64,000 nt of DNA. Source: Microbacterium pumilum (lineage in GTDB: Bacteria; Actinomycetota; Actinomycetes; Actinomycetales; Microbacteriaceae). Positions within the stretch are counted from its first letter, which is position 1, and each line of letters starts with the position of its first letter. The position numbers were made by a program, and so were the translations under genes. Below are positions 1 through 64,000 of this stretch, in pieces. The notes below the pieces were generated by a model that was not told the origin of the DNA, searched no databases, and was given only the letters and a program-made list of their open reading frames with translations. The DNA is taken from assembly GCF_039530225.1 (NCBI RefSeq), contig NZ_BAAAOH010000001.1:2294001-2358000 (forward strand), written 5' to 3'.

Positions 1-34
1 TAACCGGTGAGGAGGGGATGCCGCTGCGCCGCCG

Positions 35-1273
35 TCACTCGGCGAGGGTCCGTTCGAGCATCTCGTTGCTGTGTCGCCAGCCGACCGTCTCATAGCCGAC
101 GATGATCACCGCAGGCGAGCACGCGATGACGACGAGAGCGACCCCCAGCGATGCGCCGAGTCCGACGGCGAGCACTGCGATGACGAGCACCGCGACGGAA
201 CCGAGCAGCAGCCACACGTGGAACGTGTCGACCTGCATGAGCAGCACGGCGTACAGCGCGAAGACCATGATCTCGAACGCGAGCACCGGAATCGCCACGG
301 TGAGCACCGCGAAGACCGTGTCGACGTGGGCGTGGCCGCTGATGACCTGTGCAGCGACGTGCAGACCGGCGCCGACGCCGATGACCGAGCCGAACAAAAA
401 GATGTGGCCATAGCCCCAGGGAAACGCCCGGATGGGATGCCGGGCGAGCACCGGACCGGGCTCGATCACGAAGTAGACCCACCACATCGCGAACGCGAGG
501 GCGGTGCCGCCGAACGCGATCAGGCCCGCTTCCACAGTCCACCCGGCGGGTTCTTCCACCACTGCGGAGATCGCGAGGATCGTGCCCAGCACGACCTCGC
601 CGAGGCTGATGATGAGGAGCAGCCCGTAGCGCTCCGCGATGTGATGCGGATGCCACGGCGTGCGCCCGTAGCGCAGCTCGGCGAAGACGGGACCGGCGAG
701 CTCGAACAGGATGAGCACCCCTGCGATGAGGAACGTCGTGCTGATCGGGAGGTTGAGGAAGATCAGCGCGACCCACCCGACCTGAGCGATCGAGATGTTC
801 ATGGCGTACGCGAGGCACGTGCGGCGACGCTCCGGATCGTGTTTCGCCGCGCGCAGCCAGATCGCGACGGTGGCCACGCGCATGATGACGTACCCGGCGA
901 CGAGGACGTTGTTGTCGAGGTGCTCCCCCTCTTCGAGCGAGTGGAAGACATCCGGCACGCCGAGGGCCACCACGAGCACTCCGACCATGACGACGAGGGT
1001 GGCGATGCGGAAGAAGATGTCCTCGTTGTCGTAGGCGCTGGCGAGCCACGAATAGTTGATCCACGCCCACGTGACGGCGAAGGTGGCGAAGGCGAAGCCG
1101 CTGAGCGCTGTCGACACGTGGCCCAGTTCGAGCGCGTGCGCCGCCTGCGACGAGATCTGGCTGAACGCCACCACGAACGTGAGATCGAACAGCAGCTCGA
1201 GCGGCGTGGCGGCACGATGGCTTTCGTGGGGGTCACGTCCCGTCATCCGTGTCAGGCGATGGCTGAGGCTCAT
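35..1273 (-). CDS. Low temperature requirement protein A (LtrA) family membrane protein
   Basis: A 412-residue polytopic membrane protein with about a dozen hydrophobic segments. The N-terminal [15 protein letters not shown] stretch (about residues 25-40) and the central [17 protein letters not shown] stretch (about 212-228) are the signature blocks of the LtrA family, named after a Listeria locus needed for growth in the cold. Biochemical function is unknown for the family. The ATG is chosen because a TAGTTT -10 box lies exactly six bases upstream, which fits a leaderless transcript. It is divergent from ispG, with under 100 bases between the two starts. The family call is firm; any role in cold growth here is only inherited from the name. 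Confidence 0.88.
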
Positions 1274-1279
1274 GCCGGA

Positions 1280-1285
1280 AAACTA
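1280..1285 (-). promoter_or_regulatory. -10 box of a leaderless promoter for the LtrA-like gene
   Basis: TAGTTT on the minus strand, followed by six bases and then the ATG. There is no room for a Shine-Dalgarno site downstream of the predicted transcription start, so the message should begin at or next to the start codon. Confidence 0.6.
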
Positions 1286-1341
1286 CACCGGGATGCGCAC
1301 CCGCTCGAAGCCCGCGCAGGCTTCGCCCACCTCGCGCGGCG

Positions 1342-1347
1342 TAGGCT
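1342..1347 (+). promoter_or_regulatory. -10 box of a leaderless promoter for ispG
   Basis: TAGGCT followed by seven bases and the GTG start of ispG. The same box and spacing occur in front of many other genes in this window. Confidence 0.6.
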
Positions 1348-1354
1348 GGGGAGC

Positions 1355-2506
1355 GTGCCAGCTGTGAATCTCGGGATGCCCAAGGTCCCCGAAACCCTCG
1401 CCCCCCGCCGCAAGTCCCGGCAGATCAAGGTCGGCAAGGTGCTCGTCGGCGGCAACGCGCCCGTCAGCGTCCAGTCGATGTGCACGACGCCGACCACCAA
1501 CATCAACGCCACGCTTCAGCAGATCGCCGAGCTGACCGCATCCGGCTGCGAGATCGTCCGCGTCGCGGTGCCGTCGCAGGACGACGCCGATGTGTTGCAC
1601 ATCATCGCCAAGAAGAGCCAGATCCCGGTGATCGCCGACATCCACTTCCAGCCGAAGTACGTCTTCCAGGCGATCGACGCGGGCTGTGCCGCGGTGCGCG
1701 TCAATCCCGGCAACATCCGCAAGTTCGACGACCAGGTGGGCGCCATCGCCAAGGCGGCGACGGATGCCGGTGTCTCGCTGCGCATCGGAGTGAACGCCGG
1801 ATCGCTCGACCCTCGCCTGCTCGAGAAGTATGGAAAAGCGACCCCCGAGGCGCTGGCCGAGAGCGCCCGGTGGGAGGCGAGCCTGTTCGAAGAGCACGAC
1901 TTCCACGACTTCAAGATCTCGGTGAAGCACAACGATCCTGTCGTGATGGTGCAGGCGTATCGCCTGCTCGCCCAGATGGGCGACTGGCCGCTGCACCTCG
2001 GTGTGACCGAGGCGGGGCCGGCGTTCCAGGGCACGATCAAGAGCGCGACCGCGTTCGGCATCCTGCTCGGCGAAGGGATCGGCGACACCATCCGCGTCTC
2101 GCTCTCGGCGCCGCCCGCCGAAGAGGTGAAAGTCGGCCACCAGATCCTCCAGTCGCTGAACCTGCGCGAGCGCAAGCTGGAGATCGTGTCGTGCCCCTCG
2201 TGCGGTCGCGCACAGGTCGACGTCTACACCCTCGCCGACAATGTGACCGAAGGCCTGAAGGACATGACCGTGCCGCTGCGCGTCGCCGTCATGGGCTGCG
2301 TCGTGAACGGGCCCGGTGAGGCGCGCGAGGCGGACCTCGGCGTGGCGTCGGGCAACGGCAAGGGCCAGATCTTCGTCAAAGGGCAGGTCGTGAAGACCGT
2401 GCCGGAGTCCGAGATCGTCGCCACGCTGATCGAAGAGGCCAATCGCATCGCCGCCGAGATGGGTCCTGCCGCCCCGGTCGGCACTGCGCAGGTCGTCACC
2501 GCCTGA
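1355..2506 (+). CDS. ispG: 4-hydroxy-3-methylbut-2-enyl diphosphate synthase (flavodoxin-type), IspG/GcpE
   Basis: 383 residues, a normal length for actinobacterial IspG. It converts 2-C-methyl-D-erythritol 2,4-cyclodiphosphate into HMBPP in the cytosolic MEP isoprenoid pathway, using a 4Fe-4S cluster. The N-terminal TIM-barrel half carries PVSVQSM and the VRVNPGNI block; the C-terminal half carries SCPSCGR and [11 protein letters not shown], which supply the three cluster cysteines and the fourth glutamate ligand. The reading frame stays open far upstream, but similarity to IspG begins at the GTG used here, which is also placed correctly relative to the TAGGCT box. Likely monocistronic; the repeat-containing gap follows. 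Confidence 0.97.
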
Positions 2507-2563
2507 CGGCCCCGGCGCCACGCGGTGCCCACCCCGACCGCTCTGAACGCGTCCGCGCACGTT

Positions 2564-2639
2564 CGTGTCCCGGATTCCCCCGGTTCGGCCTGCCCATTCT
2601 GAGGTGAACCGGGACATGCATCGGGGAAACCCGGACATG
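2564..2639. repeat. 55-bp TGTCCC palindromic element, locus A, plus an extra half element
   Basis: Bases 2564-2618 form a 55-bp imperfect palindrome beginning CGTGTCCCGGATTCCCCCGG and ending GGTGAACCGGGACATG. A further inverted half copy (GGGGAAACCCGGACATG) lies at 2623-2639. It aligns without gaps to the elements at 40873-40927, 42001-42055 and 42105-42159. It sits in the intergenic space between ispG and the BenE gene, where the RNA could fold into a hairpin after ispG. Confidence 0.75.
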
Positions 2640-2731
2640 TCGGCGGCCGCGGCGAGCTCGGCGCAGTCGGCACCCGGAGCGGCGTGCGCTAGCGTGCTGA
2701 TACCCGCGACCCGCCGAGCCCGAGGCATCCG

Positions 2732-3919
2732 ATGACCGACTCCCCGACTTCGTCGTCGCGCGCGCGGCCGATCACCGCCGGCATCGTGACGGCCCTCGTC
2801 GGCTACACGAGTTCGTTCGTCGTCGTGCTCACCGGCCTGCGAGCTGTCGGCGCCTCGCCCGAACAGGCGGCCAGCGGACTTCTCGCGCTGTGTCTCGCGC
2901 TGGGACTCGGGTGCATCCTGCTCGCGTGGCGGTACCGGATGCCGATCACTGCGGCGTGGTCGACTCCCGGGGCCGCATTGCTCGCGGCCACCGGCCTCGT
3001 CGACGGCGGCTGGCCGGCTGCCGTCGGCGCATTCCTCGTGGTCGCCGCGCTCATCCTGCTCACCGGCCTCTGGCCGCAGCTCGGCAGACTCATCGCGCGC
3101 ATCCCGCCATCGATCGCGCAGGCGATGCTCGCGGGCGTCCTGCTGCCGCTGTGTCTGGCTCCGATCACCGGCATCGTGGTGAACCCGTGGGGGGTCGTGC
3201 CGGTCGTGCTCACGTGGCTGGTCTTCGCGCGCCTCGCTCCGCGCTGGGCCGTCCCGCTCGCGTTCGTGGCGGCGGCGATCGTCGTGGCCATATCGCTCAT
3301 GCGGGAAGGGATGCCCGTCGATCCGACGCTGCTCGTGCCCCGCGTCGAGTTCACCGTGCCGACTCTGACATGGGGATCACTGGTCGGCATCGCGATTCCG
3401 CTGTACATCGTCACGATGGCCTCGCAGAACGTGCCCGGCGTCGCGATAATGCGCAGCTTCGGCTACGTCGTGCCCTGGCGTCCGGCCATGCTCGTCACCG
3501 GCGTCGGAACAGCACTTGCCGCACCGTTCGGCGGGCACGCGGTGAATCTCGCCGCGATCAGCGCGGCACTCGCAGCCGCGCCGGAGGCGGAGGCCGACCC
3601 CGAACGACGCTGGGTCGCGGCAACCTCGGCAGGCGGGTCCTATCTGCTGCTCGCTGCCCTGTCGGCGGCATTCGCGGCGCTCGTGCTGCTCGCGCCGCCG
3701 GCCGTCATCCCCGCCGTCGCCGGTCTCGCCCTCTTCGCCGCGTTCGGGTCGGCGATCCAGCAGGCGATCGACGATCCCGGCGAGCGGCTTCCCGCCGTCG
3801 TCACTTTTCTGGTGGCGGCATCCGGGGTCGCGCTCGCCGGCATCAGCGCCGCGTTCTGGGCACTCATCGCCGGGCTGGTCGTGCGGTTCGTGATGCACGT
3901 CGGCCGGAGTTCCGCGTGA
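2732..3919 (+). CDS. BenE-family benzoate/H+ symporter-like permease
   Basis: 395 residues with roughly twelve hydrophobic segments and almost no soluble domain, an inner membrane secondary transporter. The start ITAGIVTALVGYTSSFVVVLTGLRAVGASPEQA and the SQNVPGVAIMRSFGY block (about residues 231-245) are characteristic of BenE, which imports aromatic acids such as benzoate with protons. No aromatic-degradation gene is nearby, so the substrate is uncertain. The ATG at 2732 immediately precedes a polar N-terminus and the first membrane segment. It stands alone: repeat element locus A is upstream and a convergent gene is downstream. Confidence 0.85.
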   Translation: MTDSPTSSSRARPITAGIVTALVGYTSSFVVVLTGLRAVGASPEQAASGLLALCLALGLGCILLAWRYRMPITAAWSTPGAALLAATGLVDGGWPAAVGAFLVVAALILLTGLWPQLGRLIARIPPSIAQAMLAGVLLPLCLAPITGIVVNPWGVVPVVLTWLVFARLAPRWAVPLAFVAAAIVVAISLMREGMPVDPTLLVPRVEFTVPTLTWGSLVGIAIPLYIVTMASQNVPGVAIMRSFGYVVPWRPAMLVTGVGTALAAPFGGHAVNLAAISAALAAAPEAEADPERRWVAATSAGGSYLLLAALSAAFAALVLLAPPAVIPAVAGLALFAAFGSAIQQAIDDPGERLPAVVTFLVAASGVALAGISAAFWALIAGLVVRFVMHVGRSSA

Positions 3920-3944
3920 GTCGGCCTCCGCGGGCCCCTGGTCG

Positions 3945-4838
3945 CTAGGGGTCGGATGTCGCAGCCCCGAGCTGTGGCAGCAGCTGCAGACCGATCGCGC
4001 TCGCCACGAATCGCTGCTTGGCATTGCTGGTGAGCTGCGCGACCCAGTCGAAAACGCCGAGGTCCACCCATTCGCGCAGCTCGCCGTCGCGGCCGTGGAC
4101 GGCGTACCCGACCCGAAGCCCGTCGTAGTACGTCGACTCGAGCGCCTCAGGGCGGATGTCGAGGTCCGGCTGGTCGGCGTGCAGCGCATCCGCGAGACGG
4201 TGGGCAATCGCCGGTCGGCGGCCGTCGGTGCGCACGACGGCCACGGGCCGCTCCCATTCCAGACCCAGCGTGCGGGCGGCGGCGTCGAGCAGCCGGCGGT
4301 AGACGGTGAGCTGTGCGACGATCGCCGCGACCTCGAATCCGTCGTCTGCCCGGCTCCACCCGGCATCCGCGAGCGAGAACAATCGGAAATGCCGGGTCAG
4401 CCCCGGCCGCGGTGCAACCGGCTGCATCCGAAGGACCTGGTGCGCCGTGCACAGCCGGACATGCTCGCGCGGTGCGACTCGGAGTCGCCGAGCGCACTCG
4501 AGGGCGAGGACGTTCGTGGGATCCGAGACGACCTCACTCCCGCGGATCGTCGTGAGCGTGCGGTTCTGCGAGGTCGGCGCGACGACCGAGTTCGTGCCGA
4601 CGGGAGCCACCGGTGAGAGGAGCACCGCGTCGTACTCCGGGGAGGAGTCGAACGCGAGCTGGTCGTACCTGGTCAGAGTGCGCTGGTCGAGCTGTGAGGG
4701 ACGGACCGTGGCATCGTCGGCCCACTGCGCGAGCAGATCGGCGGGGCGGCGCGCCGCGGCCTCCCCCTGGGCGAGCGTGAGCAGCTCGCCGCGACGATCG
4801 CTCGGCGAGACCCCGTGCCCAGTCGGCCGCTCAGCCAT
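3945..4838 (-). CDS. Conserved protein of unknown function, possibly class II aminoacyl-tRNA-synthetase-like fold
   Basis: 297 residues, soluble, no signal peptide. I do not recognise the family with confidence. Features seen: a TRYDQLAFDSSPEYDAV segment near residue 60, a RGSEVVSDPTNVLALE segment near 100, a RHFRLFSLADAGW segment near 145 and a C-terminal DLGVFDWVAQLTSNAKQRF segment. The alternation of an Arg-containing strand with a substrate loop is reminiscent of class II synthetase paralogues such as HisZ, but this is only an impression. The ATG at 4838 is preferred over one 57 bases upstream because the latter would begin inside GC-rich sequence with a poor ribosome site. It is convergent with the BenE gene and divergent from the PNPOx gene. 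Confidence 0.6.
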   Translation of the reverse strand: MAERPTGHGVSPSDRRGELLTLAQGEAAARRPADLLAQWADDATVRPSQLDQRTLTRYDQLAFDSSPEYDAVLLSPVAPVGTNSVVAPTSQNRTLTTIRGSEVVSDPTNVLALECARRLRVAPREHVRLCTAHQVLRMQPVAPRPGLTRHFRLFSLADAGWSRADDGFEVAAIVAQLTVYRRLLDAAARTLGLEWERPVAVVRTDGRRPAIAHRLADALHADQPDLDIRPEALESTYYDGLRVGYAVHGRDGELREWVDLGVFDWVAQLTSNAKQRFVASAIGLQLLPQLGAATSDP

Positions 4839-4903
4839 CCCGCCATCCTGCCAGGCGCGCATGTGGGGCCGCACGCACGTCTGGCAGCGGGGCACGCCCT
4901 CGC

Positions 4904-4909
4904 TAGGCT
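4904..4909 (+). promoter_or_regulatory. -10 box of a leaderless promoter for the PNPOx-fold gene
   Basis: TAGGCT, then six bases, then the ATG at 4916. It matches the leaderless architecture seen at ispG, the uridine-kinase-like gene and prsW. Confidence 0.6.
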
Positions 4910-4915
4910 CGATCC

Positions 4916-5464
4916 ATGAGCAAGGTCTTCGACGGAATCGATGAGAATCTCGCCGCGTGGATCAACGTGCAGCACCTGTTCTTCGTCGCGACGGCGCCGC
5001 TCGCTGCGGAGGGTCACGTCAACGTCTCGCCACGCGGACTCGATTCGCTCAGCATCCTCGACCACCACACCGTGGCCTGGGTCGATCTGACCGGCAGCGG
5101 TGCGGAGACGATCGCACACCTCAACGAGAATGGTCGGATCTGCCTCATGTTCTGCTCATTCGACGCGCGCCCGCGCATCGTGCGCCTGCACGGCACCGGC
5201 CGGGTCGTGCTGCCCGGCGAGGAAGTGTTCGAGCGGGTGGCCGCGGAGCATCCGGGTCATGTCGGAGCCCGAGCCGTGATGGTCGTCGACGTGACACGCG
5301 TATCGGACTCGTGCGGCTGGGGTGTGCCGCAGATGGACTTCGTCGCCGAACGCGACATCCTGCGACCGTGGGCCGAGAAGAAGGGGCCCGACGGGCTCGA
5401 GACGTACCGCGCTCAGAAGAACGCCAAGTCGCTCGACGGGCTTCCGGCGCTTCCTCGCACCTGA
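4916..5464 (+). CDS. Pyridoxamine 5'-phosphate oxidase-fold flavoprotein
   Basis: 182 residues. The N-terminal two thirds match the split-barrel FMN-binding fold: a LFFVATAPLAAEGHVNVSPRGLDS strand-loop-strand, then DLTGSGAETIAHLNENGRICLMFCSFDARPRIVRLHGTGRV. Proteins with this layout are annotated as pyridoxamine phosphate oxidase-like or F420/FMN reductases; the true substrate is not known and vitamin B6 synthesis should not be assumed. The C-terminal part (GWGVPQMDFVAERDILRPWAEKKG) is typical of one bacterial subfamily. Single gene, leaderless start. Confidence 0.85.
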   Translation: MSKVFDGIDENLAAWINVQHLFFVATAPLAAEGHVNVSPRGLDSLSILDHHTVAWVDLTGSGAETIAHLNENGRICLMFCSFDARPRIVRLHGTGRVVLPGEEVFERVAAEHPGHVGARAVMVVDVTRVSDSCGWGVPQMDFVAERDILRPWAEKKGPDGLETYRAQKNAKSLDGLPALPRT

Positions 5465-5601
5465 GTCCGGCTCATGGACGTCGCGTGGCGGGGCCTGTGC
5501 GAAGCTGCGGGAGACTCCGACCGCGACCGGGCTGAGCACACCCCGTCGCAGAAAGTGCTCGCGAGCGGGAACCATCTGCCCGATCGCGGACATTACAGGG
5601 T

Positions 5602-6138
5602 ATGAACGACGACGATGCGGCGCTGTGGCGGCGGGTGCAGGTGGGTGACGAGTCGGGCCTCGCCGCACTTTTCGATCGCCATGAGGCTCGTCTGTTCCGT
5701 CACGCATGCCGACTGCTGACAGCACGTGAGGATGCCAAGGATGCCGTGACCATCGCCTTCTTCGAGCTGTGGCGCAAGCGCAGTTCGGTTCGCCTGGTCG
5801 ACGGATCTCCGCTGCCCTGGCTCCTCAACACCGTCTCGCATGCGGCGCGCAACCTGGAGCGCTCCGGTCGGCGCTACCGAGCACTCATCGCTCGCACACC
5901 GGCCGCGGACTCGGCGCGCGAGCCGAAGGCTGCCGATGAGAGCGGCATCCTCGCGGCTTTGAAGAGACTTCCGGCACGAGAGCAGAGCGTCGTCGTCCTG
6001 ACCGTGCTCGAGGGGTACCCGGATCGCGCCGCGGCCGAGACCCTCGGCATCCCGGTGGGAACAGTGAAATCCCGGCTCGCACGGGCGAAGGCGAAACTGC
6101 GCGAAGATCTCGCAGCGATGGAGGTGTCCTGGACATGA
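5602..6138 (+). CDS. ECF-type RNA polymerase sigma factor
   Basis: 178 residues. Region sigma-2 spans about residues 18-85 (FDRHEARLFRHACRLL, FFELWRKRSSVR, PWLLNTVSHAARN) and region sigma-4 about 113-165 (LKRLPAREQSVVVLTVLEG, then AAAETLGIPVGTVKSRLARA, the helix-turn-helix that reads the -35 element). There is no C-terminal extension. It directs core polymerase to a small regulon. The stop overlaps the start of the next gene by four bases (ATGA), so the two are translationally coupled and the next product is its likely controller. Promoter specificity cannot be read from the sequence. Confidence 0.93.
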   Translation: MNDDDAALWRRVQVGDESGLAALFDRHEARLFRHACRLLTAREDAKDAVTIAFFELWRKRSSVRLVDGSPLPWLLNTVSHAARNLERSGRRYRALIARTPAADSAREPKAADESGILAALKRLPAREQSVVVLTVLEGYPDRAAAETLGIPVGTVKSRLARAKAKLREDLAAMEVSWT

Positions 6139-7313
6139 GCGAAGAGCAGCTCTCGCCGCGTGAGCACGCGGAGATGCGCGACATCCTGCTGGCAGGAACG
6201 CATCGGATCCGTCCCGCCGGTGCACACCGGATGCAGCTGATCGCTGCCGCGGTGGCCCTGGTGCTGGTCGGGGGAGTGACCGGTGGGGTCGTGACCAGTG
6301 CCGCGATCCTGGGCACCCAGAACACCGGCCCCATCACCACACCGTCGCCGACCGTGACCGAACCCACCCCGACCCCCACCCCGACTCCGACACCCTCCAC
6401 GCCGCCTGTTGTGCCCGAGCCTCCTGCCGAGGGCGTCCTGCCGTTCGGCGGCGAGTGCGAGAACATCACGACAGTCGCCGAGACGGCCGCTGTCACGGGC
6501 CTTCCGATGGCGATCGCCGACTACCGCTGGAGGGACGGCGGTGAGGACGTGCTCGGCGGAGTGGACTGCATGTGGCTGTCTGACGGCGAGTATCTCGGCG
6601 CGATCGTGAACGTCTACGCCTACCCGGACTCGGTCGTCCCATCCAGTGTCAAGGATGCCGTCATCCCCGGCTGCCGGCCCGTGGAAGATCGGTTCGTGTG
6701 CGCGGCATCCGGAGCAGTGGACGGAACGTGGCTGCTCGTGCAGACCACCAGCCGGCTGGACTTCGGCACCGACGCGAGCATCGGAACGCTGTACGACCAG
6801 ATCGCGGCGCGCATCGGGCAGTACGACACGCCCGTTCCGGCGACGCGCACGGCCGAGTGGTGGGCGATGCCTGACTGCGCGACACTCGCCGGCCAGATCG
6901 ACCCTGCTGTCCTCGGCCATGAACGGATCGAGTACCAGGGTGACTCCGCCAATGGCGAAGACGGCACGCACCCCTTGGGGATCCCGAACCTCGCCGGCGT
7001 CGAGTACACCTGCGGTCTGTCCTTCACGTCGGGCGCCGGCGACGGCATCAGCGGCACGTCCGCCCAGCTGGGCTTCTTCGCCGGCGGTGCCGTGGCGTTC
7101 GACACCGCGCTCGCCTCGGCGGGCGCGAGGCGGATCACCGTCGACGGCGCCGTGGCAGCAGTGCTCGTGCATGGCAACGATCGCTACGAAGGCTCGTGGG
7201 ATGTGCTCCTGGTGAACGACGGCGTCAACGTCCTCGCCGTGTACACCGACGGGCTCACCCCGGGGGATTCCTACATTCCGCTCGCGCAGTCCGTGCTTGC
7301 GTTGATGGGCTGA
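6135..7313 (+). CDS. Single-pass membrane protein coupled to the ECF sigma factor (putative anti-sigma/sensor)
   Basis: 392 residues. About 34 cytoplasmic residues ([19 protein letters not shown]), one membrane segment at about 35-58, then a Thr-Pro linker (about 70-95) and a long extracytoplasmic part. That part has two similar halves, each with a GGECENIT or MPDCATLAG opening and several cysteines, probably a duplicated domain. The gene overlaps the sigma gene by four bases, the usual place for an anti-sigma factor, but the zinc-binding HXXXCXXC motif is absent and the cytoplasmic part is very short. Function as anti-sigma factor is therefore inference from position only. Confidence 0.75.
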
Positions 7314-7370
7314 GAGGCCCGCCGGCGGGTCAGGCCGCTCGACGCGCGAGATCCGGCCGCGGCTCGACTC

Positions 7371-7376
7371 TAGACT
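7371..7376 (+). promoter_or_regulatory. -10 box of the proS promoter, leaderless or nearly so
   Basis: TAGACT followed by eight bases and the GTG start of proS. Confidence 0.5.
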
Positions 7377-7384
7377 TGACCCTC

Positions 7385-9154
7385 GTGGTCACCCGTCTCT
7401 CGCATTTCTTCCTCCGCACCCTCCGCGAAGACCCGGCCGATGCCGAGGTCACGAGTCATCGCCTGCTCCTTCGGGCCGGATACATCCGGCGCACGGCGCC
7501 GGGCATCTTCGCGTGGCTCCCGCTGGGTTTGAAGGTCAAGGCGAAGATCGAGGGCGTCATCCGCGAAGAGATGACGAATGCCGGCGCCTACGAAGTGCAC
7601 TTTCCGGCGCTCGTGCCCGCCGATCCGTACCGCGAGTCAGGCCGCTGGGAAGCGTACGGCGATGGGATCTTCCGGTTGCAGGACCGCAAGGGAGCCGACT
7701 ACCTCCTGGCGCCGACGCACGAGGAGCTCTTCACACTGCTCGTGAAGGACCTCTACTCGTCGTACAAGGACCTGCCCCTTGCGATCTATCAGATCCAGGA
7801 CAAGTACCGCGACGAGGCCAGGCCGCGCGCGGGCCTGCTGCGTGGCCGCGAGTTCACGATGAAGGACGCCTACTCGTTCGACTACACCGACGAAGGGCTC
7901 GATGTCTCGTACCAGACCCAGCGCGACGCGTATGAGCGGATCTTCCAGCGGCTCGGGCTCGAATATGTGATCGTCAACGCCGACAACGGACTCATGGGCG
8001 GTGCGCGCAGCGAGGAGTTCCTGCATCCCATCGCCGTCGGCGAAGACACGTTCGTCCGCTCCGCTGGCGGCTATGCCGCGAACGTCGAGGCTTTCACCAC
8101 CGTGACCCCCGACCCGATCGCGTTCGCCGGCCTCTCCGACGCGGTCATCTTCGACTCTCCGAACACGCCGACGATCCAGACGCTCGTGGATCACGCGAAC
8201 CGTCACCTCGACGCTCCGGTCGAGGGGGAGTGGACTGCCGCGCACACGTTGAAGAACGTCGTGCTGGCGCTGACGCACCTCGACGGCACCCGTGAGGTGG
8301 TGATCGTGGGCCTTCCCGGTGACCGCGACATCGACGACAAGCGCGCCGAAGTGGTGTTCGCGCCCGCCACGGTCGAGGCTGCCACCGAGGCCGACTTCGA
8401 GCGGAACCCCTACCTGGTCAAGGGGTACATCGGTCCATGGTCGCCGACCGGTCCGATCCTCGGCGAAGAGTCCGCGACCGGCATCCGCTACCTCCTGGAT
8501 CCGCGGGTCGTGGACGGCACCAGCTGGATCACCGGAGCCAACATCGATGAGAAGCACGTCCACTCGCTGGTCGCGGGTCGCGACTTCACCGCCGACGGCT
8601 TCGTCGAGGTGGCGAACGTGCGCGCCGGTGACCCGGCGCCCGATGGCTCCGGGCCGGTCGAACTCGCACGCGGAATGGAGATCGGCCACGTCTTCCAGCT
8701 GGGCCGGTTCTTCGCCGAAACGCTCGGCCTCAAGGTACTCGACGAGAACGGGAAGCTGGTCACGGTCACGATGGGCTCGTACGGCATCGGCGTGACGCGC
8801 ATCCTCGCGATCCTCGCCGAGTTGAACAACGACGAGAAGGGCCTCATCTGGCCCGAGTCGGTCGCCCCGTTCGACGTCCACGTCGTGGCGACGGGGCGGG
8901 ATGCCGTCGTGTTCGACGTCTCCGCGCAGCTCAGCGCGGACCTCGAGGCAGCCGGGCTCGACGTGCTCTACGACGACCGGCCGAAGGTCTCGCCCGGCGT
9001 GAAGTTCGGCGACGCCGAGCTCGTCGGCGTGCCCTGGATCGTCATCGTGGGCCGCAGCGCCGCCGAAGGTCAGGTCGAGCTGTGGGACCGCCGCAGCGGC
9101 GATCGCCAGCTCGTGCCCGTCGCCGACGTGGTCGCCCGGCTCGTCAACCGCTGA
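7385..9154 (+). CDS. proS: Prolyl-tRNA synthetase
   Basis: 589 residues, the bacterial long type. It charges tRNA-Pro in the cytosol. The class II catalytic core contains motif 1 near residues 60-90, motif 2 ([25 protein letters not shown], about 140-165) and motif 3 near 460 ([15 protein letters not shown]). An editing insertion domain lies between motifs 2 and 3 ([20 protein letters not shown]), where mischarged alanine is removed, and the anticodon-binding domain is C-terminal. The frame is open further upstream, but homology begins at the GTG ([22 protein letters not shown]), also supported by the TAGACT box. The nusA cluster lies a short way downstream, an arrangement known from mycobacteria. 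Confidence 0.97.
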
Positions 9155-9211
9155 CCGCCACTGCGGCGGGCGTTCGATGCGCCATGCCTCGGGCGTGCTA
9201 GCCGCTGACTG

Positions 9212-9718
9212 CTAGCCGACGACCTTCTCGTTGCGCATGGTGTCGTCCGGCGTCTCCTTGGTCACGAGCGCCTTGAGCATGGCGGCCGCCATGACGATCT
9301 TGCCGTGCTTGGGCTCCCAGAACTCGCTCGTCGTGGGCCTCACGCGCAGCAGTGCGATATCGGGAGTGTCCAGACCGTCTTCGAACCAGATGTCGAGGGA
9401 GGGGGAGTAGAGCTGCTCCATCTTGGCGCGATCGTGGACGAGGGCGGCGGTGCCCGCGACGGACACGAACCTCATCCCCTTGTGGTCGGCGTACGAGAGC
9501 CCGACTTCGCTCTCGGCCTGCGCCTCGTCCGCCTGCCTGGACTCGTCCGACAGGAAGAACCAGATGTCGCCGTTCTCGTCCATCTCGCGGGTGCTCATGG
9601 GACGGCTCACGAGGTTGCCTGCCGCATCCTGAGTCGTGAGCATGGTGAAGTCGATGTCTTCGACGAGGTCCTTCAGTCGTGCCCTCGCATCGTCCGGGGT
9701 GATCGTGTTGTCTGTCAT
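9212..9718 (-). CDS. General stress protein 26-like PNPOx-fold protein
   Basis: 168 residues. The sequence DIDFTMLTTQDAAGNLVSRPMS followed by DIWFFLSDESRQADE and MRFVSVAGTAALVHDR is typical of the general stress protein 26/pyridoxamine phosphate oxidase-related family, which binds flavin on a split barrel. Length is normal. It is convergent with proS, with only a 57-base gap holding a direct repeat GCTAGCCG at 9197 and 9211. The ATG has a GAGGG ribosome site a few bases upstream. Physiological role unknown, stress-linked in relatives. Confidence 0.88.
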   Translation of the reverse strand: MTDNTITPDDARARLKDLVEDIDFTMLTTQDAAGNLVSRPMSTREMDENGDIWFFLSDESRQADEAQAESEVGLSYADHKGMRFVSVAGTAALVHDRAKMEQLYSPSLDIWFEDGLDTPDIALLRVRPTTSEFWEPKHGKIVMAAAMLKALVTKETPDDTMRNEKVVG

Positions 9719-9778
9719 CCCTCCACGCTCACACGACCGACCAGCCGACGAGAGGGGTTGACAGATCGGCAGCGTCCG

Positions 9779-10582
9779 TCACAGCCGCGCGTACGGCGCA
9801 CGGAAGAAGCAGAAGACGCCGTAGGCGATGAGACCGACCCCGACGGCACCGACGAGCACCGGACCGAGCGTCAGCGCGAGCAGCGCGTCGATCGCGGCAT
9901 CCAGGCCCCCCGCGGCGGACGGCTCGACCTTGACGGCGGCCACGGTGAGCAGGATCCCGATGATGATGAGGGCGATGCCCTTCGCGATGAAGCCCACCAC
10001 GCCGAGGCCCTTGATCCCCGTGCCCGCCGGACCGGACGGGATCGCCATCTTCTTCTCGAAGCTCCGCATGAACCCCATCGCGATGAAGGAGACTCCGCCG
10101 ATCCCGATGCCGATTCCGATGAGTCCGAGCACGAACGGCCCGCCTGGGATCGAAAGGATGCCGCGGCTGGCCTCCTCGGCGGACTGATCGGCATCGGGCT
10201 TCGCGCCGAGGGCGACGGCTGCCGCGATCACGCCGAGCGCGATGAAGACCACGGCCTGACCCCATTCGCCGATGCGGCGTCCCCACTTCTTGGCGGCATC
10301 CCCGCCCCGAGCCAGGATGCCCTCGAGCGCGTGATAGATCCCCAGCGCGAGGAGTGCGACCGCAAGAATCCACAGCGCGAGGAACCCCGCCGGGACCGCC
10401 GCCACCGCCTTGAACACGCCCGCCTGGTCGGTCTCGCCGTGGCCGCCGAAAGTGACGCCGAGGACGATCACGCCGATCAACACGTGCACGAGGCCATTGG
10501 CCGCGAATCCCGCACGGGCGACCACGCGGAAGGAGTGGCTCGATTCTGCTTTGCGGGCAGCGTGCTTGACGTCGGCGGACAC
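9779..10582 (-). CDS. DUF1206 domain membrane protein
   Basis: 267 residues with six hydrophobic segments arranged as three repeats of a two-helix unit. Each repeat opens with a GLVHVLIG-like, GQAVVFIALG-like or AKGIALIIIGIL-like segment, the pattern of DUF1206. Function unknown; located in the cytoplasmic membrane. The GTG start is chosen because TAAGCT lies exactly six bases upstream, giving a leaderless transcript. Divergent from nusA, occupying the place where rimP would be expected. Confidence 0.85.
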   Translation of the reverse strand: MSADVKHAARKAESSHSFRVVARAGFAANGLVHVLIGVIVLGVTFGGHGETDQAGVFKAVAAVPAGFLALWILAVALLALGIYHALEGILARGGDAAKKWGRRIGEWGQAVVFIALGVIAAAVALGAKPDADQSAEEASRGILSIPGGPFVLGLIGIGIGIGGVSFIAMGFMRSFEKKMAIPSGPAGTGIKGLGVVGFIAKGIALIIIGILLTVAAVKVEPSAAGGLDAAIDALLALTLGPVLVGAVGVGLIAYGVFCFFRAPYARL

Positions 10583-10588
10583 GACGCG

Positions 10589-10594
10589 AGCTTA
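10589..10594 (-). promoter_or_regulatory. -10 box of a leaderless promoter for the DUF1206 gene
   Basis: TAAGCT on the minus strand, six bases before the GTG start. Confidence 0.55.
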
Positions 10595-10739
10595 CGCGCG
10601 GGTTTCAGGTGGTCGGCTCCCCAGGTCACGAGACGCGGCCACGATCCGCGATGGCGCAGGCGCACAGAAGGGACCGCTCGCGCGGCCGCGACAACCAGAG
10701 CCTTCCCAGCGTTGCCCACAGCGGCATCCGGTAACGTTG

Positions 10740-10745
10740 TAGGGT
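10740..10745 (+). promoter_or_regulatory. Probable -10 box of the nusA-ylxR-infB operon
   Basis: TAGGGT, about 45 bases before the nusA ATG, leaving a short leader with a good GGAGGT ribosome site at 10781-10786. No convincing -35 hexamer is at the ideal distance (a TTGCCC is 22 bases upstream), so the call is tentative. Confidence 0.4.
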
Positions 10746-10790
10746 TCCGGCGGCAGGTCGCGCCGGTGAGAGCTGAATATGGAGGTCACG

Positions 10791-11780
10791 ATGGACATCG
10801 ATCTGGGATTGCTGCGGACGATCGAGCGCGAGAAGGAGATTCCCTTCGACGAACTCGTCCGGATCATCGAGCAGGCGATCTTGACCGCTTACGCCAAGCA
10901 CAGCTTCGACACCGGTGAACTGCCCGAGGGCACGCGCGCTCAACTGGACCGCAAGACCGGTCACGTCTCGATCTTCTCGCCCCTCATCGACGAAGAGGGC
11001 GCCGTCATCGGCGAAGAGGAGTCGACCCCCGACGACTTCGGCCGAATCGCGGCGTTCGCTGCGAAGCAGGTCATCAGTCAGCGCCTCCGCGACATCGCCG
11101 ACGACGCCGTGCTGGGCGAATTCCGCGGCAAGGAGGGCGACATCGTCGCCGGGGTCGTGCAGCAGGGACCCAACCCCCGCATGGTGCACGTCGACCTGGG
11201 ATCGGTGGAGGCGATCCTTCCCCCCGAGGAGCAGGTCGCCGGCGAGGAGTATACTCACGGATCCCGACTCCGCGTGTACGTCACGTCCGTCGCCAAGGGC
11301 AACAAGGGTCCGCAGATCACCGTGTCGCGAACGCACCCCGGGCTCGTGCGCAAGCTCTTCGCGCTCGAGGTGCCTGAGATCCACTCCGGACTGGTCGAGA
11401 TCGTGTCGCTGGCACGCGAGGCGGGTCACCGCACCAAGATCGCCGTGAAGGCGAACGACCCGACCATCAACGCGAAGGGCGCGTGCATCGGCGAGCTCGG
11501 CCGCCGTGTGCGCGCCGTCACGGAGGAGCTCGGCGGCGAGAAGATCGACATCGTCGACTACGACCCCGAACTCGCGAAGTTCGTCGCGAACGCGCTGTCG
11601 CCCGCGAAGGTGACCTCGAGCTTCATCCTCGATGCCTCGAGCAAGGCGGTCCGCGCACTTGTGCCGGATTACCAGCTCTCACTTGCGATCGGCAAGGAAG
11701 GCCAGAACGCGCGGCTCGCCGCCAAGCTCACGGGCGCCAAGATCGACATCCAGCCCGACAGCATCCTCGAGGAGCGCTGA
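10791..11780 (+). CDS. nusA: Transcription termination/antitermination protein NusA
   Basis: 329 residues, the short actinobacterial form without C-terminal acidic repeats. The N-terminal RNA polymerase-binding domain covers about 1-105 (MDIDLGLLRTIEREKEIPFDEL), then an S1 domain about 110-180 (GDIVAGVVQQ) and two KH domains about 185-325 (HRTKIAVKANDPTINAKGACIG, then LSLAIGKEGQNARLAAKLTG with its GXXG loop). It modulates pausing, termination and antitermination. The ATG at 10791 follows GGAGGT by four bases; an ATG twelve bases earlier overlaps that site and is less likely. First gene of the nusA-ylxR-infB operon; rimP is absent from its usual place upstream. Confidence 0.97.
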   Translation: MDIDLGLLRTIEREKEIPFDELVRIIEQAILTAYAKHSFDTGELPEGTRAQLDRKTGHVSIFSPLIDEEGAVIGEEESTPDDFGRIAAFAAKQVISQRLRDIADDAVLGEFRGKEGDIVAGVVQQGPNPRMVHVDLGSVEAILPPEEQVAGEEYTHGSRLRVYVTSVAKGNKGPQITVSRTHPGLVRKLFALEVPEIHSGLVEIVSLAREAGHRTKIAVKANDPTINAKGACIGELGRRVRAVTEELGGEKIDIVDYDPELAKFVANALSPAKVTSSFILDASSKAVRALVPDYQLSLAIGKEGQNARLAAKLTGAKIDIQPDSILEER

Positions 11781-11820
11781 CCACAGCGAGCCCCAGAAGT
11801 CCCGACGAGGGAAGGGGGGA

Positions 11821-11838
11821 CCGGGGTGAAAGCCCCGG
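11821..11838 (+). other. Short GC hairpin between nusA and ylxR
   Basis: CCGGGG, loop TGAAAG, CCCCGG, directly before the ylxR start and after a purine-rich run. It lacks a T tract. It could modulate ylxR translation or be a weak pause site; no more can be said. Confidence 0.4.
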
Positions 11839-11846
11839 GGTGTAGA

Positions 11847-12119
11847 ATGGAACCTGTACGAACGTGCGTCGGATGCCGTACGCGTGCTCCCCGGTCCTCC
11901 CTCCTCAGGGTGGTTTCCATCGATTCCGTCCTCGTCCCCGACGAGCGCGCGTCGATGCCAGGGCGAGGCGCGTGGGTTCACGAGACGCGTGAGTGTGTGG
12001 ATGCCGCCTTCCGGCGCCGCGCATTCGTACGAGCATTGCGTGTGTCGGGCCCGCTCGACACGCAGACCTTCGAGAAACGGCTGAATGGCTATGGAATCAA
12101 AGTGAACGGCTCGAAATGA
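11847..12119 (+). CDS. YlxR family RNA-binding protein (DUF448)
   Basis: 90 residues. The N-terminal EPVRTCVGCRTRAPRSSLLR and the GRGAWVHETRECVDAAFRRRAF block are hallmarks of YlxR, a small basic protein encoded between nusA and infB in most Gram-positive bacteria. YlxR has been reported as a nucleoid-associated regulator and as an RNase P-interacting protein in firmicutes. The ATG at 11847 matches the family N-terminus; a GTG 21 bases upstream would add residues not seen in relatives and begins inside the hairpin. The spacing to infB (56 bases) indicates one operon. Confidence 0.92.
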   Translation: MEPVRTCVGCRTRAPRSSLLRVVSIDSVLVPDERASMPGRGAWVHETRECVDAAFRRRAFVRALRVSGPLDTQTFEKRLNGYGIKVNGSK

Positions 12120-12175
12120 GTCCCGTCCGCAACTAACGGTCTGCCCTGCCTGGGTAGACCCCAGACAGGAGAATT

Positions 12176-15019
12176 GTGGCAAACGCCAAACCACGCGTGC
12201 ACGAGATCGCCTCCGAACTCGGAGTCGACAGCAAGGTGGCTCTCGCCAAGCTGAAGGAGCTCGGCGAATTCGTCAAGAGCCCCTCGTCCACCATCGAGCC
12301 CCCCGTGGCTCGCAAGCTTCGCGCTGCCCTCGAGGCGGATGGCGCAGCGCACCCCGTGGCCGAGACCAAGGCCGCGGCTCCGGCGCGCCCGGCAGGTCGC
12401 CCGGGTCCAGTCCGTCCGGCTGCTCCCGCCGCCCCCGCGGCCCCGTCGACGCCCGTCGCCGCGGCACCCGAGGTGGCTCCGGCAGCACCCGCTCCGGCGG
12501 CGCCCGCACGCGCCGCCGCCGCGGCTCCGGCGGCTCCCGCGGCGTCCGCACCGGCCGCTCCGGCGCCCGCTGCCGCGGCTCCCGCCGAGCCCGCACCGAC
12601 CGCAGCCGCTCCGGCGGCTCCGACCGCTGATGCCGGCGCCCCGGGCACGCCTCAGCCGCCTCGTCCGGGTGGCGCCCCGCGCCCCGGCAACAACCCCTTC
12701 GCGTCGGCGCAGGGCATGGGCCAGCGTCCGGCAGGACCCCGTCCGGGCAACAACCCGTTCGCGTCCGCACAGGGCATGGGCCAGCGCCCGAGCCCGACCC
12801 CCGGCAACATCCCTCGCCCGCAGGCGCCGCGTCCCGGTGCTCCGCGTCCGGGTGCTCCCGGCGCACGTCCGGGCGGCCCCGGTCGTCCCGGTGGCGCCGG
12901 TCGTCCCGGTGGTGCGCCGTTCCAGCAGCGTCCCGGCGGCCCCGGTCGTCCCGGCGGTGCCGGTGGCGGCGGCTTCCAGCGTCCCGGTGGTGCCCCTGGT
13001 GCCGCACCGGCCGGCGGTTTCGCCGGTCGTCCCGGTGGCGGCGGTGGCCGTGGCCGTGGTCCCGGCGGTGGCACCGCCGGTGCCTTCGGCAAGGGTGGCG
13101 GCAAGTCCAAGCAGCGCAAGTCGCGCAGGGCGAAGCGCCAGGAATTCGAGATGCGGGATGCGCCGACCGTCGGTGGCGTCAACGTCACGCGCGGCAACGG
13201 CGAGATCATCCGCATGCGCCGTGGCGCGTCGATCTCGGACTTCGCGGACAAGATCGAGAACATCACCGGCTACACCGTGCAGCCCGGAACCCTTGTGACC
13301 ATCCTGTTCAACCTGGGCGAGATGGCGACCGCGACCGAGTCGCTCGACGAGGCGACCTTCGAAGTGCTCGGCGTCGAACTCGGCTACAAGATCCAGATGG
13401 TCTCGCCCGAAGACGAGGACAAGGAGCTCCTGGAGAGCTTCGGTCTGGATCTCGATCGCGAACTGGAGGACGAGAACGAGGAAGACCTCGAGATCCGTCC
13501 GCCGGTGGTGACCGTCATGGGTCACGTCGACCACGGCAAGACGCGACTGCTCGACGCGATCCGTCAGACCAACGTCGTCGCCGGCGAGGCGGGTGGCATC
13601 ACCCAGCACATCGGCGCCTACCAGGTCTGGACCGAGCACGAGGGAATCGACCGCGCCATCACCTTCATCGACACCCCGGGTCACGAGGCGTTCACCGCGA
13701 TGCGTGCACGTGGTGCGCAGGTGACCGACCTGGCGATCCTCGTGGTCGCCGCCGACGACGGCATCATGCCGCAGACGGTCGAGGCGCTCAATCACGCCCA
13801 GGCCGCCGGTGTGCCGATCGTCGTCGCGGTGAACAAGATCGACAAGCCCGACGCCAACCCGGCCAAGGTGCGCCAGCAGCTCACCGAGTACGGCCTCGTC
13901 GCAGAGGAGTACGGCGGCGACGTCATCTTCGTGGACGTCTCGGCTCGTGCCGGCACGAACATCCAGGAACTGCTGGATGCCGTGCTGCTGACCGCCGACG
14001 CGGGGCTCGACCTCACGGCCAACCCGAACAAGGCTGCCCGCGGTGTCGCGATCGAAGCGAAGCTCGACAAGGGCCGCGGCTCCGTGGCGACCGTCCTCAT
14101 CCAGTCCGGAACACTCCGGGTCGGCGACGCGATCGTGGCGGGAACGGCTTACGGCCGCGTTCGCGCGATGGCGGACGAGAACGGCGACGCCGTCCTCGAG
14201 GCCTACCCGTCGCGTCCCGTGCAGGTGCAGGGGCTCAACTCCGTGCCGCGCGCCGGTGACACGTTCATCGTGACCGAAGAGGATCGCCTCGCCCGCCAGA
14301 TCGCTGAGAAGCGTGAAGCAGCCGAGCGCAACGCTCAGCTGGCGAAGGCGCGCAAGCGGATCTCGCTCGAGGACTTCACCCGTGCGCTCGAAGAGGGCAA
14401 GGTCGAGTCGCTCAACCTCATCATCAAGGGCGACGTATCGGGTGCCGTCGAGGCGCTCGAAGAGTCGCTCCTCAAGATCGAGGTCGACGACTCCGTGCAG
14501 CTGCGGATCATCCACCGCGGCGTCGGCGCCATCACGGAGTCCGACGTCAACCTGGCGACGATCGACAACGCGATCATCATCGGGTTCAACGTCCGCCCCG
14601 ACACGAAGGCGCGCGAGCGCGCCTCTCGCGAGGGTGTCGACACGCGCTTCTACTCGGTCATCTACAACGCGATCGATGACGTCGAGCAGTCGCTCAAGGG
14701 TCTGCTCAAGCCCGAGTACGAAGAGATCCGCTCCGGTGTGGCCGAGATCCGCGAGGTGTTCCGCTCCTCGAAGTTCGGCAACATCGCCGGTGTCATCGTG
14801 CGCAGCGGCACCATCACGCGCAACGCGAAGGCTCGTGTCATCCGCGACGGCGTGGTCATCGCCGATGGCCTGGCCATCGAGTCGCTGCGTCGTTTCAAGG
14901 ATGACGTCACCGAGGTCCGCACGGACTTCGAAGCCGGTATCGGCCTCGGTCGGTACAACGACATCCAGATCGGCGACGAGATCGAGACCACCGAGCTGGT
15001 GGAGAAGCCTCGCGGCTAG
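12176..15019 (+). CDS. infB: Translation initiation factor IF-2
   Basis: 947 residues. It places fMet-tRNA on the 30S subunit and drives subunit joining with GTP. Order: IF2N helical domain (about 1-50), a long Ala-Pro-rich then Gly-Pro-Arg-rich linker (about 60-305), a second IF2N-like domain (about 340-390), then the G domain from about 445 with [23 protein letters not shown] and NKIDKP, followed by domains II, III and IV. The GTG start has AGGAGA upstream. The linker contains a precise 60-bp duplication, listed separately. It closes the operon; a strong terminator follows. Confidence 0.97.
12684..12792 (+). repeat. In-frame tandem duplication in the infB linker
   Basis: Two near-identical copies, offset by exactly 60 bases, each encoding [16 protein letters not shown]. 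The frame is kept. Expansion of such linker units is a plausible source of IF-2 length variation between strains. Confidence 0.8.
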
Positions 15020-15040
15020 TCCGCCCTCGGTCCTGACATG

Positions 15041-15077
15041 GGATCGCCCCTGCCGGTGGGAGCGGCAGGGGCGATCC
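15041..15077 (+). terminator. Strong intrinsic terminator after infB
   Basis: A perfect 15-bp stem, GGATCGCCCCTGCCG paired with CGGCAGGGGCGATCC, around a 7-base loop, 21 bases after the infB stop. The tail is only moderately T-rich, as usual in high-GC actinobacteria. It lies between convergent genes and may act in both directions. Confidence 0.85.
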
Positions 15078-15113
15078 GTCCTTGAGACGCCGTGTATGTA
15101 CCGGCGGCTCACA

Positions 15114-16256
15114 TCACAGGACCTGGGGGTCCCGTGACACCTCTGCGGCGAGGCCCTTCGTGATGAGGGGGCTCACCGGCGTCGTGCGGCGCGGTCGGTA
15201 TACGACGCGCGCGTGGAACACATAGCGGATCACGAAGGCGACGAGGATGGTGATCGCCTGGGCGATCACGCTCGAGATGTGTCCGAATTGCACGAATGCG
15301 AACAGGAGCGGCATTCGCAGGGCCGCCTCGACGGAGTTGAAGCCGACCGAGCCCGCAAACCTCGTCCAGAAGCCTCGGCCTTCCCGCCGGAGGTCGCGGA
15401 AGACGAACAGCTCCTGCAGGAAGAAGTTCCCGATGATCGTCACTCCTGACGCGATGATCGCCGCGTACAGGTAGTCCATGCCGAACGCGATCAGCCCCGC
15501 CATGATGGCGAGGTTGACGACGGCGCCGACACCTCCGATGATCGCGAAGCGCGACATCCGCCCGAAGCGGAGCGCCGCGAGCTGCCGGAGAAAACGGAAG
15601 CCCTGCCTGACGTCGGCCTTCGACTCGCCAGCGTGCCGCTCGCCGAAGATGAACGGCTCTTCGACGACCTTGAGGCGTTGGCGTGCGAGTATTTCGAGAA
15701 GGATCTTGAACCCCTGCGGGCGAAGGTTGTGGACATCGATCGACGAGCGGCGGAGCGCGAAGAACCCGGTCATCGGGTCGGTGCAGTTGCGCAGGCGATT
15801 CGGGAACATCGCGCGCGTGATCGCGATCGACCCGTTCGACACGAGCCGGCGGGTGAAGCCGGCGAGACCGGCGTTGCTGCCGCCCCCGACGTGGCGTGAG
15901 GCCACGACGACGTCGGCGCCCGTTCCGCCGCCGGTCTCCATGAGCACCGGCACCATCTCGGGTGGGTGCTGAAGGTCGCCGTCCATGACGACGCACCAGT
16001 CGGTCGTCGCGGACTGCATCCCCTCGACCACTGCGCCGCTGAGGCCGCCGACCGGGTCGTCGCGGTGGATCATGCGGACCGGCACGGCGCTCCATCCGGA
16101 GGCGTCTGTGATCGCGGCGGGTGTGTCGTCGGACGAATCGTCGACGAACAGGATTTCGGATCCCGTCGGGAGACTCGTGGCGTTGAGTCGCCGGACGAGC
16201 TCGGCGACGTTCGGGGCTTCGTTGAACGTCGGGATGATTACGGTCGTCGCGTTCAT
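15114..16256 (-). CDS. GT2 glycosyltransferase fused to a GtrA-like flippase domain (polyprenyl-phosphate sugar synthase type)
   Basis: 380 residues. Residues 1-230 form a dolichol-phosphate-mannose-synthase-like GT2 domain: TVIIPTFNEAPNV, EILFVDDSSDD, then the DGDLQHPPEMVP block with the metal-binding DXD. Residues about 245-365 have four membrane helices of the GtrA family. Such fusions make a lipid-linked sugar on the inner leaflet and probably help turn it outward. The ATG at 16256 has an AAGGAGCAAGGA ribosome site and begins at the conserved core; an ATG 81 bases upstream would add a Pro-rich tail unlike the family. Last gene of the glycan locus. The GT39-type neighbour is a natural user of the lipid-linked sugar. 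Confidence 0.9.
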   Translation of the reverse strand: MNATTVIIPTFNEAPNVAELVRRLNATSLPTGSEILFVDDSSDDTPAAITDASGWSAVPVRMIHRDDPVGGLSGAVVEGMQSATTDWCVVMDGDLQHPPEMVPVLMETGGGTGADVVVASRHVGGGSNAGLAGFTRRLVSNGSIAITRAMFPNRLRNCTDPMTGFFALRRSSIDVHNLRPQGFKILLEILARQRLKVVEEPFIFGERHAGESKADVRQGFRFLRQLAALRFGRMSRFAIIGGVGAVVNLAIMAGLIAFGMDYLYAAIIASGVTIIGNFFLQELFVFRDLRREGRGFWTRFAGSVGFNSVEAALRMPLLFAFVQFGHISSVIAQAITILVAFVIRYVFHARVVYRPRRTTPVSPLITKGLAAEVSRDPQVL

Positions 16257-16333
16257 TCCTTGCTCCTTCCTTGTCGGTGATGCGGATGGCGGTGGTGCGG
16301 GCGGCGGTGGTGCGGGCGTCGGATGCCGGTAGG

Positions 16334-17962
16334 TCACCCCTCCTCGTCAGTCGACGGATTCGGGACCGAGGCATGGTCCACTTCCCGGATCTTCCAGGCG
16401 CCGAACTCCGCGACGACGTGCGAGCTCTCGAGGGCCGTGCGCATCATGTCGAGGTCGAGATAGTCGATGTTGGGAGAGACCGTCGGGCCTTCGACGATCC
16501 AGTCGATCTCGTCCACGCCGCCCGGATGCTCCTGGTCGAACTGCGAGTCGAGATCGACCTTCTCCAGCACGATCGCCTGCCAGGGGTCGTCCCAGCCCTG
16601 CTTGCTGACGTCCTGCCACATGGAGTACGGCACGACGATGACCTCGTCGCGAGGCACGTTGTCGCTCACCCACTCGAGCGTCGACCGCCAGTCCTTGTTC
16701 TCATCCGTCGACGCGAGCAGCGGAAATCCACGCGTCAGCCACTGCTCGACGGGGATGAACAGAACCGCCGTCCCGATGACAGCGGCCACGAGCACCGAAC
16801 CGCCGATGGAGAGCCGCGGAAGGTACGTGCGCAGGACGGTGCGGAGCATCCGCCACACCAAGTGGATGCCGCTGCCGATCGCGAGCGCGAAGAACGGGAG
16901 CCCGGACACGATGTACATCGCAGGGAGGTACCCCTGTCCGACGAAGACCGGCAGTGCGAAGCAGAGAATTGCGACGGGGATCCAGCGGGTCCTTCGGGTG
17001 AAGGCGCACAGCGCGGCCCCGATGAGACCCCCGATGATGAGGTACCCGTCGAGGAAGAGCCAGCTCTGCAGCAGATCGTTGCGAGGCGACCCCACCTCCC
17101 AGATCCAGCCCGATCCCGAGCGCGAGAGGAACTGGTATGCGAGGCCGTCCTGAAGCGACACGTGGCCCGCCCCGGAGATGAGCTCTCCGCGCAGCGCCGC
17201 CATGAGGGGGAACAGCATGATGACGAGTCCACCGACGCCGAGGAAGCCGACGATCGAGAAGGCGCGGCTCCGCCATCGCGTGCGGTCCAGCATCGCGAGG
17301 AGAAGCGCGGGCCCGAACGCTGCGAGCGTGAGCTTGGAGAGCACGCCGATGGCGAACGAGATGCCGGCGCCCACATGGTGCCACATCGCGACGCGAGGGG
17401 AGATCGCGAGATAGAACGCGAAGAGGATCCAAGGCACACCGACCGTATCGAGGAACACCTGGCGTCCGAGGGTCAGGGACAGCGGCGAGCAGACGAAGAT
17501 CGCCGCGGCGAGAACGGCGAAGGGTCGGCGCACGAGCATTCTTCGTGCGACGAGGAAGACGAGCGTCGCGGTGATGGCGAAGAGGAACGCCGAGACGTAT
17601 CGCATCGCCGCAAGGTCGGAGCCTGCGCCGAGCCCGAGAGCCTGCGGGATCCACCCGAGGATCGCAAGCTGGATCCACCCGAAGGGCGGGTGGTCGTACC
17701 AATACGTGTACGGAGCGAGCCCGCCGGCCTGCACAGCGACCGCCTGCGCGACGTACGTCCCCTCGTCGTCCTGATAGGTCGGCGCGCCGTTGACGTTCCA
17801 CGCACCGATGACGAGGGCCACCGCGAAGACGATGAGCATCGTGGTGTTGTCGGTGACGCTCAGCCACGTCCGCAGGCGTCCGGGTGCCCGCGTGAGAGCC
17901 GCTTCGGCATGGGCCTCCCGCCTGGTCTGTGGTTGGCCGATCTCGCGCTCGATGACCATCAT
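16334..17962 (-). CDS. GT39/ArnT-type membrane glycosyltransferase
   Basis: 542 residues with about ten to twelve membrane segments. The first external loop has YQDDEGTYVAQA followed by YTYWYDHPPFGW, the acidic and DHPP motifs of the GT-C superfamily (PMT, ArnT). A C-terminal soluble portion of about 110 residues follows the last helix. These enzymes move a sugar from a polyprenyl phosphate donor to protein, lipid or glycan outside the membrane. The start overlaps the end of the upstream GT2 gene by four bases, so the two are coupled. Acceptor unknown. Confidence 0.88.
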   Translation of the reverse strand: MMVIEREIGQPQTRREAHAEAALTRAPGRLRTWLSVTDNTTMLIVFAVALVIGAWNVNGAPTYQDDEGTYVAQAVAVQAGGLAPYTYWYDHPPFGWIQLAILGWIPQALGLGAGSDLAAMRYVSAFLFAITATLVFLVARRMLVRRPFAVLAAAIFVCSPLSLTLGRQVFLDTVGVPWILFAFYLAISPRVAMWHHVGAGISFAIGVLSKLTLAAFGPALLLAMLDRTRWRSRAFSIVGFLGVGGLVIMLFPLMAALRGELISGAGHVSLQDGLAYQFLSRSGSGWIWEVGSPRNDLLQSWLFLDGYLIIGGLIGAALCAFTRRTRWIPVAILCFALPVFVGQGYLPAMYIVSGLPFFALAIGSGIHLVWRMLRTVLRTYLPRLSIGGSVLVAAVIGTAVLFIPVEQWLTRGFPLLASTDENKDWRSTLEWVSDNVPRDEVIVVPYSMWQDVSKQGWDDPWQAIVLEKVDLDSQFDQEHPGGVDEIDWIVEGPTVSPNIDYLDLDMMRTALESSHVVAEFGAWKIREVDHASVPNPSTDEEG

Positions 17963-19227
17963 GACGATGCCCCCGCCCCGAGGTATCCGAGGTGGCTGCC
18001 GGCATGCGCCGTCTTCTCCCAGCGGAAGTCGCCGGTGCGGAACTTCGCGTAGGCCCGCAGAGCCGCGAAAGCCAGCAGCATCTGGTAGAACGGCGTGCTC
18101 AGGACGAGGATGGCGTATTCACGCGTCCGGATCGCGAAGCCGTGGTCGCGCCCGAACTCGCGGAACATGCAGGCTTCGAATCCGACCGTCGCCAGTGTCG
18201 TGATGAGCGGGATGAAGGTCAGCATCGTCACACCGAGCGGGAACTTGCCCCAGATCGCGAGGGCGATCGAAAGTGGGATCGCGAGACCGGTGAGGGCCAT
18301 GAGGTGCTGCTGCGTAAGCGTCCACCACGCGGTCGCCCGCTCGCGCAGAGTCGGCAGTCGCTTCCACAGCCCCTTCGCATACACCTGCATGAAGCCGAGC
18401 GACCATCTCGTCCGCTGCTTGACGAGAGCGCGCACCGTGTCGGGCGTCTCTTCGCGTGTCACGAGCTCAGGGGAGTACGCGACCACGATGCGGTGGTGCA
18501 GCGTGGAGAGTCGCACGCCGAGCTCGCAGTCCTCGGCGAGGCAGTTCTCGTCCCATCCGCCGACGTCTTCGAGCAGCGTCCGGCGTACGAAGACCGTGTT
18601 GCCGCCGAGCGGGATGAACCCGAGCCTCGCGTGGATGTGCAGCCGCGAGCTGAACCAGATGAAGTACTCGAGGCAGTTGCGCAGCGAGAACCACGTGTCC
18701 CGATAGTTGATGAGTTGCACGGCGCCCTGCACGGCATCCGCTCCCGTCGCGCGGAAGCTGTTGTCGATGTTGCGCAGCAGGTTGGGGGCCGCGATCGACT
18801 CGGCGTCGAAGACTCCCACGATGTCGTTCCGGCACATCCGCAGCGCCGTGTTGAGCTGGCGGGGCTTGTTCTTGACCGGGCTGTGGTCCACCGAGACGCG
18901 GACGCGCCCGGGGTCCTCACCGGCGAGCCGCTCGGCGATCGCGACGGTCTCAGGGTCGTCGTGGCCGACCGAGATGAGCACTTCGAGGGTCTGGTGGTTC
19001 TGCGAGAGGAGCCGTTCGAGCGTGGCGCGCATGACGTCCTCCTGCTCATGACGGCAAGGCATGATCAGCGAGAAGCTGAGGCCGTCCTCGCCGTCGAGGG
19101 CGGGGTAGGTGGTGAGAGCTCGTGCCTCGGGGTCCCACCACGCGTACGTCGCGGCGTACAGCGTGCTGAGCGAAAGGGCGAGCAGGACGAGCGAGAACAG
19201 GATCAGAAGGATCGATGCGAAGACCAT
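17959..19227 (-). CDS. Processive family 2 glycosyltransferase, cellulose-synthase-like (CslA-like)
   Basis: 422 residues. One N-terminal membrane helix (about 2-28), then a GT2 catalytic domain with SLIMPCRHEQED, the DXD-type FDAES (about 138-142), the ED motif in LAEDCELGVRL (about 232-242) and QRTRW (about 272-276), followed by three to four C-terminal membrane helices. D, DXD, ED and QXXRW together mark processive synthases of beta-linked polymers such as cellulose or chitin-like glycans; no PilZ domain is visible. In Streptomyces the equivalent pair CslA and GlxA makes a tip-associated glycan. Here the GlxA-type oxidase is encoded two genes upstream on the same strand, supporting a similar role. 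Confidence 0.88.
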   Translation of the reverse strand: MVFASILLILFSLVLLALSLSTLYAATYAWWDPEARALTTYPALDGEDGLSFSLIMPCRHEQEDVMRATLERLLSQNHQTLEVLISVGHDDPETVAIAERLAGEDPGRVRVSVDHSPVKNKPRQLNTALRMCRNDIVGVFDAESIAAPNLLRNIDNSFRATGADAVQGAVQLINYRDTWFSLRNCLEYFIWFSSRLHIHARLGFIPLGGNTVFVRRTLLEDVGGWDENCLAEDCELGVRLSTLHHRIVVAYSPELVTREETPDTVRALVKQRTRWSLGFMQVYAKGLWKRLPTLRERATAWWTLTQQHLMALTGLAIPLSIALAIWGKFPLGVTMLTFIPLITTLATVGFEACMFREFGRDHGFAIRTREYAILVLSTPFYQMLLAFAALRAYAKFRTGDFRWEKTAHAGSHLGYLGAGASS

Positions 19228-19239
19228 GGAGACTCCGTG

Positions 19240-19411
19240 GGGTCGTGGAGCAGGATGGGTGGGTCACGCTGGATGGGTCGGCAAACGCCGCCGGATGGGT
19301 CGGGTGACCGGAGCGGCTGGAGCGGCTGGAACGGGCGGATCGGGTGGCTGGAACGGGTGGGTCGGGCGGATCGGGTGGCTGGAACGGGTGGGTCGGGGGT
19401 GCGGCGGCTGA
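19240..19411. repeat. G-rich imperfect tandem repeat between two glycan-locus genes
   Basis: Repeated GGATGGGTCGG and GCTGGAACGGGTGGGTCGGG units; the GCTGGAACGGG word starts at 19325, 19347 and 19378. The plus strand has many GGG runs. It lies within the likely transcript, between the excalibur-like gene and the GT2 gene, and no reading frame continues through it on the coding strand. It may be a simple slippage product or affect downstream expression. Confidence 0.7.
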
Positions 19412-19427
19412 TGGCCCCGCCGTCGGT

Positions 19428-20111
19428 TCAGTCGGGTTCGCAGGCGGTGCCGTCGTCGTCGGCGTCGAGCGTGTCGGGGTCGACGCCGGGCACCCGCACC
19501 GCTATGCCGTCCGGGAAGTACTCGCGAACCTCCTCGCACTTCCAGGTGTGGACCATCGATGCGGGATCGAGCCCTGCGTCGATCATCTCGGCAGCGTGCG
19601 CGGACTGGCTGGGCGGGATGACGGGCAGGCACTGGCCGTCATCCCCGTAGGCCGGGTTGCAGCCGCCGAGCGTGGCGTCGGGATCGATGACCTCGCCCGG
19701 CTTGACGTCGGGGCGCGGCTTGCCGAGTCCTGCAGCCCCGTTCCGCGTGGGCGCCTCAGCCTCCGACGTTGCGAGAGCGGAGGCCTGGATCGACGCCGTG
19801 CCGCCGCTCCGGGCGCCATCGAGCGCGAACGGGTTGCTTCCGGCCGCAGCCGCGAGCGAGGCCTGCGGAGTGTCTCCCGCTGATTCGGACTCAGGCGGGA
19901 CGACCGTCGACGCATCGCGTGTCGTGGCGTCGCCCGCATCCGAACCACCCACGATCACCGACAGGTGGCCGGTGTGTGGGTCGATCGTCTCGGCGCTCGT
20001 CTCCGCGACCGACCGCGGCCACAGGGCGGCGCCTCCGCCGGCGACGAGGAGCGTCGAAGCGACGATTGCGACGATCATACGAGCGCGGCTGCCGCGTTTC
20101 ATTGTGCTCAT
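19428..20111 (-). CDS. Exported or membrane-anchored protein with a C-terminal excalibur-like calcium-binding domain
   Basis: 227 residues. N-terminal basic stretch and one hydrophobic segment (about 10-30), a low-complexity Ser-Thr-Ala region, then a Cys-containing C-terminal part. The very end, DTLDADDDGTACEPD, has the DXDXDGXXCE pattern of the excalibur domain, an extracellular calcium-binding motif. The ATG at 20111 overlaps the stop of the oxidase gene by four bases (ATGA), which fixes the start. Probably an extracellular partner of the glycan machinery; no enzymatic motif is seen. Confidence 0.78.
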   Translation of the reverse strand: MSTMKRGSRARMIVAIVASTLLVAGGGAALWPRSVAETSAETIDPHTGHLSVIVGGSDAGDATTRDASTVVPPESESAGDTPQASLAAAAGSNPFALDGARSGGTASIQASALATSEAEAPTRNGAAGLGKPRPDVKPGEVIDPDATLGGCNPAYGDDGQCLPVIPPSQSAHAAEMIDAGLDPASMVHTWKCEEVREYFPDGIAVRVPGVDPDTLDADDDGTACEPD

Positions 20112-22726
20112 GAGATCCACACCCATTTCGCGATGCTGGGGACGCCGTCGCCGTCGAGCACCGTCAGCATGTACGGCCCAGGCGGCAGGAGGTTCGGGTT
20201 GGCCGGGATGTGCGCGGTGCGCGTTCCACCACTTCCGGTGAGGGGGACATCGACGAGGCGCGCATTCGTGTCTGTCTGGTGCGTCGATGACATGGGCGAC
20301 AAGAGGGATGCCGACACGATCTGGCCGGTGGTTCCGAGGCCGAAGGACTCGCCATACGTCACCGCAGCCGGAGCGCTCGTGATGGTCGGCCGCGTGCCGC
20401 GGAACATGTAGGGCGGGCTGTAGACCGAGACCCTGGTCTCGAACGAGTTGTCGGCGGGGTTCGACCCGAAGACCACGACCCGGCCGTCCGGGAGGACGAG
20501 CGAGGTCGAGTGATAGTTGCGTCCCACGGGATCGGGATCGATGCTCTTCCACACGCCGGCCGTGGTGCGGTAGATCGCCGCAGTCAGCACGTTGTCGGAA
20601 CGGTTGTGCTGCGCGCCGTCGGCCGCGAGCACGGTCCGGTCAGGCAGGGTCAAGAGGTTCACGTATGCCTTGCCGGACCCCGGAAGAGTCGGGCCCGCCT
20701 CATAGTGCGGGGCGGTCACGCTCAGATCGATGATGTCGACGAGATTGATCGCGGGAAGGTTCGAGTCGGTGTTGCCGCCGCCCACGATCATCACCTTCTG
20801 ATCTTGTGCGGGCGGGAGGAGGACGGAGCCCGCCTGGTCGCGAAGATCCTTCTCGCGAAGGCCGGGGACATCCCAGATCTGCGCCGTCGTCCAGTCGTAC
20901 AGCGACGCCCCCGTGCCGGGCAGGCCATTGCCGAAGGTGTGCCCGCCGGCGTAGAACAGCATCCCGTCCTCGAGCAGGTACATGTGCGGGTAAGTGCCCC
21001 AGAAGCTCCACGTCTGCGGGACCTGGTTCGACGGGCGCCAGGTCATGGTCGCGTAGTCGAAGAGCTCGGTCAGCACCGTGCCCTCGGCCTTCTCGTCGAG
21101 GCCCCCTGCGGCCCAGAGGTCGCCGTTGCCGAGCTTGGTGAGGGTCGGGTACCAATGCCCGCCTCTCATGTCACTGGTGGGGTGGAACCGATCGTCTTCG
21201 GGGTCGAAGTAGTAACTCTTCTTGCTGCCCTTGAACGTGTTGGGGCCCTGGTCCTCTTCGGGGAAGGCCTCCGTCCCGCCGGACAGGAGGACCTTGCCGT
21301 CCGGGAGCGTGACGTGGCCCGTGCAGAACATGTCGTACGGAACCGGGATGTCGAGATAGGAGTCGTCGGACGGATCCCACACCTTCGCCGTGAAGGTGCC
21401 CGCCGCGAACGCGTTGCCGTCGTTGCCCGAGCCTGCGACCAGGAGCACGCGACCGTCGTGGAGCAAGGTCGTGTGGAGGGCGCGGACGGGCATCTCGTTC
21501 TCGAGCACGTCCCATTGCCCGATGTCGGCGGGTGAGCCGGGTGTCGGAGGCGGGGTGGGCGTCGGCGTCGGGGTCGGTGTCGGCGTAGGTGTCGGGGTCG
21601 GCGTGGGGCCGCCCTGCGCGGTGAGGGAGTAGCCCGTCGTCTTGAGCGTGCCGTTCGCCGAGATCGAGACGCCGAATGAGATGCGGTCGACGCCTGAGGG
21701 GATCGCGGGGAGGGTCGCAGCCGCGTGCGTCCAGGTCGCGGCCGCGGGCAGTCCGTTCACTTCGGTCCAGTACGCCCAGCCGGTCGCGGTGTGCTGGAAG
21801 GCGGTGATGCTGGTGGATGCGGTCGTGGAGGTGTAGTCGACGCCGATGTCATACGTCGCTCCGGGGACCACGGAGGGTGCGCACGCCGGTGCCTCCGACT
21901 GGAGCAGCTTCTGGTCGCCCGACACGCGGCCCGCCAGCGTGATCGAGTACGAACGAGCCCCCGCGGGAGCGGATGCCGGGACGTCGGTCGAGACGGCGGC
22001 CGACGTGGTGTGCTCGCCCCAACCCGCGAGCATGAAGCACGTCGGAACGGCCCCACCCGCGGCGAGATCCGGGTTTGCGACGAGGTTCGGTGTGGCCGGC
22101 GCCGTGGGCGTGGGCGTCGGAGTGGGCGTCGCGGTGAGGGTCGGCGTCGGACCCTCATCCGGCGCTCCGCTCCGCCACAGCGAGTAGTCGTCGGTTACGA
22201 GTGTGCCGTCGGCCGAAAGCGAGAGACCGAAGACGATTCGATCCGTCCCGGCGGGAATGTCGGGGGTCGTCGCGGCAGCCTGCCGCCAGCCTGCTGACGC
22301 AGGCTGCGTGCCGAGGTCGCCCCAGTACGTCCATCCGGCGGCGGAGTGGCGGAAGAGCGTCAGACCCACCGGCGCCGTCGAGGTGTACCAGATCGCGAGC
22401 TCATACGGCTGACCGGCCGTCACCGTGGGAGCGCACGAGGTGCTCTCGGTCTGGAGCAGCTTGCGGTCGCCGCTCTCGTGCCCGACAAGCGACACCGCGA
22501 CGGCGCGGCCGCCGTTTCGACCAGGAACGAGCGACCACGCCGCTTCCGTCCCCCAGCCGCTGGCAGAGAAGCACGTCGGCCACGCGGCGCCGGCCTCGAG
22601 CGAATCGTTCGCGACGAGGTTCGCAGGCACGGCCTGTGCGAGGGCACTCGGTATCGCCGACAGCACCACCGCTGTCAGCGCGATCATGGCGATGACCGTC
22701 GATCGTCCCAGACGTGTGCGCAACAC
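20108..22726 (-). CDS. Secreted copper-radical oxidase, galactose oxidase/GlxA-like, with duplicated N-terminal modules
   Basis: 872 residues from the GTG at 22726, which follows a run of seven G and leads into a signal peptide (cleavage near SALAQA). Residues about 35-185 and 215-365 are two copies of a beta-rich module (both begin LVAN and contain YTST), joined by Thr-Pro linkers. The rest is a kelch propeller plus a DUF1929 domain. Copper-radical residues are all visible: Cys468 in MFCTGHVTLPDG, Tyr526 in GGHWYPT, Tyr738-His739 in GRNYHSTSLVLPDGR and His816 in SSTHQTDTN. In Streptomyces GlxA, the Tyr-Cys cofactor oxidises a glycan made by CslA. First gene of the locus. An in-frame ATG 60 bases further upstream is possible. 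Confidence 0.9.
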   Translation of the reverse strand: MLRTRLGRSTVIAMIALTAVVLSAIPSALAQAVPANLVANDSLEAGAAWPTCFSASGWGTEAAWSLVPGRNGGRAVAVSLVGHESGDRKLLQTESTSCAPTVTAGQPYELAIWYTSTAPVGLTLFRHSAAGWTYWGDLGTQPASAGWRQAAATTPDIPAGTDRIVFGLSLSADGTLVTDDYSLWRSGAPDEGPTPTLTATPTPTPTPTAPATPNLVANPDLAAGGAVPTCFMLAGWGEHTTSAAVSTDVPASAPAGARSYSITLAGRVSGDQKLLQSEAPACAPSVVPGATYDIGVDYTSTTASTSITAFQHTATGWAYWTEVNGLPAAATWTHAAATLPAIPSGVDRISFGVSISANGTLKTTGYSLTAQGGPTPTPTPTPTPTPTPTPTPPPTPGSPADIGQWDVLENEMPVRALHTTLLHDGRVLLVAGSGNDGNAFAAGTFTAKVWDPSDDSYLDIPVPYDMFCTGHVTLPDGKVLLSGGTEAFPEEDQGPNTFKGSKKSYYFDPEDDRFHPTSDMRGGHWYPTLTKLGNGDLWAAGGLDEKAEGTVLTELFDYATMTWRPSNQVPQTWSFWGTYPHMYLLEDGMLFYAGGHTFGNGLPGTGASLYDWTTAQIWDVPGLREKDLRDQAGSVLLPPAQDQKVMIVGGGNTDSNLPAINLVDIIDLSVTAPHYEAGPTLPGSGKAYVNLLTLPDRTVLAADGAQHNRSDNVLTAAIYRTTAGVWKSIDPDPVGRNYHSTSLVLPDGRVVVFGSNPADNSFETRVSVYSPPYMFRGTRPTITSAPAAVTYGESFGLGTTGQIVSASLLSPMSSTHQTDTNARLVDVPLTGSGGTRTAHIPANPNLLPPGPYMLTVLDGDGVPSIAKWVWIS

Positions 22727-23288
22727 AACCCCCCCAGACGAGACCGCAGCGCGTTGCCGAGGCGATCCCGGGTACAGCAGGTGCAATAGCTCATTCAGAC
22801 AGTCGCGTCCCAGCGCAAACCTGTCTCAGGAAGGGGAGCCGACCAGTGAAGGCGGTCGGCGATCCCCTGGGGCTTCATCACCCAGCGTGGTGCTGAGCAG
22901 GAGTGTATGGCTCCGGCTGCGTCGGCGGGGAGAGGACGTTTCGCCGTGGCGCGCCGTGACCACCCGGCCCCGAGCGGATCCGACATTTGCGGAGAGTCGT
23001 GCGCATTTCGGCGGAAAAGCCAGGTGAGAACTGAATTCGATTCGAGTCGGCGGAGATGCGGGGTGGCGGCATCCGTCGCTGTTGTCGACCGCGATCCAGC
23101 CGAGGGAAGTTAACTCTCCGTTCACGTGCGCGGCTGGTGGGACACGTCGGCGATGCCCGCGCGAAATCGGCCCGTAACGACCGAAGGAGGCCGACGGCGT
23201 ACCCCACGACCCCGCCCGACTATCCTTGACACAGGGGTCGAGGGCCCCCCACGGCGCCCGAGCCGTGACAACCGCAGATGGGAGCGCC
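22727..23288. other. Non-coding divergent region between the oxidase gene and rbfA
   Basis: About 560 bases with no frame that looks like a real gene in codon use or motifs. It must hold the promoter of the glycan locus (minus strand) and that of rbfA (plus strand). A TTGACA at 23226-23231 is a possible rbfA -35 element, but no good -10 follows. I see no RNA gene or repeat here. Confidence 0.5.
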
Positions 23289-23828
23289 ATGGCCGACAAC
23301 GCCAGAGCGGCGAAGCTCGCAGACCGCATCCGGGTGCTGATCGCGGAACGTCTCGAGAAGGGCCTCCGCGATCCGCGGCTCGGATTCGTCACCATCACCG
23401 ACGTCAAGGTGACCGGTGATCTGCAGCACGCGTCCGTCTTCTATACGGTCATGGGCGACGAGGCGCTGCGCGCCGACACCGCCGCCGCGCTGAAGTCCGC
23501 GACCGGGATGCTGCGCACCGAGGTGGGAAAGCATCTCAACACCCGGCTCACACCATCGTTGGAGTTCTTCCTGGACGCGATCCCCGAGAACGCCGACCAC
23601 ATCGCGGCTCTTCTGCGCGAAGCGCGCGAGCGCGATGAGGCCGTGGCGGGACTGGCGGCGACCGCGCAGTACGCCGGCGACGCCGACCCATACGTGAAGC
23701 CGCGTGGGTTCGAGGACGGCGACGCGGAAGCCGAGCTCGACGACGCGGAGCCCGACGACGCGGAGCCCGACGACGCGGACGCGGAGCGCGACGAGGCAGA
23801 AGCGCCCGCCCGCGGCGAATTCGCCTGA
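23289..23828 (+). CDS. rbfA: Ribosome-binding factor A
   Basis: 179 residues. The first 120 are the KH-like RbfA domain: ADRIRVLIAERLEKGLRDPRLGFVTITDVKVTGDL, then HLNTRLTPSLEFFLD. It matures the 30S subunit by acting on the 5' end of 16S rRNA. The C-terminal tail is strongly acidic and contains a DDAEP repeat encoded by near-identical 15-base units (about 23740-23780). The ATG at 23289 has a GGGAG site and fits the family start. Unusually, it is separated from infB by the minus-strand glycan locus. Confidence 0.95.
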   Translation: MADNARAAKLADRIRVLIAERLEKGLRDPRLGFVTITDVKVTGDLQHASVFYTVMGDEALRADTAAALKSATGMLRTEVGKHLNTRLTPSLEFFLDAIPENADHIAALLREARERDEAVAGLAATAQYAGDADPYVKPRGFEDGDAEAELDDAEPDDAEPDDADAERDEAEAPARGEFA

Positions 23829-24050
23829 TCTCTCCGAATCAGGTGGTTTCGCCTTGGACCTGCCTGACTGCGCCGAATCGCATCCTTCGGTGACAGTGCT
23901 GGGTCCCTCCGGCTGATTCGCGGTGCCCGCGCTGTGAGCACGGTCGACGACATCAGGAGAGTCGCCCGAATCAGGACGGATGCCGCTGAATCGTCCTGAA
24001 TTCGCCGATCCTCCTGGTCTAGCGACGCGGCGTAGGGGTGCACCGACGAG

Positions 24051-24932
24051 TCAACCCGCAACCCGGTGCCCCGGCAGGGACAGAAGACCGCCGGATGCCT
24101 CGGCGAGGCCGTCGGCGATGAGGGAATCGATCGCGCGATCGCGCTGCAGGGCATCCGGCCAGTCCGCGATGACTTGAGCGAGGTCGACCGGCTGCGGAGC
24201 GGCATCCCGCAGCACTTTCAGCACCGCACCGCGTGCCTGGCGGTTGCTGCCCTCGTAGCGCGCCTGTCGACGACGGCCGTCGCCCGTATCGGGGTAGCCG
24301 GCAGCTCGCCACGCGCACTGATCCGCGAGCGGGCACACCTTGCACTTCGGTGCTCGAGCCGTGCACACGACGGCGCCGAGCTCCATCGCAGCGGCATTCA
24401 CGATCGCCGCGTCAGCGGGGTGCTCCGGCAGGATCCGCGTCATCGCGTCGAGGTCCCGGCGGGATGGCGAACCGGACTGGGAGCGACCGTCGACGGCGCG
24501 AGACAGCACCCGTCGCGTGTTCGTGTCGACCACGGGATGCCGCTCCCCATACGCGAAGACCGCAACCGCCCGGGCGGTGTAGTCGCCGATGCCGGTGAGG
24601 GCGAGGAGTGCATCCACATCACGCGGAACGACCCCGGAGTGCCGGTCGCGAATCTCGACCGCGGCGCGATGCAGCCACAGTGCTCGCCGCGGGTAGCCCA
24701 GGTTCGCCCATTGCCGGACCGCCTCGGCCGGAGCGTCCGCCGCGAGCGCGGTGGGCGTCGGCCACCGCATGAGCCAGGCCTGGAGATGCGGGATGACGCG
24801 AGTGACCGGCGTCTGCTGAAGCATGAACTCGCTCACCAGTACGCCCCATGCTCCGAACCCGGGCCTGCGCCACGGCAGGTCGCGGGCGTTCTCGCCGTAC
24901 CACGCGATGAGCGGGGTCGCGAGATCGGGCAT
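24051..24932 (-). CDS. mutY: A/G-specific adenine glycosylase MutY
   Basis: 293 residues. It removes adenine mispaired with 8-oxoguanine. Glu35 in SEFMLQQTPVTRV is the catalytic acid position; a helix-hairpin-helix (LTGIGDYTARAVAVFAYG) is followed by the conserved Asp in VVDTNTRRVL near residue 133. Four cysteines spaced C-X6-C-X2-C-X5-C (CTARAPKC to DQC) bind the 4Fe-4S cluster. It is shorter than E. coli MutY: the C-terminal 75 residues look like a winged helix rather than a full NUDIX-like domain, as in other actinobacteria. The ATG at 24932 has TAGGCT seven bases upstream. Confidence 0.94.
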   Translation of the reverse strand: MPDLATPLIAWYGENARDLPWRRPGFGAWGVLVSEFMLQQTPVTRVIPHLQAWLMRWPTPTALAADAPAEAVRQWANLGYPRRALWLHRAAVEIRDRHSGVVPRDVDALLALTGIGDYTARAVAVFAYGERHPVVDTNTRRVLSRAVDGRSQSGSPSRRDLDAMTRILPEHPADAAIVNAAAMELGAVVCTARAPKCKVCPLADQCAWRAAGYPDTGDGRRRQARYEGSNRQARGAVLKVLRDAAPQPVDLAQVIADWPDALQRDRAIDSLIADGLAEASGGLLSLPGHRVAG

Positions 24933-24939
24933 GCCGTTC

Positions 24940-24945
24940 AGCCTA
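24940..24945 (-). promoter_or_regulatory. -10 box of a leaderless promoter for mutY
   Basis: TAGGCT on the minus strand, seven bases before the ATG at 24932. Confidence 0.5.
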
Positions 24946-24960
24946 AGCTCGGCGAGCATC

Positions 24961-25090
24961 GGTCCCTGAGCCTGTCGAAGGGTCGATGCGGTGGCCGCAC
25001 GCTCGGCAGGCTCAACGACCGACCAGGCTCAACGACCGACCAGGCTCAGCGACCGACCGGGCTCGGTGACCGCCGCGGCTCGGTGACCGA
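24961..25090. repeat. REP-like element followed by a 17-bp tandem repeat
   Basis: Bases 24961-24982 carry the complement of the CTTCGACA(A/G)GCTCAGG word also found at 33107-33158 and 34605-34620. It is followed by units CAGGCTCAACGACCGAC starting at 25007, 25024, 25041 and (diverged) 25058, an exact 17-bp period. Located between the divergent mutY and uridine-kinase-like genes. Confidence 0.75.
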
Positions 25091-25131
25091 CCCCCAACCA
25101 CCCCCGGGGAAGCCTCCCCGCCACGCCGCCC

Positions 25132-25137
25132 TAGGCT
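25132..25137 (+). promoter_or_regulatory. -10 box of a leaderless promoter for the uridine-kinase-like gene
   Basis: TAGGCT, six bases before the ATG at 25144. It would start the udk-like/truB/membrane protein transcript. Confidence 0.6.
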
Positions 25138-25143
25138 GGAACC

Positions 25144-25830
25144 ATGGCCCTTCCCGTCACTCCCGTCAGCACGCTCTGGCGCGAGCTGCGCGACGAGGTG
25201 CGGCGGCAGTACCGGGGCGGGCGCATCCTGCTTGCAGTGGATGGCGTCGACGGAGCCGGCAAGACCGTGTTCGCGGACGGGCTCGCGGATGTCTTCGCCG
25301 AGGCGGGCACGACGGTGTTCCGCTCATCGATCGACGGCTTCCACCGGCCCCGATCCGAGCGGTACGCCCGTGGGCGCCGGTCGCCCGAGGGCTTCTACCG
25401 CGACTCGTACGACTACGCGACGTTCCGCCGTGTGCTCATCGATCCGTTCCGCGAGGGGTGGCAGACGTCCGCCACGATCGGCTTTCAGCTCGCCGCGTTC
25501 GACTGGAGGCGCGATGCCGCGGTCGAGTCCGCGTGGGTCGCCGCGCCGCGGGATGCCGTCCTCATCGTCGACGGCGTGTTCCTCCATCGCCCCGAGCTGC
25601 GGGACCTGTGGGACTGGTCGCTGTGGCTCGAGGTGCCGTACCCCGTCGCGTATGCGCGGATGGCGCTCCGCGACGGCAGCGATCCCGACCCCGACGCGGC
25701 ATCCAACCGCCGCTACCGCGATGGCCAGGAGCTCTACATCGACGAAGCCGACCCGAGAGGGGCGGCATCCGTGGTCGTCGACAACGCCGATCTCGCCCAC
25801 CCGCGCCGCATCTCTCGGAGCAACGGCTGA
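25144..25830 (+). CDS. Uridine kinase-like P-loop phosphotransferase
   Basis: 228 residues. Walker A is GVDGAGKT (about residues 34-41), followed by DGFHRPR (about 64-70), where the Asp is the likely catalytic base, and DAVLIVDGVFLHRPELRDLWD (about 138-158), a Walker B-type segment. This is the uridine kinase/phosphoribulokinase fold; phosphorylation of uridine or cytidine is likely but not proven. The stop TGA shares its last base with the ATG of truB, so the two are translationally coupled, an unusual partner for truB. Confidence 0.85.
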   Translation: MALPVTPVSTLWRELRDEVRRQYRGGRILLAVDGVDGAGKTVFADGLADVFAEAGTTVFRSSIDGFHRPRSERYARGRRSPEGFYRDSYDYATFRRVLIDPFREGWQTSATIGFQLAAFDWRRDAAVESAWVAAPRDAVLIVDGVFLHRPELRDLWDWSLWLEVPYPVAYARMALRDGSDPDPDAASNRRYRDGQELYIDEADPRGAASVVVDNADLAHPRRISRSNG

Positions 25831-26726
25831 TGGTCGCCGCGGGCGTGATGCTCGTCGATAAGCCGGGCGGGATGACGAGCCACGATGTGGTCGCCCGTGC
25901 TCGGCGCGCGCTCGGCACGCGCAAGATCGGCCATGCCGGCACGCTCGATCCGATGGCGACGGGCCTGCTGCTCCTCGGCGTCGAGGGTGCGACGCGGCTT
26001 CTCACCTTCATCGTCGGGCTCGACAAGACCTACCACGCCACGATCCGGCTCGGCGTCTCGACCGACACCGATGACGCCGAGGGCGACGAGACCGGGCGAG
26101 CGGATGCCGCGGTCCTCTCCGCGGCGACCCCCGAGCGCATCACGGCCGGCATCGCGGCCATGACGGGCCGGATCTCGCAGGTGCCGAGCACGGTCTCGGC
26201 GATCAAGGTCGACGGGCGGCGGGCGTACGACCTCGCCCGCGAGGGCGTCGAGGTCGCGCTCAAGGCGCGCGAGGTCACGGTGTCGAGGTTCGACGTCATC
26301 GCGTCGCGGAGAGATTCCCACGCCATCGACCTCGACGTGGTCGTCGACTGCTCGAGCGGCACCTACATCCGGGCTCTCGCCAGGGACCTCGGAGCCGGCC
26401 TCGGCGTCGGCGGGCACCTCACGGCGCTGCGACGGACACGGATCGGACCCTTCGACGTGTCGGATGCGGCATCCGTCGACGAACTGGCGGACACCTCGCT
26501 CACGGCGCCCGCTGTCGTCGCCGAAGCGGTGCTCGGGCGCTTCGACGTCACCGACGACGAGGCCAGAGACCTGCGCCACGGCAAGCGACTGGCTGGTGCC
26601 GCGCCGCGGCTCGCCGGCGACGCGGCCGCAGCCATCGACCGCGAAGGGAGACTCGTGGGAATCGTCGAACGAGTCGGCGGCGACGTCAAGAGCGTCATGA
26701 ACCTGGCGCAGGAGGTTCCCCGATGA
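25830..26726 (+). CDS. truB: tRNA pseudouridine(55) synthase TruB
   Basis: 298 residues. It makes pseudouridine 55 in the T loop of tRNAs. The catalytic Asp is in KIGHAGTLDPMATG (about residues 34-47), with LLTFIVGLDKTYHATIRLG and the RRAYDLAREG and SGTYIRALARDLG blocks downstream; the C-terminal part resembles the actinobacterial TruB tail. The start overlaps the previous stop (TGATG), which fixes it. The stop overlaps the next gene by four bases. Confidence 0.97.
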   Translation: MVAAGVMLVDKPGGMTSHDVVARARRALGTRKIGHAGTLDPMATGLLLLGVEGATRLLTFIVGLDKTYHATIRLGVSTDTDDAEGDETGRADAAVLSAATPERITAGIAAMTGRISQVPSTVSAIKVDGRRAYDLAREGVEVALKAREVTVSRFDVIASRRDSHAIDLDVVVDCSSGTYIRALARDLGAGLGVGGHLTALRRTRIGPFDVSDAASVDELADTSLTAPAVVAEAVLGRFDVTDDEARDLRHGKRLAGAAPRLAGDAAAAIDREGRLVGIVERVGGDVKSVMNLAQEVPR

Positions 26727-27091
26727 TCCTCTGGTACACATACGTCGAGCTGATCGCCGCGGTGGCCGCCGGGCTTCTCTGCGTCATCGCGGGACTGGCC
26801 GGGAGGCGCCCGAGCGATCTCACGGTCGGCTCGCTGGCGCTCGTCGAGCTGCTCCTTCTCGCCCAGATCGTGATCGCGATCATCGCGCCCTTCGTCGGCA
26901 ATCCGCCCACCGGCAGCCTGCTCGAGTTCTGGGTGTACCTGGTGTCGGCCGCTCTCCTCCTGATCGGCGCCGTCGGATGGGCCCTGCTCGAGCGCAGCCG
27001 ATGGAGCACGGTCATCATGGGCATCGCCGCTCTGTCCGTTGCCGTCATGGTGTGGCGGATGCACGTGATCTGGACCGTTCAAGTGGCGTGA
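26723..27091 (+). CDS. Small four-helix membrane protein of unknown function
   Basis: 122 residues with four hydrophobic segments (about 4-25, 33-56, 66-88 and 93-113) and very short loops. No family recognised with certainty. It overlaps truB by four bases (ATGA), so it belongs to the same transcript. Confidence 0.8.
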   Translation: MILWYTYVELIAAVAAGLLCVIAGLAGRRPSDLTVGSLALVELLLLAQIVIAIIAPFVGNPPTGSLLEFWVYLVSAALLLIGAVGWALLERSRWSTVIMGIAALSVAVMVWRMHVIWTVQVA

Positions 27092-27128
27092 GCCCGGAGA
27101 CCCGGCGCTGCGGGTTCGGCTCGCGGCC

Positions 27129-27134
27129 TAAGAT
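27129..27134 (+). promoter_or_regulatory. -10 box before the second small membrane protein
   Basis: TAAGAT, nine bases before the ATG at 27144. A near-leaderless start is possible. Confidence 0.4.
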
Positions 27135-27143
27135 TGACGAGTC

Positions 27144-27596
27144 ATGTCGTCGTCGTCCGCCCGCCCCCGCATGACCGGCATCGGCCGCGTGCTCGTGATC
27201 GTCTACGCGATCATGGCGCTCGCCGCCACCGGTCGCTCATTCGTCCAGATCGTCCAGCGATACGACGAAGCACCGCTCGCGTACACGCTCTCGGCCATCT
27301 CGGCGCTGGTGTACATCCTCGCGACGCTGGCCCTGATCTTCTCGGGCTCGCGCGTCTGGTACCGCGTCGCGTGGATCACGATCCTGTTCGAGCTGGTGGG
27401 CGTGCTCGTCATCGGCACGCTGAGTCTGGTGCTCCCCGCGCTGTTCGCTCACCCCACCGTGTGGTCCTGGTTCGGCCTCGGCTACCTCTTCGTGCCGCTC
27501 GTGTTGCCGTTCTTCGGTCTCTGGTGGCTGATCACCCACCACCCCGCCGAGCGCTCGGCGACGTCGGATGCCGCAGCCACCGCGGTGGCGCCGTGA
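27144..27596 (+). CDS. Four-helix membrane protein encoded upstream of ribF
   Basis: 150 residues. Polar start, then four membrane segments (about 12-30, 47-68, 74-100 and 112-135), ending in an Ala-rich tail. Function unknown. Its stop overlaps the ribF GTG, so the two are coupled. The spacing pattern FVQIVQRYDEAPLAYTLSAISALVYILAT is typical of a group of hypothetical proteins in Microbacteriaceae. Confidence 0.8.
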   Translation: MSSSSARPRMTGIGRVLVIVYAIMALAATGRSFVQIVQRYDEAPLAYTLSAISALVYILATLALIFSGSRVWYRVAWITILFELVGVLVIGTLSLVLPALFAHPTVWSWFGLGYLFVPLVLPFFGLWWLITHHPAERSATSDAAATAVAP

Positions 27597-28552
27597 TCGT
27601 CTTCCGCGACCCTGCCGAGGTGCCGGCGGGCTACGGACCGTCGGTGGTCGCGATCGGAAAGTTCGACGGGGTCCACTCCGGCCATCGGGCCGTGATCGAC
27701 CGTGCCCGAGTGGATGCGGCGACCGGCGGAGCGCGTGTCGTGGCCGTCACGTTCGATCGCAACCCGCTCGCACTGCTGCGCCCCGAGCTCTGCCCCGAGA
27801 ACCTGATCGGCGTGCACCAGAAGCTGCAGCTGCTCGCCGAGACCGGCATCGACGCGACGCTCATGCTGCGCTTCGACGAGCGGCTCGCGAACCTCTCGGC
27901 ACGCGAGTTCGTCGAGCACGTCCTGGTCGGCGCGCTCGGGGTGCGGACGGTGCTGGTGGGGCGCGACTTCCGCTTCGGACGCGGCGGAGCCGGGAGCCCC
28001 GACACACTGCGCGAACTCGGCGCCGAGTACGGATTCGACGTCGATGTGGTCGATGATGTGCGGGCGATCGAACCCGGACGTCGGGTGTCGTCGACCTGGA
28101 TCCGTGAAGTGCTCAGCACCGGCGACGTCGAGACCGCTGCCAAGCTGCTCGGCCGCCCGGCTTCGCTGTGGGGCGAGGTCGTGCACGGAGCCAAGCGCGG
28201 ACGAGAACTGGGCTTTCCGACCGCGAACCTTTCGCCCGACCTCGAGGGATTCGTGCCGGCCGATGGGGTGTACGCCGGCTGGCTCATCGATGAGGGCTCG
28301 GCCGATGGGCTGCGCTCCGGCATCCGGTACCCCGCCGCGATCAGCGTGGGCACCAACCCGACCTTCGACGATGTGCCCGTCCGGCAGGTCGAGGCGTACG
28401 TGCTCGATGAGACCGACCTCGATCTCTACGGCCACAGCGTCGAGGTGCAGTTCACGTTCCGGATTCGCGGGATGGTCGCGTTCGAGGGCATCGAGCCGCT
28501 CAAGGCCAAGATCGCGGATGATGTCGAGCGGGTGCGCAAGGCGCTGACCTGA
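27593..28552 (+). CDS. ribF: Bifunctional riboflavin kinase/FAD synthetase
   Basis: 319 residues. The N-terminal nucleotidyltransferase domain (about 1-180) has GKFDGVHSGHRAVID and GRDFRFGRGGAG; the C-terminal flavokinase domain (about 185-315) has RGRELGFPTANL and ISVGTNPTFDD. It converts riboflavin to FMN and then FAD. The GTG at 27593 overlaps the previous stop (GTGA), placing it in the same transcript as the upstream membrane protein. In many actinobacteria truB-ribF is followed by rpsO; here rpsO lies about 33 kb away. Confidence 0.96.
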   Translation: MIVFRDPAEVPAGYGPSVVAIGKFDGVHSGHRAVIDRARVDAATGGARVVAVTFDRNPLALLRPELCPENLIGVHQKLQLLAETGIDATLMLRFDERLANLSAREFVEHVLVGALGVRTVLVGRDFRFGRGGAGSPDTLRELGAEYGFDVDVVDDVRAIEPGRRVSSTWIREVLSTGDVETAAKLLGRPASLWGEVVHGAKRGRELGFPTANLSPDLEGFVPADGVYAGWLIDEGSADGLRSGIRYPAAISVGTNPTFDDVPVRQVEAYVLDETDLDLYGHSVEVQFTFRIRGMVAFEGIEPLKAKIADDVERVRKALT

Positions 28553-28555
28553 TCG

Positions 28556-28582
28556 GAATAGGGTACGATCCGTACTCTATTC
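28556..28582. promoter_or_regulatory. 27-bp palindromic operator for the TetR regulator
   Basis: Left arm GAATAGGGTACG and right arm CGTACTCTATTC around a 3-base centre; the arms pair except for one mismatch. It ends two bases before the GGAGGT ribosome site of the phosphotransferase-like gene, so a bound repressor would block its transcription. The second gene of the unit encodes a TetR protein, making autoregulation likely. Confidence 0.75.
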
Positions 28583-28592
28583 TGGAGGTCCG

Positions 28593-31034
28593 ATGGAGCC
28601 CGTCCTCGAGTTGCGCGACGTCGGTCGCGGAGATTTGGCCGTCGCCGGCGGCAAGGGGGCCAATCTCGGCGAACTCGTGAGGGCAGGGTATGCCGTGCCC
28701 GATGGCTTCGTCATCACGACAGCGGTGTACGAGCGCGCGACCGCGGGGATCGCCGTGTCGTCGACGGATGCCGGCGCGAGGCGCGACGCCGTAGCGGATG
28801 CAGCGCTGCCCGACGACATGCGCGACGCCGTTGTGCGCGCGTACGAGCGGCTGGGCGCTGGTGCGGTCGCCGTCCGATCCAGCGCGACGGCCGAGGATCT
28901 GCCGGGCGCCGCCTTCGCGGGTCAGCAGGAGACGTTCCTCAATGTGTGGGGATCATCCGAGGTGCTCGACGCGGTACGCCGATGCTGGGCGTCGCTGTGG
29001 TCGGATCGGGCGATCGCCTACCGGGCCCAGCGCGGCATCCCGGATGACGAGGTACAGATCGCCGTCGTCGTGCAGGCGCTCGTCGCGGCTGACATCGCGG
29101 GCGTCATGTTCACCGCCGATCCCGTCACGGGGGAGCGCGACCGCATCGTGATCGACGCGAGTCCCGGTCTCGGCGAGGCTGTGGTGTCCGGCCTCGTCAC
29201 GCCGCAGCACGTCATGCTCGATGCTCGAGATCGCTTGGTCGGGCAGCGCGGCGGAAACGCAGAAGTCGTCATCCGCGCGGCGGATGGCGGGGGCACGAGG
29301 GAAGAGCACGCGTCGGCGGACGGCACCCAGCTCACCACCGAACAGGCGCGAAGGCTCGCCGCGGTCGGCCGATCGATCGCCGCTCGCTTCGGGGCGCCGC
29401 AGGACATCGAGTGGGCATTCGAGGGCGAGAGGCTCTGGGTGCTTCAGGCGCGGCCGCTCACGGCGCTGCCCCCTGCACCGCGGCGAGTGAACGCGGTCCG
29501 CCGGATGATGGGATCGATCGTCGCGGAACTGCTGCCCGTGCGTCCGTACCCGCTCGACATGTCGACCTGGACGCTGCGGGGCCACGGCAGGATCCTCACC
29601 CGGATGCTCGCCGAGATCCCGGGTGTGAATCTCGATCTGGGTCGGATGCTGCCCGAAGCCGCGGGAGTCGTGGACGAGCTCGTGCCGCCCGAGCCGCGCC
29701 CCTCCGCGCGCACCCTGACGGCTCCGGCCAGGGCGATCCGCAAGGCGAGGCGATTCGACACGCGCGAGTGGACCGGCGATCCGCGATTCGCGCGGTTCGA
29801 GCGGGAGATCGCCGAGCTCCGGTCGCTCGAACCTCGCTCGCTCGACTGGGTCGAGCTCGTCGGGATCCCCCATCGCGTGCTGTCGTCACTCGACGGACTG
29901 ATCACCCTGCGGATCGACTACCTGCCGCACGCGGGGCTGAGCCTGCTGAGGCTCCGACTCCGGCTCGGCGCGCTGGGACTGAGGGGCGAAGCGGGACCGC
30001 TGTCGCGCGGGCTGCAGACCCGCACGTCGCAGGCGAACGTCGACCTCGGCGCGCTCGCGCTCACCGTCGCATCGCGACCGGAGTGGCTGCAGGCGTTCCG
30101 CGAGAGCGATCCGGACCGGTTCGCGGATCGGCTCGCCTCCGACGAACGGCTCGCCGGCCTCCGTGAGCCGATCGCCGCCTACCTCTCCGAGTATGGGCAC
30201 CGTGAGGTGCGGAGCGCCTTTCTGATGTCGGAGCCCACCTGGGGCGAGACCCCCGCCCTTCTCCACGCCGGGATCGCCGGCCTGCTGGACCGCCCCGAAG
30301 CGGCCGGCGAGCCGGGGTACGCCATCGCGGCGGTGGCGGTTGAGCGGCTGAGGTCCTATCGACGGATTCGGCTGACGAATTCGGCGCCGTCGATCCTCGC
30401 CGCCGCCGAAGCCGCACGGGCGGGCATCGCATTCCGCGAAGACACTCACTTCCACGCCACGCGAGGCTTGCCCGTGCTGCGCGGCGCGCTGCTCGAGGCG
30501 GGCCGCAGGCTGGCGGATGCCGGTGTGCTCGACACCACCGACGATGTGATGCACCTGCGGCTGGCGGAGATCACCGCGCTCGCCGGCCCTGAGGCTGCGG
30601 GCGGGGCGCTTCGCGAGAGAGCACTCGCGCGAAAGGCTCGCCGTGCGAGCTACGCGGGCGGCCCGCTCATCTCGCCGGCGACGCTCTACCCGCATCGCCG
30701 CGGCACCGGCGATGCGCTGGTCGCGGGCACCCCGGCCGGCGGCGGACGGGCTTCGGGAGCGGTGCGGGTGGTGCGAGGCCCGAGCGACTTCGCCTCACTG
30801 CGGGCGGGCGAGGTGCTGGTCTGTCCGTACACGAATCCGTCGTGGACTCCGCTGTTCGAGCGCGCGGCGGCGGTCGTGGTCGACTCCGGCGGACTCGCGT
30901 CGCGTGCGGCGATCGTCGCCCGCGAGTACGGCATTCCCGCCGTCATGGGCACGGGGATCGGCACCACCGTGCTGCACGACGGCGATGCTGTCACCGTCGA
31001 CGGGGATGCCGGGCACGTCGTGCCGGCACGGTGA
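28593..31034 (+). CDS. Rifampin phosphotransferase/PEP synthase-like protein with the catalytic His replaced by Arg
   Basis: 813 residues. ATP-grasp part (about 1-300): GGKGANLGELVRAGYAVPDGF, VAVRSSATAEDLPGAAFAGQQET, MFTADPVTG and a DIEWAFEGERLWVLQARPLT end. The middle part (about 330-690), with YGHREVRSAF, resembles the drug-binding domain of rifampin phosphotransferases. The C-terminal mobile domain reads GGLASRAAIVAREYG, where relatives have a His that carries the phosphate; here codon 771 is CGT (Arg). All other motifs look intact. As written it should not transfer phosphate through that His. It may be a pseudoenzyme, a recent mutation or a sequencing error. Good GGAGGT site; operator directly upstream; co-transcribed with tetR. 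Confidence 0.85.
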   Translation: MEPVLELRDVGRGDLAVAGGKGANLGELVRAGYAVPDGFVITTAVYERATAGIAVSSTDAGARRDAVADAALPDDMRDAVVRAYERLGAGAVAVRSSATAEDLPGAAFAGQQETFLNVWGSSEVLDAVRRCWASLWSDRAIAYRAQRGIPDDEVQIAVVVQALVAADIAGVMFTADPVTGERDRIVIDASPGLGEAVVSGLVTPQHVMLDARDRLVGQRGGNAEVVIRAADGGGTREEHASADGTQLTTEQARRLAAVGRSIAARFGAPQDIEWAFEGERLWVLQARPLTALPPAPRRVNAVRRMMGSIVAELLPVRPYPLDMSTWTLRGHGRILTRMLAEIPGVNLDLGRMLPEAAGVVDELVPPEPRPSARTLTAPARAIRKARRFDTREWTGDPRFARFEREIAELRSLEPRSLDWVELVGIPHRVLSSLDGLITLRIDYLPHAGLSLLRLRLRLGALGLRGEAGPLSRGLQTRTSQANVDLGALALTVASRPEWLQAFRESDPDRFADRLASDERLAGLREPIAAYLSEYGHREVRSAFLMSEPTWGETPALLHAGIAGLLDRPEAAGEPGYAIAAVAVERLRSYRRIRLTNSAPSILAAAEAARAGIAFREDTHFHATRGLPVLRGALLEAGRRLADAGVLDTTDDVMHLRLAEITALAGPEAAGGALRERALARKARRASYAGGPLISPATLYPHRRGTGDALVAGTPAGGGRASGAVRVVRGPSDFASLRAGEVLVCPYTNPSWTPLFERAAAVVVDSGGLASRAAIVAREYGIPAVMGTGIGTTVLHDGDAVTVDGDAGHVVPAR

Positions 31035-31038
31035 GCTC

Positions 31039-31641
31039 GTGACCGTGGGTCACGGGACGGCGAAGCGGCGTCGTGGCGCGGTGCTCGAGGCCGCGATCCT
31101 GGCCGCCGTGCTTCAGGAGCTCGGGGCCTCGGGATATGCCGGAATGAGCATGGATGCCGTGGCGGAACGGGCGCGAGTGAGCAAAGCATCGTTGTATCGA
31201 CGGTGGTCGGGCAAGTCGGAGCTCATCGTCGCCGCGGTCTATCGGATCCTGCCCGACGCTGATGAGATCCCCGACACCGGCTCACTGCGCGCCGACCTTC
31301 TCGTCGCTCTCGGCGACGCTGCGGCGCAGCTGGCGGGTCCGGCCGGAGCGGGAATGCGCGGCATCCTGAGCGATGCTCTCGGCGACCCCGGCGTCGCCGA
31401 CGAGCTGCGCTCTCGACGCAAGGGCCGCGGTGACGCCGTGATGCGGGAGATCGTCCGTCGCGCGAGAGCGCGGGGCGAGCTCGGTGACGGCGATCTCAGC
31501 CCGCGCGTGCTCGAGGTGGGGCATGCGATGCTCCGCCACGAGTTCCTGTTCGGGGGTGACGTGACCGAGGAGTACGTCACCTCTCTGGTGGACGAGGTGG
31601 TGCTCCCGATCCTGGTCGTGACAAGTCCGCCGGCGCCGTAG
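31039..31641 (+). CDS. TetR/AcrR family transcriptional regulator
   Basis: 200 residues. The N-terminal helix-turn-helix domain (about 10-60) reads VLEAAILAAVLQELGASGYAGM, then MDAVAERARVSKASLYRRW, a typical TetR DNA-binding segment. The C-terminal ligand-binding part is diverse. The GTG at 31039 lies five bases after the stop of the phosphotransferase-like gene, so the two form one unit; the 27-bp palindrome in front of that unit is the obvious target. The ligand is unknown and could be an antibiotic if the partner descends from a resistance enzyme. Confidence 0.9.
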   Translation: MTVGHGTAKRRRGAVLEAAILAAVLQELGASGYAGMSMDAVAERARVSKASLYRRWSGKSELIVAAVYRILPDADEIPDTGSLRADLLVALGDAAAQLAGPAGAGMRGILSDALGDPGVADELRSRRKGRGDAVMREIVRRARARGELGDGDLSPRVLEVGHAMLRHEFLFGGDVTEEYVTSLVDEVVLPILVVTSPPAP

Positions 31642-31661
31642 ACCCTGCCGGACTGCGCCCC

Positions 31662-31667
31662 TACGAT
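31662..31667 (+). promoter_or_regulatory. -10 box of a leaderless promoter
   Basis: TACGAT, seven bases before the GTG at 31675. Confidence 0.5.
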
Positions 31668-31674
31668 CGACACT

Positions 31675-32052
31675 GTGGATGCCGACCTGCTGGCCGTGGC
31701 CGCGGGAGCCGCCGATGTCGATTCGGTGAACCTCTGGGGGGCGCTCGGATGCGCCGTGGCGTACTCCGCCGCGCTGCTCGCGACCCTCGACGCGTTCGCC
31801 GACCTCATCCTCGCCCGCGGCGACTCGCCTGCCGGGCGACTGACACCAGCGGTAGGCTTGAAGTTCGGATCGAAGCTCGTCGCGGCTGCGATCGCCGTGA
31901 TCGCGGCGGCCATCGTCCTCGCACTCGACTCGAACTGGTTCGCCTTCACGGTGCTGTCGATCGCGTTCGTGGTCGTGGTCGGAATCGGCCTGATCGTGAT
32001 GATGCGAGACGGGCGGGCGACATCCGATCAGGGCTCGCACGGGACTGGATGA
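31675..32052 (+). CDS. Small membrane protein of unknown function
   Basis: 125 residues with three hydrophobic segments (about 18-42, 65-85 and 87-110). No family recognised. The GTG start is supported by a TACGAT box seven bases upstream. It precedes deoC by 42 bases on the same strand; co-transcription is possible. Confidence 0.7.
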   Translation: MDADLLAVAAGAADVDSVNLWGALGCAVAYSAALLATLDAFADLILARGDSPAGRLTPAVGLKFGSKLVAAAIAVIAAAIVLALDSNWFAFTVLSIAFVVVVGIGLIVMMRDGRATSDQGSHGTG

Positions 32053-32094
32053 CACTTCTCGCGTCGCCCGCCGATTCAGACTTGAGGGAGAACG

Positions 32095-33102
32095 ATGAGC
32101 AGAACAGAGCTTCAGACGCTGCCGGAGCGCGCGGTCGAACTGCTCGGCGGAGAGCCCGACGACACAACCCTCCGCCGCTACCTCCACGGACTCCCCGGCG
32201 TCGACGCGGTAGGCCTCGAGCAGCGTGCGGCAGGCCTCGGAACACGTTCGATCAAGACCACGTCCAAGGCCTGGGCGCTCGACAAGATCATCGAGCTCAT
32301 CGACCTCACCACGCTCGAGGGCGCGGACACCCCCGGCAAGGTCCGCTCGCTTGTTGCGAAGGCACTGAACCCGGATGCCGGCGACCCCACCTGCCCGCGC
32401 GTCGCCGCGGTCTGCGTCTACGGCGACATGGTGCCGCACGCGGTAGCCGCGCTCGGCGCGGCCCACGGCGATCCCGATGACGGCCTCGTCTCGGTGGCGG
32501 CCGTCGCGACGGCGTTCCCCAGCGGGCGCTCCTCGCTCGAGATCAAGCTCGCAGACACCGCGGATGCCGTCGCCTCCGGCGCCGACGAGATCGACATGGT
32601 CATCGACCGAGGCGCCTTCCTCGCTGGTCGGTACGGCCTCGTGTTCGACCAGATCGCGAAGGTGAAGCAGGCGTGCCGCCGGCCGGACGGGTCTTCGGCC
32701 TCGCTGAAGGTGATCCTCGAGACGGGTGAGCTCAACACCTACGACAACGTCAAACGCGCGTCGTGGCTCGCGATCCTCGCGGGCGGAGACTTCATCAAGA
32801 CCTCCACCGGCAAGGTGCAGCCTGCGGCCACCCTTCCGGTCACGCTCCTCATGCTCGAAGTCGTGCGGGACTGGCACCGCACCACCGGCGAGAAGATCGG
32901 TGTGAAGCCTGCCGGTGGCATCCGCACCTCGAAGGATGCGATCAAATACCTGGTGACGGTCGCCGAGACGGTGGGCGAGGAATGGCTGCAGCCGCACCTG
33001 TTCCGGTACGGGGCATCGAGCCTGCTGAACGACGTGCTGATGCAGCGTCAGAAGCTTGCCAGCGGCCACTACTCCGGCGCCGACTACGTGACGATCGACT
33101 GA
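32095..33102 (+). CDS. deoC: Deoxyribose-phosphate aldolase
   Basis: 335 residues, the long actinobacterial form with an N-terminal extension of about 80 residues. It splits 2-deoxyribose 5-phosphate into glyceraldehyde 3-phosphate and acetaldehyde. Schiff-base Lys in FIKTSTGK (about residue 234) and the second active-site Lys in GVKPAGGIRT (about 271) are present, as is EIDMVIDRG. The ribosome site is GAGGGAGA. The following aldehyde dehydrogenase genes fit: they could oxidise the acetaldehyde released. A three-copy 21-bp repeat separates deoC from them. Confidence 0.95.
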   Translation: MSRTELQTLPERAVELLGGEPDDTTLRRYLHGLPGVDAVGLEQRAAGLGTRSIKTTSKAWALDKIIELIDLTTLEGADTPGKVRSLVAKALNPDAGDPTCPRVAAVCVYGDMVPHAVAALGAAHGDPDDGLVSVAAVATAFPSGRSSLEIKLADTADAVASGADEIDMVIDRGAFLAGRYGLVFDQIAKVKQACRRPDGSSASLKVILETGELNTYDNVKRASWLAILAGGDFIKTSTGKVQPAATLPVTLLMLEVVRDWHRTTGEKIGVKPAGGIRTSKDAIKYLVTVAETVGEEWLQPHLFRYGASSLLNDVLMQRQKLASGHYSGADYVTID

Positions 33103-33106
33103 TGCT

Positions 33107-33169
33107 TCGACAAGCTCAGCAACCTGATCGACAAGCTCAGCAACCTGATCGACAAGCTCGAACTGGAGA
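33107..33169 (+). repeat. Three-copy 21-bp tandem repeat of a REP-like word
   Basis: TCGACAAGCTCAGCAACCTGA begins at 33107, 33128 and 33149 (the last copy diverges after TCGACAAGCTC). The period is exactly 21 bases with no spacer, so it is not a CRISPR array. It fills nearly the whole gap between the deoC stop and the aldehyde dehydrogenase start. Confidence 0.85.
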
Positions 33170-33172
33170 ATC

Positions 33173-34633
33173 ATGAGTTTCCTCGAGTACGCCCCGGCGC
33201 CCGAGTCGCGCGCCATCCTGAATCTGCGCGACGAGTACGGGCTGTTCATCAACGGCGAGTTCCGCGCCGGCACAGGCGAGTCGTTCGCGACGATCTCGCC
33301 GGCCGACGAGAAGCACATCGCCACGATCGCCTCGGCCAGCGACGCGGATGTCGATGCCGCGGTCGTCGCCGCGCGTCGTGCCCACGACAAGACGTGGTCG
33401 AAGATGAGCGGCCGCGATCGCGGCAAGTACCTGTTCCGGATCGCCCGCCTCGTGCAGGAGCGAGCCCGCGAGCTCGCCGTCGCCGAGTCGCTCGACAACG
33501 GCAAGCCGATCAAGGAGAGCCGCGACGTCGACGTGCCCCTGGTGGCCGCGTGGTTCTTCTACTACGCAGGATGGGCCGACAAGCTCGACTACGCAGGGCT
33601 GGGCGCCAACCCCCGTTCGCTCGGCGTGGCAGGGCAGGTCATTCCGTGGAACTTCCCGCTCCTCATGCTCGCGTGGAAGATCGCGCCGGCGCTCGCGGCG
33701 GGCAACACCGTCGTCATCAAGCCGGCAGAGACCACGCCCCTGTCGGCCCTGATCTTCGCCGAGATCCTGCAGCAGGCTGATCTGCCGCGCGGAGTCGTCA
33801 ACATCGTGACCGGAGCCGGTGCGACCGGCGCAGCCGTGGTCGGGCATCCCGACGTCGACAAGGTCGCGTTCACCGGCTCCACGGGCGTGGGTCGCGCCAT
33901 CGCGAAGGCGACCGCGGGAACGAACAAGAAGCTCACCCTCGAGCTCGGCGGCAAGGCCGCGAACATCGTGTTCGAGGATGCGCCGATCGATCAGGCGATC
34001 GAGGGCATCGTCAACGGCATCTTCTTCAACCAGGGCCACGTCTGCTGCGCGGGCAGCCGGCTGCTCGTGCAGGAGTCGATCCACGATGACGTCGTCGACC
34101 GGCTGAAATCCCGCCTCTCGACGCTGCGGATGGGCGACCCGCTCGACAAGAACACCGACATCGGCGCGATCAACTCTCTCGCGCAGCTCGACCGTATCCG
34201 CGAGCTCAGCCGGATCGGCGAGGAAGAGGGTGCCGAGCGGTGGACGGCCGACTGCGTCATCCCCGACAGCGGGTTCTGGTTCGCGCCGACGATCTTCACG
34301 AACGTGCAGGCGAGTCATCGCATCGCCCGCGACGAGATCTTCGGCCCGGTGCTGTCGGTGCTGACCTTCCGCACCCCTGCCGAGGCCATCGAGAAGGCGA
34401 ACAACACCCCGTACGGCCTCTCGGCCGGCATCTGGAGCGACAAGGGCTCCCGCATCCTCGCGGTCGCCGATCGCCTCCGCGCCGGCGTCATCTGGGCCAA
34501 CACGTTCAACCGCTTCGATCCGGCGAGCCCGTTCGGCGGTTACAAGGAGTCCGGCTACGGCCGTGAGGGCGGCCGCCACGGCCTGCTCGCTTACCTCAAG
34601 GGACCTTCGACAAGCTCAGGAACCGCAAAATGA
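33173..34633 (+). CDS. NAD(P)-dependent aldehyde dehydrogenase
   Basis: 486 residues, full length. PWNFPLLMLAWKIAPALAAGNT and the FTGSTGVGR nucleotide loop, the general base Glu in LELGGKAANIVFEDA, and the catalytic Cys291 in FNQGHVCCAGSR are present. It oxidises an aldehyde to the acid; after deoC the likely substrate is acetaldehyde or a related aldehyde. The C-terminal residues GPSTSSGTAK are encoded by the REP-like repeat at 34601-34624, so the repeat has extended or replaced the native end. The stop overlaps the next start (AATGA). Confidence 0.93.
   Translation: MSFLEYAPAPESRAILNLRDEYGLFINGEFRAGTGESFATISPADEKHIATIASASDADVDAAVVAARRAHDKTWSKMSGRDRGKYLFRIARLVQERARELAVAESLDNGKPIKESRDVDVPLVAAWFFYYAGWADKLDYAGLGANPRSLGVAGQVIPWNFPLLMLAWKIAPALAAGNTVVIKPAETTPLSALIFAEILQQADLPRGVVNIVTGAGATGAAVVGHPDVDKVAFTGSTGVGRAIAKATAGTNKKLTLELGGKAANIVFEDAPIDQAIEGIVNGIFFNQGHVCCAGSRLLVQESIHDDVVDRLKSRLSTLRMGDPLDKNTDIGAINSLAQLDRIRELSRIGEEEGAERWTADCVIPDSGFWFAPTIFTNVQASHRIARDEIFGPVLSVLTFRTPAEAIEKANNTPYGLSAGIWSDKGSRILAVADRLRAGVIWANTFNRFDPASPFGGYKESGYGREGGRHGLLAYLKGPSTSSGTAK
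34601..34624 (+). repeat. REP-like element inside the 3' end of the aldehyde dehydrogenase gene
   Basis: GGACCTTCGACAAGCTCAGG followed by AACC, the same word as at 33107-33158 and, inverted, at 24961-24982. In this frame it encodes the tripeptide-rich PSTSSG end of the protein. Confidence 0.8.
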
Positions 34634-35493
34634 CGAAACGACTCAGCGTTCCGAAGACGTACAAGCTATACATCGGTGGGGCCTTTCCGCGAAGCGAGTC
34701 GGGCCGCACCTACGAGGTGACCTCGGACAAGGGCGAGTTCCTCGCCAACGCGGCGCTGGCATCACGCAAAGACGCGCGGGATGCCGCCACCGCCGCACGC
34801 GGCGCGGTGAAGGGCTGGTCCGGCGCGACCGCGTACAACCGCGGCCAGGTGCTGTACCGGGTGGCCGAGATACTCGAGGGTCGCAGGGCGCAGTTCGTGG
34901 ACGAGATCGTGCAGCAGACCGGAGCGTCGGTGTCCGCTGCCACAGCCGAGGTGGACGAGGCGATCGATCGCTGGGTCTGGTACGCGGGCTGGTGTGACAA
35001 GTTCGGCCAGGTCGCCGGCAACGGCAACCCGGTCGCCGGGCCGTACTTCAACATCTCGGTGCCCGAGCCGACCGGAGTGGTCGCGGTCATCGCTCCGCAG
35101 GACACCGCGCTCGTCGGACTCGTGTCGGCTATCGCGCCGGTGCTCGTGCCTGGCAACACCGTCGTCGTGGTCGCCTCGCAGCGCTATCCGCTCTCGGCGA
35201 TCAGCCTCGCCGAGGTGCTCGCGACATCCGACCTCCCCGGTGGAGTCGTGAACGTGCTCACCGGATCGCCCGCCGAGCTCGCACCGTGGCTCGCGTCGCA
35301 CCCCGACATCCACGGCCTCGACCTCGTCGGTGCCGGCGACCTCGACTGGGTGGACCTGCAGGTCGCGGCGGCCGAGACGCTCACCCGCGTGCTGCCGCCC
35401 GAGCAGGGTGCGGATGCGGCATCGCCGAGTCTCGACCGGATCGCCGCCTTCACCGAGACCAAGACCGTCTGGCACACGAAGAGCCTCGTCTAG
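34630..35493 (+). CDS. Truncated aldehyde dehydrogenase-like protein lacking the catalytic cysteine half
   Basis: 287 residues, against about 480 for a full enzyme. It aligns to the N-terminal NAD-binding region (GVVAVIAPQDTALVGLVSAIAPVLVPGNTVVV, LPGGVVNVLTG) but the segment with the catalytic Cys and the final third are missing. The end, FTETKTVWHTKSLV, looks like a designed C-terminus rather than a random frameshift, and I recall similar short paralogues behind deoC in other actinobacteria. It overlaps the active dehydrogenase by four bases, so the two are made together and may form a mixed oligomer. Confidence 0.8.
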   Translation: MTKRLSVPKTYKLYIGGAFPRSESGRTYEVTSDKGEFLANAALASRKDARDAATAARGAVKGWSGATAYNRGQVLYRVAEILEGRRAQFVDEIVQQTGASVSAATAEVDEAIDRWVWYAGWCDKFGQVAGNGNPVAGPYFNISVPEPTGVVAVIAPQDTALVGLVSAIAPVLVPGNTVVVVASQRYPLSAISLAEVLATSDLPGGVVNVLTGSPAELAPWLASHPDIHGLDLVGAGDLDWVDLQVAAAETLTRVLPPEQGADAASPSLDRIAAFTETKTVWHTKSLV

Positions 35494-35527
35494 CGGTGAT
35501 GTCCGAAAACGTGAGGGAAAACTGGGC

Positions 35528-35554
35528 GACCCTTTGGTAACGAAAGGGTAACGG
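35528..35554 (-). promoter_or_regulatory. Candidate PHO box (PhoP direct repeats) for the glycerophosphodiesterase gene
   Basis: On the minus strand the units GTTACCCTTTC and GTTACCAAAGG lie head to tail with an 11-base period and a weaker GTCGCCC follows. This resembles the 11-base GTTCACC-type direct repeats bound by PhoP in Streptomyces. It covers the -35 region of the promoter whose -10 box is at 35561-35566. Glycerophosphodiesterases are classic phosphate-starvation targets. The same bases also form an inverted repeat ACCCTTT/AAAGGGT. Confidence 0.55.
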
Positions 35555-35560
35555 CGCATG

Positions 35561-35566
35561 TAGAGT
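35561..35566 (+). promoter_or_regulatory. -10 box of the glycerophosphodiesterase promoter
   Basis: TAGAGT, about 50 bases before the ATG, directly downstream of the candidate PHO box. Confidence 0.5.
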
Positions 35567-35617
35567 GGTCGCGCCCCGTCGAAGTGGACGGAGCGTACGA
35601 CCCGAAGGACATGCCCG

Positions 35618-36520
35618 ATGCCCGACGACGCCCAAGCCGATCGCGCCCGCGATCGGCTCAACGCGCTGCTGATCGTCTGCGTGCTCGCGATCGCGAGCGT
35701 GGTGATCGCCTTCCTCGGCGCGGCGCCGACGCGCGTGAGCGCGTCCGAGGTTCTCGGAGTCGCGAGAACTCCGGGCGACGCGGCATTCATCGCGAGTCAC
35801 CGCGGGGGAGGAGCGACGGCTCCCGAGAACACCCTTCCCGCGGTCGGGGCCGCGCTCGCCGCGGGGTTCGACTACGTCGAGGTGGACGTCGCCCTCACGT
35901 CGGATCGACATCCCGTCCTCATGCACGATGCGACCGTGGACCGAACGACGGATGGGCACGGGGCTCTGGCCGCGCTGACGCTCGCTGAGGTGCAGGCGCT
36001 CGACGCCGGAACGTGGTTCGACAAGAGGTTCGCAGGGACGAGGGTGCCGACTCTGGAGGAATTCCTCGACGTCCTGGGCGCCTCGGGCCACCGCGCGATC
36101 GTCGAATTCAAAGGAGTGTGGGATGCCACGGCCGTCACCTCCGCGATCGGCGACGTGATCGCGCGAGATCTCGAGAGTCGTGTCGCGATCTCGAGCTTCG
36201 ACGCGCGGACGCTCGCCCTCGTGGCAGCGGCGTCGGAGGTCGTTCCGCGGATGCTGATCCTCAAGCACATTCCCGATGACGTGGTGCGTGCCGCGGGCGA
36301 AGCCGGTGTGCGGGGCATCGTCGTGGATCGCAAGGCTGTGCTCAGCCGCCCGGAGGTCGTTGCCGAGGTGCACCGTGCCGGCATCCGGATCATCGTGTAC
36401 ACACTGAACCGCGACTCGCAGTGGGATGCCGTGACCGACCTCGGTGTCGACGGGATCGTCACGGACGCCCCCGACACCCTGGCCGAGTGGCAGCAGGCCG
36501 CTTCGGGGGACGCGGGCTGA
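35618..36520 (+). CDS. Glycerophosphodiester phosphodiesterase
   Basis: 300 residues. One N-terminal membrane anchor or signal segment (about 14-36), then a GDPD TIM barrel: ASHRGGGATAPENTL with the catalytic His-Arg, EVDVALTSDRHPVLMHD with the metal acidic pair and second His, and a VTDAPDTL end. It releases glycerol 3-phosphate from glycerophosphodiesters outside the cytoplasmic membrane. Single gene; the PHO-like box upstream suggests induction by phosphate limitation. Confidence 0.93.
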   Translation: MPDDAQADRARDRLNALLIVCVLAIASVVIAFLGAAPTRVSASEVLGVARTPGDAAFIASHRGGGATAPENTLPAVGAALAAGFDYVEVDVALTSDRHPVLMHDATVDRTTDGHGALAALTLAEVQALDAGTWFDKRFAGTRVPTLEEFLDVLGASGHRAIVEFKGVWDATAVTSAIGDVIARDLESRVAISSFDARTLALVAAASEVVPRMLILKHIPDDVVRAAGEAGVRGIVVDRKAVLSRPEVVAEVHRAGIRIIVYTLNRDSQWDAVTDLGVDGIVTDAPDTLAEWQQAASGDAG

Positions 36521-36671
36521 GACCGGCGACGCGCTCGGCTGCACCGCCCCGGGCGCACGCCCTGGGAGCTGCCCAGAACACGGTTCCGGGCGGAGGGTGG
36601 CGGCGCGTCCCTCGGGCCGCGTCGGGGCCGCGCCGTATGGTCGGATGGGAACCCTGGACGGGAGGTGCGGT

Positions 36672-37325
36672 ATGGCGCGGGCAGTTTCCGGCGCGCACGC
36701 GCTGCGTGGCGCCGGCGCCATCGCGGCGGTCCTCGTGATCGCGGCACTGATGACGTCATGCAAGCCCGAGCCCGCACCCGGACCGACCACGAGCGACCCG
36801 ACGCCCTCGGCGACGCCGAGCGCCACATCCGAGCCGTCCGCGTCGCCGACGCCGAGCGAGACGCCCGTGGCAGAGTTCGAGCTTCCGACGCAGTGCGAAG
36901 ACCTGTACTCGGATGACATGCTGGCCTCGCTCAACGCCGCGAACCCCCCGCTCAACGATCCGGGCGTCACGATGCACTCGACGCAGACCGCCGCGGCGCT
37001 CGAGGTGCTCAACTCCGGCATCCCGACCATCCGCTGCTCGTGGGGTCAGCCCAGCGAGTTCGGCCTCGCGACCAACGTCTCGGTCATCGACGCGGCGCAG
37101 TCCGCGGACCTGCTCGCCACCCTCCGCGAGGCGGGCTTCGCGTGCGAGGATGCCTGGGAGGGAGTGAACTGCACGATCGAGCAGAAGACCGTCGACCAGG
37201 ATGACAACGAGGTCACCCTCGGCGAGTCGCATTTCCTCCGCGGAACGGGTTGGGTGTCCACTGCGTGGATCAACTTCGCGCCGGAAGGCTATACCGAAGA
37301 CATCGTCACCACGCTCTGGGGCTGA
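36672..37325 (+). CDS. Putative lipoprotein of unknown function
   Basis: 217 residues. Signal peptide with lipobox LMTSC, so Cys29 or near it becomes lipidated; then a Ser-Thr-Pro linker to about 65. The folded part has four or more cysteines (QCEDLYSD, IRCSWG, FACEDAW, VNCTIE), probably disulfides outside the membrane. It begins with an ATG after a GGAGGT site at 36661-36666. The C-terminal layout resembles one half of the sigma-linked membrane protein at 6135-7313. Confidence 0.82.
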   Translation: MARAVSGAHALRGAGAIAAVLVIAALMTSCKPEPAPGPTTSDPTPSATPSATSEPSASPTPSETPVAEFELPTQCEDLYSDDMLASLNAANPPLNDPGVTMHSTQTAAALEVLNSGIPTIRCSWGQPSEFGLATNVSVIDAAQSADLLATLREAGFACEDAWEGVNCTIEQKTVDQDDNEVTLGESHFLRGTGWVSTAWINFAPEGYTEDIVTTLWG

Positions 37326-37525
37326 AATCGGCGGGATGCCGCTAGACTGAGCCCCGGGGATCCCGCAGCCCGACGTCGCTGCTCGCAGAAGCGAGTGCCC
37401 GCGGCCGGTGGCAGAGGCATCTCACCCCGCGTTCGTGACGACGTCCAGCCGCTCGCGGAGAACGCAACTCGCCGGTTCCGACCGGTCATCGCCGGAGGAT
37501 TCCGGCAGACCCGCTCAGGAGGAGC

Positions 37526-39673
37526 ATGCCGACTACGGCAACCGCCGCACAGCGGCGCAGGCGGACCCCGTCCGCTCGTCGCGACGACGAAGCACCCATC
37601 ATCCCGATCCTCGCGCGCAAGGTGCGCGAGGTCGAGGCCAAGGCCCAGCGCGGCAAGCTCGGGCCCACCAACCGTGTGAAGTTCCAGGTCATCGCCTTCC
37701 TCGTCCGCGAGGAGCGGGCGCGCGTCAAGGCAGACACCGAGCTGACGGACGGTGCACGCGCGGAGCTGCTCAAGCGGCTCGACGGCGTGGCGACGATCCT
37801 CGCCAAGACGGCCGCTCGCGACACCTCCCTCATCCAGCTGCTCGAGGTCGACCAGGCGGCATCGCCGGTCGCTCGCCGCATGCGCCGGGACTGGCTGCTC
37901 GAGTCCGGTGCGGAGCTCGCTCCCGATGAGCTGATCATCACGGATGTCGCTCCCGCCGCGACGAACGTGGTTCCCCCGGCACTCGCCGAGCGGCAGGTCG
38001 TGCCCCCGTCGATCGAGTCGCGCCAGCTCGCACATCCCTTCCTCCCACCCGACCTGAGCCTTCGAACGCCGAAGCAGACGCCGCGGCGCCGGCTGGACGG
38101 CTGGGAGCTCATGGGCCCGCTCTACAAGGCGTTCGAGACCGGCGCCGGAGGGTCGAGCGCCTCGATGGAGCTGCCCCCTGTCCCCGAGTTCGACAGGCTC
38201 TCGCCCAAGGGGCTTGAAGTCATGCCCCACCAGTCGCGGTTCATCGAGGCCGTGCGCGAAGGGCATCGCACCTTCCTCCTCGCGGATGAGCCGGGCCTGG
38301 GCAAGACCGCGGAGTCGGTGCTGGCGGCGTCCGTCGCCGGTGCCTACCCGCTGCTCGCGGTCGTCCCCAACGTCGTCAAGATGAACTGGGCGCGCGAGGT
38401 CGAGCGGTGGACGCCGCAACGCCGCGCCACCGTCATCCAGGGCGACGGTGAAGACGTCGACGCGTTCGCGGATGTGTTCATCGTCAACTACGAGATCCTC
38501 GACCGCCACCTCTCGTGGCTCGGATCGCTCGGGCTCAAGGGCATGGTCGTCGACGAGGCGCACTTCATCAAGAACCTCACGTCGCAGCGCTCGCAGAACG
38601 TGCTCGCGCTCGCCGCACGCATCCGTGAGCAGGTGCGCGACCCGCTGCTGCTCGCGCTGACCGGCACGCCCCTCATCAACGACGTCGAGGACTTCGACGC
38701 GATCTGGCGTTACCTCGGCTGGACGACCGGCGAGAAGCCCGGCTCGGCCCTCATGGAGCGTCTCGACGACACGGGCCTCACGCCCGCCGACAAGGCGTTC
38801 TATCCCGAGGCGCGCGAAGCCGTGATCTCGATGGGCATCGTGCGGCGAAAGAAGAAGGATGTCGCAGCCGACCTGCCCGACAAGCTCATCGCCGACCTTC
38901 CGGTCGAGCTGGATGACGAGTTCGGCCGCTCGATCCGCCAGGCCGAGCGCGAGCTCGGTGAGCGGCTCGCAGCACGGTACCGCCGCATCATCGAGGCGCG
39001 TGGCGGTTCGCGGGTGGCGCCGGGAGAGGTCGACGCCGACATCGTCCGACTCGTCGCGCAGAACGAGCTCGACGAGTCGAAGGCAGCAGGCACGGGTTCT
39101 GAGAACGTGTTCACCATGGTCCGCAAGATCGGTCAGGCGAAGGCGCTGCTCGCAGCCGACTACACCGTGCAGCTGCAGCGGTCCGTGGGCAAGGTCGTGT
39201 TCTTCGCGAAGCACATCGATGTGATGGATGCCGCCGAGGCGCATTTCGCCGGTGCCGGCATCCGGACCATCTCGATCCGCGGCGACCAGACCACCCCGGT
39301 CCGGCAGCTGGCGATCGACGCGTTCAACAACGACCCGGGCGTCGGAGTCGCGGTGTGTTCGCTCACCGCCGCCGGTGTCGGCCTCAACATGCAGGCCGCG
39401 TCGAACGTCGTCCTCGCCGAGCTGTCGTGGACGGCAGCCGAGCAGACGCAGGCGATCGACCGCGTGCACCGCATCGGGCAGGACGAGCCGGTCACCGCGT
39501 GGCGGATCATCGCCGCGCACACGATCGACACCAAGATCGCGGAGCTGATCGACTCGAAGCAGGGTCTCGCCGCCCGCGCGCTCGACGGTGAAGCCGTCGA
39601 TCCGCAGTCGAGCGACTCGGTCCAGCTCTCCGCGCTCATGCACCTGGTGAGGCGGGCTCTCGGGGCGGATTGA
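37526..39673 (+). CDS. SNF2-family DEAD/DEAH-box helicase-like ATPase
   Basis: 715 residues. About 230 N-terminal residues without a clear motif, then motif I LADEPGLGKTAES, motif II VVDEAHFIKN, motif III LTGTPLIND, and helicase C-terminal motifs V and VI (SLTAAGVGLNMQAA, QAIDRVHRIGQ). The order and HRIGQ are diagnostic of SNF2 translocases, which move along double-stranded DNA and remodel bound proteins. No nuclease or methylase gene is adjacent, so it does not look like part of a restriction or defence island. Role unknown. Confidence 0.9.
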   Translation: MPTTATAAQRRRRTPSARRDDEAPIIPILARKVREVEAKAQRGKLGPTNRVKFQVIAFLVREERARVKADTELTDGARAELLKRLDGVATILAKTAARDTSLIQLLEVDQAASPVARRMRRDWLLESGAELAPDELIITDVAPAATNVVPPALAERQVVPPSIESRQLAHPFLPPDLSLRTPKQTPRRRLDGWELMGPLYKAFETGAGGSSASMELPPVPEFDRLSPKGLEVMPHQSRFIEAVREGHRTFLLADEPGLGKTAESVLAASVAGAYPLLAVVPNVVKMNWAREVERWTPQRRATVIQGDGEDVDAFADVFIVNYEILDRHLSWLGSLGLKGMVVDEAHFIKNLTSQRSQNVLALAARIREQVRDPLLLALTGTPLINDVEDFDAIWRYLGWTTGEKPGSALMERLDDTGLTPADKAFYPEAREAVISMGIVRRKKKDVAADLPDKLIADLPVELDDEFGRSIRQAERELGERLAARYRRIIEARGGSRVAPGEVDADIVRLVAQNELDESKAAGTGSENVFTMVRKIGQAKALLAADYTVQLQRSVGKVVFFAKHIDVMDAAEAHFAGAGIRTISIRGDQTTPVRQLAIDAFNNDPGVGVAVCSLTAAGVGLNMQAASNVVLAELSWTAAEQTQAIDRVHRIGQDEPVTAWRIIAAHTIDTKIAELIDSKQGLAARALDGEAVDPQSSDSVQLSALMHLVRRALGAD

Positions 39674-39787
39674 TCGGCGGGGCCCTCGGCGTCGCCTTCG
39701 GACGGTGGCAGGGGTGCCGCATCCGACGCTAATGTCGGGTGAGGCAGCGTCGCCGATTCCGAAGCACCCGAAAGCAAGGACCACAGC

Positions 39788-40816
39788 ATGAAGATCGGCA
39801 TCCTCACCAGCGGCGGCGATTGTCCCGGATTGAATGCCGTCATCCGCGGTGTCGTGCTCAAGGGGACGACGACCTACGACCTCGAGTTCGTCGGCATCCG
39901 CGACGGATGGCGCGGCGTGGTCGACGGCGATTTCTTCCCCCTCACGCGCCATGAGGTGAAGGGGCTGTCGAAGGTCGGGGGCACGATCCTGGGGACGTCG
40001 CGGACGAACCCCTACGAGGGGCCGCGCGGTGGCGCCGAGAACATCTCCAAGACCCTTTACGGTCACCGGATGGACGGCATCATCGCGATCGGCGGCGAAG
40101 GCACCCTCGCGGCGGCCGACCGGCTGTCGAAAGACGGGATCAACGTGATCGGCGTGCCCAAGACGATCGACAACGACTTGCGCGCGACCGACTACTCGTT
40201 CGGGTTCGACACCGCCGTCAACATCGCGACCGATGCGATGGACCGCCTGCGGACAACGGGCGACTCGCATCAGCGCTGCATGGTGGCTGAGGTGATGGGC
40301 CGGCACGTCGGGTGGATCGCCCTCCACGCCGGCATCGCCGCCGGCGCCCATGCGATCCTGATCCCCGAGGTGCCGCAGTCGATCGAGGAGGTCGTCGCAC
40401 TCGTCACCAAGGCCCACGACCGAGGCCGCGCACCTCTGGTGGTGGTCTCGGAGGGGTTCACTCTCACCGGCATGGATGAGGCGTACAGCGACAAGGGCCT
40501 CGACGCGTTCAACCGCCCGCGTCTGGGCGGAATCAGCGAGGTGCTGGCGCCCGAGATCCAGCGCCTGACGGGGATCGAGACGAGGGCCACGGTGCTCGGC
40601 CACATCCAGCGCGGCGGCTCTCCGTCGGGCTTCGACCGCGTACTGGCCACGCGGCTCGGACTGCACACCGCGGACGCGGTGGTCGAGGGCGGTTGGGGCC
40701 AGATGGTCGCGATGCGCGGCACCGACATCGTGCGGGTGCCGTTCGCGGAGGCGCTCGGCGAGCTCAACAAAGTGCCCCGCTACCGCTACGACGAGGCTGC
40801 CGCGCTGTTCGGCTGA
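39788..40816 (+). CDS. pfkA: 6-phosphofructokinase, ATP-type
   Basis: 342 residues. LTSGGDCPGLNAVIRGVV binds the phosphate donor; GGEGT (about residues 102-106) with Gly rather than Asp at the discriminating position points to ATP, not pyrophosphate, as donor; PKTIDNDL (about 124-131) carries the catalytic Asp and the Lys typical of the actinobacterial group. GRHVGWIALHAGIA and GHIQRGGSPSGFDR complete the family. It commits fructose 6-phosphate to glycolysis. The ATG has an AAGGA site; a TAATGT at 39731-39736 may be the -10 box. Confidence 0.95.
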   Translation: MKIGILTSGGDCPGLNAVIRGVVLKGTTTYDLEFVGIRDGWRGVVDGDFFPLTRHEVKGLSKVGGTILGTSRTNPYEGPRGGAENISKTLYGHRMDGIIAIGGEGTLAAADRLSKDGINVIGVPKTIDNDLRATDYSFGFDTAVNIATDAMDRLRTTGDSHQRCMVAEVMGRHVGWIALHAGIAAGAHAILIPEVPQSIEEVVALVTKAHDRGRAPLVVVSEGFTLTGMDEAYSDKGLDAFNRPRLGGISEVLAPEIQRLTGIETRATVLGHIQRGGSPSGFDRVLATRLGLHTADAVVEGGWGQMVAMRGTDIVRVPFAEALGELNKVPRYRYDEAAALFG

Positions 40817-40852
40817 TTCGTCGCCGGCGGGCTGTTGGTGCGCTGAGCATCG

Positions 40853-40927
40853 ATGTCCCGCTTTGCCCGGCTCGCGTCCCACATTCGCTCGGATCAGCAG
40901 CTCCATTGTGCAGAGTTTCGGGACATG
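40853..40927. repeat. 55-bp TGTCCC palindromic element, locus B, with an upstream half element
   Basis: Full 55-bp copy at 40873-40927, starting CGCGTCCCACATTCGCTCGG and ending GTTTCGGGACATG; a half copy ATGTCCCGCTTTGCCCGG lies at 40853-40870. It is located directly after pfkA and before the DUF559-type gene. Confidence 0.75.
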
Positions 40928-41038
40928 GGTTGAATTGGACCGCAGTCGGCTCCTCCCCAGGCTGCGGAAACGTGCTGGATCTGGGGGGCGGTTGTGCAAA
41001 TCGGCGAGGGCGCGACGCTCGGTCACCATGGTTGGTGG

Positions 41039-41959
41039 ATGCCGCGACATGCCAACCCGCTGCCTGCTGACCTTCCCGGCCGGTTCAGCGTGCGCGAGGC
41101 ACGGGCTCGTGGCGTTTCAGCGGGAAGACTCGACCGCGGCGACTTGCGGGCGCCCTACCACGGAGTCAGGGCGACCGCGAAGACTCCGGCGCCTGCAACC
41201 CTGACCGACCGCTGCCGCGAGTATGCCCCGCGGCTGAAGGACTGGCAGTTCTTCAGTCACGAGACTGCGCTTCAACTTCTCGGCGCGCCCATGCCGGGCT
41301 GGCCCTACCTGCCCAAGATCCACGTCGCGGCGCATCGTCCAGCCCGAGAGCCCCGCACTCAGGGCGCGGTCGGCCACCGGCTGCAGCTTCGCGAACCGGC
41401 AACACGTTTCGCTCTCGATGATCTTCGAGTCGAGCATCCGGTGCGCGCATGGCGTCAATGCGGCACTCTGTGGCGATTGGACGATCTCATCGCCGCGGGA
41501 GACTTCCTCGTTTCGGGGGAGTCGCCGCTCGCATCAGTGGACGAGCTCAGGACGGAGATCGAGGTGATGGGCGACATCCGGAACATTCTGCGGCGCGCTC
41601 TCACGGACATCCGAGTCGGACCGCGCTCGCCGCGTGAGACTCGCCTGCGACTCGTGCTGGTTCGAGCCGGGCTGCCCGAGCCGGAGGTCACCTGGGTGCT
41701 GCGGGACGGGTCGGGCGGTTTCGTGGCCGAACTCGATCTGGCCTACCCGAGATGGCGCATCGCAGCGGAGTACGACGGCCGCGTTCACGCCGAGGACGCG
41801 ACGCAGTTCGCGAAGGATGCCGATCGGTGGGATCGTATCCGCGCCGAGGGCTGGGACCACGTTCGGATCCTGAGCCACCACCTCGCCGGAACCGGTGTCG
41901 TCGCCGTGCGCAAAGTGCGCAATGCGCTCATTCGCGCTGGATGGCAACCTGGGCTCTGA
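41039..41959 (+). CDS. DUF559/VSR-like endonuclease-fold protein with N-terminal winged helix-like region
   Basis: 306 residues. The first 90 residues (ADLPGRFSVREARARGVSAGRLDRGDLRAPYHGVRA) look like the DNA-binding antitoxin-type domain often fused to this family. The C-terminal part has SPRETRLRLVLVRAGLPEPEV, then ELDLAYPRWRIAAEYDGRVHAE, the spaced acidic residues of a PD-(D/E)XK-like nuclease fold, and a final WDHVRILSHHL strand. Such proteins are abundant in actinobacteria and have no proven function. Start uncertain: a GTG 45 bases upstream is also possible. The gene is bracketed by palindromic elements B and C. Confidence 0.75.
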   Translation: MPRHANPLPADLPGRFSVREARARGVSAGRLDRGDLRAPYHGVRATAKTPAPATLTDRCREYAPRLKDWQFFSHETALQLLGAPMPGWPYLPKIHVAAHRPAREPRTQGAVGHRLQLREPATRFALDDLRVEHPVRAWRQCGTLWRLDDLIAAGDFLVSGESPLASVDELRTEIEVMGDIRNILRRALTDIRVGPRSPRETRLRLVLVRAGLPEPEVTWVLRDGSGGFVAELDLAYPRWRIAAEYDGRVHAEDATQFAKDADRWDRIRAEGWDHVRILSHHLAGTGVVAVRKVRNALIRAGWQPGL

Positions 41960-41972
41960 CCCCGTATCCCCA

Positions 41973-41999
41973 GGGCCCGCCCTGGCGTTCGGCGGGCCC
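41973..41999 (+). terminator. Intrinsic terminator after the DUF559-type gene
   Basis: Perfect 9-bp stem GGGCCCGCC/GGCGGGCCC with a 9-base loop, 13 bases after the stop; no T tract. It lies in a convergent gap. Confidence 0.65.
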
Positions 42000-42000
42000 G

Positions 42001-42159
42001 CATGTCCCACTTTCACCCGCAATCGTCTGCCCCATCCGAGGGAGAATGGGACACGGTGCGGCAGCAGTGGGACCCCGGGACAAGCCGCGACGCGGCGCAC
42101 CAGGCATGTCCCGGTTTCGCCCGCTATCGGGCGGCGAATCCGGGGGAAAGTGGGACATG
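42001..42159. repeat. Two 55-bp TGTCCC palindromic elements, locus C
   Basis: Copies at 42001-42055 and 42105-42159, both beginning CATGTCCC and both exactly 55 bp. The second is the cleanest: CATGTCCCGGTTTCGCCCGC at one end and GGGGGAAAGTGGGACATG at the other. They fill the convergent gap between the DUF559-type gene and the oligopeptidase gene. Confidence 0.8.
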
Positions 42160-42190
42160 CCGCGGGCCGCTGGCGACCCCGACGCCGGCC

Positions 42191-44323
42191 TCAGTCGGCG
42201 AGCGCCACAACCTCCAGGAGCCAGGCGAGCTCGAACGCCCGCTCCTTCCAGCTGTTGTAGCGACCGCTGACGCCGCCGTGACCGGCGACCATCTCGCACT
42301 TGAGGAGGGCATCAGCGCCGACCTCTCGCAGGCGCGCGACCCACTTCGCCGGCTCGACGTACAGCACGCGGGTGTCGTTGAGGGATGTGACGGCGAGGAT
42401 GCGGGGGTAGGCGACATCCGCCCGCACGTTCTCGTACGGCGAGTACGACTTCATGTACGCGTAGACGTCGGCGTTGTGCAGCGGGTCGCCCCACTCGTCC
42501 CACTCGATCACGGTGAGCGGCAGAGACGGGTCGAGGATCGTCGTCAGCGCGTCGACGAACGGCACATCCGCGAGGATGCCGGCGAACAGCTCGGGAGCCA
42601 GGTTCGCCACGGCCCCCATGAGCAGGCCGCCGGCCGAGCCGCCCTCGGCCACCAGCTGCGATGCGGATGTGAACCCCTGGTCGATCAGGTGGCGGGCGCA
42701 GTCCACGAAGTCCGTGAACGTGTTGCGCTTGCTGAGCATCTTGCCGTCTTCGTACCATTGGCGGCCCATCTCGCCGCCGCCGCGGACATGGGCGACCGCG
42801 AAGATCACACCGCGATCGAGCTCCGACAATCGCGGCACCGAGAAGCCCGGCTCGATCGAGTGCTCGTACGATCCGTAGCCGTAGAGGTGCAGGGCTCGCG
42901 GTGCGTCCCCCGCCTCGCCGAACGATCGCTTCCACACCAGCGAGACGGGAATCTGCACGCCGTCGTGGGCAGTCGCCCACACCCGTGCCTGGGCGTAATC
43001 GCTCGGCTCGTATCCGCCAAGCACCGGCTGGCGCTTGCGCAGCAGCAGCTTGTGCGTCGCGATGTCGTAGTCGTAGACCGTCCCGGGCGTGACGAATGAC
43101 CCATACCCGAGGCGCAGCACCGGGGGAGCCCACTCCGGGTTGCCGCCCGTCCCCACGGCATACAGCGGCTCGTCGAACTCGATCTCCGACACCGATCCGT
43201 CGGCGTAGTCGAGCATGCCGATGCGCGGCAGCCCGCCGCGGCGATAGCCGACCACACCCCAGTCGCGGAAGGTCGACACGCCGAGCAGCCGTTCTCCCGG
43301 ACGGTGCGGGATGACGGTCTGCCGCGCTCCGGAGGGATCGGATGCCGCCACCCGGACGAGCTCGAAGTCCAGCGCTCCGTCGTTGTGCAGGATGAACAGC
43401 ACATCTTCGCCGTCGATCACGGCGTGCGAGGAGTCGTACTCGACGCCCTCGGTGCGCGGCCACACCACGCGCGGCTCGGCGCGCAGATCGCCGGCATCCA
43501 CGAGCCATTCCTCGCTCGTGATCGACGAGCCGATGCCGATCACGAGGAACCGGTCGCTGTGGGTGAACCCGGCTCCCACCCAGTACCGCTCGTCGGGCTC
43601 GTGGAAGAGCTTCGCGTCGTCGGCCACCGGCGTGCCGAGCTCGTGCAGCCAGACCGTGTCAGGGCGCCACGCGTCGTCCACGGTCGTGTAGACGATGAAA
43701 CGCCCATCGGGCGAGAAGGTCGCACCCGCGAACGTGCCGGGAATCTCGTCGGGCAGCTGTTCGCCGGTGACGAGGTTTCGCACCCGTACGGTGTATCGCT
43801 CGTCGCCGGCAACGTCGACACCGTAGAGCAGGAGCGTGCCGTCGAGCGACACCTCGAAGCTGCCCAGCGCGAAGAACTCCTGACCTTCGGCCTCGACGTT
43901 CCCGTCCAGCAGAACCTGCTCGCCGGGCACCGCGGCATCGGGCGAGAGCTCGGGGGGAGTCCAGTCGTCTTCCGAGGCCAACGGCGCGCGGCAGTGGATG
44001 CCGTACTGCTTGCCCTCGAGGGTCCTGCCGTAGTACCACCAGGCACCGTGGCGGGTGGGCACCGACAGGTCGGTCTCGAGCGTGCGCCCCTTGATCTCCT
44101 CGAAGATCGTCGTGCGGAGTCCTTCGAGGTGCGCGGTGCGCTCCTGCGTATAGGCGTTCTCGGCCTCGAGGTGCTCGATGACGGCCGCATCCTCCTTGCC
44201 ACGGAACCACTCATACGGGTCTTCGACCGAGTCGCCGTGGTGCGTGCGGACGAGGTGGGAGCGGGAGGCGACGGGGGGAGTGGCGGGCGTGGCAGAGCCG
44301 GACGTGGGCGAGTCGATGGTCAC
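42191..44323 (-). CDS. ptrB: Oligopeptidase B, S9A family
   Basis: 710 residues. A seven-bladed propeller (about 70-420) gates a C-terminal alpha/beta-hydrolase domain. Catalytic Ser in GGSAGGLLMG (about 561), Asp in SLNDTRVLYVEPAKW (about 649) and His in GHGGVSGRY (about 679). It cleaves short peptides after Arg or Lys in the cytosol. The GTG start is supported by a TACCGT box exactly six bases upstream, giving a leaderless message. Convergent with the DUF559-type gene. Confidence 0.94.
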   Translation of the reverse strand: MTIDSPTSGSATPATPPVASRSHLVRTHHGDSVEDPYEWFRGKEDAAVIEHLEAENAYTQERTAHLEGLRTTIFEEIKGRTLETDLSVPTRHGAWWYYGRTLEGKQYGIHCRAPLASEDDWTPPELSPDAAVPGEQVLLDGNVEAEGQEFFALGSFEVSLDGTLLLYGVDVAGDERYTVRVRNLVTGEQLPDEIPGTFAGATFSPDGRFIVYTTVDDAWRPDTVWLHELGTPVADDAKLFHEPDERYWVGAGFTHSDRFLVIGIGSSITSEEWLVDAGDLRAEPRVVWPRTEGVEYDSSHAVIDGEDVLFILHNDGALDFELVRVAASDPSGARQTVIPHRPGERLLGVSTFRDWGVVGYRRGGLPRIGMLDYADGSVSEIEFDEPLYAVGTGGNPEWAPPVLRLGYGSFVTPGTVYDYDIATHKLLLRKRQPVLGGYEPSDYAQARVWATAHDGVQIPVSLVWKRSFGEAGDAPRALHLYGYGSYEHSIEPGFSVPRLSELDRGVIFAVAHVRGGGEMGRQWYEDGKMLSKRNTFTDFVDCARHLIDQGFTSASQLVAEGGSAGGLLMGAVANLAPELFAGILADVPFVDALTTILDPSLPLTVIEWDEWGDPLHNADVYAYMKSYSPYENVRADVAYPRILAVTSLNDTRVLYVEPAKWVARLREVGADALLKCEMVAGHGGVSGRYNSWKERAFELAWLLEVVALAD

Positions 44324-44329
44324 CGTCCC

Positions 44330-44335
44330 ACGGTA
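44330..44335 (-). promoter_or_regulatory. -10 box of a leaderless promoter for oligopeptidase B
   Basis: TACCGT on the minus strand, six bases before the GTG start. Confidence 0.5.
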
Positions 44336-44361
44336 GTCGACACGCCTGGCGAAGGCTCCGA

Positions 44362-45987
44362 TCAGGTCGCCGCCGTCGGCAGGGTGTTCTCCTTCGGGCG
44401 TGGCAGCGGGACGTCGTCCGGGATGCCGCGCGAAGCGAGCAGCGACAGCAGCGCGAGGGCGATCAGCCCGAAGAACGCGATGCGGAGCGCCTCGAGCTGT
44501 GACTCGACGTAGACCCTCGTGAGCTCGGCGCTGTCCTCGGCGCTCAGGCCGGCTGCTGCGGCGATGTCGGGGACGGTCGACGCGGGCACGATATCGACCC
44601 CTTCGGAGGTCGCATCGCTCACGAGCGTGCGAACCTCCTCAGGCAGCGCACTCGTCGAAACCCCCGAAGCGAAGGATGTCGCCAGCGCGCCGATCAGGAT
44701 CGAGCCGATCAACGCGGTGCCGAGCGATGAGCCGAGGTTCTGGAACACGCCCTGCAGCCCGCCGACCTCGCTGGTGTCCTTCTCGGTGACGGCCGACATG
44801 TTCACGTTCCCGAGCTGCGAGGCGAGCAGGCCGAGCGCGGCCCCGGCCGTGAACATGCCGATGGCGAACAGCCAGCCCGACAGCTCCGGGTCGACGGCAC
44901 CGAGCAGCAGCACAGAGCTCGCCACCAGCACCCACTGGGCGATGAAGACGATGCGGCGGGGCGACCAGCGCGACGAGAGTCGGGTGCCGACGGCGGAGAA
45001 GAGGATCAGCGAGATCGAGAGCGGGAAGATCCGGATGCCGGTCTGCAGCGCGTCGAGTCCCAGGGTCATCTGCAGGTAGACCGGCATCATGAAGAAGAGC
45101 CCCGCCGTGATCGCATACTGCGCGCCCAGGACGCTGAGCCCGCTGCGGAGGCGGACGATCGAGAGCAGATCGACATGCACCAGCGGCTCCCGGCCCGCTT
45201 CGACGAGTCGGCGCTGACGACGGAAGAAGAGCACGAGCAGCACGAACCCGAGCAGCATGAACCACGCGGTCAGCGAGATGCCCAGCGGGGCGATCTCGAC
45301 GCCGTTGATCTCGGGCGAGTGCAGCGGCACGATCCACCCCCACACCTTGCTCTGCAGCATCCCCAACACCACGCCGACGAGTCCGAGGGCCGAGAGGATG
45401 ACGCTCAGCACGTCGATGCGGATGTGACGGCGCTCGCTCGTCTCGCCGATCCGTCCGGCGAAGATGACGACGATGATCATGATGACGACTTCGGCGATGA
45501 AGACATAGCGCCAGCTCAGGTACGTCGTCATGAAGCCGCCGATCAGGGGGCCGGCGGCGACTGCCGCGCCGGTGACAGCCCCGATGACGGCGAACGCGGT
45601 GATCCGGTCGCGCCCCTGATAGTTGTCGGCGATGAGGGCCGCGACGGCGGGAATCACGAGCACCGCGCCGAGGCCCTCGACGATCGACCAGCCGAGGAAC
45701 AGCACGGCCATGTTCGGAGCCAACGCGGTCGTGCCGGATCCGATCGCATAGATGATGGAGCCGATCACGAGCGCCCGCCGGCGGCCCCAGACGTCGCCGA
45801 GCTTGGCGCCGAGCAGCATCAGCGCGGCCATCGTCAGTGTGTAGAACGTGATCGCGGCCTGCATCGCTGTGACGCTGCTGTCGAGGTCCTCGACGACCGT
45901 CGAGATCGATACGTTCATGACCGTGCCGTCGAGCACCATCACGAACTGCGCCGCACCCAGGATCAGGACGACAAACCACTTCTTCAT
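44362..45987 (-). CDS. MFS transporter, DHA2 family (14-helix drug exporter type)
   Basis: 541 residues with about fourteen membrane segments. Motif A-like GAKLGDVWGRRRALVIG follows helix 2, and helix 1 has FVMVLDGTVMNVSIS, the signature of the 14-helix proton antiporters such as QacA/EmrB. It probably exports lipophilic or cationic compounds. A long external loop near residues 440-500 separates the last two helices. The GAGCC site before the ATG is weak. Divergent from the phosphate transporter gene; no regulator gene adjoins it. Confidence 0.9.
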   Translation of the reverse strand: MKKWFVVLILGAAQFVMVLDGTVMNVSISTVVEDLDSSVTAMQAAITFYTLTMAALMLLGAKLGDVWGRRRALVIGSIIYAIGSGTTALAPNMAVLFLGWSIVEGLGAVLVIPAVAALIADNYQGRDRITAFAVIGAVTGAAVAAGPLIGGFMTTYLSWRYVFIAEVVIMIIVVIFAGRIGETSERRHIRIDVLSVILSALGLVGVVLGMLQSKVWGWIVPLHSPEINGVEIAPLGISLTAWFMLLGFVLLVLFFRRQRRLVEAGREPLVHVDLLSIVRLRSGLSVLGAQYAITAGLFFMMPVYLQMTLGLDALQTGIRIFPLSISLILFSAVGTRLSSRWSPRRIVFIAQWVLVASSVLLLGAVDPELSGWLFAIGMFTAGAALGLLASQLGNVNMSAVTEKDTSEVGGLQGVFQNLGSSLGTALIGSILIGALATSFASGVSTSALPEEVRTLVSDATSEGVDIVPASTVPDIAAAAGLSAEDSAELTRVYVESQLEALRIAFFGLIALALLSLLASRGIPDDVPLPRPKENTLPTAAT

Positions 45988-46211
45988 TCACGGCTCGATT
46001 CTTCGTGCGCACGGCGAGGGGTGGCGCTGTCCGCTCATTCAATACCCTCGGTCAGGCTCCACGCGCGTCCGCCACGAGTTGACCGAAGGCGAGTGCGGTG
46101 TAAGGATTCTTCGTGGCCGGGTTACCGGTGCACGAAATCGCGGTGAACTGTTCGTTCGTCACGCCGATACCATCGGCACCCATTCCTAGCCTCACCCACG
46201 GAAAGCGAACG

Positions 46212-47504
46212 GTGGAAACCGTAGCCCTCACGCTCGCGCTCGTCATCGTACTGGCGCTGTTCTTCGACTTCACGAACGGCTTCCACGACACCGCCAATGC
46301 GATGGCGACGCCGATCGCCACGGGTGCGCTCAAGCCCAGGACCGCCGTCCTGATCGCGTCGATCCTGAACCTCGTCGGAGCGTTCCTGTCGACCGAGGTC
46401 GCGAAGACCATTTCGGGCGGGATCATCAAAGAGGATCAGATCTCGTCCGATCTGTTCCCCGCGATCATCTTCGCGGGGCTCATCGGCGCGATCACCTGGA
46501 ACATGTTCACCTGGCTGCTCGGGCTGCCGTCATCCTCTTCGCACGCATTGTTCGGCGGGCTCATCGGCGCCACGATCGTCGGCGTCGGCTACATGGCGAT
46601 CGACTTCAGCGTCGTGATGTCCAAGGTCATCCTCCCGGCGATCATCGCGCCACTCACAGCCGGGATCATCGCATTCACAGCGACCAAGATCGCCTACGTG
46701 ATCACCCGTCGCTACGACACCAAGCCCGACGGACGGGACGGATTCCGGATCGGTCAGATCTTCTCGTCGTCGCTCGTCGCCCTCGCGCACGGCACCAACG
46801 ATGCTCAGAAGACGATGGGTGTGATCACCCTGGCACTCATCACCGCCGGCTGGCAGTCGCCCGACGACACCGATCCGCAGACGTGGGTCATCATCGTCTG
46901 CGGTGTGACGATCGCCCTCGGCACGTACATGGGCGGATGGCGGATCATCCGCACGCTCGGCAAGGGTCTCACCGACGTGAAGCCGGCCCAGGGATTCTCG
47001 GCCGAGACTTCGACGGCGGCGACGATCCTGTCATCGAGCGCCCTGGGCTTCGCGCTCTCGACGACGCAGGTCGCGTCGGGCTCGGTGATCGGCTCCGGCC
47101 TCGGCCGGCGCGGGTCGATCGTGCGGTGGCGCACCGTCGGGCGCATCCTCGTCGGGTGGCTGTTCACCCTGCCCGCTGCCGGCGCTGTCGGTGCGGGTGC
47201 CGCCTTCATCGTGGTGTCGCTCGGCTTCTGGGGGATCGTTCTCGACACGGTCATCGCGGCCGGGATCGTCGCGGCCCTGTTCCTGCGCTCACGGCGCAAC
47301 AAGGTGACCGCGAGCAACGCCATGAGCGAGGTAGCGGAATCCGGCACCGCGATCAAGGTCAAGCGCAACCCACCGCCCACCCGCCGGCAGCGTGCGATCG
47401 CGCGCGAAGAGGCAAGAAGGCTCGCAGCGGCCGAGGCTGCGGCACGCAAGGCGGCCAAGTCCGGCAAACCCTCCGGTGATGGCACGAAGGGACCCGAACG
47501 ATGA
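46212..47504 (+). CDS. Pit-family low-affinity inorganic phosphate transporter
   Basis: 430 residues. Two PHO-4 halves: ALFFDFTNGFHDTANAMATPIATGAL near the N-terminus and ALAHGTNDAQKTMGVITLAL near residue 195 contain the paired GFHDTAN/GTNDAQ motifs of Pit permeases. About ten membrane segments; the C-terminal 60 residues are a charged cytoplasmic tail. The GTG at 46212 starts just before helix 1; earlier in-frame starts would add an unrelated stretch. It imports metal-phosphate with protons. The next gene overlaps by four bases. Confidence 0.93.
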   Translation: METVALTLALVIVLALFFDFTNGFHDTANAMATPIATGALKPRTAVLIASILNLVGAFLSTEVAKTISGGIIKEDQISSDLFPAIIFAGLIGAITWNMFTWLLGLPSSSSHALFGGLIGATIVGVGYMAIDFSVVMSKVILPAIIAPLTAGIIAFTATKIAYVITRRYDTKPDGRDGFRIGQIFSSSLVALAHGTNDAQKTMGVITLALITAGWQSPDDTDPQTWVIIVCGVTIALGTYMGGWRIIRTLGKGLTDVKPAQGFSAETSTAATILSSSALGFALSTTQVASGSVIGSGLGRRGSIVRWRTVGRILVGWLFTLPAAGAVGAGAAFIVVSLGFWGIVLDTVIAAGIVAALFLRSRRNKVTASNAMSEVAESGTAIKVKRNPPPTRRQRAIAREEARRLAAAEAAARKAAKSGKPSGDGTKGPER

Positions 47505-47833
47505 TCGTCATCAACTGGTTCGCATTCGTGCAGGTCTTCGCGGCCGCACTCCTCGCCTCCACCATCGTTGTGACCTTCTACTCGGTCGGGCTGCGACTTC
47601 TCGTGCGCGCCGGCCGCTCTCCGGTCGTGGCGCCCGCGGAGTTCACCGACGCCATCACGGTGATCTCCGAGAAGGAGGCCCGACGCGCCGAGAAGGCGGC
47701 GGCCAAGGCGGCGAAGAAGAGCCCGCTCACAGATGGGCAGAAGCGCCTCTCGCAGTACGCGGCCTATGGATGCTTCGCCGTGTGCGGTGCGGCCGTGCTC
47801 GGAGGCATCCTGCTGATCTTCTTCAACCACTGA
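47501..47833 (+). CDS. Small membrane protein coupled to the phosphate transporter
   Basis: 110 residues with two membrane segments (about 5-32 and 84-108) flanking a basic, Ala-Lys-rich middle (EKEARRAEKAAAKAAKKS). It starts inside the stop of the Pit gene (ATGA), so it is translated together with it. Its position suggests a Pit accessory or regulatory subunit; there is no recognised domain. Confidence 0.8.
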   Translation: MIVINWFAFVQVFAAALLASTIVVTFYSVGLRLLVRAGRSPVVAPAEFTDAITVISEKEARRAEKAAAKAAKKSPLTDGQKRLSQYAAYGCFAVCGAAVLGGILLIFFNH

Positions 47834-47857
47834 CCCGCGACGGGCCGAGATCGCAGG

Positions 47858-48577
47858 TCACTCGTCAGGGGCGAACTCGATCGAGTCGAAGACGGTGCGC
47901 GCCTCGTCTGTGAGAGACGCCGGGACGGTCCCGCTGTCCAGCACGGCCATGACGGCGCGTTCGCCATTCAAATCGACCACCCGGTACGTTTCATGCTCGG
48001 TCACGAGCGAGTGCCAGCGCGCGCAGTTGTCCGCTGAATCCGAGTGGAGGCAGATCTTCCTCTCGTCGCAGTCGTTGATATCGACGTCGCTCTCCACGGC
48101 GTGATCGAATTCGAGGCCGGGGATGCCGCCCACCATCACCTCGACGGGTGGGGTGGTCACTGTGGATGTCTGCGCCGCCATTGCTGCTGCGAAGGCCTCA
48201 GTGGACGGTCCGACTTCGGCGATCGCACCTTTCCACGAACACGCATCTGTCGGCACGTAGCCCGGCACCTGGAAGTTCACGGCGACGCCCGCTTCCTCCG
48301 AGATGGACTTGAACAGAAACCAGCCCCCGGATTCCCAGCCGCCGGGAACCGTGATCTCGAAGGGCACCGTGAAGCCTGTCACGAGGTATGTGCCGGGCTC
48401 GAGCTCGCCTGCCTCCGGCAGCGGTGCGGCCGCAGGACGCGGCGAGGTCGATGCCGGGGCGGGGCTGTCGGCGGCCGTGCACGCCGAAAGGGCGACGCAC
48501 GCCAGCAACGCGACGGCGACAGCCGATTTCGACGGTCCGCGATGGGCGGCGCTGGCGCGCCGGTTCGATGTCCACAT
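47858..48577 (-). CDS. Putative lipoprotein divergent from the BTAD regulator
   Basis: 239 residues. Signal peptide with lipobox LSAC (about residue 33), Pro-Ala-Ser linker, then a folded part with cysteines in TDACSWKG and NDCDERKICLHSDSADNCARWH, probably disulfide-bonded. No known family. The ATG has an AGAGGACC site. It is divergent from the large BTAD-NTPase-WD40 regulator, with the array of 11-base-spaced repeats between them, so it may be a target of that regulator. Confidence 0.78.
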   Translation of the reverse strand: MWTSNRRASAAHRGPSKSAVAVALLACVALSACTAADSPAPASTSPRPAAAPLPEAGELEPGTYLVTGFTVPFEITVPGGWESGGWFLFKSISEEAGVAVNFQVPGYVPTDACSWKGAIAEVGPSTEAFAAAMAAQTSTVTTPPVEVMVGGIPGLEFDHAVESDVDINDCDERKICLHSDSADNCARWHSLVTEHETYRVVDLNGERAVMAVLDSGTVPASLTDEARTVFDSIEFAPDE

Positions 48578-48637
48578 GTCCGGTCCTCTCGTTCGATCGT
48601 GCAGCGCGGCGGCTGCTCGATCAGTGAAGGACTCCCC

Positions 48638-48687
48638 GATATCATCACGATACCGGCGCCCTGGTGGTGCGTATCAGTCCGATATCA
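48638..48687. promoter_or_regulatory. SARP-type direct repeat array
   Basis: Heptamers GATATCA (48638), GATACCG (48649), CGTATCA (48670) and GATATCA (48681). The first and last pairs are each spaced by exactly 11 bases; the inner distance is 21. Heptameric direct repeats at 11-base spacing are the usual target of BTAD/SARP winged-helix domains. A TTGACG at 48694-48699 may be the -35 element of the regulator gene. Confidence 0.6.
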
Positions 48688-48728
48688 GCGGTCTTGACGG
48701 ACGTCGGAGTCGGGCGCACAGTGACGTC

Positions 48729-51700
48729 ATGCAGGTGCGCGTTCTTGGAGCGCTGACACTCGACGACGGCCGCATCACGCTGGCGCCGCGCGATCGCGCT
48801 GTGATGGGTGCGCTCATCGTGCGCCTGGGGACATCCGTTTCCGTGCAGTCCCTTGCGTCGGCGCTCTGGGGCGATGATCCGCCCGCCTCATGGTCGCATG
48901 TCATTCCGGGGTGCATCATGCGGTTGCGCCGTCTCATCGCACCGGTCCAGATCGAGACGACCCCACTCGGATATCGACTGGTTCCGGAACACGTCGAGGT
49001 CGACTCCGAGCAGTTCGAGCAACTCGTCACGCAGGGTGCGAAGCACCTCAAAGTCGGTGAGCCCGAGCGCGCCGCGCACGCGCTCGGCGACGCGCTTACG
49101 CTGTGGCGGGGCGAACCTTTCGCCGACTTGGCCGACTGGGAGCCGGCTCGGATCGCCTCGGGGCGTCTGGAGGAGATGCGTCTCGCGGTGGAGGAACTGC
49201 TCCTCGATGCGCGTCTGCAGGCGGGTGAGGTTCATGAGGTCGCCGCGCTTGCGCGCGCCCGCGTCGCCGAGGCGCCCCTTCGTGAGCGTCGCTGGGTCGT
49301 CCTGAGCGTGGCGCAGTACCGCCAGGGCCGGCAAGCCGATGCGCTGGCCACCGTGCGGAGGGCCCGTGGCCTGCTGGCCGCCGAGCTCGGACTCGACCCG
49401 TGCAGGGAGCTCACTGAGTTGGAGCAGGCGATCCTCCAGCAGGATCCCTCGCTCCTGACCGACCGGGTTTTCCGAGCGGCGAGCCCCGCCTGTCCCTACT
49501 TCGGGCTTCCTCCCGCAGGCGTGCGGGACGCGGAGTGGTACTTCGGTCGCGAGCAGGAGCTGATCAGGGCGGTGCAGGCAGTCGAGGAGCATGGTGTGCT
49601 TCTCGTCGCCGGCTCATCGGGCGTGGGCAAGTCATCATTCGTCAGGGCCGGGATCGGAGCCCAGTTCATCGCGCGCGGCCGCCAGGTCGCGATAGTGACG
49701 CCCGGCGAGCACCCGGTCGATGCGCTTCGCGATGTCGATCTCCCGCTCGGAGAGACGTTGCTCATCGTCGATCAATGCGAGCAGGCGTTCAGCGCGAACG
49801 ACCCCGCCGAGATCCGGGAGTTCTTCGACGCACTGTCGCTGATGGTCTTCCGCGGCATGCTCGTCGTCGCCATCCGCGCCGACTGTCTCGGCGACCTGGC
49901 CGATCACGAAGGCTTCGCCCAGATCATCCAATCGCACATGCTGATGCTCACCGCGCTCGGCCGCGACGGGATCCGGGCGGTGATCGAGAAGCCTGCAGAG
50001 CAGGCCGGGCTCATCCTGGAGCCGGGTCTCGTCGAGATCCTGGTCCGCGACGCCGACGGGCGAAACCTTCCGCTGCTGTCCCACGCCCTGCGCCAGGTGT
50101 GGTCACGTCGTGAGGGCCGGGTCATGACCGTCGACGGGTACCAGGCTTCAGGGGAGATCGACGGTGCCGTCGCGAAAACCGCGGAGCAGGTCTACGCCGC
50201 ACTTTCGGATGACGGCGCACGGCTGCTGCGCGACATCCTGTTGCGACTCGTCGAGGCGTCCGCGGATGGAGCGGTCGTCTCCCGTCGGATCGAGCGCACA
50301 CGGATTGAAATCGACGACGCGCACGCGCAGATCGTCGATCGGCTGGTCGACGCACGCCTGCTCACGACCGATGAGGAGTCGGTGCAGCTCTCGCACGAAG
50401 CGCTCGCGCGTGAGTGGCCGCGATTGAAGGAGTGGCTCGCCGATGATGTCGAGGGCCAGCGGATCATGCGGCACCTCGGATCGGCGGCCGTCGCGTGGGA
50501 TGCGATGGAGCGACCCGACAGCGAGCTCTACCGCGGCGGCCGGCTGACGACTGCCCAGCACTGGCGGGATGCGGGCGACCCAGCACTGACGGTGGTCGAG
50601 CGCGAGTTCCTCGACGCGTCCGCTGCGCTCGAGACCGCGGGACTCGCGGCCGCTCAGCGACAGCTGCGCAAAGAGCGCCGCATGGTGCGCAGATTGTCCT
50701 GGGTGTCCGTCGGCGCGGCCGCGCTCGCGGTTGTCGCCCTGACGGCAGGCCTTCTCGCGGGGTCTCAGGCGAACCTCGCCGGGGAGCGCGCGACCGAGGC
50801 AGAGGCGCGTCGCGTGGCCGCGATCGCCCTGCAGGAGTCTGAGTTCGATCGCGCGCTGCTCCTCGCGGTGGAGGCCATCCGACTCTGGGACAGTGCAGAG
50901 ACGCGGGTCAACCTCTTGCGTGTCTTCTCGCGCGCACCCCGTCTCACGAGCATCCTCCGCATCCCGGGGGACGGGGTGACCGCCGCGAGCATGTCGCTCG
51001 CGGAGGACGGGACCCGAGCATCGGTGATCGACAGCGACGACGACGTGCGTCTGTTCGACCTCGACGGGCGATCGCAGCTCGGCGAGTACTCGCCGTTCGG
51101 AGGGATGTTGACCACTTCTGCGATTCATCCCGTTTCGGGCGCCGTGGCGGTCAGCCAGACTCTTGGCCTCTGCACCAATCTCCACTGCGATCGCGGGCGA
51201 ACGGCGGAGATCGATCTCGCGGGCGCGGGTCGCTCGAGCCTCACGGACTACGTGGGGCTCGAGGAAGTTGCGGCGGACGTCGAGTACTCGGCGGACGGAT
51301 CGATGTTGGCGGCGCTCGCGGTGTCGCTGCGGTTCGACTCATCCGGGAGGGTGGCTCTCTGGCGGGACGACTCCCGAGAACCCGCGAGCCCGATACTCCT
51401 TGATCTCGGCGCGCGCGGTTCCGAACTTTCCAACCCAGCCGGGTGGGCCGGGCAGTTCGGGGCGGTGAAGTTCTCGCCGGACGGCAGCAGGCTGTACGCC
51501 AGTCGACTCGGACCGACCGTGGTGTTCGGGACGGCCTCAGGTGAGGAGCTTCAACGGATCCCCGGAAACGGAGTGCTGGCGGTGAGTCCGGACGGCGATC
51601 GGATCGCGGTGCGAGACGGCACGCTCGCGGTGCGCATCGTCGACCCCTCCGGTGCTGCCGCACCCATCACCATCTCGCTGACCTCCTTCCCGACTGTGGC

Positions 51701-52127
51701 CGACTTCAGCCCTGACGGTCGTCAGCTGGCGATCGCGAACGATGCCGCTGTCGTCGTGGCGAGCGCCGGGACCGGCGAGACCGCAGAGACTCTGCGCGCG
51801 CACGACGGCACGGTCACAGCGGTCGAATTCCGGCCGACCGGCGAGCTGGTGACCGCCGGGGCGGACGGCGCGATCATCACGTGGGATCTCGGCGACTGGT
51901 CGGCGGCCTTCCGCACCGACATGCTCATCCGCCAGAAGACGTTCGTCGTCGAACCCGATGAGCGCACGCTCATGATTGAACCGCCTGACGGGCCGAACCA
52001 GCTGATCATCGCCGAGCCGGGCGCCTGGGAGGAGCGCGCATGTCGGATCGCCGCACGAGCACTCACCGAGCAGGAGTGGGGGGAGCTGATAGGGGCTCGG
52101 CCCTACGCGCCGGCGTGCCGCGATTGA
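48729..52127 (+). CDS. BTAD (SARP-type) transcriptional regulator with nSTAND NTPase and C-terminal WD40-like propeller
   Basis: 1132 residues. Residues about 1-90 are an OmpR-like winged helix (MQVRVLGALTLDDGRITLAPRDRAVMGAL), 95-250 the bacterial transcriptional activation domain (DSEQFEQL, LTLWRGEPFADL, ALATVRRARGLLAAELGLDP), about 285-640 a STAND NTPase with Walker A GSSGVGKSS and Walker B LLIVDQCEQAF, about 656-680 a strong hydrophobic segment, then about 400 residues of propeller repeats (VEYSADGSMLA, VKFSPDGSRLY, ADFSPDGRQLA, VEFRPTGELVTAGADGAIITWDL). AfsR-like layout. The hydrophobic segment may anchor it to the membrane, unusual for a DNA-binding activator. The start ATG follows the repeat array. 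Confidence 0.88.
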   Translation: MQVRVLGALTLDDGRITLAPRDRAVMGALIVRLGTSVSVQSLASALWGDDPPASWSHVIPGCIMRLRRLIAPVQIETTPLGYRLVPEHVEVDSEQFEQLVTQGAKHLKVGEPERAAHALGDALTLWRGEPFADLADWEPARIASGRLEEMRLAVEELLLDARLQAGEVHEVAALARARVAEAPLRERRWVVLSVAQYRQGRQADALATVRRARGLLAAELGLDPCRELTELEQAILQQDPSLLTDRVFRAASPACPYFGLPPAGVRDAEWYFGREQELIRAVQAVEEHGVLLVAGSSGVGKSSFVRAGIGAQFIARGRQVAIVTPGEHPVDALRDVDLPLGETLLIVDQCEQAFSANDPAEIREFFDALSLMVFRGMLVVAIRADCLGDLADHEGFAQIIQSHMLMLTALGRDGIRAVIEKPAEQAGLILEPGLVEILVRDADGRNLPLLSHALRQVWSRREGRVMTVDGYQASGEIDGAVAKTAEQVYAALSDDGARLLRDILLRLVEASADGAVVSRRIERTRIEIDDAHAQIVDRLVDARLLTTDEESVQLSHEALAREWPRLKEWLADDVEGQRIMRHLGSAAVAWDAMERPDSELYRGGRLTTAQHWRDAGDPALTVVEREFLDASAALETAGLAAAQRQLRKERRMVRRLSWVSVGAAALAVVALTAGLLAGSQANLAGERATEAEARRVAAIALQESEFDRALLLAVEAIRLWDSAETRVNLLRVFSRAPRLTSILRIPGDGVTAASMSLAEDGTRASVIDSDDDVRLFDLDGRSQLGEYSPFGGMLTTSAIHPVSGAVAVSQTLGLCTNLHCDRGRTAEIDLAGAGRSSLTDYVGLEEVAADVEYSADGSMLAALAVSLRFDSSGRVALWRDDSREPASPILLDLGARGSELSNPAGWAGQFGAVKFSPDGSRLYASRLGPTVVFGTASGEELQRIPGNGVLAVSPDGDRIAVRDGTLAVRIVDPSGAAAPITISLTSFPTVADFSPDGRQLAIANDAAVVVASAGTGETAETLRAHDGTVTAVEFRPTGELVTAGADGAIITWDLGDWSAAFRTDMLIRQKTFVVEPDERTLMIEPPDGPNQLIIAEPGAWEERACRIAARALTEQEWGELIGARPYAPACRD

Positions 52128-52158
52128 CGACCACCGCATCCGCGTCCAGCCCCCCCAA

Positions 52159-52164
52159 TAGACT
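52159..52164 (+). promoter_or_regulatory. -10 box of a leaderless promoter for the phosphoesterase gene
   Basis: TAGACT, six bases before the ATG at 52171. Confidence 0.55.
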
Positions 52165-52170
52165 CAGGGC

Positions 52171-53130
52171 ATGGTCCCCAGGCCCCCTCCAGGCACCGGC
52201 GCCTCCCGGCGCGTGGATCCGGCCGCGTCCGTGCAGTTCGGCCAGTATCCGCCCGCGCGGCGCACCCTGTTGCACCTGAGCGATACCCACCTCCTGGGTG
52301 GCAATCGCCCGCTCGGCGGGCGCTACGACACCGCCCAGAACCTTCATCGAACGCTCGAAGCGGTCGAGCGGGTCGGCATCCGTCCCGATGCCATCGTGTT
52401 CACGGGCGACTTGACCGACCTCGGCGAACCTGAGGCGTATCGTGCGCTGCGTGAGGCGGTCGAGCCGGTCGCCACGCGACTCGGCGCGCCGGTCGTCTGG
52501 GTCGCGGGCAATCATGACGAACGCCCGGCGCTGCGCCGTGAGGTTCTTGGGCTCGAGCCGACTGAGGAGCCGGTTGTCGGCGTGTGGGATCTCGCTGGCC
52601 TCCGCCTCGTGGCGCTCGACACGTCGGTTCCGGGGTGGCATCACGGCGACCTCGACGAGGGGCAGCTCGGGTGGCTGCGCAGCATCCTGGCCACGCCGTC
52701 CCCCCTCGGCACGATCCTCGCGATGCATCATCCGCCGTTGCCGTCGCACGTTCCACTGTTCGACATCCTCGAGTTGCGCGACCAGGGTCGGCTCGCCACG
52801 GCGATCGCCGGCACCGATGTGAGGGCGATCCTTGCGGGTCATCTGCACTACTCGACGAGCGGCACTTTCGTGGGCGTGCCCGTGAGCGTCGCCGCGGCGA
52901 CCTGCTACACGATGAACCTCGCCCGCCCCGCGGCAGAGGTGAATGGCATGGATGCGGGCCAGTCCTTCCACCTCGTCCATGTTTACGACGACACGATCAC
53001 GCACGCGGTCGTGCCCGTGGTCGATGCGCCGACCGGCGACTTCTTCTCCGAGGAGTGGGTCGCGAGGATGGCGGCTCTGTCGCCGCAGGAGCGCCTGGAG
53101 GCGTTCTCGCGCAAGCCCATCGTTCCCTGA
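52171..53130 (+). CDS. Calcineurin-like metallophosphoesterase, CpdA/GpdQ type
   Basis: 319 residues. All five metal-binding blocks of the class III cyclic nucleotide phosphodiesterase family are visible: LLHLSDTHLL (D-X-H), FTGDLTDLG (GD), VAGNHDER (GNHD), MHHPP (H) and AGHLHYS (GHXH). Likely substrates are 3',5'-cAMP or glycerophosphodiesters; the sequence cannot decide. The long N-terminal Pro-rich stretch before the first block is not conserved, but the start is supported by the leaderless TAGACT box. Confidence 0.92.
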   Translation: MVPRPPPGTGASRRVDPAASVQFGQYPPARRTLLHLSDTHLLGGNRPLGGRYDTAQNLHRTLEAVERVGIRPDAIVFTGDLTDLGEPEAYRALREAVEPVATRLGAPVVWVAGNHDERPALRREVLGLEPTEEPVVGVWDLAGLRLVALDTSVPGWHHGDLDEGQLGWLRSILATPSPLGTILAMHHPPLPSHVPLFDILELRDQGRLATAIAGTDVRAILAGHLHYSTSGTFVGVPVSVAAATCYTMNLARPAAEVNGMDAGQSFHLVHVYDDTITHAVVPVVDAPTGDFFSEEWVARMAALSPQERLEAFSRKPIVP

Positions 53131-53259
53131 TCGGCTCGTCGCCCCCTCGTACACCCAGGGTTGCGCGTTGTACGTCGCGTACACCGCGAGCGGTCGGGGC
53201 CGCGAGTAGTCTCGGAGCATCCCCCTGCACATCGCTGTGACCCACAAGGACTGGCATCA

Positions 53260-54717
53260 ATGGCTCTGGACGCACTGACGCGAACCCGCACCGAGACCGA
53301 TTCCCTGGGATCCTTGCAGATCCCGACGGAGGCCTACTGGGGCATCCACACGGCACGCGCTCTCGAGAACTTCCCGATCTCCAAGCGGCCGATCTCGGTC
53401 TACCGAGACCTCGTATGCGGGCTGGCCATGGTCAAGCAGGCCTCCGCGCGTGCCAACCGCGAGATCGGCGCGCTGACGCCCGAGAAGGCCGACCTGATCG
53501 ACCGGGCCTCGCAGCTGGTGATCGACGGCCAGTATCACGACCAGTTCGTCGTCGGGGTCATCCAGGGTGGTGCGGGCACCTCGACCAACATGAACGCGAA
53601 CGAGGTCATCACCAACATCGCGCTCGAACTGGCGGGGCGCGAGAAGGGCGACTACGCGTTCCTGTCGCCGATCGATGACACGAACCGCAGTCAGTCGACG
53701 AACGACGTGTATCCCACCGCGATCAAGGTCGGGCTCAGTCTCGACCTGCTCACGCTGCTCGAAGAGCTCGACCTCCTGCGCCGCGCATTCCTCGACAAGG
53801 CCGTCGAGTTCCACGACATCCTCAAGGTGGGCCGTACGCAGCTGCAGGATGCCGTTCCGATGACCCTCGGACAGGAGTTCCACGGGTTCGCCACGACGCT
53901 CGGGCAGGACCACAAGCGCCTCAAAGAGAACGCCTACCTCCTGTACGAGATCAACATGGGGGCGACGGCGATCGGCACGGGCATCACGACGCACCCCGAC
54001 TACGGTGCCGCCGTGCTGCGGCACCTGCGCGAGATCACCGGGCTCGACCTCGAGACGGCGACCGACCTCGTGGAGTCCACGAGCGACACCGGCGCCTTCA
54101 TGTCGTTCTCGGCGTCGCTCAAGCGCAACGCCATCAAGCTGTCGAAGATCTGCAACGATCTGCGGCTGCTGTCTTCCGGACCCCAGGCCGGCTTCGGCGA
54201 GATCAACCTCCCGCCGCGTCAGGCGGGTTCGAGCATCATGCCGGGCAAGGTCAATCCCGTCATCCCGGAGGTCGTCAATCAGGTCGCGTTCGCCGTCGCA
54301 GGAGCCGATCTGACGGTGACGATGGCTGTCGAGGGCGGCCAGCTGCAACTCAATGCGTTCGAGCCGGTGATCGCCCACTCCATCTTCCAGTCGATCACCT
54401 GGATGCGCCGCGGAATGCACACCCTCCGCGTCAACTGCATCGAAGGGATCACCGCCAACCGCGAGCGGCTCGGTGCGATGGTCGGCTCGTCGGTCGGGGT
54501 CATCACGGCGCTCACCCCGTTCATCGGCTATGCCGCGTCGACGGCCCTCGCCAAGGCCGCGCTGCTCACGGGGCGCAACGTCGCCGACCTGGTCGTCGAA
54601 GCGGGCCTGATGTCGGCTGAGGATGTCGCGAAGCAGCTTTCGCCCGCGCGACTGTCGGGACTCGAGGCTGTCACGGCCGCGATCCCGATCGTGCAGGCCG
54701 CCGAAGACGTCGTCTAG
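53260..54717 (+). CDS. aspA: Aspartate ammonia-lyase
   Basis: 485 residues. It interconverts aspartate with fumarate and ammonia. The fumarase/aspartase signature GSSIMPGKVNPVIPE (about 325-340), the N-terminal ETDSLGSLQIPTEAYWGIHTARALENFPIS and STNDVYPTAIK (about 146-156) are all present; the GSSIMPGKVN loop covers the active-site Ser. The name aspartase rather than fumarase rests on the YWGIHTARALENFPIS region, which matches AspA better than FumC. Monocistronic. Confidence 0.93.
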   Translation: MALDALTRTRTETDSLGSLQIPTEAYWGIHTARALENFPISKRPISVYRDLVCGLAMVKQASARANREIGALTPEKADLIDRASQLVIDGQYHDQFVVGVIQGGAGTSTNMNANEVITNIALELAGREKGDYAFLSPIDDTNRSQSTNDVYPTAIKVGLSLDLLTLLEELDLLRRAFLDKAVEFHDILKVGRTQLQDAVPMTLGQEFHGFATTLGQDHKRLKENAYLLYEINMGATAIGTGITTHPDYGAAVLRHLREITGLDLETATDLVESTSDTGAFMSFSASLKRNAIKLSKICNDLRLLSSGPQAGFGEINLPPRQAGSSIMPGKVNPVIPEVVNQVAFAVAGADLTVTMAVEGGQLQLNAFEPVIAHSIFQSITWMRRGMHTLRVNCIEGITANRERLGAMVGSSVGVITALTPFIGYAASTALAKAALLTGRNVADLVVEAGLMSAEDVAKQLSPARLSGLEAVTAAIPIVQAAEDVV

Positions 54718-54805
54718 GCACGCACCGCGGGGCTCGCCGCGAGGGGTCTATCCAGACTCCCGACCTGACGCTACGTTCGTGCATACCTACGTGAGAGGAA
54801 ACGCC

Positions 54806-55282
54806 GTGACCGATCCGCAGAACCCCGCAGAACGCACACCGCCCCCCGCGGTGCAGCCGACACCCCCGGCCTATCCGCCGCAGACCACCACACCGCCGGT
54901 GTACGGGCAGCAGCCGTACCCGGCAGCCCCGCCGCCCGCATACGGTGCGCCGCCGGCGACGCCGACCATCCCGGGCCGTACGCTCGGCATTGTCGCATTC
55001 GTGCTCTCGTTCTTCACTGGGCTGATCGCCCTGATCCTCGGCATCGTCGCCCTCGTCCAGAGCAGGAAAGCGGGCCAGAAGAACGGCTGGGCGGTCGCCG
55101 CGATCATCATCAGTTCGGTCTTCATGGTCATCGGGATCATCGTCGGCATCATCGTGATCATCGCGCTCACGGCCGCCGGGACCTTCGCGAGCGAGGCTCT
55201 CGCGGCCTGCCAGGCGGTCGACTTCACCGGCACGGTGACCGTCCAGGGTGTCACGGTGGACTGCTCCAGCCTGAACCGCTGA
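54806..55282 (+). CDS. DUF4190 domain membrane protein with Pro-rich N-terminus
   Basis: 158 residues. A Pro-Tyr-Gln-rich cytoplasmic start (about 1-60), then two membrane segments with the DUF4190 pattern GIVAFVLSFFTGLIALILGIVALVQSRK and AVAAIIISSVFMVIGIIVGIIVIIA, and a short external tail with two cysteines. Function unknown. The GTG at 54806 is preferred; another GTG 15 bases earlier is possible. Confidence 0.82.
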   Translation: MTDPQNPAERTPPPAVQPTPPAYPPQTTTPPVYGQQPYPAAPPPAYGAPPATPTIPGRTLGIVAFVLSFFTGLIALILGIVALVQSRKAGQKNGWAVAAIIISSVFMVIGIIVGIIVIIALTAAGTFASEALAACQAVDFTGTVTVQGVTVDCSSLNR

Positions 55283-55336
55283 CGGCGGCTGACGCCGGCT
55301 CGCGCCACCGCGCGCGCCGGCGTTTCGGGTACCGAC

Positions 55337-56200
55337 TCAGTCGAGGATTCGGCAGTGCGTGGTGAGTGCGCCGATGCCGTCGATGCCCACTGTCACAGTC
55401 GACCGATCACGCAGGAACACCTGCGGGTCGCGCGAATAGCCGGCGCCGCCCGGGCTGCCGGTCGAGATCAGCGTGCCCGGTAGCAGCGTGACGGACTTCG
55501 ACAGGTGCGAGATGAGGAGTGCCACGGAACGGACCATCTGTGATGTCGAGGCATCCTGCAGCGTCTTGCCATCGAGGATCGTCCAGATGTGCAGAGCCTG
55601 CGGGTCTGGCACCTCGTCGGCGGTGACGACGAACGGTCCCGTCGGCGTGAATCCGTCGAAGGACTTGCAGCGTGACCACTGCGCCTCCGAGTACTGGATG
55701 TCGCGCGCGGTGATGTCGTTCACCACGGTGTAGCCCCACACGTGGTCGAGGGCTTCATCCGGCCCGACATCCCTCGCCGGTCTCCCGATGATCACGCCCA
55801 GCTCGGCCTCGTAGTCGATGGATTCGCTGAGGGATCGCGGCCACGACGTCGTGGCGTCATGGCCCGACAGCGAATTCGGCCAGAGGGCGAAGACCGTGGG
55901 AGTGGAGTCGGTCTTGAGACCCAATTCGCTCGAGTGCGCGGAGTAGTTCAGACCGATCGCGAGGATGACGGGAGGCGTGAGCAGTGCGGACGCGAACTGC
56001 AGACCCTCGATCGGATGCCGCGCCGCGCCTCGAGCCGTCTCTCGCACTCGGTCGAGCATTTCATCGCCGCCTGCGATCAGGTCTTCGAGCACCCGCGGGG
56101 CTCCCTCGAAGAGGTCCTCCACGACGACGATCTCGTCGCCTTCGACGACCACGAGCCGTGCGGCGGCCGACCCCGAGGGGATCACGTGGGCGAAGCGCAT
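55337..56200 (-). CDS. Fumarylacetoacetate hydrolase family protein
   Basis: 287 residues. C-terminal FAH fold from about residue 80: AIGLNYSAHSSELG, then DYEAELGVIIGRPARDV with the metal-binding acids, GYTVVNDITARDIQ, SFDGFTPTGPFV and TLLPGTLISTGSPGG. Such enzymes hydrolyse acylpyruvates or 2-keto-3-deoxy sugars, or decarboxylate oxaloacetate; the substrate is not evident and there is no catabolic operon next to it. Leaderless start with a TAGTTT box. Confidence 0.92.
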   Translation of the reverse strand: MRFAHVIPSGSAAARLVVVEGDEIVVVEDLFEGAPRVLEDLIAGGDEMLDRVRETARGAARHPIEGLQFASALLTPPVILAIGLNYSAHSSELGLKTDSTPTVFALWPNSLSGHDATTSWPRSLSESIDYEAELGVIIGRPARDVGPDEALDHVWGYTVVNDITARDIQYSEAQWSRCKSFDGFTPTGPFVVTADEVPDPQALHIWTILDGKTLQDASTSQMVRSVALLISHLSKSVTLLPGTLISTGSPGGAGYSRDPQVFLRDRSTVTVGIDGIGALTTHCRILD

Positions 56201-56206
56201 CCCCCC

Positions 56207-56212
56207 AAACTA
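56207..56212 (-). promoter_or_regulatory. -10 box of a leaderless promoter for the FAH-family gene
   Basis: TAGTTT on the minus strand, then six G residues, then the ATG at 56200. The G run could also act as a ribosome site. Confidence 0.5.
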
Positions 56213-56252
56213 CCTGGCATGGCGGATGCGTCGCTTGCGCGTGGCGCGGTCT

Positions 56253-56258
56253 TAGGCT
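56253..56258 (+). promoter_or_regulatory. -10 box of a leaderless promoter for the PrsW gene
   Basis: TAGGCT, six bases before the ATG at 56265. This spacing favours that ATG over a GTG at 56259. Confidence 0.6.
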
Positions 56259-56264
56259 GTGCGC

Positions 56265-57482
56265 ATGACGCATGACCCGGGCGCCCCCAAGTCGCGGCCC
56301 TCGCTCACTCCTCCCGCCTTCCCGTCGGCGCTGGCGCAGCCGCATGTGGGTCCGCCCGCCGTCATCCCCGCAGCGACGGCGTCTCCCGCGGCGCTGCCGG
56401 TGCAGCCGCGCGCCGGTCGCACCGCCCCGGTCTGGTGGATTGCGGTCCTCGTGATCCTCCTCACGGTCCTGGTCGGCTACTTCCTCAATGCGATCGGACC
56501 CGCTGCCTCTCTCATCGGGATGCTCGTCGCGCTGGTCCCGCTCGCGGCCGTACTGCTGGCCGTGCGGCTCGTCGACCGTTGGGAACCCGAGCCTCGCGGG
56601 CTGCTCGTCTTCGCGTTCGCCTGGGGAGCGGTCGCCGCCGTCGGCATCGCGCTGGGGGTCGACCTGCTGATCACGATGGCGTTCGGCCCCGCCGATTCGC
56701 CGGGGCGCGACGTGTTCGCGGCAGTCGTGCAGGCGCCCATCGTCGAGGAGGCGGCCAAGGGCATCGGGGTGTTCCTCATCTTCGCGACGGCCCGCCGCGC
56801 ATTCGACGGGCCGATCGACGGGATCGTGTACGGGGGACTGGTCGGTGCCGGATTCGCCTTCACCGAGAACATCCAGTACTTCGCGATCAGCTTCGTCGAG
56901 GGTGGGACGGCGGACCTCACGACCACGTTCTTCGTGCGCGGCATCCTGTCCCCGTTCGCGCACGTGATGTTCACGAGCGTCACGGGGTTCGCGCTGGGCA
57001 TCGCCGCGCGACGCGGGCTTCGCGGCGGGCGGGCCGTCGGACCCTGGGTGCTCGGCATGATCGGTGCGATCGCGCTCCACGCGTTCTGGAACGGGTCGGC
57101 GGTCTTCCTCGACTTCTTCGTGCTCTACATGACGGCTCAGGTGCCCCTCTTCGTGCTGTTCGTACTCGGGGTGATCGCGCTGCGTCGCGAAGAGGCGCGG
57201 CTCACCCGCCGACGTCTTGGCGACTACGCCGCGGCGGGATGGTTCACGCCGCAGGAGGTCGACATGCTCGCGACACCCGCAGGTCGGAAGGCCGCCCTGG
57301 CATGGGCGAAAACCCTTCGCGGCGATCGCACCCGACTCATGGAGCGCTTCATCCTCGATGCCACGGCCCTCGCTGCGACACGCCAGCGCGCGATCAGCGG
57401 CCGCGACGATCGAGCCGCCGATGACGAGCTCGTGCTCCTCACACGAACCGCCGGCGCCCGTGCCGCACTGTTCGCGCCTTAG
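56265..57482 (+). CDS. PrsW-family intramembrane metalloprotease
   Basis: 405 residues with about eight to nine membrane segments after a Pro-rich cytoplasmic start (about 1-45). Catalytic motifs of the family are present: VEEAAKGIGVF (about residues 165-175), GFAFTENIQYF (about 200-210), SPFAHVMFTSVTG (about 230-240) and ALHAFWNG (about 268-275), giving the glutamates and histidines for zinc. In Bacillus, PrsW cleaves an anti-sigma factor. Here the only visible ECF pair is far away (5.6-7.3 kb), so a link is speculative. Confidence 0.9.
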   Translation: MTHDPGAPKSRPSLTPPAFPSALAQPHVGPPAVIPAATASPAALPVQPRAGRTAPVWWIAVLVILLTVLVGYFLNAIGPAASLIGMLVALVPLAAVLLAVRLVDRWEPEPRGLLVFAFAWGAVAAVGIALGVDLLITMAFGPADSPGRDVFAAVVQAPIVEEAAKGIGVFLIFATARRAFDGPIDGIVYGGLVGAGFAFTENIQYFAISFVEGGTADLTTTFFVRGILSPFAHVMFTSVTGFALGIAARRGLRGGRAVGPWVLGMIGAIALHAFWNGSAVFLDFFVLYMTAQVPLFVLFVLGVIALRREEARLTRRRLGDYAAAGWFTPQEVDMLATPAGRKAALAWAKTLRGDRTRLMERFILDATALAATRQRAISGRDDRAADDELVLLTRTAGARAALFAP

Positions 57483-57677
57483 TTCTCGGGCTTGACACCA
57501 TCACGGGACGTCGGCATCCTGAAGGCAGGTCAACTCAGCGCTCGGTAGTCACGCAGGCATTGCCGCGGCACCGGGCGCTGAGTCCTTCTCGGGGCAGGAT
57601 CCTGCACGTCGGTACCACGCCACGCCCGGGCGCGCATCGCGTTGACCGGGGCGCTCCCCTCGGGTTGGATGGAGGTC

Positions 57678-58046
57678 ATGACTGACGACCGCACCAAGCC
57701 CGACATCGACGCACCTGAGGGTCCCGCACCCGACGAGCTGGTCATCCGCGACCTGATCGTCGGTGACGGCGACGAGGCGAAGCCCGGTGACACCGTGACC
57801 GTCCACTACCTCGGCGTGGAGTACGAGACCGGCGAGGAGTTCGACTCCTCATGGAACCGCGGTGAGAGCATCCAGTTCCCGCTGCGTGGGCTCATCCAGG
57901 GCTGGCAGGAAGGGATCCCCGGCATGCGGGTCGGCGGTCGCCGGGAGCTCGTGATCCCCCCCGAGCTCGCCTATGGCCCTCCCGGTGGACACTTCCTCGG
58001 CGGCAAGACGCTCATTTTCGTCATCGATCTCATCGACGTCGCGTAG
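57678..58046 (+). CDS. FKBP-type peptidyl-prolyl cis-trans isomerase
   Basis: 122 residues, cytosolic, one FKBP domain. GDTVTVHYLGVEYETGEEFDSSW, FPLRGLIQGWQEGIPGMRVGGRRELVIPPELAYG and a terminal LIFVIDLIDVA match all conserved strands. It speeds proline isomerisation. The ATG at 57678 gives the usual N-terminus; an ATG nine bases upstream, with more room for the ribosome site, is a real alternative. A long hairpin follows the stop. Confidence 0.93.
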   Translation: MTDDRTKPDIDAPEGPAPDELVIRDLIVGDGDEAKPGDTVTVHYLGVEYETGEEFDSSWNRGESIQFPLRGLIQGWQEGIPGMRVGGRRELVIPPELAYGPPGGHFLGGKTLIFVIDLIDVA

Positions 58047-58061
58047 GCGACTCACCCGCAC

Positions 58062-58109
58062 GAGGGGCGGATGTCGCCGGCGCACCGCACGCCGCGGCAT
58101 CCGCCCCTC
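58062..58109 (+). terminator. Intrinsic terminator after the FKBP gene
   Basis: 12-bp perfect stem GAGGGGCGGATG/CATCCGCCCCTC enclosing a GC-rich 24-base loop that may fold further; 15 bases after the stop. Confidence 0.75.
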
Positions 58110-58140
58110 ACGCTGTGCGCGGCACGATCTGCAAGCAATT

Positions 58141-58160
58141 ATCTATTCATGGGAATAGAT
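58141..58160. promoter_or_regulatory. Palindromic operator candidate before the YceI gene
   Basis: ATCTATTC, four bases, GAATAGAT, extended by partially matching CAAT and TTG flanks. It is AT-rich in an otherwise GC-rich gap, about 75 bases before the YceI start. The dyad size fits a MarR or TetR dimer; no regulator gene is next to it. Confidence 0.55.
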
Positions 58161-58232
58161 TGCGCCGCGCGTGTGCTTCACCGTGTACGAGCTTGTCGCA
58201 GACCGCGACGATAACCGACACGAAGGACCACC

Positions 58233-58793
58233 ATGACCGACACCATCATCGACGTTCCCGGCTACAAGACAGGCACCTGGGTGCTCGACCCCTCGCACAG
58301 CGAGGTGACCTTCAGCGTCCGCCACATGATGATCTCCAAGGTGCGCGGAACGTTCGGGATGAAGAGCGCGACCCTTGTCGCCCCCGCGAACCCGCTGGAT
58401 GCGAAGGTCGATGCGGCTGTCGACGTCACCTCGCTCGACACGAAGGACGACGGCCGCGACGCCCACCTCCGTTCGGCGGACTTCTTCGACGTCGAGAACT
58501 TCCCGACCATGGAGTTCGTCTCCAAGACCGCGCATGTTGCAGACGGCGAGTACTTCGTCGATGGCGACCTCACGATCAAGGGCGTCACCAAGCCGGTCTC
58601 GTTCGAGTTCGAGTTCGGCGGATTCGGCACCGACCCGTGGGGCAACTACAAGGCGGGCGCCACGGCGAAGTCCGTGATCAACCGTGAGGACTTCGGCCTC
58701 ACGTGGAACGCGGCCCTCGAGACCGGAGGGGTGCTCGTCGGCAAGGACGTCACCATCACCCTGGAACTGCAGCTCGTGCTGCAGCAGGACTAG
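58233..58793 (+). CDS. YceI-family lipid/isoprenoid-binding-like protein
   Basis: 186 residues, no signal peptide visible. The lipocalin-like YceI fold is shown by TWVLDPSHSEVTFSVRHMMISKVRGTF, HLRSADFFDVENFPTMEFVSKT and DLTIKGVTKPVSFEFEFGG. Family members bind polyisoprenoids or lipids. It ends in a 4-base overlap with the convergent exporter gene. It may be regulated through the dyad at 58141-58160. Confidence 0.92.
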   Translation: MTDTIIDVPGYKTGTWVLDPSHSEVTFSVRHMMISKVRGTFGMKSATLVAPANPLDAKVDAAVDVTSLDTKDDGRDAHLRSADFFDVENFPTMEFVSKTAHVADGEYFVDGDLTIKGVTKPVSFEFEFGGFGTDPWGNYKAGATAKSVINREDFGLTWNAALETGGVLVGKDVTITLELQLVLQQD

Positions 58794-59797
58794 TCATCGG
58801 ATGAAGGGGCGGGCGATGCGTCCGCCCCTTCGCTGTGCCCGCGGCGTCGCGGGGGCGTCAGCCGGTTCTGGGCGAGCAGGATGCCGAGGAAGACGACCAG
58901 CGCTCCGACCGGCTCGTTCCAGCTGATGTGCTCCCCGAGTATCACCACACCGAGCAGCACCCCCACGATCGGTGTGATGTACGTCACGGTGGACGCGCGG
59001 GTCGGCCCCCACGCGCGGACCGTCGTCTGGTTCCAGATGTAGGCCACCCCTGTGCCGAGGCAGCCGAGCAGCAGGACGCTGCCCACGATCCAGGGATCGA
59101 GCGTGACGGGCGACAGCGCGACGAAAGGGGTCAGCGCGAGCATGATCACCGCGGCGATGCCGATGTTGAGGAACGAGAAGACGAGCGCCGTCATGCCTGT
59201 GTGGGCGACGAACTTGCGCATGTACGCGAGGCTGAATCCGTAGCAGGCGGTCGCGCCGAGGATGGCGAACTGCGCGACGAGGCTCTGGCTCAGGTCGAGG
59301 CCCTGCCACGGCGCGATGATGACCACCACGCCGAGGATGCCGGCGAGGATGCCTGCGATCTGCAGAGCCTTCAGCCGCTCGACCCGGAACAGCAGTCCGG
59401 CCATCACGGCCGTCATGATCGGGGTCGTCGCGTTGTAGATGCTCGCGAGTCCGGACGTGACGTGCTGTTGCGCCCAGGAGAAGAGCAGGAAGGGCGCGAC
59501 GCAGAAAGACACCGCGAGGACCGTCATGTGGCCCCAGATCCGCAGGCTGCGGGGCAGCCGGTCGCGGCGCAGCGCGACGAACAGGCCGAGTGTCAGCCCG
59601 CCCAGGATCAGCCGCGACCACGCCACCTGGCCGGGGGAGATGCCATCGAGCGCGACCTTCATGAACAGGAAGCTCGACCCCCAGATGATGCCGGTGAGCA
59701 CGAACTGCACGGCGACCGAAGCGTTGGACAGACCGCCTGGGCCGGCGAGGTCGCCCGTGGCGCGGGCAGTCGCGGCGGTGGGGGTCTCGGTCGGCAC
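58790..59797 (-). CDS. DMT-superfamily (EamA) permease
   Basis: 335 residues with ten membrane segments in two EamA halves (about 25-165 and 175-320). The GSSFLFMKVALDGISPGQVAWSR opening and the second-half TYITPIVGVLLGVVILGEHISWNE are typical of drug/metabolite exporters. Substrate unknown. The GTG start is supported by TAGAGT exactly six bases upstream. Confidence 0.9.
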   Translation of the reverse strand: MPTETPTAATARATGDLAGPGGLSNASVAVQFVLTGIIWGSSFLFMKVALDGISPGQVAWSRLILGGLTLGLFVALRRDRLPRSLRIWGHMTVLAVSFCVAPFLLFSWAQQHVTSGLASIYNATTPIMTAVMAGLLFRVERLKALQIAGILAGILGVVVIIAPWQGLDLSQSLVAQFAILGATACYGFSLAYMRKFVAHTGMTALVFSFLNIGIAAVIMLALTPFVALSPVTLDPWIVGSVLLLGCLGTGVAYIWNQTTVRAWGPTRASTVTYITPIVGVLLGVVILGEHISWNEPVGALVVFLGILLAQNRLTPPRRRGHSEGADASPAPSSDD

Positions 59798-59803
59798 CCG
59801 TCG

Positions 59804-59809
59804 ACTCTA
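59804..59809 (-). promoter_or_regulatory. -10 box of a leaderless promoter for the DMT permease
   Basis: TAGAGT on the minus strand, six bases before the GTG at 59797. Confidence 0.55.
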
Positions 59810-59825
59810 TTGCGGGCATCCACCC

Positions 59826-59842
59826 CGAGGACTCGAACCCCG
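59826..59842 (-). other. tRNA T-arm-like fragment without a tRNA
   Basis: On the minus strand CGGGG-TTCGAGT-CCTCG reads as a T stem and T loop. The rest of a tRNA cannot be built: upstream lies the end of the MFS gene and a hairpin, and no acceptor 5' half is present. It may be a remnant or chance. Confidence 0.35.
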
Positions 59843-59855
59843 ATGCCCCGTCCGA

Positions 59856-59877
59856 AACCCGCCGAAGAGTGGCGGTT
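59856..59877 (-). terminator. Hairpin after the MFS gene
   Basis: AACCGCC paired with GGCGGGTT (one bulged base) on the minus strand, four bases after the stop of the MFS gene, with a TTTC after the stem. Confidence 0.6.
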
Positions 59878-59880
59878 CCG

Positions 59881-61191
59881 CTACGGCACCGGGTGCTCCG
59901 CGTCGTAGGCGCGGAACCGGGGGCTCGACCTCACGAGCAGGGACACGAGCCCGATGATCACGAACCCGCCGAGGAGAGGCGGGAACCACAGCGTCGTGAG
60001 GGTCGCGAGCACTCCCGCGTAGAGGGCGCCGAGCCGTGGGCCGCCCGTGACCACGACGATGAACACGCCCTGGAGGCGTCCGCGGATCGCATCGGGAACT
60101 GCGGCCTGCAGCATCGTGTTGCGGAAGATCGAGCTGACATTGTCAGCGGCGCCCGCGACGATCATCGTGATGACTGCGGCGACGATGAGCACGACGTTCG
60201 GGGTGTTCTCGTCGACGCCGACCGGGGCGAACCATCCGAGCGCCGCAGCGCCGAGCACGAGCCCGAATGCCGTCATCGCCCCGCCGTAGACGACGATCGC
60301 ACGCTCGATCCCCAGGCCCTGGCGGCGCACGCGACCGACAGGTCCCGAGAGCAGGCTCGACACGAACGCGCCTGCCGCGATCGATGCGGTCAGCAGGCCG
60401 GTCGTGATGGGTCCGCCGCCCAGCAGGATCGCGCCGATCGCGGGGAAGAGCGCGAGCGGCTGGCCGAACGTCATGGCGATGATGTCGAGGATGAACTGCA
60501 GGCGGATGTTCGACGCCCCCTTGAGGAAGCGCCATCCGTCCTTGAGGGATTCGAGCCCAGGACGGACGATCACGCCCTCGGGGCGGACGCTCGGCAGGGT
60601 CCAGAGCCCGACGAAGAGCGACAGCATGAGCACCACGTCGATCGTGTAGGTCCAGGCGTAGCCGGTGAACGCGACGAGCACGCCCGCGAGCGCCGGGCCC
60701 ACCATCACCATGATTCCGACGGTGATGCCGTTGAGAGCGGATGCCGCCGGCAGCAGATCGCTGGGGATCAGGCGCGGCACGATGGCGGCGCGGGTGGCGG
60801 ACACGACCGTGTTCGCCGCGGAGTTCACGATCGTGAGCGCGTAGAGCCATGCCACGGTCTCCCACTGTCCCCACGTGATCACCGCGAGGACGACCGTCGA
60901 CGCGAACGTGATGGTGGCGGCGATGAGGGCCACCATCCGTCGGTCGAAGGCATCCGCCAGCATCCCGCCGTAGAGTCCGGCGATGATCATCGGCACGAGT
61001 CCGGTGACCGCGATCATCGCGACGGCGAACGTCGATCCCGTCAGTGCGTACATCTGCAGCATCACCGCGACGATGGTGAGCTGACCGCCGAGGCCCGAGA
61101 GCGTCGAGCCGATCCAGAGGCGGGCGAAGGCCGGGCTCGCTGCGAACGGCCGTAGGTCGATGAAGTGATCGCGACGAAGCCGCTTGATCAC
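59881..61191 (-). CDS. MFS transporter, MFS_3/enterobactin-exporter-like
   Basis: 436 residues from the GTG at 61191, about eleven to twelve membrane segments. RLWIGSTLSGLGGQLTIVAVMLQMYALTGSTFAVA at the start and GLYGGMLADAFDRRMVAL (motif A) are typical of the EntS-like MFS_3 family. Substrate unknown. The start is ambiguous: a GTG at 61206 in the same frame would add five residues. The GTG at 61191 overlaps the stop of a short leaderless frame upstream, which would couple translation. Confidence 0.88.
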   Translation of the reverse strand: MIKRLRRDHFIDLRPFAASPAFARLWIGSTLSGLGGQLTIVAVMLQMYALTGSTFAVAMIAVTGLVPMIIAGLYGGMLADAFDRRMVALIAATITFASTVVLAVITWGQWETVAWLYALTIVNSAANTVVSATRAAIVPRLIPSDLLPAASALNGITVGIMVMVGPALAGVLVAFTGYAWTYTIDVVLMLSLFVGLWTLPSVRPEGVIVRPGLESLKDGWRFLKGASNIRLQFILDIIAMTFGQPLALFPAIGAILLGGGPITTGLLTASIAAGAFVSSLLSGPVGRVRRQGLGIERAIVVYGGAMTAFGLVLGAAALGWFAPVGVDENTPNVVLIVAAVITMIVAGAADNVSSIFRNTMLQAAVPDAIRGRLQGVFIVVVTGGPRLGALYAGVLATLTTLWFPPLLGGFVIIGLVSLLVRSSPRFRAYDAEHPVP

Positions 61192-61217
61192 GACACGATC
61201 CGGCACAGCTCGGGCAT
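61188..61217 (-). CDS. Possible nine-residue leader peptide upstream of the MFS gene
   Basis: ATG at 61217 follows TAGGCT by exactly six bases, as in the other leaderless genes here, and encodes MPELCRIVS before a TGA that overlaps the MFS GTG (GTGA). It could tune MFS translation. No peptide homology is possible at this length; it may be chance. Confidence 0.35.
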   Translation of the reverse strand: MPELCRIVS

Positions 61218-61223
61218 CCCTCG

Positions 61224-61229
61224 AGCCTA
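61224..61229 (-). promoter_or_regulatory. -10 box upstream of the leader peptide and MFS gene
   Basis: TAGGCT on the minus strand, six bases before the leader ATG. Confidence 0.5.
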
Positions 61230-61274
61230 GCCCGCGCGCCGAGCGGGCGATTCGTCGGGGTCGGTGCCGGCTGG

Positions 61275-61280
61275 TAGACT
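61275..61280 (+). promoter_or_regulatory. -10 box of the rpsO promoter
   Basis: TAGACT, about 92 bases before the rpsO ATG. The leader of about 85 bases is long enough for S15 autogenous control, but I see no obvious pseudoknot. Confidence 0.45.
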
Positions 61281-61371
61281 CTTCAGGTTGCCGTTCGATC
61301 GGCCGCGGATAAAGAGAGCTCACGCATCAGGCGTCGGGCGCCGCGCAATGACCAGAAAGGGGATCCCATCT

Positions 61372-61641
61372 ATGCCACTCGAATCCGAAGCCAAGAAGGC
61401 GATCATCGAAGAGTACGCGACGCACCCCGGTGACACCGGATCCCCCGAGGTGCAGGTCGCGATGCTGACGCAGCGCATCAAGGACCTCACAGAGCACCTG
61501 AAGGAGCACAAGCACGACCACCACTCGCGTCGTGGTCTGTTCCTGATGGTCGGTCAGCGCCGTCGTCTGCTCGGCTACCTCCAGGACATCGACATCGCGC
61601 GTTACCGCTCGCTGATCGAGCGTCTCGGACTCCGTCGCTAA
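61372..61641 (+). CDS. rpsO: 30S ribosomal protein S15
   Basis: 89 residues, the normal length. [42 protein letters not shown], then [21 protein letters not shown], match S15, which binds 16S rRNA helices 20-22. The ATG at 61372 is the family start with AGAAAGGGG upstream. Often followed by pnp in other bacteria; here a terminator and a repeat block follow instead. Confidence 0.97.
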
Positions 61642-61668
61642 CGCGACTCAGCGTTCAATCGTCTTCCC

Positions 61669-61699
61669 GAAAGGCCGTCCACGGTGTGGGCGGCCTTTC
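61669..61699 (+). terminator. Intrinsic terminator of rpsO
   Basis: GAAAGGCCGTCC paired with GGGCGGCCTTTC (12 bp, one G-T pair) around a 7-base loop, 28 bases after the stop. Confidence 0.85.
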
Positions 61700-61773
61700 G
61701 CTGTGCCCGGCGCGTATAGCCTCCCCGCCGAGGCCCCGCATCCCCGCTGAGACGCGGCGTTCCCGCCGAAACC

Positions 61774-62105
61774 CGGCATTCGCGCCGAGACAAGGTGGCG
61801 TGCGCCAGGGTTTCGGCGCCGCCCGAGGGTCTCACCCGGCGGCGACCAGATCTGCATGCCAGACGACCGCGACATCCGGCATTCGCGCTGAGACCCGGTG
61901 GCCTGGGCCAGTGTCTCGCCGCCAACCGAGGGTCTCGCCCGCCCGCGAGCAGATCGGCATCGCAGATCGTCGCTTTCGCCCGCCGAGACCCAGCATTCGC
62001 GATGAGACCCGGCATCCGGCCGAGACCCGGCACCCGCGCCGAGACCCGGTGGCGTACCCCGGGGGCTCGGCGCCACGCGCAGGTCTCGCTCGCGGCGACC
62101 GCGCG
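61774..62105. repeat. Long imperfect GAGACCCGG repeat block
   Basis: Three long units beginning CGGCATTCGCGC or CGGCACCCGCGC at 61774, 61877 and 62028, each followed by GAGAC(C/A)... and an inverted GTCTC about 30-50 bases later. Between units 2 and 3 lie shorter 18-20-base GAGACCCGGCAT units. No gene is supported in this convergent gap. Confidence 0.75.
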
Positions 62106-63134
62106 TCAGGGAGTGGCGGATGTCGCGGCCCGCGCCGCGACCAGGTCGGCGTGCCAGATCTCGGCGACGTCCGGATGGGCGCGCAGGCGGGACTTGAGGG
62201 CGTTCTCGCCGTAGAGCGCGTGGATCGGGTTCGCCGGGTCCTGCGTGACCCCTCGCGCCTCGGCGGCGAGCTCGGCGGGGAGTTCGATCAGTGGCAGGCG
62301 CTTGTCGAGCGCGGGGTTGAAGAAGAACGGCACCGAGATGCGGTCGTCGGGATAGCGGGGCGAGATCACCCGGTGCTTCGTCGCGATGAGATAGCCGCCC
62401 GTCGCGTATTCCAGCAGTTCGCCGATATTCACGACGAATGCGCCCGGCACCGGCGGCGCGTCGACCCACTCGCCGTCGCGCTCCACCTGCAACCCGCCCT
62501 TACCGGGCTCGACCCACAGCAGCGTGAGCACGCCGGAGTCCTTGTGAGCTCCGACTCCCTGCTGCGGAGTCGGGTCTTCCTTGCCCGGGTAGCGCACGAT
62601 CTTGATGAGCGTCGAGGGCTCGCCGAAGTGCTCGTCGAAGTAGCTTTCTGGCGCCCCGAGGGCCACGGCCCACGCGCGCAGAAGCTTTCGCGCGACGCCC
62701 GACAGATGGTCGTGCCATTCCGACACGACCTCTCGCAGTTCGGGCTGGGCGTCAGGCCAGAGGTTCGGCCCGATCAGGCGCGCGAAGTCCGGCGCATCGC
62801 TGTCGGCGACCGCGTCGCGTTCGGGGCCGATGTCGATCTGCTCCCGCCAGTCGACCTTGCCCTGGGTGCGCTCGCCGCCGATGCGCGTGTAGCCGCGGAA
62901 GTGCGGGCTCTTGACGTTCTCGATCGCGAGTTTGTCGGACTCGGGCAGCGCGAAGAAGTCGCGGGCGGCACGGTGCAATCGGTCCTCGAGCTCGGGCGAG
63001 ACGCCCGTGCCCGTCAGGTAGAAGAACCCGACGCGGTGCGTGGCGTCACGCAGGTCCGCGCGGAATCGCGCGGCGGCGTCCGCGCCGGCGTCCAGCTGGG
63101 AGAGATCGAGAATCGGCAGGTTCAGGTCGGCCAT
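62106..63134 (-). CDS. 2-oxoglutarate/Fe(II)-dependent oxygenase, isopenicillin N synthase-like
   Basis: 342 residues. N-terminal DIOX_N domain (about 5-120: LPILDLSQLD, VGFFYLTGTGVSPEL, RGYTRIGGERTQGKVDWREQ), then the double-stranded beta-helix with the iron ligands HKD in GVGAHKDSGVLT (about 200-211) and the second His in TKHRVISP (about 258-263), plus Arg for 2-oxoglutarate in DRISVPFFFNP. Substrate unknown; similar proteins act on small metabolites or flavonoids. The ATG is supported by TATCGT six bases upstream. Divergent from FTR1. Confidence 0.9.
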   Translation of the reverse strand: MADLNLPILDLSQLDAGADAAARFRADLRDATHRVGFFYLTGTGVSPELEDRLHRAARDFFALPESDKLAIENVKSPHFRGYTRIGGERTQGKVDWREQIDIGPERDAVADSDAPDFARLIGPNLWPDAQPELREVVSEWHDHLSGVARKLLRAWAVALGAPESYFDEHFGEPSTLIKIVRYPGKEDPTPQQGVGAHKDSGVLTLLWVEPGKGGLQVERDGEWVDAPPVPGAFVVNIGELLEYATGGYLIATKHRVISPRYPDDRISVPFFFNPALDKRLPLIELPAELAAEARGVTQDPANPIHALYGENALKSRLRAHPDVAEIWHADLVAARAATSATP

Positions 63135-63140
63135 GCAGTG

Positions 63141-63146
63141 ACGATA
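63141..63146 (-). promoter_or_regulatory. -10 box of a leaderless promoter for the oxygenase gene
   Basis: TATCGT on the minus strand, six bases before the ATG at 63134. Confidence 0.5.
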
Positions 63147-63215
63147 TGCGGATGCCGCGGCATCCTGCCCGAATGTTGCATCGGGTTACCGGATCGCCTG
63201 GCGGGCACCGCGTGA

Positions 63216-63263
63216 TTGGACAGTCTCGGAGCGGATCGGTAGATTGAGGTAAGCCTTACCTCA
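63216..63263 (+). promoter_or_regulatory. FTR1 promoter with a DtxR/IdeR-type iron box
   Basis: TTGGAC (63216-63221), 18 bases, TAGATT (63240-63245), then a 19-bp near-perfect dyad TGAGGTAAGCCTTACCTCA at 63245-63263. This is close to the actinobacterial DtxR/IdeR box (TTAGGTTAGSCTAACCTAA). Lying on the transcription start, it would repress FTR1 when iron is plentiful. Confidence 0.8.
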
Positions 63264-63294
63264 CCTGATCCCTCGAAATCCCGATAGGAACGAC

Positions 63295-64000
63295 GTGCTC
63301 GCGACCTTCCTCATCGGCCTGCGCGAAGGCCTCGAGGCAGCGCTCGTGGTCGGGATCCTGGTCGCGTACGTGACGCGGATGGGCCGCCGCGACGTGCTGC
63401 CGAGGCTGTGGGCAGGCATCGGTCTGGCCGTCGCGCTGGCGCTCGGCATCGGCGCCGTGCTGACGTTCGGGGCATACAGCCTGACCTTCGAAGCGCAGGA
63501 GATGATCGGCGGCATCCTGTCGCTCATCACGGTCGCGATGGTGACGTGGATGATCTTCTGGATGCAGAAGACTGCGCGCACTCTGAAGTCGTCGCTCGAG
63601 GCCGGCGTCGACCGCGCGCTCGCGTCCAGCGGCCTGTGGGCAGTGGTGATCATCGGGTTCATCTCGGTCGCGCGCGAGGGAATCGAGACCACGCTGCTGC
63701 TGTGGTCGATGATGGAGTCGTTCGGCGATGCGCCATACGCGATCCTCGGCGCCGTCCTGGGACTCGCCGCGGCCATCGTGCTCGGATGGCTGCTCGCCCG
63801 GGGGATGCTGCGCATCAACCTCCGTGTGTTCTTCACCGCGACCGGCGCATTCCTCGTGGTCGTCGCCGCCGGGGTGCTCGCCTACGCGGTCATGGACCTC
63901 CAGGAAGCCGGTGCGCTGCCCGGACCCTTCACGGACGCCGCCCCCATCGATCCGGTCACCGGCGCCGTCGCCGTCGGCCTCGCGGCGTTCCCGTTCGGCT
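63295..64000 (+). CDS. FTR1/EfeU-type high-affinity iron permease, 3' end outside the window
   Basis: 235 residues visible, C-terminal end cut by the window. The GTG starts MLATFLIGLREGLEAALVVG with the first iron-binding REXXE; a second, REGIETTLL, lies near residue 128. At least six membrane segments. In bacteria EfeU imports ferrous/ferric iron, usually with EfeO and EfeB encoded just downstream, which would lie outside. The ribosome site is AGGAA. The DtxR-like box upstream explains the likely regulation. Confidence 0.92.
   Translation, partial: MLATFLIGLREGLEAALVVGILVAYVTRMGRRDVLPRLWAGIGLAVALALGIGAVLTFGAYSLTFEAQEMIGGILSLITVAMVTWMIFWMQKTARTLKSSLEAGVDRALASSGLWAVVIIGFISVAREGIETTLLLWSMMESFGDAPYAILGAVLGLAAAIVLGWLLARGMLRINLRVFFTATGAFLVVVAAGVLAYAVMDLQEAGALPGPFTDAAPIDPVTGAVAVGLAAFPFG

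Follow-up and report, generated by a model that had tools for sequence, protein, structure and literature searches.

Dispersed palindromes paired with a gene for a predicted AbiEi-like and Vsr-like nuclease in Microbacterium suggest an undescribed kind of self-spreading bacterial repeat

Introduction

Within 64,000 nucleotides of the Microbacterium pumilum genome (the window, meaning the whole stretch analysed) lie four similar palindromes with TGTCCC at their tips, three of which bracket a single gene. Where do such repeats come from, and does the gene between them have a part in their spread? Gene and palindromes, together with the other palindrome sequences found in relatives, suggest an undescribed kind of self-spreading bacterial repeat. 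Our preferred reading, with a probability of roughly 0.6, is that the palindromes are binding sites of a dedicated nuclease and have spread with its help, as an analogue of REPIN-RAYT that uses an unrelated enzyme. The data behind it show a pairing of gene and palindrome, a specificity that largely tracks protein clade, the dispersal of the copies and a predicted protein fold.

Palindromes in the window

The four places named in an earlier note on this DNA are all present in the sequence, and none is assigned a strand. Copy A (2564..2640) stands alone, copy B (40852..40927) forms the left cassette end, copy C (42001..42074) the right end, and copy D (42105..42159) is the second palindrome of the right side. 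The earlier note gave each a length of 55 bp, which holds for A, C and D: TGTCCC to GGGACA measures exactly 51 nt, or 55 counting two flanking bases, with tips at 2566 and 2616 in A and palindromes at 42003-42053 in C and 42107-42157 in D. Copy B is instead a compound, with a full tip at 40854, a weaker second half-site, CGTCCC, 21 nt further in at 40875, and an inverted half-site ending at 40925; its formerly assigned left end, 40873, lies at the weaker half-site. The extra half copies reported beside A and B are indeed there, exactly 21 nt outside the tips. That of A ends at 2637, 21 nt outside 2616. In copy C the outer half-site is degenerate (GGGACC), and its end, 42074, is likewise 21 nt beyond the tip at 42053. 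The offset is exactly 21 nt at A, B and C alike, so these half copies are part of a regular pattern.

Two descriptions had to be given up. The palindromes are not exact, their arms being imperfect: a sequence-blind scan finds six palindromes of de novo grade in the whole 64-kb window, including copy D, and A, B and C fail that grade. Nor is the loop conserved, the centre being the variable part. The argument for common origin from the loop was wrong; what the copies have in common is the pair of inverted half-sites and the distance between them.

The palindrome family in the genome and genus

A search of the complete genome of 4.45 Mb for TGTCCC-N24..54-GGGACA yields 23 pairs, against 3 for the reversed pattern; 18 span exactly 51 nt, two 50 nt and three 39-46 nt. 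Chance origin is excluded by this excess over the control and by the 18 identical spans. The earlier note had staked the family on further copies, and these occur both in this genome and in others of the genus. A half-site search with up to two mismatches finds 42 places, against 6 for the control. REPs carry an unpaired GTAG or CGTC tag at one end; here the pair pattern itself imposed paired tips, and all 27 half-site places with no or one mismatch belong to the 23 pairs and so have a partner. The arm consensus of 20 pairs is approximately TGTCCC-R-N-TTTC-N-CCCG with a variable middle, the pairs of 39, 42 and 46 nt being left out by length; the 42-nt pair, which has a good half-site, may be a shortened copy. 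Of the 20 copies of 50-51 nt, a simple gene caller places 18 in intergenic sequence, each by at least one gene 3' end, as the placement downstream of genes had implied, and not one between divergent genes. The remaining two sit inside an ORF called by the same program.

Across 119 genomes sampled from the larger genus, palindromes number 0-86 per genome when tips are fixed by the pattern and spans of 36-66 nt allowed, and the copies listed in palindrome-rich genomes mostly span 49-52 nt. The reversed control pattern is itself frequent in G007, G058 and G070 (22, 25 and 20 occurrences). Species differ in the inner arm, which reads CCCCCG in the genome of the window, TGGCTG in G063, CTGCTG in G114 and CTCCTCG in G011. 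Since the arms are lineage-specific while the geometry is near-constant, they point to a putative trans-acting factor changing along with them. A dispersed element was thus correctly proposed as regards a family with a common half-site motif and fixed spacing; what was overlooked is a candidate enzyme gene between B and C.

A nuclease gene between the palindromes

This gene (40994..41959, forward strand), bracketed by copies B, C and D, starts at GTG 40994 and encodes 321 amino acids, with ATG 41039 as a possible alternative start, to judge by where aligned homologues begin. Its left neighbour is the phosphofructokinase gene pfkA (39788..40816, forward strand; Pfam PF00365), and on the right lies a prolyl oligopeptidase gene, POP (42191..44323, reverse strand; PF02897 and PF00326). 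The product is predicted to be an AbiEi-like DNA-binding part (approximately residues 19-207) fused to a Vsr/homing-endonuclease-like nuclease of EDxHD type (approximately residues 210-317), and the predicted fold agrees with the AbiEi fold in the former and the EDxHD catalytic-domain fold in the latter. At a limit of E 0.001, Foldseek alone returned nothing for this protein. Residues E215, D248, E259, D261, H265 and D275 are invariant in 50 of 50 proteins and would correspond to the EDxHD motif.

Searched with the A2 profile, the 64-kb window shows 40994-41959 as its sole family member, and no toxin gene (AbiEii, DUF1814) lies beside it there, the neighbours being pfkA and POP. Elsewhere in the genome, a second member (G000:C1:431796-432725, L204) has TACGGACGCGACACGCCG palindromes on both sides. 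A paralogue (G000:C1:2052292-2053206, L203) is followed by a tandem array of the GGTCCGGGTTTCGCACGCTC repeat; it may be decayed, with one in-frame stop in one search and none in another.

Pairing of gene and palindrome

The pairing is well supported. A tblastn search with the nuclease protein against 55 loci matches only its own locus and L049 of G063, where the gene, 60% identical, is likewise bracketed by palindromes. Every one of the 21 genomes that carry a close homologue (E < 1e-100; the window's genome included) has at least four palindromes (median 19), compared with 22 of the 98 others (median 2), in Fisher tests that ignore relatedness and are inflated by it. Exact TGTCCC palindromes adjoin the gene in 25 of the 30 best homologue loci, on both sides in 16; by reading, the other five carry GAGGTCCC (L078, L082), TGTCCGG (L079, L084) or a TGTCACAG-like type (L083). 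The sequence-blind scan, restricted to palindromes of 44-59 nt within 450 bp of the gene, finds them in 74 of 80 named loci, on both sides in 44, and in 4 of 160 control windows, some of which are short at contig ends; the sets L056-L085 and L086-L165 overlap, and many loci are identical. By eye, four of the six loci lacking a scan match have imperfect ends, L090 has one half-site and L156 none.

Nearly all named relatives are Microbacterium. Microbacterium-like cassettes also stand on contigs titled Stenotrophomonas maltophilia and Planococcus (L098, L151), perhaps mislabelled or contaminated assemblies. Within the bacterial family, matches occur in 61 of 85 genera and 100 of 150 genomes sampled, and palindromes accompany the gene at 26 of 28 loci from other genera (both sides in 16; control 1 of 56). 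In a plasmid collection, four records match, three of them from Arthrobacter; under relaxed settings, one of the three Arthrobacter loci (L267) has matching palindromes on both sides and the other two a one-sided candidate. Among the 46 IMG/VR stretches that fit a pattern, no relative was found as a viral carrier. One unannotated phage-like record matches at 32% identity.

The half-sites by the gene are regularly arranged. In 35 loci the most frequent spacings between same-strand TGTCCC-type half-sites are 21 nt (38 times) and 42 nt (9 times), almost only on the left; inverted half-sites repeat the series (21 nt, 41 times; 42 nt, 13 times) almost only on the right, and the commonest pair spans are 51/50 (78 times) and 72/71 (57 times). 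This mirrored series implies that the cassette ends are mirror images, with half-sites two helical turns apart.

Could the protein simply be a regulator, with the palindromes as operators at its own gene (autoregulation) and across a dispersed regulon, and with another role for the nuclease part? Paired inverted repeats of 23 bp are the sites by which AbiEi and Rv2827c act on their own operons, according to excerpts of PMC7319586, and 61 of the 80 named loci have a palindrome upstream of the gene. One also lies downstream in 57 of 80, however; all 18 intergenic copies of 50-51 nt in the window's genome adjoin a gene 3' end instead of falling between divergent genes, and the swing in copy number from 0 to 86 concerns species of one genus. 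Pure regulation is accordingly judged unlikely, though it survives better than the alternatives considered below.

Specificity by protein clade

Palindrome sequence largely follows protein clade. Palindromes of AGGTCCC type, with the same core spacing, recur only in G059, G015 and G056 (4, 5 and 2 copies); elsewhere the search yields three of different design in G076 and one chance-like match in each of six further genomes. The homologues of G059 and G015 are flanked by this type, and that of G056, similar in score, has an in-frame stop. Five or more GTGTCCA palindromes are present in 19 genomes among the 119, and 14 of these 19 also have a homologue of 44-50% identity; 7 of the 21 genomes with this second class have no GTGTCCA palindrome. 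On a tree of 50 proteins, 42 hand-labelled by palindrome type, the type changes five times among five types.

A prospective test used the half-site of the near-identical arms flanking the L222 homologue in G139, from another genus. G139 has 49 matches, 46 of which form 23 palindromes of exactly 49 nt, two at the gene and 21 elsewhere. Six other genomes have 1-3 matches each, and the reversed control gives 0 in G139 and 1-6 elsewhere.

Some palindromes have no apparent partner. At least eight occur in 11 of the 98 genomes without a close homologue, among them G102 and G110 (8 each); a related gene is present in three of the eleven, flanked in G055 and G057 and a fragment in G016. G114 and G049 hold 25 and 20 well-formed TGTCCC palindromes of 49-53 nt. 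The five genomes G049, G114, G011, G012 and G068 yielded 15 family members, mostly of weaker score; seven of these have look-alike palindromes on both sides, and none is flanked by the TGTCCC type. None of six stretches of G114 and G049 matches the A2 profile in a search for a nuclease hidden amid the palindromes. One palindrome pair in these stretches surrounds a hutI-like amidohydrolase gene. In both genomes the enzyme may have been lost or have diverged, or there may be another mover.

Such partnerless sets, in G049, G114 and others, are what would be expected if the palindromes were miniature elements moved by an unrelated transposase, the nuclease cassette being a passenger or inserting into existing repeats. 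This account fits poorly with a palindrome type that largely tracks nuclease clade and with mirrored outer half-sites on both sides of the gene, and we regard it as improbable. Y1 transposases, the type covered by the search, are absent from 17 of 17 palindrome-rich genomes (PF01797 at E 0.01; control matches in 6 of 14 known genomes), and RAYT was rejected as the partner.

Half-sites or hairpins

When the two arms of one copy are compared with arms taken from different copies, pairing within the copy is slightly better in three of the five genomes examined (shuffle fractions 0.043, 0.0085 and 0.043), the five same/different values being 9.1/8.3, 10.7/9.9, 8.6/7.9, 8.9/9.0 and 7.6/7.4 of 16 positions. 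The comparison used 17 of 18 copies in G000, 23 of 25 in G114 and 19 of 20 in G049, together with 13 in G063 and 14 in G109 from partly listed copies; near-duplicates, odd lengths and, by oversight, one G049 copy were excluded. As this slight advantage is missing from the other two genomes, the inverted layout resembles a pair of protein half-sites more than a hairpin that is being maintained. A role as RNA hairpins, be it in bidirectional termination or in stabilising mRNA, with clustering by the gene by chance, is very improbable: the copies do lie after genes, their arms can pair and do so slightly better within a copy in those three genomes, but the excess is small, A, C and D have by eye no following T-run, separate GC-rich terminator-like hairpins follow pfkA and POP in related loci, and palindrome presence follows the nuclease gene.

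A possible mechanism and its relation to known systems

The reading of the palindromes as sites of a dedicated nuclease can be spelled out as follows. The protein encoded between the palindromes would bind them, the AbiEi-like parts of two molecules each occupying one of two inverted half-sites some 23 bp long, and such binding is likely for this part; the site of AbiEi itself consists of two 23-bp repeats separated by 3 bp, 49 bp in total, in the excerpted text of PMC7319586. Outer half-sites 21 bp away might recruit more molecules to either end of the cassette. The nuclease part would then cut DNA at or near the sites, and repair or re-insertion could spread the whole cassette, in a homing-like manner, to a safe position where two genes converge. 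Bare palindromes might spread too, persisting as non-autonomous dispersed copies. Cutting by the nuclease, as the cause of repeat spread, would be the most probable mechanism; no insertion event, junction, target duplication or excision of a bare palindrome was seen. A bolder proposal, held tentatively, is that the Vsr/EDxHD-fold nuclease with its AbiEi part alone mobilises its own operator, so that repressor sites become a transposable repeat. If true, the family would represent a large class of mobile repeats driven by nucleases that has gone unrecognised, each palindrome specificity having its own enzyme.

The closest likeness is to REPIN-RAYT. There, as here, extragenic palindromes are dispersed and also flank an enzyme gene, the enzyme is single-copy and tandem clusters occur (excerpts of PMC3116915 and PMC3733652). 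The RAYT enzyme is of Y1 (HUH) type, whereas none was found in the 17 genomes, which have the AbiEi-like and Vsr-like nuclease instead; the present repeats also differ in their near-fixed span of 49-53 nt and show little sign of a maintained hairpin. The system works like REPIN-RAYT, yet, having no Y1 enzyme, is no member of it. REP-type repeats are common in bacteria, with RAYT as the described enzyme. According to excerpts of PMC3733652, one large REP class lacks it, and no dedicated transposase is known for the CGTC-tagged REPs, whose short palindromes bear CGTC, or often TGTC, at one terminus. Stems of 8-9 bp and loops of 4-5 nt set the latter apart (same excerpts), and the link is a lead only.

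In AbiE type IV toxin-antitoxin systems (AbiEi, Rv2827c) the comparison differs on three points: here no toxin gene is among the window neighbours, a nuclease domain is fused and the sites are dispersed in the genome. The EDxHD homing endonuclease I-Bth0305I and Vsr differ from the present family in its flanking and co-occurring dispersed palindromes, and homing is putative here. In Tn7, TnsA works with TnsB, whereas the window cassette is a single gene. A search of open PMC papers, which leaves preprints aside, found none that connects dispersed palindromes with DUF559, MTES_1575 or AbiEi-nuclease proteins.

Here dispersed palindromes go together with an unrelated enzyme family, in many natural specificity pairs readable from sequence. 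RAYT-independent spread of such repeats becomes directly testable, a prediction in another genus having been borne out, and nucleases with long, readable recognition sites are on offer. Proteins now called hypothetical protein, DUF559 or very-short-patch-repair endonuclease also gain a context.

Turnover at the pfkA-POP locus

In many species the cassette lies between pfkA and POP. Mean identity over 153 pairs of 18 loci is 91.7% for pfkA and 71.2% for the nuclease gene, and 87.6% for POP (16 loci); faster evolution of the nuclease could explain part of its lower identity. Between L101 and L106 the flanks are 94.9 and 95.0% identical and the nuclease 69.7%; for L102 and L106 the identities are 94.1, 91.5 and 96.2%. 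The nuclease gene is reversed in 6 of 18 loci, and in five of five short-gap loci (L246-L249, L254) the gap contains no gene at all, one of them carrying a lone palindrome of another type. This pattern is the trace that would be expected of a homing-like or replaceable cassette. With a single close homologue in every one of the 21 genomes, frequently at a shared locus, the cassette may be immobile at present.

Other gene-sized inserts at this place have a palindrome of scan grade in 9 of 11 cases, where chance would give one or two. Of nine ORFs from such inserts, some probably in the wrong frame, four match DUF559 in Pfam and five nothing. Palindromes of ACAGG/CCTGT type lie beside inserts in L239, L240 and L244, the last a DUF559 insert; together with the frequent reversed pattern of G007, G058 and G070 they perhaps point to another nuclease-palindrome pair. 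The window also contains an array of imperfect repeats around CGAGACCCGGCATTCGCGC (61724-62049) and a 17-nt tandem repeat, CAGGCTCAACGACCGAC (25007-25091), near a CCCTGAGCCTGTCGAAGGG stretch.
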